Source of the DNA: JBFMHD01 sp040752395 [NCBI: Candidatus Hydrogenedentota bacterium]
GTDB taxonomy: Bacteria; JBFMHD01
Length of the DNA: 15,276 nt
Direction of reading: 5' to 3'
Assembly (NCBI GenBank): GCA_040752395.1
Contig: JBFMHD010000055.1
Coordinates: 1 to 15,276 of the forward strand
Of the stretch, positions 1 through 15,276 are shown one piece after another (position 1 is the stretch's first letter; each line of letters begins with the position of its first letter). A program made the translations under genes and the position numbers. The notes beneath the pieces were generated by a model. That model made no database searches. It was not told the DNA's origin and worked only from the letters and a program-made list of their open reading frames with translations.

Positions 1-1
1 G

Positions 2-688
2 ATTTTAGCTGATATTTTATATCCTGATAAATGTATTTATTGTGGTGTATGGGGAGAGACCGTGTGTGAAGAGTGTGTTAATAAATTTGAAAGATTAGAA
101 GAACCATATTGCAGTATATGTATGCATCCAGTGAGTAAAAAATCTATAGGCGAGGCAAAGTATATAATATGTATACAATGTCAAAAACGACCGAGATTTT
201 TTAGAAAATTTTATGCACCGTTTGTTTATAGCGGCTATGTAAAAGAATTTATACACAGGTTAAAATACGGTAAAGACTATAGTTTGATACCATATTTTAT
301 AAGATTATTTACAGAAACTATTAAAGGTGTGATAGAGATAGATAAGATAGATTGGATTGTGCCGGTGCCGTTATCTAAAAAACATTTTAGAGTACGCGGG
401 TTTAATATTGTAAAGATTATGGCTGAAAGAATCTCGTATAAGAAAACAAAAGAATTGATTACAAAAAAGGCTGAAGTCTTGCCTCAGGCAGGTCTTTCGC
501 TTTCCCAGAGAATAAAAAATCCGATAAATGCTTTTAGTTGCAAAGAAGAGATTAAAGACAAAAATGTTCTTGTTGTAGATGACATTTTTACAACTGGTAC
601 AACGATAAACGAGTGCGCCAAAACACTTGTTTGTGCAGGTGCTAAAGAAGTAGAAGCGGTTGCGTTCGCTCGAAGCGTCATGGAATAG
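2..688 (+). CDS. comF: ComF family protein, 5' end outside the window
   Basis: This is the C-terminal part of a ComF/GntX-type protein, a family linked to DNA uptake for transformation and carrying a phosphoribosyltransferase fold. The frame is open from base 2, and residues before the GTG at 62 match the family (LADILYPDKC), so that GTG is not the true start and the gene begins upstream of the window. Cysteine pairs CIYC, CEEC, CSIC and CIQC form the usual N-terminal double zinc ribbon. Near the C-terminus VLVVDDIFTTGTT is the PRPP-binding loop of type I phosphoribosyltransferases. The stop is at 686-688 and the next gene starts 57 bases later on the same strand. In Bacillus comFC lies upstream of the flgM-flgN-flgK-flgL genes, which matches its position here. 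The family is certain; the exact role in this organism is not. Confidence 0.9.
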   Translation: MLADILYPDKCIYCGVWGETVCEECVNKFERLEEPYCSICMHPVSKKSIGEAKYIICIQCQKRPRFFRKFYAPFVYSGYVKEFIHRLKYGKDYSLIPYFIRLFTETIKGVIEIDKIDWIVPVPLSKKHFRVRGFNIVKIMAERISYKKTKELITKKAEVLPQAGLSLSQRIKNPINAFSCKEEIKDKNVLVVDDIFTTGTTINECAKTLVCAGAKEVEAVAFARSVME

Positions 689-745
689 AAAAGCAGACCG
701 CTTACTACCTTCACCGATTCCGGATATGGATAAAGAATTATTATT

Positions 746-1708
746 ATGAAAGAGAAATTAGATATTGTATTTTTTGGGTTACCTGACTTGGGAGTTGAGG
801 TCTTGTCCGGTATCATTGAACTAAAAGACCTTGTTGATGTAAAATGGCTTGTATCACCAGGACCAAGAGATGAAAATAATGACCCGCTCATATTATTAGC
901 TAAAAAAGAAAATATCCCTTATTATATTTTAAATAATATTAAAGATATATATTTAAAAGAGAGATTAATAGAATTAAGACCATTTGTTGTTATTGTTGCT
1001 GGTTTTGATTTCAAAATACTACCTGAATTATTGGTTTTACCTTCTTTCGGATTTATAAATATTCATCCATCACTACTCCCTGAATACAGGGGGGGTAACC
1101 CCTATTTCTGGGTTATAGCAAATGGCGAGAAGGAGACAGGAGTGACATTCCATAAAATGGATGAAAATTTTGATACCGGACCCATACTATATCAAGAAAA
1201 AATTGAGATACATCAAAGAGAAAGTTTAGGGACTTTGTTATTTAGATTAGGTATTTTAGCAAAGGAGATGGTTAAAAAACTCATTGTAGATTTATTTGTA
1301 AAAAGAAAAGAATTAGAATTTACTATTCAAGATAAAGAATGTACAAAATTCGCTCCTAAATTAAAGGATAAAGATTTAATACTTGATTTTAATAAAGATG
1401 CAGCAGTTGTGGATAGATTAACAAGAGCAGCTTCTCCTTATTATGGTATGGTAACAAAGTTAAATGGTTTATTAAATGTAAAGGTCTGGGAGACAGCGCC
1501 TCTCTTTGAAAATGAGGATGCAAAATCCAAAATCCCGATGGAACTAAAGCCAGGGACTATAAAATTGATTGATAATAAAGTTGTTATTATATGTTCTACT
1601 TCTTGTGTTGAGCTTAAGGTTATCCAGATAGAAAACATATTTTTAGGTAGTGGTTACAGAGCCTATGAATTAGGGCTGATTAGAGACGGCGACTGTTTCA
1701 GATTATAG
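746..1708 (+). CDS. fmt: Formyltransferase, probably methionyl-tRNA formyltransferase
   Basis: A two-domain formyltransferase of 320 residues, the usual length of Fmt, which transfers a formyl group from 10-formyl-tetrahydrofolate to the initiator Met-tRNA in the cytoplasm. The N-terminal domain carries the catalytic triad: N105 and H107 in INIHPSLLPEYRGG and D143 in ENFDTGPIL, with the same spacing as N108, H110 and D146 of E. coli Fmt. Residues from about 205 on (KFAPKLKDKD, then LTRAASPYYG) resemble the Fmt C-terminal tRNA-binding domain. HPS in place of the commoner HAS, and the RGGNPYFWVIANG stretch, also occur in less well characterised formyltransferases, so a sugar- or nucleotide-modifying enzyme cannot be excluded. 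A TAA stop lies in frame five codons upstream of the ATG, fixing the start; the ribosome-binding site is weak. Probably co-transcribed with comF. Confidence 0.75.
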   Translation: MKEKLDIVFFGLPDLGVEVLSGIIELKDLVDVKWLVSPGPRDENNDPLILLAKKENIPYYILNNIKDIYLKERLIELRPFVVIVAGFDFKILPELLVLPSFGFINIHPSLLPEYRGGNPYFWVIANGEKETGVTFHKMDENFDTGPILYQEKIEIHQRESLGTLLFRLGILAKEMVKKLIVDLFVKRKELEFTIQDKECTKFAPKLKDKDLILDFNKDAAVVDRLTRAASPYYGMVTKLNGLLNVKVWETAPLFENEDAKSKIPMELKPGTIKLIDNKVVIICSTSCVELKVIQIENIFLGSGYRAYELGLIRDGDCFRL

Positions 1709-1716
1709 GTGGTATA

Positions 1717-1757
1717 ATAGAAGCAAGAAGCAAGATAACGGAAGAAGTAAGAAGTAT
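1717..1757 (+). repeat. Purine-rich dispersed word repeat (AAGAAGC/AAGTAAG type), copy 1
   Basis: A tandem of short AAGAAGC and AAGAAGT words interrupted by CAAGATAACGGAA. Related words recur in the spacers at 6605-6636 (inverted), 7396-7421, 10250-10300 and 11700-11732 (inverted). No coding potential is seen. Confidence 0.7.
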
Positions 1758-1762
1758 CAGGA

Positions 1763-1826
1763 CGGGCTACAGGCTACAGGCTACGGACTACAGCCAGCTG
1801 GAGCCCGAAGCCCGGAGCCTGCTGAA
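1763..1826 (+). repeat. GC-rich dispersed repeat, copy 1 (inverted copy at 10306-10366)
   Basis: A block made of GGCTACA, GGACTACAGCC and GAAGCCCGGAGCCTG words. It is almost the exact reverse complement of 10306-10366: about 55 of 59 aligned bases agree by eye. It is markedly more GC-rich than its surroundings. No terminal inverted repeats, target duplication or transposase are visible, so this is a non-autonomous or expanding word repeat rather than a recognisable insertion sequence. Confidence 0.85.
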
Positions 1827-1828
1827 AA

Positions 1829-1890
1829 GTCTTAAGTCTTGAGTCTTGAGTCTCGAGACCTGTTTTGACTCACGACTCTCGACTCCCGAC
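1829..1890. repeat. GAGTCTT / GACTCTCGACTC imperfect inverted word repeat
   Basis: Successive AGTCTTGAGTCTTGAGTCTCGAG words are followed by the complementary series GACTCACGACTCTCGACTCCCG, so the block could fold on itself. It lies between the GC-rich repeat and the C-rich tract in the same spacer. Confidence 0.6.
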
Positions 1891-1948
1891 CCCTAACCCC
1901 TAACCGACGCCCCCTAATATACCCCATCCCCTATGACCCATCCCCTAA
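1886..1948. repeat. C-rich CCCCTAA-type tract (G-runs on the minus strand)
   Basis: The plus strand carries repeated ACCCCTAACCCCTAACC, then CCCCCTAATAT, CCCCATCCCCTATGACCCATCCCC-like units separated by two to nine bases. The minus strand therefore has at least six runs of three to five G, enough to form a G-quadruplex in principle. It lies about 50 bases upstream of the sigma-28 promoter of the flgN operon. Confidence 0.6.
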
Positions 1949-1951
1949 TAT

Positions 1952-1971
1952 CCTTTGTGCCTTTGTGCCTC
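1952..1971 (-). repeat. CCTTTGTGCC word repeat (AGGCACAAAG family)
   Basis: Two tandem CTTTGTGC words. The same word family occurs in the opposite orientation at 10280-10300 (AGGCACAGAGGCACAAAG) and at 11867-11902, always in spacers. Confidence 0.6.
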
Positions 1972-1994
1972 AAGTATAATATACTATCTTTTAA

Positions 1995-2022
1995 TAAAGA
2001 ATATATATTTAAAAGACGATAA
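1995..2022 (+). promoter_or_regulatory. Sigma-28 (FliA/SigD-type) promoter of the flgN-flgK-flgL-fliW-csrA operon
   Basis: TAAAGAAT at 1995-2002 and GACGATAA at 2015-2022 are separated by 12 bases. The known sigma-28 consensus is TAAAGTTT-N11-GCCGATAA, so the -10 differs at one base and the spacer is one base longer. Transcription would start near 2029, about 100 bases before flgN. Its position just before the class-3 flagellar genes supports the call. Confidence 0.7.
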
Positions 2023-2048
2023 ATAATATAGGGTAAAACCCCACATCA

Positions 2049-2089
2049 GGCGACATCCTTTTGAATGTCGCCCCAGCCTTTAAAAAGGC
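2049..2089 (+). promoter_or_regulatory. Two hairpins in the flgN leader RNA
   Basis: GGCGACAT (2049-2056) pairs perfectly with ATGTCGCC (2065-2072) around an 8-base loop. GCCTT (2076-2080) pairs with AAGGC (2085-2089). No T-run follows, so these do not look like terminators. They lie in the transcript predicted from the sigma-28 promoter, and are followed by three GGA motifs (about 2094, 2101 and 2117), which could be CsrA contacts. That last point is inference. Confidence 0.5.
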
Positions 2090-2131
2090 CGGGGGAGATT
2101 GGAAATTGAAAGTGTGGGAGTAAATAGTATT

Positions 2132-2626
2132 ATGAAAGAGTTACTATTATTGTTGCAACGGGTATTGGAAAAAGAAATAGAGATATACGATGAATTTTTA
2201 AATCTCGCCAATTTAAAAAATAAGGTTCTTATAGAGCAGAATATTGAAAAACTTGATACCATAACAAAAAAAGAAGAAGAGAAAATACTTGAACTTAAAA
2301 TTTATGAGGAGAAAAGAGAAGAGATAATTAAAAAAATAAAAGAGAAGATAGGGTTAAAAGAAGGGGCAAAGCTTGAAGATATCTTAAAAGAAACAGGTGA
2401 AAAATGTGAAGATTTAATTGAAATCAGGGATAAACTAAAAAGTAAAATTTTAGAAGTAAAAGGATTAAACGATGAAAATATGAAGATGATAGAGAATACA
2501 TTATCTATAATTAATAAGACGATGAAAACATTGGGAGAACTTACTAAAACAGGTAAATCCTATACAAAAGAAGGCAAAGTCGAAAAAACAGGTGAAGAGA
2601 CACGAACTTTTGATACAGAGGTCTAA
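2132..2626 (+). CDS. flgN: Flagellar export chaperone FlgN
   Basis: A 164-residue, highly charged, almost wholly alpha-helical coiled-coil protein (KEIEIYDEFLNLANLKNK, then long K/E-rich helices), with the size and look of FlgN, the cytoplasmic chaperone that keeps FlgK and FlgL export-competent. It lies immediately upstream of flgK, five bases away. The frame is also open to a TTG at 2099, but that codon has its only Shine-Dalgarno-like sequence one base away. The ATG at 2132 gives the typical start MKELLLLLQRVLEKE and has GGGAG upstream, so I prefer it. FlgN sequences are poorly conserved, so the call rests on length, helix content and position. Expected to be transcribed from the sigma-28 promoter at 1995-2022. 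Confidence 0.8.
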   Translation: MKELLLLLQRVLEKEIEIYDEFLNLANLKNKVLIEQNIEKLDTITKKEEEKILELKIYEEKREEIIKKIKEKIGLKEGAKLEDILKETGEKCEDLIEIRDKLKSKILEVKGLNDENMKMIENTLSIINKTMKTLGELTKTGKSYTKEGKVEKTGEETRTFDTEV

Positions 2627-2631
2627 CTTTT

Positions 2632-4548
2632 ATGGTGAGCCCATTTTTTGGACTGGAGATAGCTAAACGAGGACTTGAAGCATCTCGTAAAGCACTTGAT
2701 GTCATAAGTCATAATATAGCAAATGCTAATAATCCTGACTACTCAAGACAGGAAATAACCTTATCAACAACCGATCCTGTATTTCTACCTGCATTAAGAA
2801 ATAAGATAGACGCAGGGATGCTGGGGAGCGGTGTAGAAGTAGCTATGGTTGATAGAATTATAGACCCTTTACTCTCACAACGCATAGGTGATGCATTACA
2901 GAAAAAATCAGGTTATGAAGAAGAAACTAATATATTAAAGCAACTTGAAGACATATTTGCAGAACCCTCAGATAATGGTATAAGAACAGCGATTGATAAT
3001 TTTTTCTTATCATGGAACGAGTTATCAAAGAATCCCGAGAGTATGGCTGCACGCGCAGCAGTAAGAGAGAGTGGTCAGACTTTAGGAGATGTATTCAGGG
3101 ATATTTATACACGGATCCAGGATCTTGGTGGTGTTGGGATACCCGGGGATTCTGCTGTAGAAACAGCTATTTACGATGCTGTTGATGATATTAATAGAAT
3201 AGGACTTGAACTCTCTGAGATTAATTCAAAGATAAAAGCTATAGAGATAACTGGTGATAACCCGAATGATTATCTTGACACAAGAGATGCCCTGATTCGC
3301 GAGTTAAGCGAGATCGTTGATGTCTCAACATCTCAAACTGATGAGGATGAGTTCAGGGTGTTAATAGCTGGTCAGGTTCTTGTTCAGGGTAATCTTTTCA
3401 ATGAAGTAAGTGCTATAAGAAACAGTGTCACTGACCATCTTGAAATATTTTCAAATCGCAGTAATTATCCTGTTTATGTAAAAGAAGGAAGACTCGCGAT
3501 ACTCCAGGAGATGGCTTATGAGTATATACCAGAAGTATTAAGTAAACTTGATACACTTGCTGAAAGCATTGTTACACGAGTGAACGATTTACATAGAGCA
3601 GGTTTTGGAATGGATGAACAGAGCCCAAGCACAGGGATCAATTTTTTTCAAGCATTTGATTCTGATCCTGATTCAGTAGAGGTATATTCTGTTACTGGCT
3701 CACAAACAATAATGTTTCCCGAGGTACCATTAAATGGAGATACTACAGACGCCTCGGTACCTGAGAATTTTGAGTATGACAATATAAATAGTGGTAGTTT
3801 ACTTATTAATGGTTATCAGATAACTTATGATGCTGATAATGATACTATTTTAGATATAATCAGTAGAATAAACAGCAGTAATTCTGGGGTCATTGCATGG
3901 CTTGACCCGTCAAACAGGCTTGTATTAAAAGCAACAAAAGATTCAAATTATGAGATACAGACATTAAGGGATACAGGTACACTACTTGAAAAATTAGGTA
4001 TCACAGTGGCAAATGGGACTATCCCTGGCTCACAGGGACCTATTGTATCAAGAACCAATGATGGAGATATTATAAACGTAGCTCAACGAATCGAGAGACC
4101 GCCATCTTTAACTGGTCTTGCATTATATATAGAGATTAGCGACGAGGTGATGCAGGATTTATCAAAGATCGCTGCGGCGAAAGGAACAGATACAGACCTT
4201 GATGGTGATTGGGATGAGACATTAGGCCCGACTGATGGGTCGAATGCACTTGCCATATCAGAGTTAAGGAACGAACTTGTTATGAGTGGGGATACCGCAT
4301 CTTTTTCAACATATTATAATTCTCTGACCTCAGAGATAGCTGTAAAGAGTGCTACAGCTAAAAGCAATTATGAACGCAGTGAAGATGAGGTCCTCAGTCT
4401 TAAGAATTTACGAGAGTCTATAAGTGGGGTTTCGATAGATGAAGAACTAACAAACCTTATAAAATTTCAACGCGGGTTTGAGGCAAATGCACGAGTAATT
4501 CGTACTCAAAACGAGATACTTCAGATTTTGATGACAATTGGAGAATAA
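2632..4548 (+). CDS. flgK: Flagellar hook-associated protein 1 (FlgK)
   Basis: FlgK is the first hook-filament junction protein, exported through the flagellar type III system and capped by FlgL and then flagellin. The N-terminus (residues 1-40) has the conserved ALDVISHNIANANNPDYSRQ rod/hook signature, and the C-terminus (about 600-638) has the matching LIKFQRGFEANARVIRTQNE helix, both forming the D0/D1 coiled coil. The 638 residues are a little longer than the roughly 550 of E. coli. Part of the central region, about residues 388-430 (LLINGYQITYD then ILDIISRINS), looks like a flagellin hook IN motif, a module repeated three times in the FlgL encoded next. AGAGGT nine bases upstream serves as ribosome-binding site. 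It begins five bases after flgN and ends three bases before flgL. Confidence 0.95.
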   Translation: MVSPFFGLEIAKRGLEASRKALDVISHNIANANNPDYSRQEITLSTTDPVFLPALRNKIDAGMLGSGVEVAMVDRIIDPLLSQRIGDALQKKSGYEEETNILKQLEDIFAEPSDNGIRTAIDNFFLSWNELSKNPESMAARAAVRESGQTLGDVFRDIYTRIQDLGGVGIPGDSAVETAIYDAVDDINRIGLELSEINSKIKAIEITGDNPNDYLDTRDALIRELSEIVDVSTSQTDEDEFRVLIAGQVLVQGNLFNEVSAIRNSVTDHLEIFSNRSNYPVYVKEGRLAILQEMAYEYIPEVLSKLDTLAESIVTRVNDLHRAGFGMDEQSPSTGINFFQAFDSDPDSVEVYSVTGSQTIMFPEVPLNGDTTDASVPENFEYDNINSGSLLINGYQITYDADNDTILDIISRINSSNSGVIAWLDPSNRLVLKATKDSNYEIQTLRDTGTLLEKLGITVANGTIPGSQGPIVSRTNDGDIINVAQRIERPPSLTGLALYIEISDEVMQDLSKIAAAKGTDTDLDGDWDETLGPTDGSNALAISELRNELVMSGDTASFSTYYNSLTSEIAVKSATAKSNYERSEDEVLSLKNLRESISGVSIDEELTNLIKFQRGFEANARVIRTQNEILQILMTIGE

Positions 4549-4551
4549 TGT

Positions 4552-6546
4552 ATGACTTTGCGGGTAACACAAAACAACCTTTTTAATAATTCGTTATATT
4601 ACATACAGCAGAATCAACGAGAATACGATGATCTTCAGCTTCAATTAGCAACAGGTAAAAAAATTCATAGACCATCAGATGACCCGGTAAACTCTGCAAG
4701 AATACTTGCTCTAAAGACTGATCTAAAAGAGATGGAAAAATATAAAGAGAATATAAAGAATGGGGTCGATTTGTTAAACATCTATGATTCTACTATGGAT
4801 AAAGCTCAAGAGATAGCAAAAAGAGCAAGAACTTTAGCTATCCAGGGCGGGAACGATACTTTAACACAAAGCGATCGAGAGTTAATAGCTACTGAGATAG
4901 ACCAGCTTATAGAAGAAGCTGTTAGTATAGCAAATACAAAATATGAAGGGAGATATATTTTTGCAGGCGGAGAACAGCTGGATCTACCGTTTAATGGCGA
5001 CCCGTTTACAGTTACAAGAGATAATTCAAACAGGATTACCGATGTGCAGTTTGTGGGGAATAAAGCAGCTATATACAGGGAGTATCAAGAAAATAAAAAT
5101 GTTCAGGTTAATATTTTTGGTGATGAAGCCTTTTATGCTCAAAATGAGGTTGTAACTACAGCCTCTACAATAATTAATCAGAGCGGGAACCCGGTTGTTG
5201 TTCAGAATGCTGCACGCGAACTGGATGTATATTTTCCTGATAGCCCGACTGAAGGCTATTTCAGGATAAATGGGGTCGATATTTATTATGACAAAGATGG
5301 TCAGGGTATTACTCAGGGGGATTCTTTACTCGATATAGCAAACAGAATAACTCAATCAGAAGCTGGTGTCACAGCAAGGGTTGTAGGAGAACTTGAGGGT
5401 TATGCGGGTTTTGCTGACCCTGATGCTGCTATCGGGTTTCCACCAGCAGCTAATGGAGATAACAGTATCTCAATAAATGGTGTCAGTATAGAATTTAATG
5501 TTAATGATTCGCTTAATGATATTATTACAAGACTTAATAATGTTTCAGACAAGACAAATGTCACTGCATCAACTGAAGAGGATGCTTTAGGGAATTATCA
5601 TATAGTTTTAAGTGGCGGTGTGGAGATAGATGATGTTGCTGTACCGCCAAAAGCAGGTGTCTTTACAACGCTTGGTATAACAACAAGTGACCAGACAGGT
5701 GTCTCGTATCCGAATAATCTTATAAAGCAGGTTATATCCTCCAATTCTGTAAATGATCCAACAGCTCCTTTAAACACACAATTTTCAGGTGCAATAAATG
5801 GGAACATTAACATAAATGGGGTTGATATAGCTGTTAATGTGAATAATAGTTTAATAGCGTTAGCTGCTCAGATCGATGCTTTAGCGGGTATAACCTCTTA
5901 TGTTAATAATGATAATCAGCTTGTGATATCAGGTGCGAATATAAGTATAGATACATTAGCCCCACCACCGCCAGCAGCACCACAATCAAATATCTTTGAT
6001 GAGAATAGACTCGGGATTATGAGTTCAACCGCTCAGGATATAGCTATTAATGGTCCAGCGTATCAGCTTTCCTTAACAACAAATAATCCGGGACAGATAT
6101 CGATGGAAGACATTAATGGAGGCAAGTTTTTAACACAGGATTTGATGCTTATAGATGAATTAAGAAAGCCTGCAAATAATTATTCGGATCAGGCAACGCT
6201 TGAGAGGATAACTCTTTTCGAGGCTTTAATAAGATTGCGGGATGACTTGATAACTGGTGGTTCTGCACTTGATGACGTGCGAGGCAGAGATATAGAATAC
6301 CTTGATAATTATCTTAATAATTCAGGGGGGGTACGCACTACAGTTGGTGCGAGAGTAAATAGATTAGAGGAAGCAGAAAACCGACTTGAAGATTATACTA
6401 TTACAACAACCGATGCATTAAGCAGATTAGAAGACGTGGATTTAGCAGAAGTTATAAGTGAGTTACAAAAACATAGTATTATGAGTCAGGCCTCTTTAGC
6501 TGCAAGTTCAAGAATATTTCAGACAAGTTTACTAAATTTTCTATGA
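4552..6546 (+). CDS. flgL: Flagellar hook-associated protein 3 (FlgL), enlarged
   Basis: FlgL, the junction protein that links FlgK to the filament. Residues 1-140 form the flagellin-like N-terminal D0/D1 helices (RVTQNNLFNNSLYYIQ, GKKIHRPSDDPVNSARI, ANTKYEGRYIFAGGE). The last 60 residues (LEDVDLAEVISELQKHSIMS to SLLNFL) are the C-terminal partner helix. At 664 residues it is about twice the 317 of E. coli FlgL. The extra length is central, with three units resembling flagellin hook IN motifs at about 234-280 (FRINGVDIYYD), 303-345 (SINGVSIEFNVNDSLNDII) and 415-455 (NINGVDIAVNVNNSL), plus an AP-rich linker (APPPPAAP) near 470. GGAGAA six bases before the ATG is the ribosome-binding site. Co-transcribed with flgK. 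The identity is firm; the reason for the expansion is unknown. Confidence 0.93.
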   Translation: MTLRVTQNNLFNNSLYYIQQNQREYDDLQLQLATGKKIHRPSDDPVNSARILALKTDLKEMEKYKENIKNGVDLLNIYDSTMDKAQEIAKRARTLAIQGGNDTLTQSDRELIATEIDQLIEEAVSIANTKYEGRYIFAGGEQLDLPFNGDPFTVTRDNSNRITDVQFVGNKAAIYREYQENKNVQVNIFGDEAFYAQNEVVTTASTIINQSGNPVVVQNAARELDVYFPDSPTEGYFRINGVDIYYDKDGQGITQGDSLLDIANRITQSEAGVTARVVGELEGYAGFADPDAAIGFPPAANGDNSISINGVSIEFNVNDSLNDIITRLNNVSDKTNVTASTEEDALGNYHIVLSGGVEIDDVAVPPKAGVFTTLGITTSDQTGVSYPNNLIKQVISSNSVNDPTAPLNTQFSGAINGNININGVDIAVNVNNSLIALAAQIDALAGITSYVNNDNQLVISGANISIDTLAPPPPAAPQSNIFDENRLGIMSSTAQDIAINGPAYQLSLTTNNPGQISMEDINGGKFLTQDLMLIDELRKPANNYSDQATLERITLFEALIRLRDDLITGGSALDDVRGRDIEYLDNYLNNSGGVRTTVGARVNRLEEAENRLEDYTITTTDALSRLEDVDLAEVISELQKHSIMSQASLAASSRIFQTSLLNFL

Positions 6547-6604
6547 AATTAATGCTTGAATTAATATTTAAATTGTAGTAAAATAATAAATAGAAGTTCG
6601 GAGT

Positions 6605-6636
6605 TCTGATACTTCTCACTTCTTACTTCTTACTTT
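6605..6636 (-). repeat. Purine-rich dispersed word repeat, inverted copy before fliW
   Basis: ACTTCTCACTTCTTACTTC words, the reverse complement of the AAGTAAGAAGT words at 1741-1757 and 7405-7417. It occupies most of the 107-base flgL-fliW spacer and ends five bases before the fliW ribosome-binding site. Confidence 0.65.
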
Positions 6637-6653
6637 TTCAGAGGAGTTACAAT

Positions 6654-7136
6654 TTGAGAATCAAAACTAAACCCTATGGTGAAGTTGAAATAAATGAAGC
6701 TAATATTATAAAAATAGTTGATGGTTTATTTGGGTTTCCTGGTCTTGAAAATTATGTATTTCTGGAGTCAAAAACAGAGGGTCCCTTTTTATGGCTGCAG
6801 AGTCTTGACGAGCCAGGATTGGCATTTGTGGTTATCAGACCCGAAGAATTTAAAGCAGATTATAAACTAAGCGTTGCACTTGAAGACATTAAATCAATAG
6901 GTTTAGAATCACCGGATGAAGCTGTAAGCATTGCATTAGTTGTGATTCCTCCTGACCCGAAACAGATGACCGCAAATCTTCAAGGACCGATTGTGCTGAA
7001 CGTACAATCCAAAATCGCAAGACAGATGATATCATTAAATCCTGAATATAAAATAAAACATCATATATTAGATGAGATGAAAGTTTTACTCGAGAAAACC
7101 AAAGAAGGAATGCATAAAGAGGAAGTGAAGGATTAA
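6654..7136 (+). CDS. fliW: Flagellar assembly factor FliW
   Basis: FliW is a small cytoplasmic beta-barrel protein that binds flagellin and, when free, binds CsrA and removes it from flagellin mRNA. The 160 residues are close to the family length of about 150. The motif [15 protein letters not shown] and the following [20 protein letters not shown] are characteristic. Translation starts at a TTG: GAGGAG at 6641-6646 is seven bases upstream, and the resulting [13 protein letters not shown] is where family members begin. The stop TAA shares its last A with the ATG of csrA, so the two partners are probably translationally coupled. Expected to be transcribed with flgN-flgK-flgL; no separate promoter is obvious. 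Confidence 0.97.
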
Positions 7137-7381
7137 TGCTTGTTTTAGCAAGAAAGATTAATCAATCTATAATGATAGGTGATAATGTTGAAATTGTTAT
7201 TGTTGATGTACAGGGTGACCAGGTAAAAGTTGGTATTCAGGCGCCTAAAGAAATTAAAATTTTTAGAAAAGAGATATATGATGAGATACAGCGAGAGAAT
7301 ATACTCGCAGCGAGCGCATCGGAAAAAGCACTTGAAAAAATAGAAGAATTACTACCTAAAAAGAAAGACAGAGAAAAGTAA
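7136..7381 (+). CDS. csrA: Translational regulator CsrA
   Basis: CsrA is a homodimeric RNA-binding protein that recognises GGA in hairpin loops and represses translation, classically of flagellin when paired with FliW. The 81-residue sequence has the full fold ([38 protein letters not shown]). The RNA-contact residues L4 and R44 known from E. coli are conserved. N55, which I recall as important for FliW sensitivity in Bacillus, is also present (QRENI). The charged C-terminal tail ([12 protein letters not shown]) is longer than in the 61-residue E. coli protein. The ATG overlaps the fliW stop by one base. Its likely targets are the flagellin leaders starting 95 bases downstream, which carry GGA-loop hairpins. 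Confidence 0.97.
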
Positions 7382-7395
7382 TAACACAGGTATAG

Positions 7396-7421
7396 ATAGA
7401 AGACAGAAGTAAGAAGTGATA
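7396..7421 (+). repeat. Purine-rich dispersed word repeat, copy after csrA
   Basis: AGAAGACAGAAGTAAGAAG followed by TGATACG, the same AAGTAAGAAGTGATAC word that appears inverted at 6605-6625. It lies between csrA and the flagellin promoter. Confidence 0.6.
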
Positions 7422-7442
7422 CGAAAAAAAATAAAAAAATAT

Positions 7443-7469
7443 TAAAGTTTTAATAAAGTTTGTCGATAA
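7443..7469 (+). promoter_or_regulatory. Sigma-28 promoter upstream of flagellin 1
   Basis: TAAAGTTT at 7443-7450, an 11-base spacer, and GTCGATAA at 7462-7469 match the sigma-28 consensus TAAAGTTT-N11-GCCGATAA at all but one base. A second TAAAGTTT at 7454-7461 abuts the -10 and is wrongly spaced to act as a -35. Transcription would start near 7476, giving a leader of about 325 bases before flagellin 1 that contains two terminator-like hairpins. The promoter could therefore drive flagellin, a short leader RNA, or both. Confidence 0.85.
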
Positions 7470-7483
7470 TATTAATGAATAGG

Positions 7484-7526
7484 CCTTGTAATGTTTTTAT
7501 AATTCTTTTAATTACAAGGATTTTTT
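7484..7526 (+). terminator. Terminator-like hairpin between csrA and flagellin 1
   Basis: CCTTGTAAT (7484-7492) and ATTACAAGG (7511-7519) form a 9-base stem with an 18-base loop, followed by A and six T (7521-7526). It would end the flgN-csrA transcript. It also starts about eight bases after the predicted sigma-28 start site, so it would lie at the very 5' end of the flagellin leader. Confidence 0.6.
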
Positions 7527-7539
7527 CGGTAAGGAAACC

Positions 7540-7627
7540 GGGAAACTAAAAAGTATTCCAGGGATGGTTTTAATTAAATTTGAATTCCCAAAACCCTGGT
7601 AAATAGAAAGTTTCCCAGGGTTTTTTT
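7540..7627 (+). promoter_or_regulatory. Attenuator-like element: intrinsic terminator with competing antiterminator fold
   Basis: Terminator fold: AAAACCCTGG (7590-7599) pairs with CCAGGGTTTT (7615-7624), followed by a T-tract to 7627. Alternative fold: GGGAAACT (7540-7547) pairs with AGTTTCCC (7609-7616), enclosing CCAG (7558-7561) with CTGG (7596-7599) and GGTTTT (7566-7571) with AAAACC (7590-7595). Both terminator arms are used in the alternative fold, so the two exclude each other. A CsrA-like sequence, CAGGGATGG (7559-7567), lies in the 5' arm of the alternative fold. The pairings are seen in the sequence; function as a transcriptional switch is inference. It matches no riboswitch class I recognise. 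Confidence 0.55.
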
Positions 7628-7674
7628 ATTTTATAATGTAATTTTGTGTTCTTTCAAAACTAAATTATTTAAGA

Positions 7675-7693
7675 GGTAGTTAGACCAACTACC
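7675..7693 (+). promoter_or_regulatory. Leader hairpin upstream of flagellin 1
   Basis: GGTAGTT and AACTACC form a perfect 7-base stem around AGACC. No T-run follows. It separates the attenuator-like element from the CsrA site near the start codon and may be a stabilising leader structure. Confidence 0.4.
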
Positions 7694-7753
7694 AGGATAT
7701 AGATAAAACTCAAGAAGTGACAGGAGTAGAAGTCCAAGGGAGAGAGCGAACTT

Positions 7754-7793
7754 ACAGGAATGACAAGGATGTCAAATTTATGAATCAAGGAGG
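7754..7793 (+). promoter_or_regulatory. CsrA-binding hairpin and ribosome-binding site of flagellin 1
   Basis: TGACA-AGGA-TGTCA at 7761-7774 is a perfect 5-base stem presenting AGGA in a tetraloop. Its ACAAGGATGT matches the last ten positions of the known CsrA consensus RUACARGGAUGU. ACAGGA lies just before it at 7754-7759. The ribosome-binding site ATCAAGGAGG (7784-7793) lies 10 bases after the stem and itself contains GGA, so one CsrA dimer could bridge both and block ribosomes, as in the Bacillus hag leader. Confidence 0.75.
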
Positions 7794-7802
7794 AAAAAAA
7801 CC

Positions 7803-8765
7803 ATGGCATTTAGAGTTAATTCAAACATTCCCGCTCTCTTTGCTCAGAGACAACTCACAATAACAAACTTCAAAGTACAGAAGAATATTGAGCGATTATC
7901 CTCTGGTTACCGCATCAATAGAGCAGCTGATGATGCAGCAGGGTTAGCAGTCAGTGAAAAATTAAGAACACAGATAAATGGTATAAAACAGGCAAGACTG
8001 AATGTTCAGGATGGTATCTCTTTAATCCAGACAGCAGAAGGTGGTCTTCAAGAGATACAGGATAATTTACACAGATTACGAGTTTTAGCAATCCAATCAG
8101 CAAACGATATCTTAACTACAGTTGATAGATATCTAATCCAGCTTGAGTTTAATCAGGTTCTTGATGAGATAGACAGAGCTGCTTCCTCAGTACAATTTAA
8201 CACCAAACAATTGTTAAGAGGAGCATATTCTCTGGATATGGTAAGTAATCCTTCAGGAACTAATAATACTTATCCAGGTAGTTTAGTGCTTCACGTAGGT
8301 GCGAATGCGAATGATACCATAGCTATTCATATACCGAGCATATCGACAGCAGCTTTGGGAACGGTTCATGGCCAGTTTAGCTCCCCTTCCGGTATAAAAA
8401 TATCATCATTAAGGGTTGATAACGTAACAGGGTATAATACAAGATTATCGATACTTGCAGCGAATGCTGGTGTGATGACACGAAGAGCAGCTGAATCAGC
8501 AATCGGTATAATAACAAGCGGTATAAATATGGTTTCTGAAGTAAGAGCGAACCTTGGTGCGTGTCAGAACAGATTAGAGTCAACATTTAATTTCTTGGGT
8601 GTTGTGCTTGAAAATATAACGAGTTCTGAATCAAGAATCAGAGATGTTGATGTAAGCGCAGAGGTGGTAGATTTTACTAAGAACCAGATATTAGTTCAGA
8701 CAGGTACAGCAGCGTTAGCTCAAGCAAACGTAGCACCGCAGACCGTTTTGCAGTTGTTACAGTAA
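7803..8765 (+). CDS. fliC: Flagellin 1
   Basis: A flagellin of 320 residues, the subunit polymerised outside the cell into the filament. N-terminal D0/D1 (1-140) contains NIERLSSGYRINRAADDAAG, ISLIQTAEGGLQEIQ and LQRL-like HRLRVLAIQSAND; C-terminal D1/D0 (about 225-320) contains ESRIRDVDVSAEVVDFTKNQILVQTG and ends APQTVLQLLQ. The middle of about 80 residues is too short for large D2/D3 domains. C254, in LGACQNRLE, is unusual since flagellins normally lack cysteine. A strong AAGGAGG lies nine bases upstream. It resembles flagellin 3 more than flagellin 2. Control is predicted at three levels: sigma-28 promoter, attenuator-like leader, and CsrA sites. The symbol is generic; hag or fla would serve equally. 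Confidence 0.95.
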   Translation: MAFRVNSNIPALFAQRQLTITNFKVQKNIERLSSGYRINRAADDAAGLAVSEKLRTQINGIKQARLNVQDGISLIQTAEGGLQEIQDNLHRLRVLAIQSANDILTTVDRYLIQLEFNQVLDEIDRAASSVQFNTKQLLRGAYSLDMVSNPSGTNNTYPGSLVLHVGANANDTIAIHIPSISTAALGTVHGQFSSPSGIKISSLRVDNVTGYNTRLSILAANAGVMTRRAAESAIGIITSGINMVSEVRANLGACQNRLESTFNFLGVVLENITSSESRIRDVDVSAEVVDFTKNQILVQTGTAALAQANVAPQTVLQLLQ

Positions 8766-8780
8766 AACCAGTATTAAAGT

Positions 8781-8830
8781 AAGGGGTTAAAAGATCCTCT
8801 GATATTAGCTCAGAGGATCCCCCCTTTTTT
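8781..8830 (+). terminator. Rho-independent terminator of flagellin 1
   Basis: GATCCTCTGA (8793-8802) pairs perfectly with TCAGAGGATC (8810-8819). The outer AAGGGG (8781-8786) can pair with CCCCTT (8821-8826), leaving TTAAAA bulged, and six T follow (8825-8830). It begins 15 bases after the stop codon. Confidence 0.9.
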
Positions 8831-8846
8831 AAAATAAACTAATCAC

Positions 8847-8914
8847 AAAGCCTCATAAAACATTCTCTTAACCGTGAAAAACGGTTAAGAGACATAGTGA
8901 TTTTATGAGGCTTT
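8847..8914. repeat. Long two-stage hairpin downstream of flagellin 1
   Basis: Outer arms AAAGCCTCATAAAA (8847-8860) and TTTTATGAGGCTTT (8901-8914) are a perfect 14-base match. Inside, TCTCTTAACCGT (8864-8875) and ACGGTTAAGAGA (8881-8892) are a perfect 12-base stem with loop GAAAA; the internal loop is 3 and 8 bases. It follows the flagellin 1 terminator by 16 bases and has no proper T-tract. It could be a backup terminator, an RNA stabiliser, a small RNA or a miniature mobile repeat. Confidence 0.75.
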
Positions 8915-8972
8915 TGGCGTTCTTTGAAAAAATAATATTAACATTCATTGCCAAAATTAAGCTACAATGTTA

Positions 8973-9191
8973 GGCGAGATTCTTTTTTTGTCGAATTGCA
9001 AATTGAAGATTGCAAAAATGAAATCAGTTGAACTTCTCAACTTTTTCGAAAGAGAGTGAATAAATTTGCAATTTACAATTGAGCGGAGCGACAAATTGTT
9101 ATGGGACCTATCCTGCAGATGACTTTCTTTATTAATCCCGGCCCCTGTCATAGATAAGGGGAGAAGAGGATTATGGCGAGATTCTCTTTTT
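8973..9191 (+). repeat. Direct repeat GGCGAGATTCTyTTTTT, two copies
   Basis: GGCGAGATTCTTTTTTTG at 8973-8990 and GGCGAGATTCTCTTTTTA at 9175-9192 differ at two positions and lie about 200 bases apart, bracketing the inverted word repeat at 8987-9095. They may mark a duplication or insertion. The interval given spans both copies. Confidence 0.5.
8987..9095. repeat. Imperfect inverted repeat upstream of flagellin 2
   Basis: The left end TTTGTCG-AATTGCAAATT (8987-9004) is matched in inverted orientation by AATTTGCAATT (9063-9073) and CGACAAA (9089-9095), with 15 extra bases between the two right-hand segments. A central hairpin AGTTGA-ACTTC-TCAACT lies at 9026-9042. The composition (TTGCAATTT words, GAGCGGAGCG) resembles the other word-like spacer repeats. 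No coding potential is seen. Confidence 0.6.
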
Positions 9192-9204
9192 ATAAAAGAA
9201 AGTT

Positions 9205-9299
9205 AACCAGGATAAGGTTTTTTATAAAGGAGGAGTAAACCTCTAGTTAAAAAATCCGTGAGAGAAAGGCGTCTCTTACGAAAAAGAACATCAAGGAGG
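9205..9299 (+). promoter_or_regulatory. Flagellin 2 leader: GGA-loop hairpin, second hairpin and ribosome-binding site
   Basis: AACC (9205-9208) and GGTT (9216-9219) flank the loop AGGATAA, a possible CsrA site sharing CCA-GGAT..GGTTTT with the other flagellin leaders. CGTGAGAGA (9257-9265) and TCTCTTACG (9272-9280) form a 9-base stem with one G-U pair. The ribosome-binding site ATCAAGGAGG (9290-9299) is identical to that of flagellins 1 and 3. No convincing sigma-28 promoter was found in the 541-base spacer 8766-9306. Confidence 0.5.
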
Positions 9300-9306
9300 G
9301 TGTATT

Positions 9307-10128
9307 ATGGCTTTCCATTTAAGATCAAACATTGTTGCGGACTTTGCCCGCAGAAACCTTGGCTTAACAATAGCAAGACAGAACCTGGCTCTTGAACGAT
9401 TGACCTCTGGTCTTCGTATCAACCGTTCAGCTGATGATCCTGCGGGTCTGGCAGTGAGTGAACGGTTAAGAACGCAAGTTCTTGGGCTACATCAGGCACA
9501 GCGGAACTCGGAGGATGCTATAAGTCTCGTTCAGATAGCTGAAGGAGGTCTTCAGCAGATTGACGAGATTATTCAAAGAATGAGATCTCTCGCTATCCAA
9601 GCAGCAAATGCTACTTTAACAAGTGCAGATAGAACATTGGTTCAGGTTGAGATTAATCAGCTGATAGATGAGATTGACCGTCAGGCGTCTTCAACCCAGT
9701 TCAATACCAAGAAGATATTTACACAGAATCAATCCTTAACATTTCACGTAGGTGCTAACCGAACAGATACTCTAACACTCCAGATTTCATCGGTTACTGC
9801 TGCGGGTCTTGGGGTAGATACCGTAGATGTTACTGGTTCAAGTAACGTGAATGCGTTAAAGGCGATCTCACAGCTTGACACAGCGCTTGACAGGATAAAC
9901 ACTCAGAGAGCAAATTTAGGAGCGTTCCAGAACAGACTTGAAAACGTTGTCAATTTCATTGGGATATCTAGTGAAAATATGGCTTCAGCATTAGCAAAGG
10001 TACGAGAAGCTGATATAGCTGAAGAAATAGTGAATTTCACAAGAGAGCAGATATTAGCTCAGACAGGTACTGCGCTACTTGCTCAAGCTAACCAGACACC
10101 GGCAACAGTCTTAGCTTTGCTTACGTAA
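9307..10128 (+). CDS. Flagellin 2, minimal and divergent
   Basis: A 273-residue flagellin consisting almost only of the conserved D0/D1 helices. The N-terminus has LALERLTSGLRINRSADDPAG, QIAEGGLQQIDEIIQRMRSLAIQAAN and DRQASSTQFNTKKIF. The C-terminus has LGAFQNRLENVVNFIG, READIAEEIVNFTREQILAQTG and ends TPATVLALLT. It lacks the VMTR region that flagellins 1 and 3 share and keeps the standard F in LGAFQNRLE, so it belongs to a different subgroup, perhaps a minor filament or inner-sheath type subunit. AAGGAGG lies seven bases upstream of the ATG. It is followed by two terminator-like hairpins and is probably transcribed alone, although no clear promoter was seen. Confidence 0.93.
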   Translation: MAFHLRSNIVADFARRNLGLTIARQNLALERLTSGLRINRSADDPAGLAVSERLRTQVLGLHQAQRNSEDAISLVQIAEGGLQQIDEIIQRMRSLAIQAANATLTSADRTLVQVEINQLIDEIDRQASSTQFNTKKIFTQNQSLTFHVGANRTDTLTLQISSVTAAGLGVDTVDVTGSSNVNALKAISQLDTALDRINTQRANLGAFQNRLENVVNFIGISSENMASALAKVREADIAEEIVNFTREQILAQTGTALLAQANQTPATVLALLT

Positions 10129-10158
10129 CCTTTAAGTTCACTCGCCAGAATCAGTTCC

Positions 10159-10180
10159 AAGACAAAAAGTTGTCTTTTTT
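10159..10180 (+). terminator. Terminator 1 of flagellin 2
   Basis: AAGACAA and TTGTCTT pair around AAAG, followed by a continuous run of six T (10175-10180). It lies 31 bases after the stop codon. Confidence 0.75.
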
Positions 10181-10192
10181 GAAAATAAAACG

Positions 10193-10224
10193 AGCCAGGA
10201 GAACAGGGGCCTCCTGGCTGTTTT
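10193..10224 (+). terminator. Terminator 2 of flagellin 2
   Basis: AGCCAGGAG (10193-10201) and CTCCTGGCT (10211-10219) form a perfect 9-base stem with a 9-base loop, followed by GTTTT. It is GC-rich and lies directly behind the first terminator. Confidence 0.75.
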
Positions 10225-10249
10225 AACACATCTAATCAGTTATGGGTAT

Positions 10250-10300
10250 AGAAGTAAGATAACGAAAGAAGCAAGAAGCAAGAGGCACAGAGGCACAAAG
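10250..10300 (+). repeat. Purine-rich and AGGCACAAAG word repeats after flagellin 2
   Basis: AGAAGTAAGATAACGAAAGAAGC words, like those at 1721-1757, run into AGGCACAGAGGCACAAAG, the inverse of the words at 1952-1971. It directly precedes the GC-rich repeat, so the same modules occur side by side at both sites. Confidence 0.65.
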
Positions 10301-10305
10301 TTGGT

Positions 10306-10366
10306 TTCAGGCTCCGGGCTTCGAGCTTCAGCCGGCTGTAGTCCGTAGCCTGTAGCCTGTACCCCG
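10306..10366 (-). repeat. GC-rich dispersed repeat, copy 2 (inverted relative to 1763-1826)
   Basis: Its reverse complement aligns over almost its whole length with 1763-1826, with about four mismatches, ending in the same GAAGCCCGGAGCCTG. The two copies are 8.5 kb apart in opposite orientation and so could support inversion of the whole flagellar operon between them. Confidence 0.85.
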
Positions 10367-10428
10367 AATTATTAGAGTGACAGCGTTTTTCAGAGGAGGT
10401 GAGAGGCGAAAAGATTCTTTTCATAGAA

Positions 10429-10490
10429 CATAACAAGGAAATGCGGGATGTTATGGTGATGAAAGAACCACGGATGGTTCTGGTTCTTTT
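10429..10490 (+). promoter_or_regulatory. Flagellin 3 leader: GGA-loop hairpins with alternative terminator-like fold
   Basis: CATAACA (10429-10435) and TGTTATG (10449-10455) enclose a 13-base loop containing two GGA motifs. AGAACCA-CGGA-TGGTTCT (10464-10481) is a perfect 7-base stem with GGA in a tetraloop. Alternatively AAAGAACC (10462-10469) can pair with GGTTCTTT (10482-10489), followed by further T, giving a terminator-like hairpin. CCACGGATGGTTCT matches CCAGGGATGGTTTT of the flagellin 1 leader at 12 of 14 bases. CsrA control is inferred. Confidence 0.55.
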
Positions 10491-10510
10491 TAATCTTTCC
10501 TTAAAGACCC

Positions 10511-10582
10511 GCTGTTAAGATAGAAAACAGCAGTTTTCGATTGGCAGAATGGGTTTTGGTTCGCGGCGCGATGCCAGAACCA
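10511..10582 (+). promoter_or_regulatory. Further hairpins in the flagellin 3 leader
   Basis: GCTGTT (10511-10516) pairs with AACAGC (10526-10531), and TGGTTC (10557-10562) pairs with GAACCA (10577-10582) around a GC-rich 14-base loop. The second stem uses the same GGTTC/GAACC words as the hairpins at 10464-10489, so alternative long-range pairings are possible. The rest of the leader, 10583-10657, holds only the ribosome-binding site ATCAAGGAGG at 10639-10648. Confidence 0.4.
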
Positions 10583-10657
10583 CTTATAATTTCATAGTTT
10601 TATAACTTTAAATAAGGAAAGAGCGTAGTTTTCACTTAATCAAGGAGGGACTCATTT

Positions 10658-11572
10658 ATGGCATTTAGAATCAATACAAACATTCCCGCAATGTTTGCAG
10701 AACGTAATCTTACCATAACTAATAGGAACGTTGAAAAGAACATTGAGAAACTAAGTTCAGGTTTAAGAATCAATGTTGCAGCAGATGATGCTGCGGGTCT
10801 TGCGATTTCTGAAAGATTAAGAACTCAAGTAAATGGTTTGCGTCAGGCAAGACTGAATGTCCAGGATGGTATCTCATTAATCCAGACAGCAGAAGGTGGT
10901 ATCTCAAATATCGGCAACTCGTTACAAAGATTAAGAACATTAGCGGTCCAGGCAGCGAATGATGTTATGACCACTATTGACCGTTATATGATTCAGCTTG
11001 AGTTTAACCAGCTGCTCGACGAAATAGACCGCCAGGTATCTTCAACTGAGTTTAACACCAAGAAATTGCTGACAGGTGTTTACAATACTGGTGGTAATAT
11101 AGGAAGTCTTGTCTTGCAGGTTGGAGCAAATAAAAACGATAAAATAAGCATACAGATTCCATCACTGTCCACGGCCAGTTTAGGTACGGTTCTTGGGTCA
11201 GGACAACCCGTGGGTGTTTATCTATCAGCTTTAAGAGTTACGGGTGATAGAAGTACAATATTAGGGACAAACCGCGGTGTGATGACTCGTGTTGCAGCGA
11301 ACTCAACTATTTCTGTGCTTTCGAGCGCGATAAACTTAGTTTCTGAGACACGAGCAAAACTCGGCGCCTTACAAAACAGACTCCAGACAACTTTTGATTT
11401 TCTTGGCATAGCGCTTGAAAACCAGGCTGCGAGTGAATCAAGAATCAGAGATCTGGATATAAGTTATGAGGTCGTTGAGTTCACCAAGAACCAGATATTA
11501 GTGCAGACAGGCGCGGCTGCATTAGCCCAGGCTAATGTTGCACCACAGTCTGTACTTCAGTTACTACAGTAA
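10658..11572 (+). CDS. Flagellin 3
   Basis: A 304-residue flagellin closely resembling flagellin 1: MAFRINTNIPAMFAERN, NIEKLSSGLRINVAADDAAG, RQARLNVQDGISLIQTAEGG and LRTLAVQAAND at the N-terminus; LGALQNRLQTTFDFLG, ESRIRDLDISYEVVEFTKN and APQSVLQLLQ at the C-terminus. The short central part (about 140-220) shows it also lacks large D2/D3 domains, but it shares the GVMTR segment with flagellin 1 and has no cysteine. The similarity suggests duplication, with the more distant flagellin 2 lying between them. AAGGAGG lies nine bases before the ATG. A strong terminator follows. It ends the flagellar part of the window; no fliD or fliS is visible downstream. Confidence 0.95.
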   Translation: MAFRINTNIPAMFAERNLTITNRNVEKNIEKLSSGLRINVAADDAAGLAISERLRTQVNGLRQARLNVQDGISLIQTAEGGISNIGNSLQRLRTLAVQAANDVMTTIDRYMIQLEFNQLLDEIDRQVSSTEFNTKKLLTGVYNTGGNIGSLVLQVGANKNDKISIQIPSLSTASLGTVLGSGQPVGVYLSALRVTGDRSTILGTNRGVMTRVAANSTISVLSSAINLVSETRAKLGALQNRLQTTFDFLGIALENQAASESRIRDLDISYEVVEFTKNQILVQTGAAALAQANVAPQSVLQLLQ

Positions 11573-11607
11573 TATATTTTTACTGTTACGCAACAGAAGA
11601 GGGGTTT

Positions 11608-11636
11608 AAGGCCGGTTTAAAAGACCGGCCTTTTTT
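11608..11636 (+). terminator. Rho-independent terminator of flagellin 3
   Basis: AAGGCCGGT (11608-11616) pairs perfectly with ACCGGCCTT (11624-11632) around TTAAAAG and runs into six T (11631-11636). Confidence 0.92.
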
Positions 11637-11935
11637 ATTATCTTGCTCCCACGTGTCTCTTGATCTGGCTGGGTTTGGTACCAGCCCCTATGGCGTTTTT
11701 CCGTTATCTTGTTTCTTGCCTCTTGCCTCTTTTCCTTCCCTTTAAAGTGTCTCACGTTTTAGATGAAACTATTTAATTATTATATAAGTATATCCCGTTA
11801 ATCAGTAAAAAACAATGCTAATATTTTTAGGGTTCAAATGAGAATGCTTAAGGCATTTATTAGACACGAAGGTACACAGGCACAGATGCACAAAGAAGAA
11901 AAAACAAGCTTAAAGTTTTTTAGGGGGAAAGTGTG
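11637..11935. other. Gene-free spacer with word repeats between flagellin 3 and the symporter gene
   Basis: It contains a hairpin GGCTGG-N8-CCAGCC (11667-11686), an inverted copy of the purine-rich repeat (11700-11732: TTATCTTGTTTCTTGCCTC, the complement of the CAAGATAACGG/AAGAGGCAAG words), and ACACAGGCACAGATGCACAAAG-type words at 11867-11902. The stretch 11740-11860 is plain AT-rich DNA in which I see nothing. No promoter is assigned because both flanking genes end towards this region. Confidence 0.6.
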
Positions 11936-11970
11936 AAAACCACCCTTTTTTCAAAAAAAAAGTGGGTTTT
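11936..11970 (-). terminator. Terminator-like hairpin for the symporter gene
   Basis: AAAACCAC (11936-11943) can pair with GTGGGTTTT (11962-11970) with one bulged G, extended inward by T6/A6 pairing. Read on the minus strand it directly follows the TGA stop and ends in TTTT. It may also act on read-through from the flagellin side. Confidence 0.5.
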
Positions 11971-13440
11971 TCAGAGACTTCGATTTTTATCAAAAGCTGG
12001 ACCTATGATATAACTTAATAAAAAAGTGATGGCTGTGCCTATAACAATAAGCCAGCTCCAGCCAAGCGGGATTATCTTTTTATCGATCCATACAAGTAAA
12101 ATTATCATAATAACTGAGTTGATAACCATAGCTAAAATATTTCCTCTGTTAATTTTTCGTTTACTCAAAAGTCCAAGCAGAAATACGCCAAGCAAACTGC
12201 TGCCAGTTATAGCGATAATTTTAAAACCAAACCATAGTATCCGGTCAAAACTTTTACAGCTAAAAGCAAGCACAGCTAATAATAGACCGAATACAATCAC
12301 ACCAACACGAGAGACCCAGAGATAATGTCTCTCACTCGCATTTTTATTGATTAATGGTCGATAAATATCAGTAACAAAAGACGAGGTCAGTGAGCTTAAT
12401 GGCGAATCAATACTTGCCATAATAATCGCAACTAAAACCATTCCTTTTAATCCTACCGGTAAAACATTGATAGTAAAAAAAGATAAAATCTCATCTGTTT
12501 TACTTGGTAAAACAAACTGTGGGTTCTGTGTAAAGTATACAAATAATAGCGTACCAACGAGTATATACATTAAAGTAACTGGAAAACTTGCAATAATTGT
12601 ATATAATAACGCCTTCTGACTTGAACCTCGGGTCTTAACAGTAAGCAATCTCTGCATCAGTTCCTGGTCTGTTCCAAAAGCAGCTAACCCTGTAAAAAAA
12701 GCATTCAGTATTGCGGCAATCAATGTATTTGGGTCAGCAAGATTAAATTTTAGATTCCATAAATCTAATCTGCCGCACTCACCCGCGATACGCCATGCCT
12801 CAGTAATGCCACCATCTATATTGAAAATCAAATAACCTATTAATATTATGCCTGCAACATAAAAAATAATAGCCTGATAAGCACCATTCCATACAACAGC
12901 TTTAATCCCGCCAAACGCTATAAAGATTATGCTGACAAGCGTGAAGAGTAGTAGCGTCTGCATCAATGACCAGCCAAGAATAATTGATACGCCAAGGCAG
13001 GCAACATATAGCCGAACACCAGATGCAAGTAATCGCATAATAAAAAAGTAGATTGAACCTGTATATTGTGTTTCAATACCAAATCTGTGTTTAAGAAATT
13101 CATATATTGTTGTGCAATTAAACTTGTAAAAAAACGGGATAAACAAAAATGCAACTACAACCTTTGAAAGCGCTGAACCTATATAGAATTGTAGATACTG
13201 CAAATTTTCTCTATAGCCTGTTGCGGGGACTCCTACAATAGTCATTGCGCTGATCTCAGTAGCTACGAATGAGAGACACGCTATCCATTGCGGAACCTGT
13301 CTGGCACCAAGAAAATAGTCCTCTGTATCTTTTTCTTCTTTACCTGTGAAATAGGCGATAAGTAACAAAATAATAAATGATAATGCAACTAAACAATAAT
13401 CTAAGAAACTAAGTCCTATAAATCTGTCTAAAGATCCCAT
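11971..13440 (-). CDS. Sodium:solute symporter (SSS/SLC5 family)
   Basis: A 489-residue inner-membrane protein with about 13 hydrophobic helices, a member of the SSS family that couples solute uptake to Na+ entry. Family features include EDYFLGARQVPQW after the first helix, FVATEISAMTIVGVPA in the next, GGIKAVVWNGAYQAIIF in the middle and GTDQELMQRLLTVK. ASIDSPLSSLTSSFVTDIYRP matches the helix that carries the Na+-binding serine/threonine residues in vSGLT. The ATG is preceded on the minus strand by TAGGA nine bases away and by a stronger AAAGGAG further off. The substrate cannot be read from the sequence. Its divergent neighbour, a NamZ-like muramidase family protein, suggests amino-sugar or cell-wall-derived sugars, which is inference. 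Confidence 0.9.
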   Translation of the reverse strand: MGSLDRFIGLSFLDYCLVALSFIILLLIAYFTGKEEKDTEDYFLGARQVPQWIACLSFVATEISAMTIVGVPATGYRENLQYLQFYIGSALSKVVVAFLFIPFFYKFNCTTIYEFLKHRFGIETQYTGSIYFFIMRLLASGVRLYVACLGVSIILGWSLMQTLLLFTLVSIIFIAFGGIKAVVWNGAYQAIIFYVAGIILIGYLIFNIDGGITEAWRIAGECGRLDLWNLKFNLADPNTLIAAILNAFFTGLAAFGTDQELMQRLLTVKTRGSSQKALLYTIIASFPVTLMYILVGTLLFVYFTQNPQFVLPSKTDEILSFFTINVLPVGLKGMVLVAIIMASIDSPLSSLTSSFVTDIYRPLINKNASERHYLWVSRVGVIVFGLLLAVLAFSCKSFDRILWFGFKIIAITGSSLLGVFLLGLLSKRKINRGNILAMVINSVIMIILLVWIDKKIIPLGWSWLIVIGTAITFLLSYIIGPAFDKNRSL

Positions 13441-13530
13441 ATAAAAATTCCTATTTTCTCCTTTTTTATATCTTCGGTGATAAACAAAAAATTCTTGACC
13501 AGAAATTAATAGTATGGTCTTTGTATTTTA
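13441..13530. promoter_or_regulatory. Divergent intergenic region with a possible operator
   Basis: Only 90 bases separate the two divergent start codons, so the promoters must lie close together or overlap. GACCA (13497-13501) and TGGTC (13515-13519) form an inverted repeat with a 13-base spacer, a possible shared operator, and TTGACC at 13495-13500 resembles a -35 box. No well-spaced -10 was found. No Shine-Dalgarno sequence precedes the plus-strand ATG. Confidence 0.3.
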
Positions 13531-14706
13531 ATGAAAAAGGTATTAACAGGGCTTGATCGGATCGCTAATGGTGAATATAGAAAAGAACTGAAACAATTAA
13601 AGATTGGGTTACTTGCTCACCCTGCTTCTGTTAACTCAAATCTCGTCCACTCTTTTGATATCTTCAAGAAACTTTTTGCCAGGAATATTTTTGTATTATT
13701 CGGACCTCAACACGGCTTCTTTGGTTCAACCCAGGATAATATGATAGAATGTAAGTCAAAAACCATCCAGATAAACTCGATTAGAATACCTTTATATAGT
13801 CTTTATAGTAAAGAGCGCCAACCCACCTCTTTAATGCTAAAAAATATTGATGCAGTGGTTATTGATTTGCAGGATATTGGAACCCGGGTCTATACGTTTA
13901 TTCAGACTTTATACCTTGTGATGAAAGTATGTGCTAAAGAAAAGAAAAAAGTTATTGTTCTTGATAGACCAAATCCTATCTCAGGTAAAGTTGAAGGTCC
14001 ACTGCTTGAAAGTAGTTACACCTCGTTTGTTGGTTTCACATCTATACCTCTGCGTCATGGTATGACTATCGGTGAACTCGCCCTGTTTTATAATGATATA
14101 TTCAAATGCGAGTTAATGGTTATAGAGATGGTTGGTTGGAAACGACAAATGTATTTTGAAGATACAGGTTTGCCATGGGTTATGCCGAGTCCGAACATAC
14201 CAACAATTGATACTGCGCTTGTTTATTCAGGGACAGTAATTTTCGAGGGAACAAATGTTTCTGAGGGCCGTGGGACCACAAGACCTTTTGAAATTATAGG
14301 TTCGTCAGGTATAAAAAATCCATATCAACTCGCTTACTATTTAAATAACTTACATCTTAAAGGTGTAATATTCAGACCTTTATTTTTTGAACCTACATTT
14401 AATAAATACACGGGTAAATTATGTGGCGGCGTACAAATACATATAACAGATATAAAAACTTATGAATCTGTTCTCTGTGGTATCGCACTCCTTCTTGCAT
14501 TTAAAAGATATGACAAAAATTTTTCCTGGAGAAAACCACCGTACGAATACGAATATAAAAAATTACCAATCGATATACTTTCAGGTTCTCCTAAATTACG
14601 CAAAATGGTGGATTCTTTAAAAACTCTTGACGAATTTATTGCCTGGTTTGAGAAAGATATTTCAATTTTTAAAAAGAAGTGTAAAAAATACCAAATATAT
14701 ATGTAA
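13531..14706 (+). CDS. namZ: NamZ-like DUF1343 family protein (exo-beta-N-acetylmuramidase family)
   Basis: A 391-residue member of the DUF1343/YbbC family, in which NamZ of Bacillus releases terminal N-acetylmuramic acid from peptidoglycan fragments. Conserved blocks appear in order: LDRIANGEYRKELKQLKIGLLAHPAS near the start, FGPQHGFFGSTQDNM (about 56-70), AVVIDLQDIGTRVYTFIQTL (about 108-127), VLDRPNPISG, VEGPLL, FTSIPLRHGMTIGELALFYN, DTGLPWVMPSPNIPT and FEGTNVSEGRGTTRPFE. The first block aligns with mature family members and there is no signal peptide, so the protein is probably cytoplasmic. QHG replaces the PEHG I recall for many members; whether the Glu is catalytic I cannot confirm. A stop codon six codons upstream fixes the ATG. 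The divergent SSS transporter is a plausible substrate importer. Confidence 0.85.
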   Translation: MKKVLTGLDRIANGEYRKELKQLKIGLLAHPASVNSNLVHSFDIFKKLFARNIFVLFGPQHGFFGSTQDNMIECKSKTIQINSIRIPLYSLYSKERQPTSLMLKNIDAVVIDLQDIGTRVYTFIQTLYLVMKVCAKEKKKVIVLDRPNPISGKVEGPLLESSYTSFVGFTSIPLRHGMTIGELALFYNDIFKCELMVIEMVGWKRQMYFEDTGLPWVMPSPNIPTIDTALVYSGTVIFEGTNVSEGRGTTRPFEIIGSSGIKNPYQLAYYLNNLHLKGVIFRPLFFEPTFNKYTGKLCGGVQIHITDIKTYESVLCGIALLLAFKRYDKNFSWRKPPYEYEYKKLPIDILSGSPKLRKMVDSLKTLDEFIAWFEKDISIFKKKCKKYQIYM

Positions 14707-14751
14707 CCTCTCATCTGAACAAAGGCGAATACCGGCACTTAAACCCAACTT

Positions 14752-14776
14752 CAAAATTTTAGGGGCTAAAATTTTG
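14752..14776. terminator. Perfect palindrome after namZ, possible bidirectional terminator
   Basis: CAAAATTTTAG and CTAAAATTTTG are perfect 11-base arms around GGG. It lies 46 bases after the namZ stop and 60 bases beyond the end of the minus-strand remnant, between convergent genes. No independent T-tract follows, but the AAAATTTT arms supply U-rich RNA on either strand. Confidence 0.45.
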
Positions 14777-14835
14777 GGCTCTTCTCCAATTTGATACAGT
14801 AAAATACTAACTAAAACCAGATGCTTGAAATATCT

Positions 14836-15276
14836 TTAAGATGAAGTAATGTTGATCATGGAAACCATAAGCTTTTCTTCGTAAATATTCAGTTCCACTT
14901 TAGAATCATAAATCTGTTCAATAATTCCGGCTGTATGATAATTATCAATATACGAGTTCTTTGTATTTGTGGTATAATACCATACATACTCCTTTGTAGT
15001 ATTATTAAGCACGAAATTTATCAGCTTTATAGAATTTATTTTATATCTCTCATCTTTTGTTTCTTTATAAAGTTTAGATAAAAAAGCAGAAGCCATAGAA
15101 TTGATGTTAATTACCCTTTCCTTAACTTCACCCGGTATATAACCTATACGGTCCTCTGTGACTTAAAATCTCAGACATTTTATTTAATAAATTTTTATTA
15201 TTTGTAGAGGTAAAGCCGAAGATACCACACAATTAATTTGATAATCCAACTTTATAATTTGATTTATGAAGAAAAT
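14836..15276 (-). pseudogene. Frameshifted remnant of an unrecognised helical protein, continuing past the window edge
   Basis: The longest open stretch (ATG at 15096, stop at 14836) encodes 86 residues: ASAFLSKLYKETKDERY, INFVLNNTTKEYVWYYTT, SYIDNYHTAGIIEQIYD. The IDNYHT pattern and repeated helices resemble alpha/alpha-barrel proteins near surface-polysaccharide genes, a tentative match. Sense-looking protein continues upstream of that ATG in the same frame (EDRIGYIPGEVKERVININS) to a stop at 15163-15165. It then continues in a second frame (NKNLLNKMSEILSHR, about 15160-15210) and a third (INCVVSSALPLQIIKIY, reading from the window edge). At least two frameshifts are therefore needed to restore one protein. 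Decay is the simplest reading; sequencing or assembly error is possible. Confidence 0.6.

What the first reader, a model, noticed from the sequence alone, without database searches (positions are those of the whole stretch)
7540..7627. Mutually exclusive terminator and antiterminator in the flagellin 1 leader, with a CsrA-like site in the switch
Seen: AAAACCCTGG (7590-7599) with CCAGGGTTTT (7615-7624) plus T-tract is a good intrinsic terminator. The same arms can instead pair with CCAG/GGTTTT (7558-7571) and GGGAAACT (7540-7547). The 5' arm contains CAGGGATGG, close to the CsrA core CARGGAUGU. Inference: CsrA bound there would free CCCTGG to form the terminator, so flagellin transcription would be attenuated when CsrA is free of FliW. 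Known CsrA-FliW control of flagellin is translational; control by intrinsic attenuation would be a new layer.
Basis: partly seen in the sequence, partly recalled or inferred. Interest (0 to 1): 0.72.

Follow-up and report, generated by a model that had tools for sequence, protein, structure and literature searches.

The report
CsrA-gated terminator before flagellin gene
In an uncultured bacterium the RNA leader of a flagellin gene carries a transcription stop signal that, by folding prediction, forms only when GGA-rich (CsrA-type) stretches upstream of it are covered, and two related genomes show a similar design, which suggests that a known translation regulator may also switch flagellin transcription off.

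Summary
The terminator and its competing arms are real, at the stated coordinates, in a leader behind a sigma-28-type promoter (7443-7469) between csrA and flagellin 1. The competition exceeds chance: the terminator forms with P 0.09 in the native leader, about 0.90 with the upstream part shuffled (0 of 200 as low); 0 of 19 simple gene-end terminators are competed this way. Blocking either GGA arm restores 0.94. In G293 and G158 (one phylum) the order is sigma-28-like promoter, perfect CsrA core, terminator; the core is the leader's best complement of the terminator, and blocking it shifts P from 0.61 to 0.87 and from 0.06 to 0.97. Four other leader terminators show no switch. Caveats: the competing fold also reaches the U tract and may itself terminate; blocking many other leader stretches also raises P; CsrA binding, start site and termination are inferred. 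Separately, a boxA-like (Nus) motif occurs in six of 92 flagellin leaders. New variant of a known kind; mechanism about 0.45 likely.

The parts
7443..7469 (+). sigma-28-type promoter TAAAGTTT-N11-GTCGATAA
   Evidence: one mismatch to a consensus that is recalled; expected start near 7476 is inferred
7484..7526 (+). hairpin T1 (CCTTGTAAT / ATTACAAGG) followed by T run; its 3' arm holds a CsrA-like TTACAAGGAT
7527..7540 (+). small hairpin CGGT-AAGGAA-ACCG with GGA in the loop
7531..7547 (+). GGA-rich competing arm; GGGAAACT (7540-7547) pairs with AGTTTCCC (7609-7616)
7558..7571 (+). second competing arm CCAGGGATGGTTTT (CsrA-like CAGGGATGG); CCAGGG pairs with CCCTGG 7594-7599
7590..7627 (+). intrinsic terminator T2 with U tract
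7648..7659 (+). boxA-like motif GTTCTTTCAAAA
   Evidence: one departure from the strict pattern
7761..7774 (+). CsrA-type hairpin TGACA-AGGA-TGTCA near the ribosome-binding site
7786..7793 (+). Shine-Dalgarno / second CsrA-type site CAAGGAGG
6654..7136 (+). fliW
   Evidence: PF02623, E 1.6e-35
7136..7381 (+). csrA
   Evidence: PF02599, E 1.1e-24
7803..8765 (+). flagellin 1

Best explanation
The leader of the sigma-28-driven flagellin transcript is a protein-responsive attenuator. Nascent RNA first folds into a competing structure in which GGA-containing arms (7531-7547 and 7558-7567) pair with the loop and arms of terminator T2. When CsrA is free (flagellin holding FliW), CsrA binds the GGA arms, the competing structure cannot form, T2 folds and transcription stops near 7627. 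When FliW holds CsrA, the competing structure persists and RNA polymerase reads through into flagellin, where the usual CsrA sites at the ribosome-binding site give a second, translational control. Shown by computation: promoter motif, terminator, mutual exclusion beyond chance, effect of blocking the arms, similar layout in two relatives of one phylum. Inferred: CsrA binding to these arms, the start site, that T2 terminates and that the competing fold does not.
For: Promoter 15 of 16 consensus positions. P(T2) 0.09, rising to 0.94 when either GGA arm is blocked; 0 of 200 shuffles and 0 of 19 simple natural terminators are as strongly competed. G158: 0.06 to 0.97, 0 of 200 shuffles; G293: 0.61 to 0.87, 2 of 200. 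In G293, G158 and G354a the leader window most complementary to the terminator is a perfect CsrA core, and in the window it contains GGA; all four pair from the terminator loop into its 3' arm; shuffled-terminator p 0.01, 0.005, 0.06 and 0.035. G293 and G158 conserve promoter, site, a second hairpin and terminator; the terminator stem has one two-sided compensatory change, the site-loop helix three one-sided changes that keep pairing (compared by eye). fliW and csrA lie directly upstream.
Against: The competing fold's outer stem reaches the end of the 3' arm in the window, G293 and G158, so both folds might terminate. 4 of 7 leaders show no switch; site-terminator complementarity is not significant in G354b, G028 and G121 (p 0.17, 0.985, 0.51). 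Blocking is not specific to the site: over all 10-nt blocks the mean P is 0.46 in the window, 0.75 in G293 and 0.46 in G158, with 90th percentiles 0.94, 0.87 and 0.97; blocking a single GGA triplet (7533-7535) gives 0.15. 10 of 15 csrA-flagellin spacers have no accepted leader terminator. The two GGA arms in the window are imperfect CsrA sites, and the ANGGA excess in 7476-7627 is weak (3 against 1.06 expected, 0.068 of shuffles). At 25 C P(T2) is 0.42 from start 7476 and 0.86-0.92 from 7500 or 7527. Two end pairs of the G293 site-loop helix are lost in G158. I saw the site-loop match by eye before testing it. The loose control gave 25 of 76. G293 and G158 are one phylum. No RNA data.
Confidence: 0.45

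Rival explanations
1. The promoter-to-T2 unit is a short sigma-28-dependent RNA that binds CsrA (a sponge), ending at the U tract in either fold; the competing folds hide or expose its CsrA sites, and flagellin comes from occasional read-through.
For: Both folds end in a stem at the U tract; GGA sites lie between promoter and terminator in the window, G293, G158, G354 (two leaders), G028 and G121; the C. jejuni flaA leader acts as a CsrA antagonist (PMC4894983, abstract and passages).
Against: No other promoter for flagellin is seen between 7628 and 7803 in the sigma-70 scan or sigma-28 search, so the gene still needs read-through; the sites in the window are few and imperfect.
Confidence: 0.25
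2. T2 is the ordinary terminator of the fliW-csrA operon, lying by layout after the flagellin promoter; the pairing with upstream arms is incidental.
For: No accepted terminator lies between the csrA stop (7381) and the promoter; 4 of 7 leader terminators show no switch.
Against: A constitutive terminator would not be expected to be unfavourable in its own transcript: P 0.09, 0 of 200 shuffles, 0 of 19 natural terminators; the same in G158.
Confidence: 0.15
3. Ribosome-mediated attenuation: a 12-codon frame (7563-7601, ATG in the CCAGGGATGG arm, stop in the T2 loop) lets a translating ribosome decide between the folds.
For: The frame ATG GTT TTA ATT AAA TTT GAA TTC CCA AAA CCC TGG TAA is in the sequence (read by eye).
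Against: No Shine-Dalgarno at a usual distance; in G293, G158 and G354a the corresponding ATG is followed at once by a stop (ATGTAA, ATGTGA).
Confidence: 0.05

Closest known systems
CsrA-FliW-flagellin partner switch (B. subtilis hag; C. jejuni flaA)
   Same: fliW-csrA next to flagellin; CsrA hairpin site plus a site over the Shine-Dalgarno of flagellin (7761-7793), as for flaA (passages) and hag (passages)
   Different: Described control is of translation; the passages seen describe no intrinsic leader terminator. Here a terminator sits between promoter and ribosome-binding site
TRAP attenuation of the B. subtilis trp operon
   Same: A leader-binding protein induces termination by choosing between two competing RNA structures (PMC3913778, start of abstract)
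   Different: Protein, site type and signal differ; a functional analogy only
CsrA-promoted Rho-dependent termination in the E. coli pgaA leader
   Same: CsrA remodels leader RNA and promotes termination (PMC7652899, passages)
   Different: Rho-dependent, not an intrinsic terminator; other operon
CsrA and the TPP riboswitch of the L. pneumophila thi operon
   Same: A CsrA site overlaps a leader element followed by a putative intrinsic terminator (PMC5338858, passages)
   Different: There CsrA favours expression and a metabolite riboswitch is involved

Membership tests
Protein-dependent intrinsic leader attenuator | intrinsic terminator between promoter and first gene | tested here: met
   T2 at 7590-7627, promoter motif upstream; termination itself not shown
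Protein-dependent intrinsic leader attenuator | mutually exclusive competing structure beyond chance | tested here: met
   loose control against
Protein-dependent intrinsic leader attenuator | competing structure leaves no stem next to the U tract | tested here: not met
   outer stem of the competing fold reaches the end of the 3' arm in the window, G293 and G158
Protein-dependent intrinsic leader attenuator | read-through changes with the protein | not testable with these tools
   needs RNA or in vitro transcription
CsrA target RNA | GGA in a hairpin loop, core ACARGGAUGU | tested here: inconclusive
   Met at 7761-7774, outside the switch; imperfect at 7531-7547 and 7558-7567; core met in the G293 and G158 leaders; binding not tested
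CsrA-FliW flagellin circuit | fliW, csrA and flagellin together, hairpin site plus Shine-Dalgarno site | tested here: met
Known Rfam leader or riboswitch | match at gathering score | tested here: not met
   0 matches in the window and in 6 relatives' loci; sub-threshold His_leader and PyrR scores are far below cut-off

The most novel reading that the evidence does not exclude
Flagellin transcription in several candidate phyla is switched by CsrA through intrinsic termination: the leader's CsrA sites are matched by complementary sequence in the terminator, so that CsrA freed from FliW shuts flagellin off at transcription as well as at translation, and a Nus boxA element in some of these leaders keeps the elongation complex processive afterwards.
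Probability: 0.3. Interest if true: 0.75.

Novelty: new variant of a known kind. Interest (0 to 1): 0.58.

Why it matters
CsrA-FliW control of flagellin is described as translational. If CsrA also decides whether the flagellin message is finished, the feedback from export to expression acts before most of the RNA is made, and CsrA joins the proteins that control intrinsic attenuators. The prediction is concrete: two GGA arms, one termination site, one sign of effect. The paper searches made here (the listed titles and abstract starts, and passages) showed no CsrA-controlled intrinsic terminator in a flagellin leader; most subscription papers are not covered.

Tried and rejected
Rfam leaders and riboswitches: nothing at gathering score; sub-threshold hits rejected. 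FliW as a query in genome contigs and viral contigs found no relative; the window's genome is not held, so relatives were reached by stepping from a distant flagellin locus. Phylum searches around G078, G028 and G144 gave only two genomes each. The leader has no match in plasmids. The loose natural-terminator control was judged contaminated but is reported. Loci above 48% GC or under 2000 bases were left out of the strict control, and none of the seven tested leaders fell in it. The seven leaders tested were chosen by me because a promoter or CsrA-like site preceded the terminator; other flagellin spacers with hairpin-plus-T sites (for example L063, L081, L069, L071, L167) were not tested, as they may end the preceding gene. 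Leaders were reduced from 103 to 92 by shared 40-mers before the boxA count. The helix labelled T1 was placed off register, so its zeros mean nothing; T1 is formed. A weak G353 leader terminator shifts only from 0.55 to 0.68 when a purine-rich upstream stretch is blocked. The strong hairpin of L105 was not counted, as its 961-nt spacer probably holds another gene.

Full report
Context. On one strand the window carries flgN, flgK, flgL, fliW, csrA and three flagellin genes; a comF-like and a formyltransferase gene before them are named from recalled resemblance. The csrA stop ends at 7381 and flagellin 1 starts at 7803. A sigma-28-type promoter, TAAAGTTT-N11-GTCGATAA, lies at 7443-7469 with one mismatch to a consensus that is recalled; up to 3 mismatches it is the only match in the window, and 0.33 are expected by chance. 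The sigma-70 scan lists no + strand site between 7628 and 7803. So flagellin 1 is expected to be transcribed through everything from about 7476 on.

The observation. T2 folds at -15.9 kcal/mol, z -3.0. In the leader the minimum-energy fold is the competing one. In growing transcripts the inner competing helix (7558-7563 with 7594-7599) has P 0.93 or more from 7601 on, the outer (7540-7547 with 7609-7616) has P 0.98 at 7616, and T2 never exceeds 0.07. With the outer arm cut off (start 7548) T2 has P 0.91-0.96 at 25-60 C. At 37 C starts between 7440 and 7535 give T2 0.03-0.44; at 25 C they give 0.11-0.92. Forced energies for 7527-7632 are -35.7 (competing) and -29.7 kcal/mol (T2) (all).

Is it more than chance? 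With T2 fixed and the upstream leader shuffled (dinucleotides kept), T2 forms with mean P 0.90; 0 of 200 shuffles are as low as the observed 0.09. Among 19 simple gene-end terminators in loci of at most 48% GC none has P of 0.67 or less; mean 0.93. A looser set that admitted long irregular hairpins and GC-rich genomes gave 25 of 76 at P 0.09 or less; I think it contaminated, but it is a result against.

What the arms look like. Blocking 7531-7546 or 7559-7567, as a bound protein would, raises P(T2) from 0.09 to 0.94; blocking the CsrA-like site in T1 (7512-7521) gives 0.36 and one GGA triplet (7533-7535) 0.15. The effect is not confined to CsrA-like sites: over all 10-nt blocks mean P is 0.46 in the window, 0.75 in G293 and 0.46 in G158. 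CsrA sites follow RUACARGGAUGU with GGA in a hairpin loop (PMC7652899, passages).

Relatives. The best-scoring FliW proteins are in one phylum of 19 held genomes, 4 of them with a match: G353 55%, G354 52%, G293 50%, G158 50% identity. Among 13 genomes searched with the flagellin, G078 is nearest (61%). Of 15 csrA-to-flagellin spacers, 5 have an accepted strong leader terminator: window, G028, G121, G293, G158. Two further flagellin leaders of G354 have one. In G293 and G158 the order is sigma-28-like promoter, CsrA core (ACAAGGATGT, ACAGGGATGT), a second hairpin, terminator. These blocks align well between the two; the stretch between terminator and ribosome-binding site differs in length. 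The terminator stem has one two-sided change (A-U to G-C); the site-loop helix has three one-sided changes that keep pairing, and two end pairs are lost (by eye).

The link between site and terminator. After seeing such a match by eye I compared every 12-nt leader window with the terminator by duplex energy. The best window is the CsrA core in G293 (-14.1), G158 (-15.7) and G354a (-15.7), and the GGA arm ACCGGGAAACTA in the window (-15.0); all four pair from the terminator loop into its 3' arm. For GGA-containing windows against shuffled terminators p is 0.01, 0.005, 0.06 and 0.035. G354b (0.17), G028 (0.985) and G121 (0.51) are not significant; in G121 it is the 3' strand of the CsrA hairpin that pairs best with the terminator (-18.1). 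In the folding test G158 goes from 0.06 to 0.97 and G293 from 0.61 to 0.87 when the site is blocked, while G354a, G354b, G028 and G121 stay at 0.94 or more. So 3 of 7 leaders show a switch, two of them from one phylum.

Interpretation. The layout fits attenuation in which CsrA removes a competing fold and lets the terminator form, which agrees in sign with CsrA repressing flagellin. The main weakness is that the competing fold ends in a stem at the U tract in the three switching leaders and might terminate too; then the unit would be a short CsrA-binding RNA, for which the C. jejuni flaA leader as a CsrA antagonist is a precedent (PMC4894983, passages). CsrA-dependent termination is known for pgaA (Rho; PMC7652899, passages), and a CsrA site overlapping a riboswitch with a putative intrinsic terminator for thi (PMC5338858, passages). 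Searches listed no paper whose title or abstract start names a CsrA-controlled intrinsic terminator in a flagellin leader.

A second signal. GYTCTTTRAMA, a boxA-like pattern fixed after the first examples were seen, occurs 6 times in the sense strand and 0 times in the antisense of 92 leaders (28,117 bases; shuffles mean 0.20, largest 2). A looser pattern gives 7 sense, 3 antisense, shuffles mean 1.47, largest 7. The window's copies are 7648-7659 (one departure from the strict pattern) and 8919-8930. Of three genomes in which a 16S gene was found, G158 has GTTCTTTGACAA downstream of it; G313 and G120 have none in the fetched flanks. The published boxA survey used GYTCTTTAANA within 50 nt of gene starts in gamma-proteobacteria, and its main text holds no word beginning 'flagell' (PMC5725501, passages). 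A review passage reports a proposal that uS10 with NusB raises antitermination of long flagellar operons (PMC10931766). boxA lies downstream of T2, so it would not be expected to act on T2.

Noticed in passing
window 7648-7659 and 8919-8930; leaders in L086, L087, L078, L023, L170: boxA-like Nus antitermination motif in flagellin leaders of at least two phyla besides the window: strict pattern 6 sense, 0 antisense in 92 leaders, shuffle mean 0.20. Pattern fixed after the first examples.
   Followed up: partly
window 10463-10491: Flagellin 3 leader: AAGAACC-ACGGAT-GGTTCT-GGTTCTTTTT. The first GGTTCT makes a small hairpin with GGA in its loop, the second would make a terminator, so the two exclude each other; the sign would be opposite to flagellin 1.
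   Followed up: no
window 7484-7526: Hairpin T1 followed by six T right after the expected start; its 3' arm is a CsrA-like site (TTACAAGGAT), so CsrA could open it.
   Followed up: partly
leaders in L059, L073, L155, L029, L085: Strong Shine-Dalgarno strings (GGAGGTGA) far from any flagellin start, some without a start codon at a usual distance.
   Followed up: no
window 8847-8914: Inverted repeat with 14-bp outer and 12-bp inner perfect arms just before the boxA upstream of flagellin 2.
   Followed up: no
L018 and L028 (G028, G121): Shared leader block between a CsrA-type hairpin and beyond the terminator (TTTTTCACATGGAGGTTTGATAAT ... TTAGCCTATTC ... GTAGGT-T tract ... GGGCTCATGAGA); no Rfam match.
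   Followed up: partly
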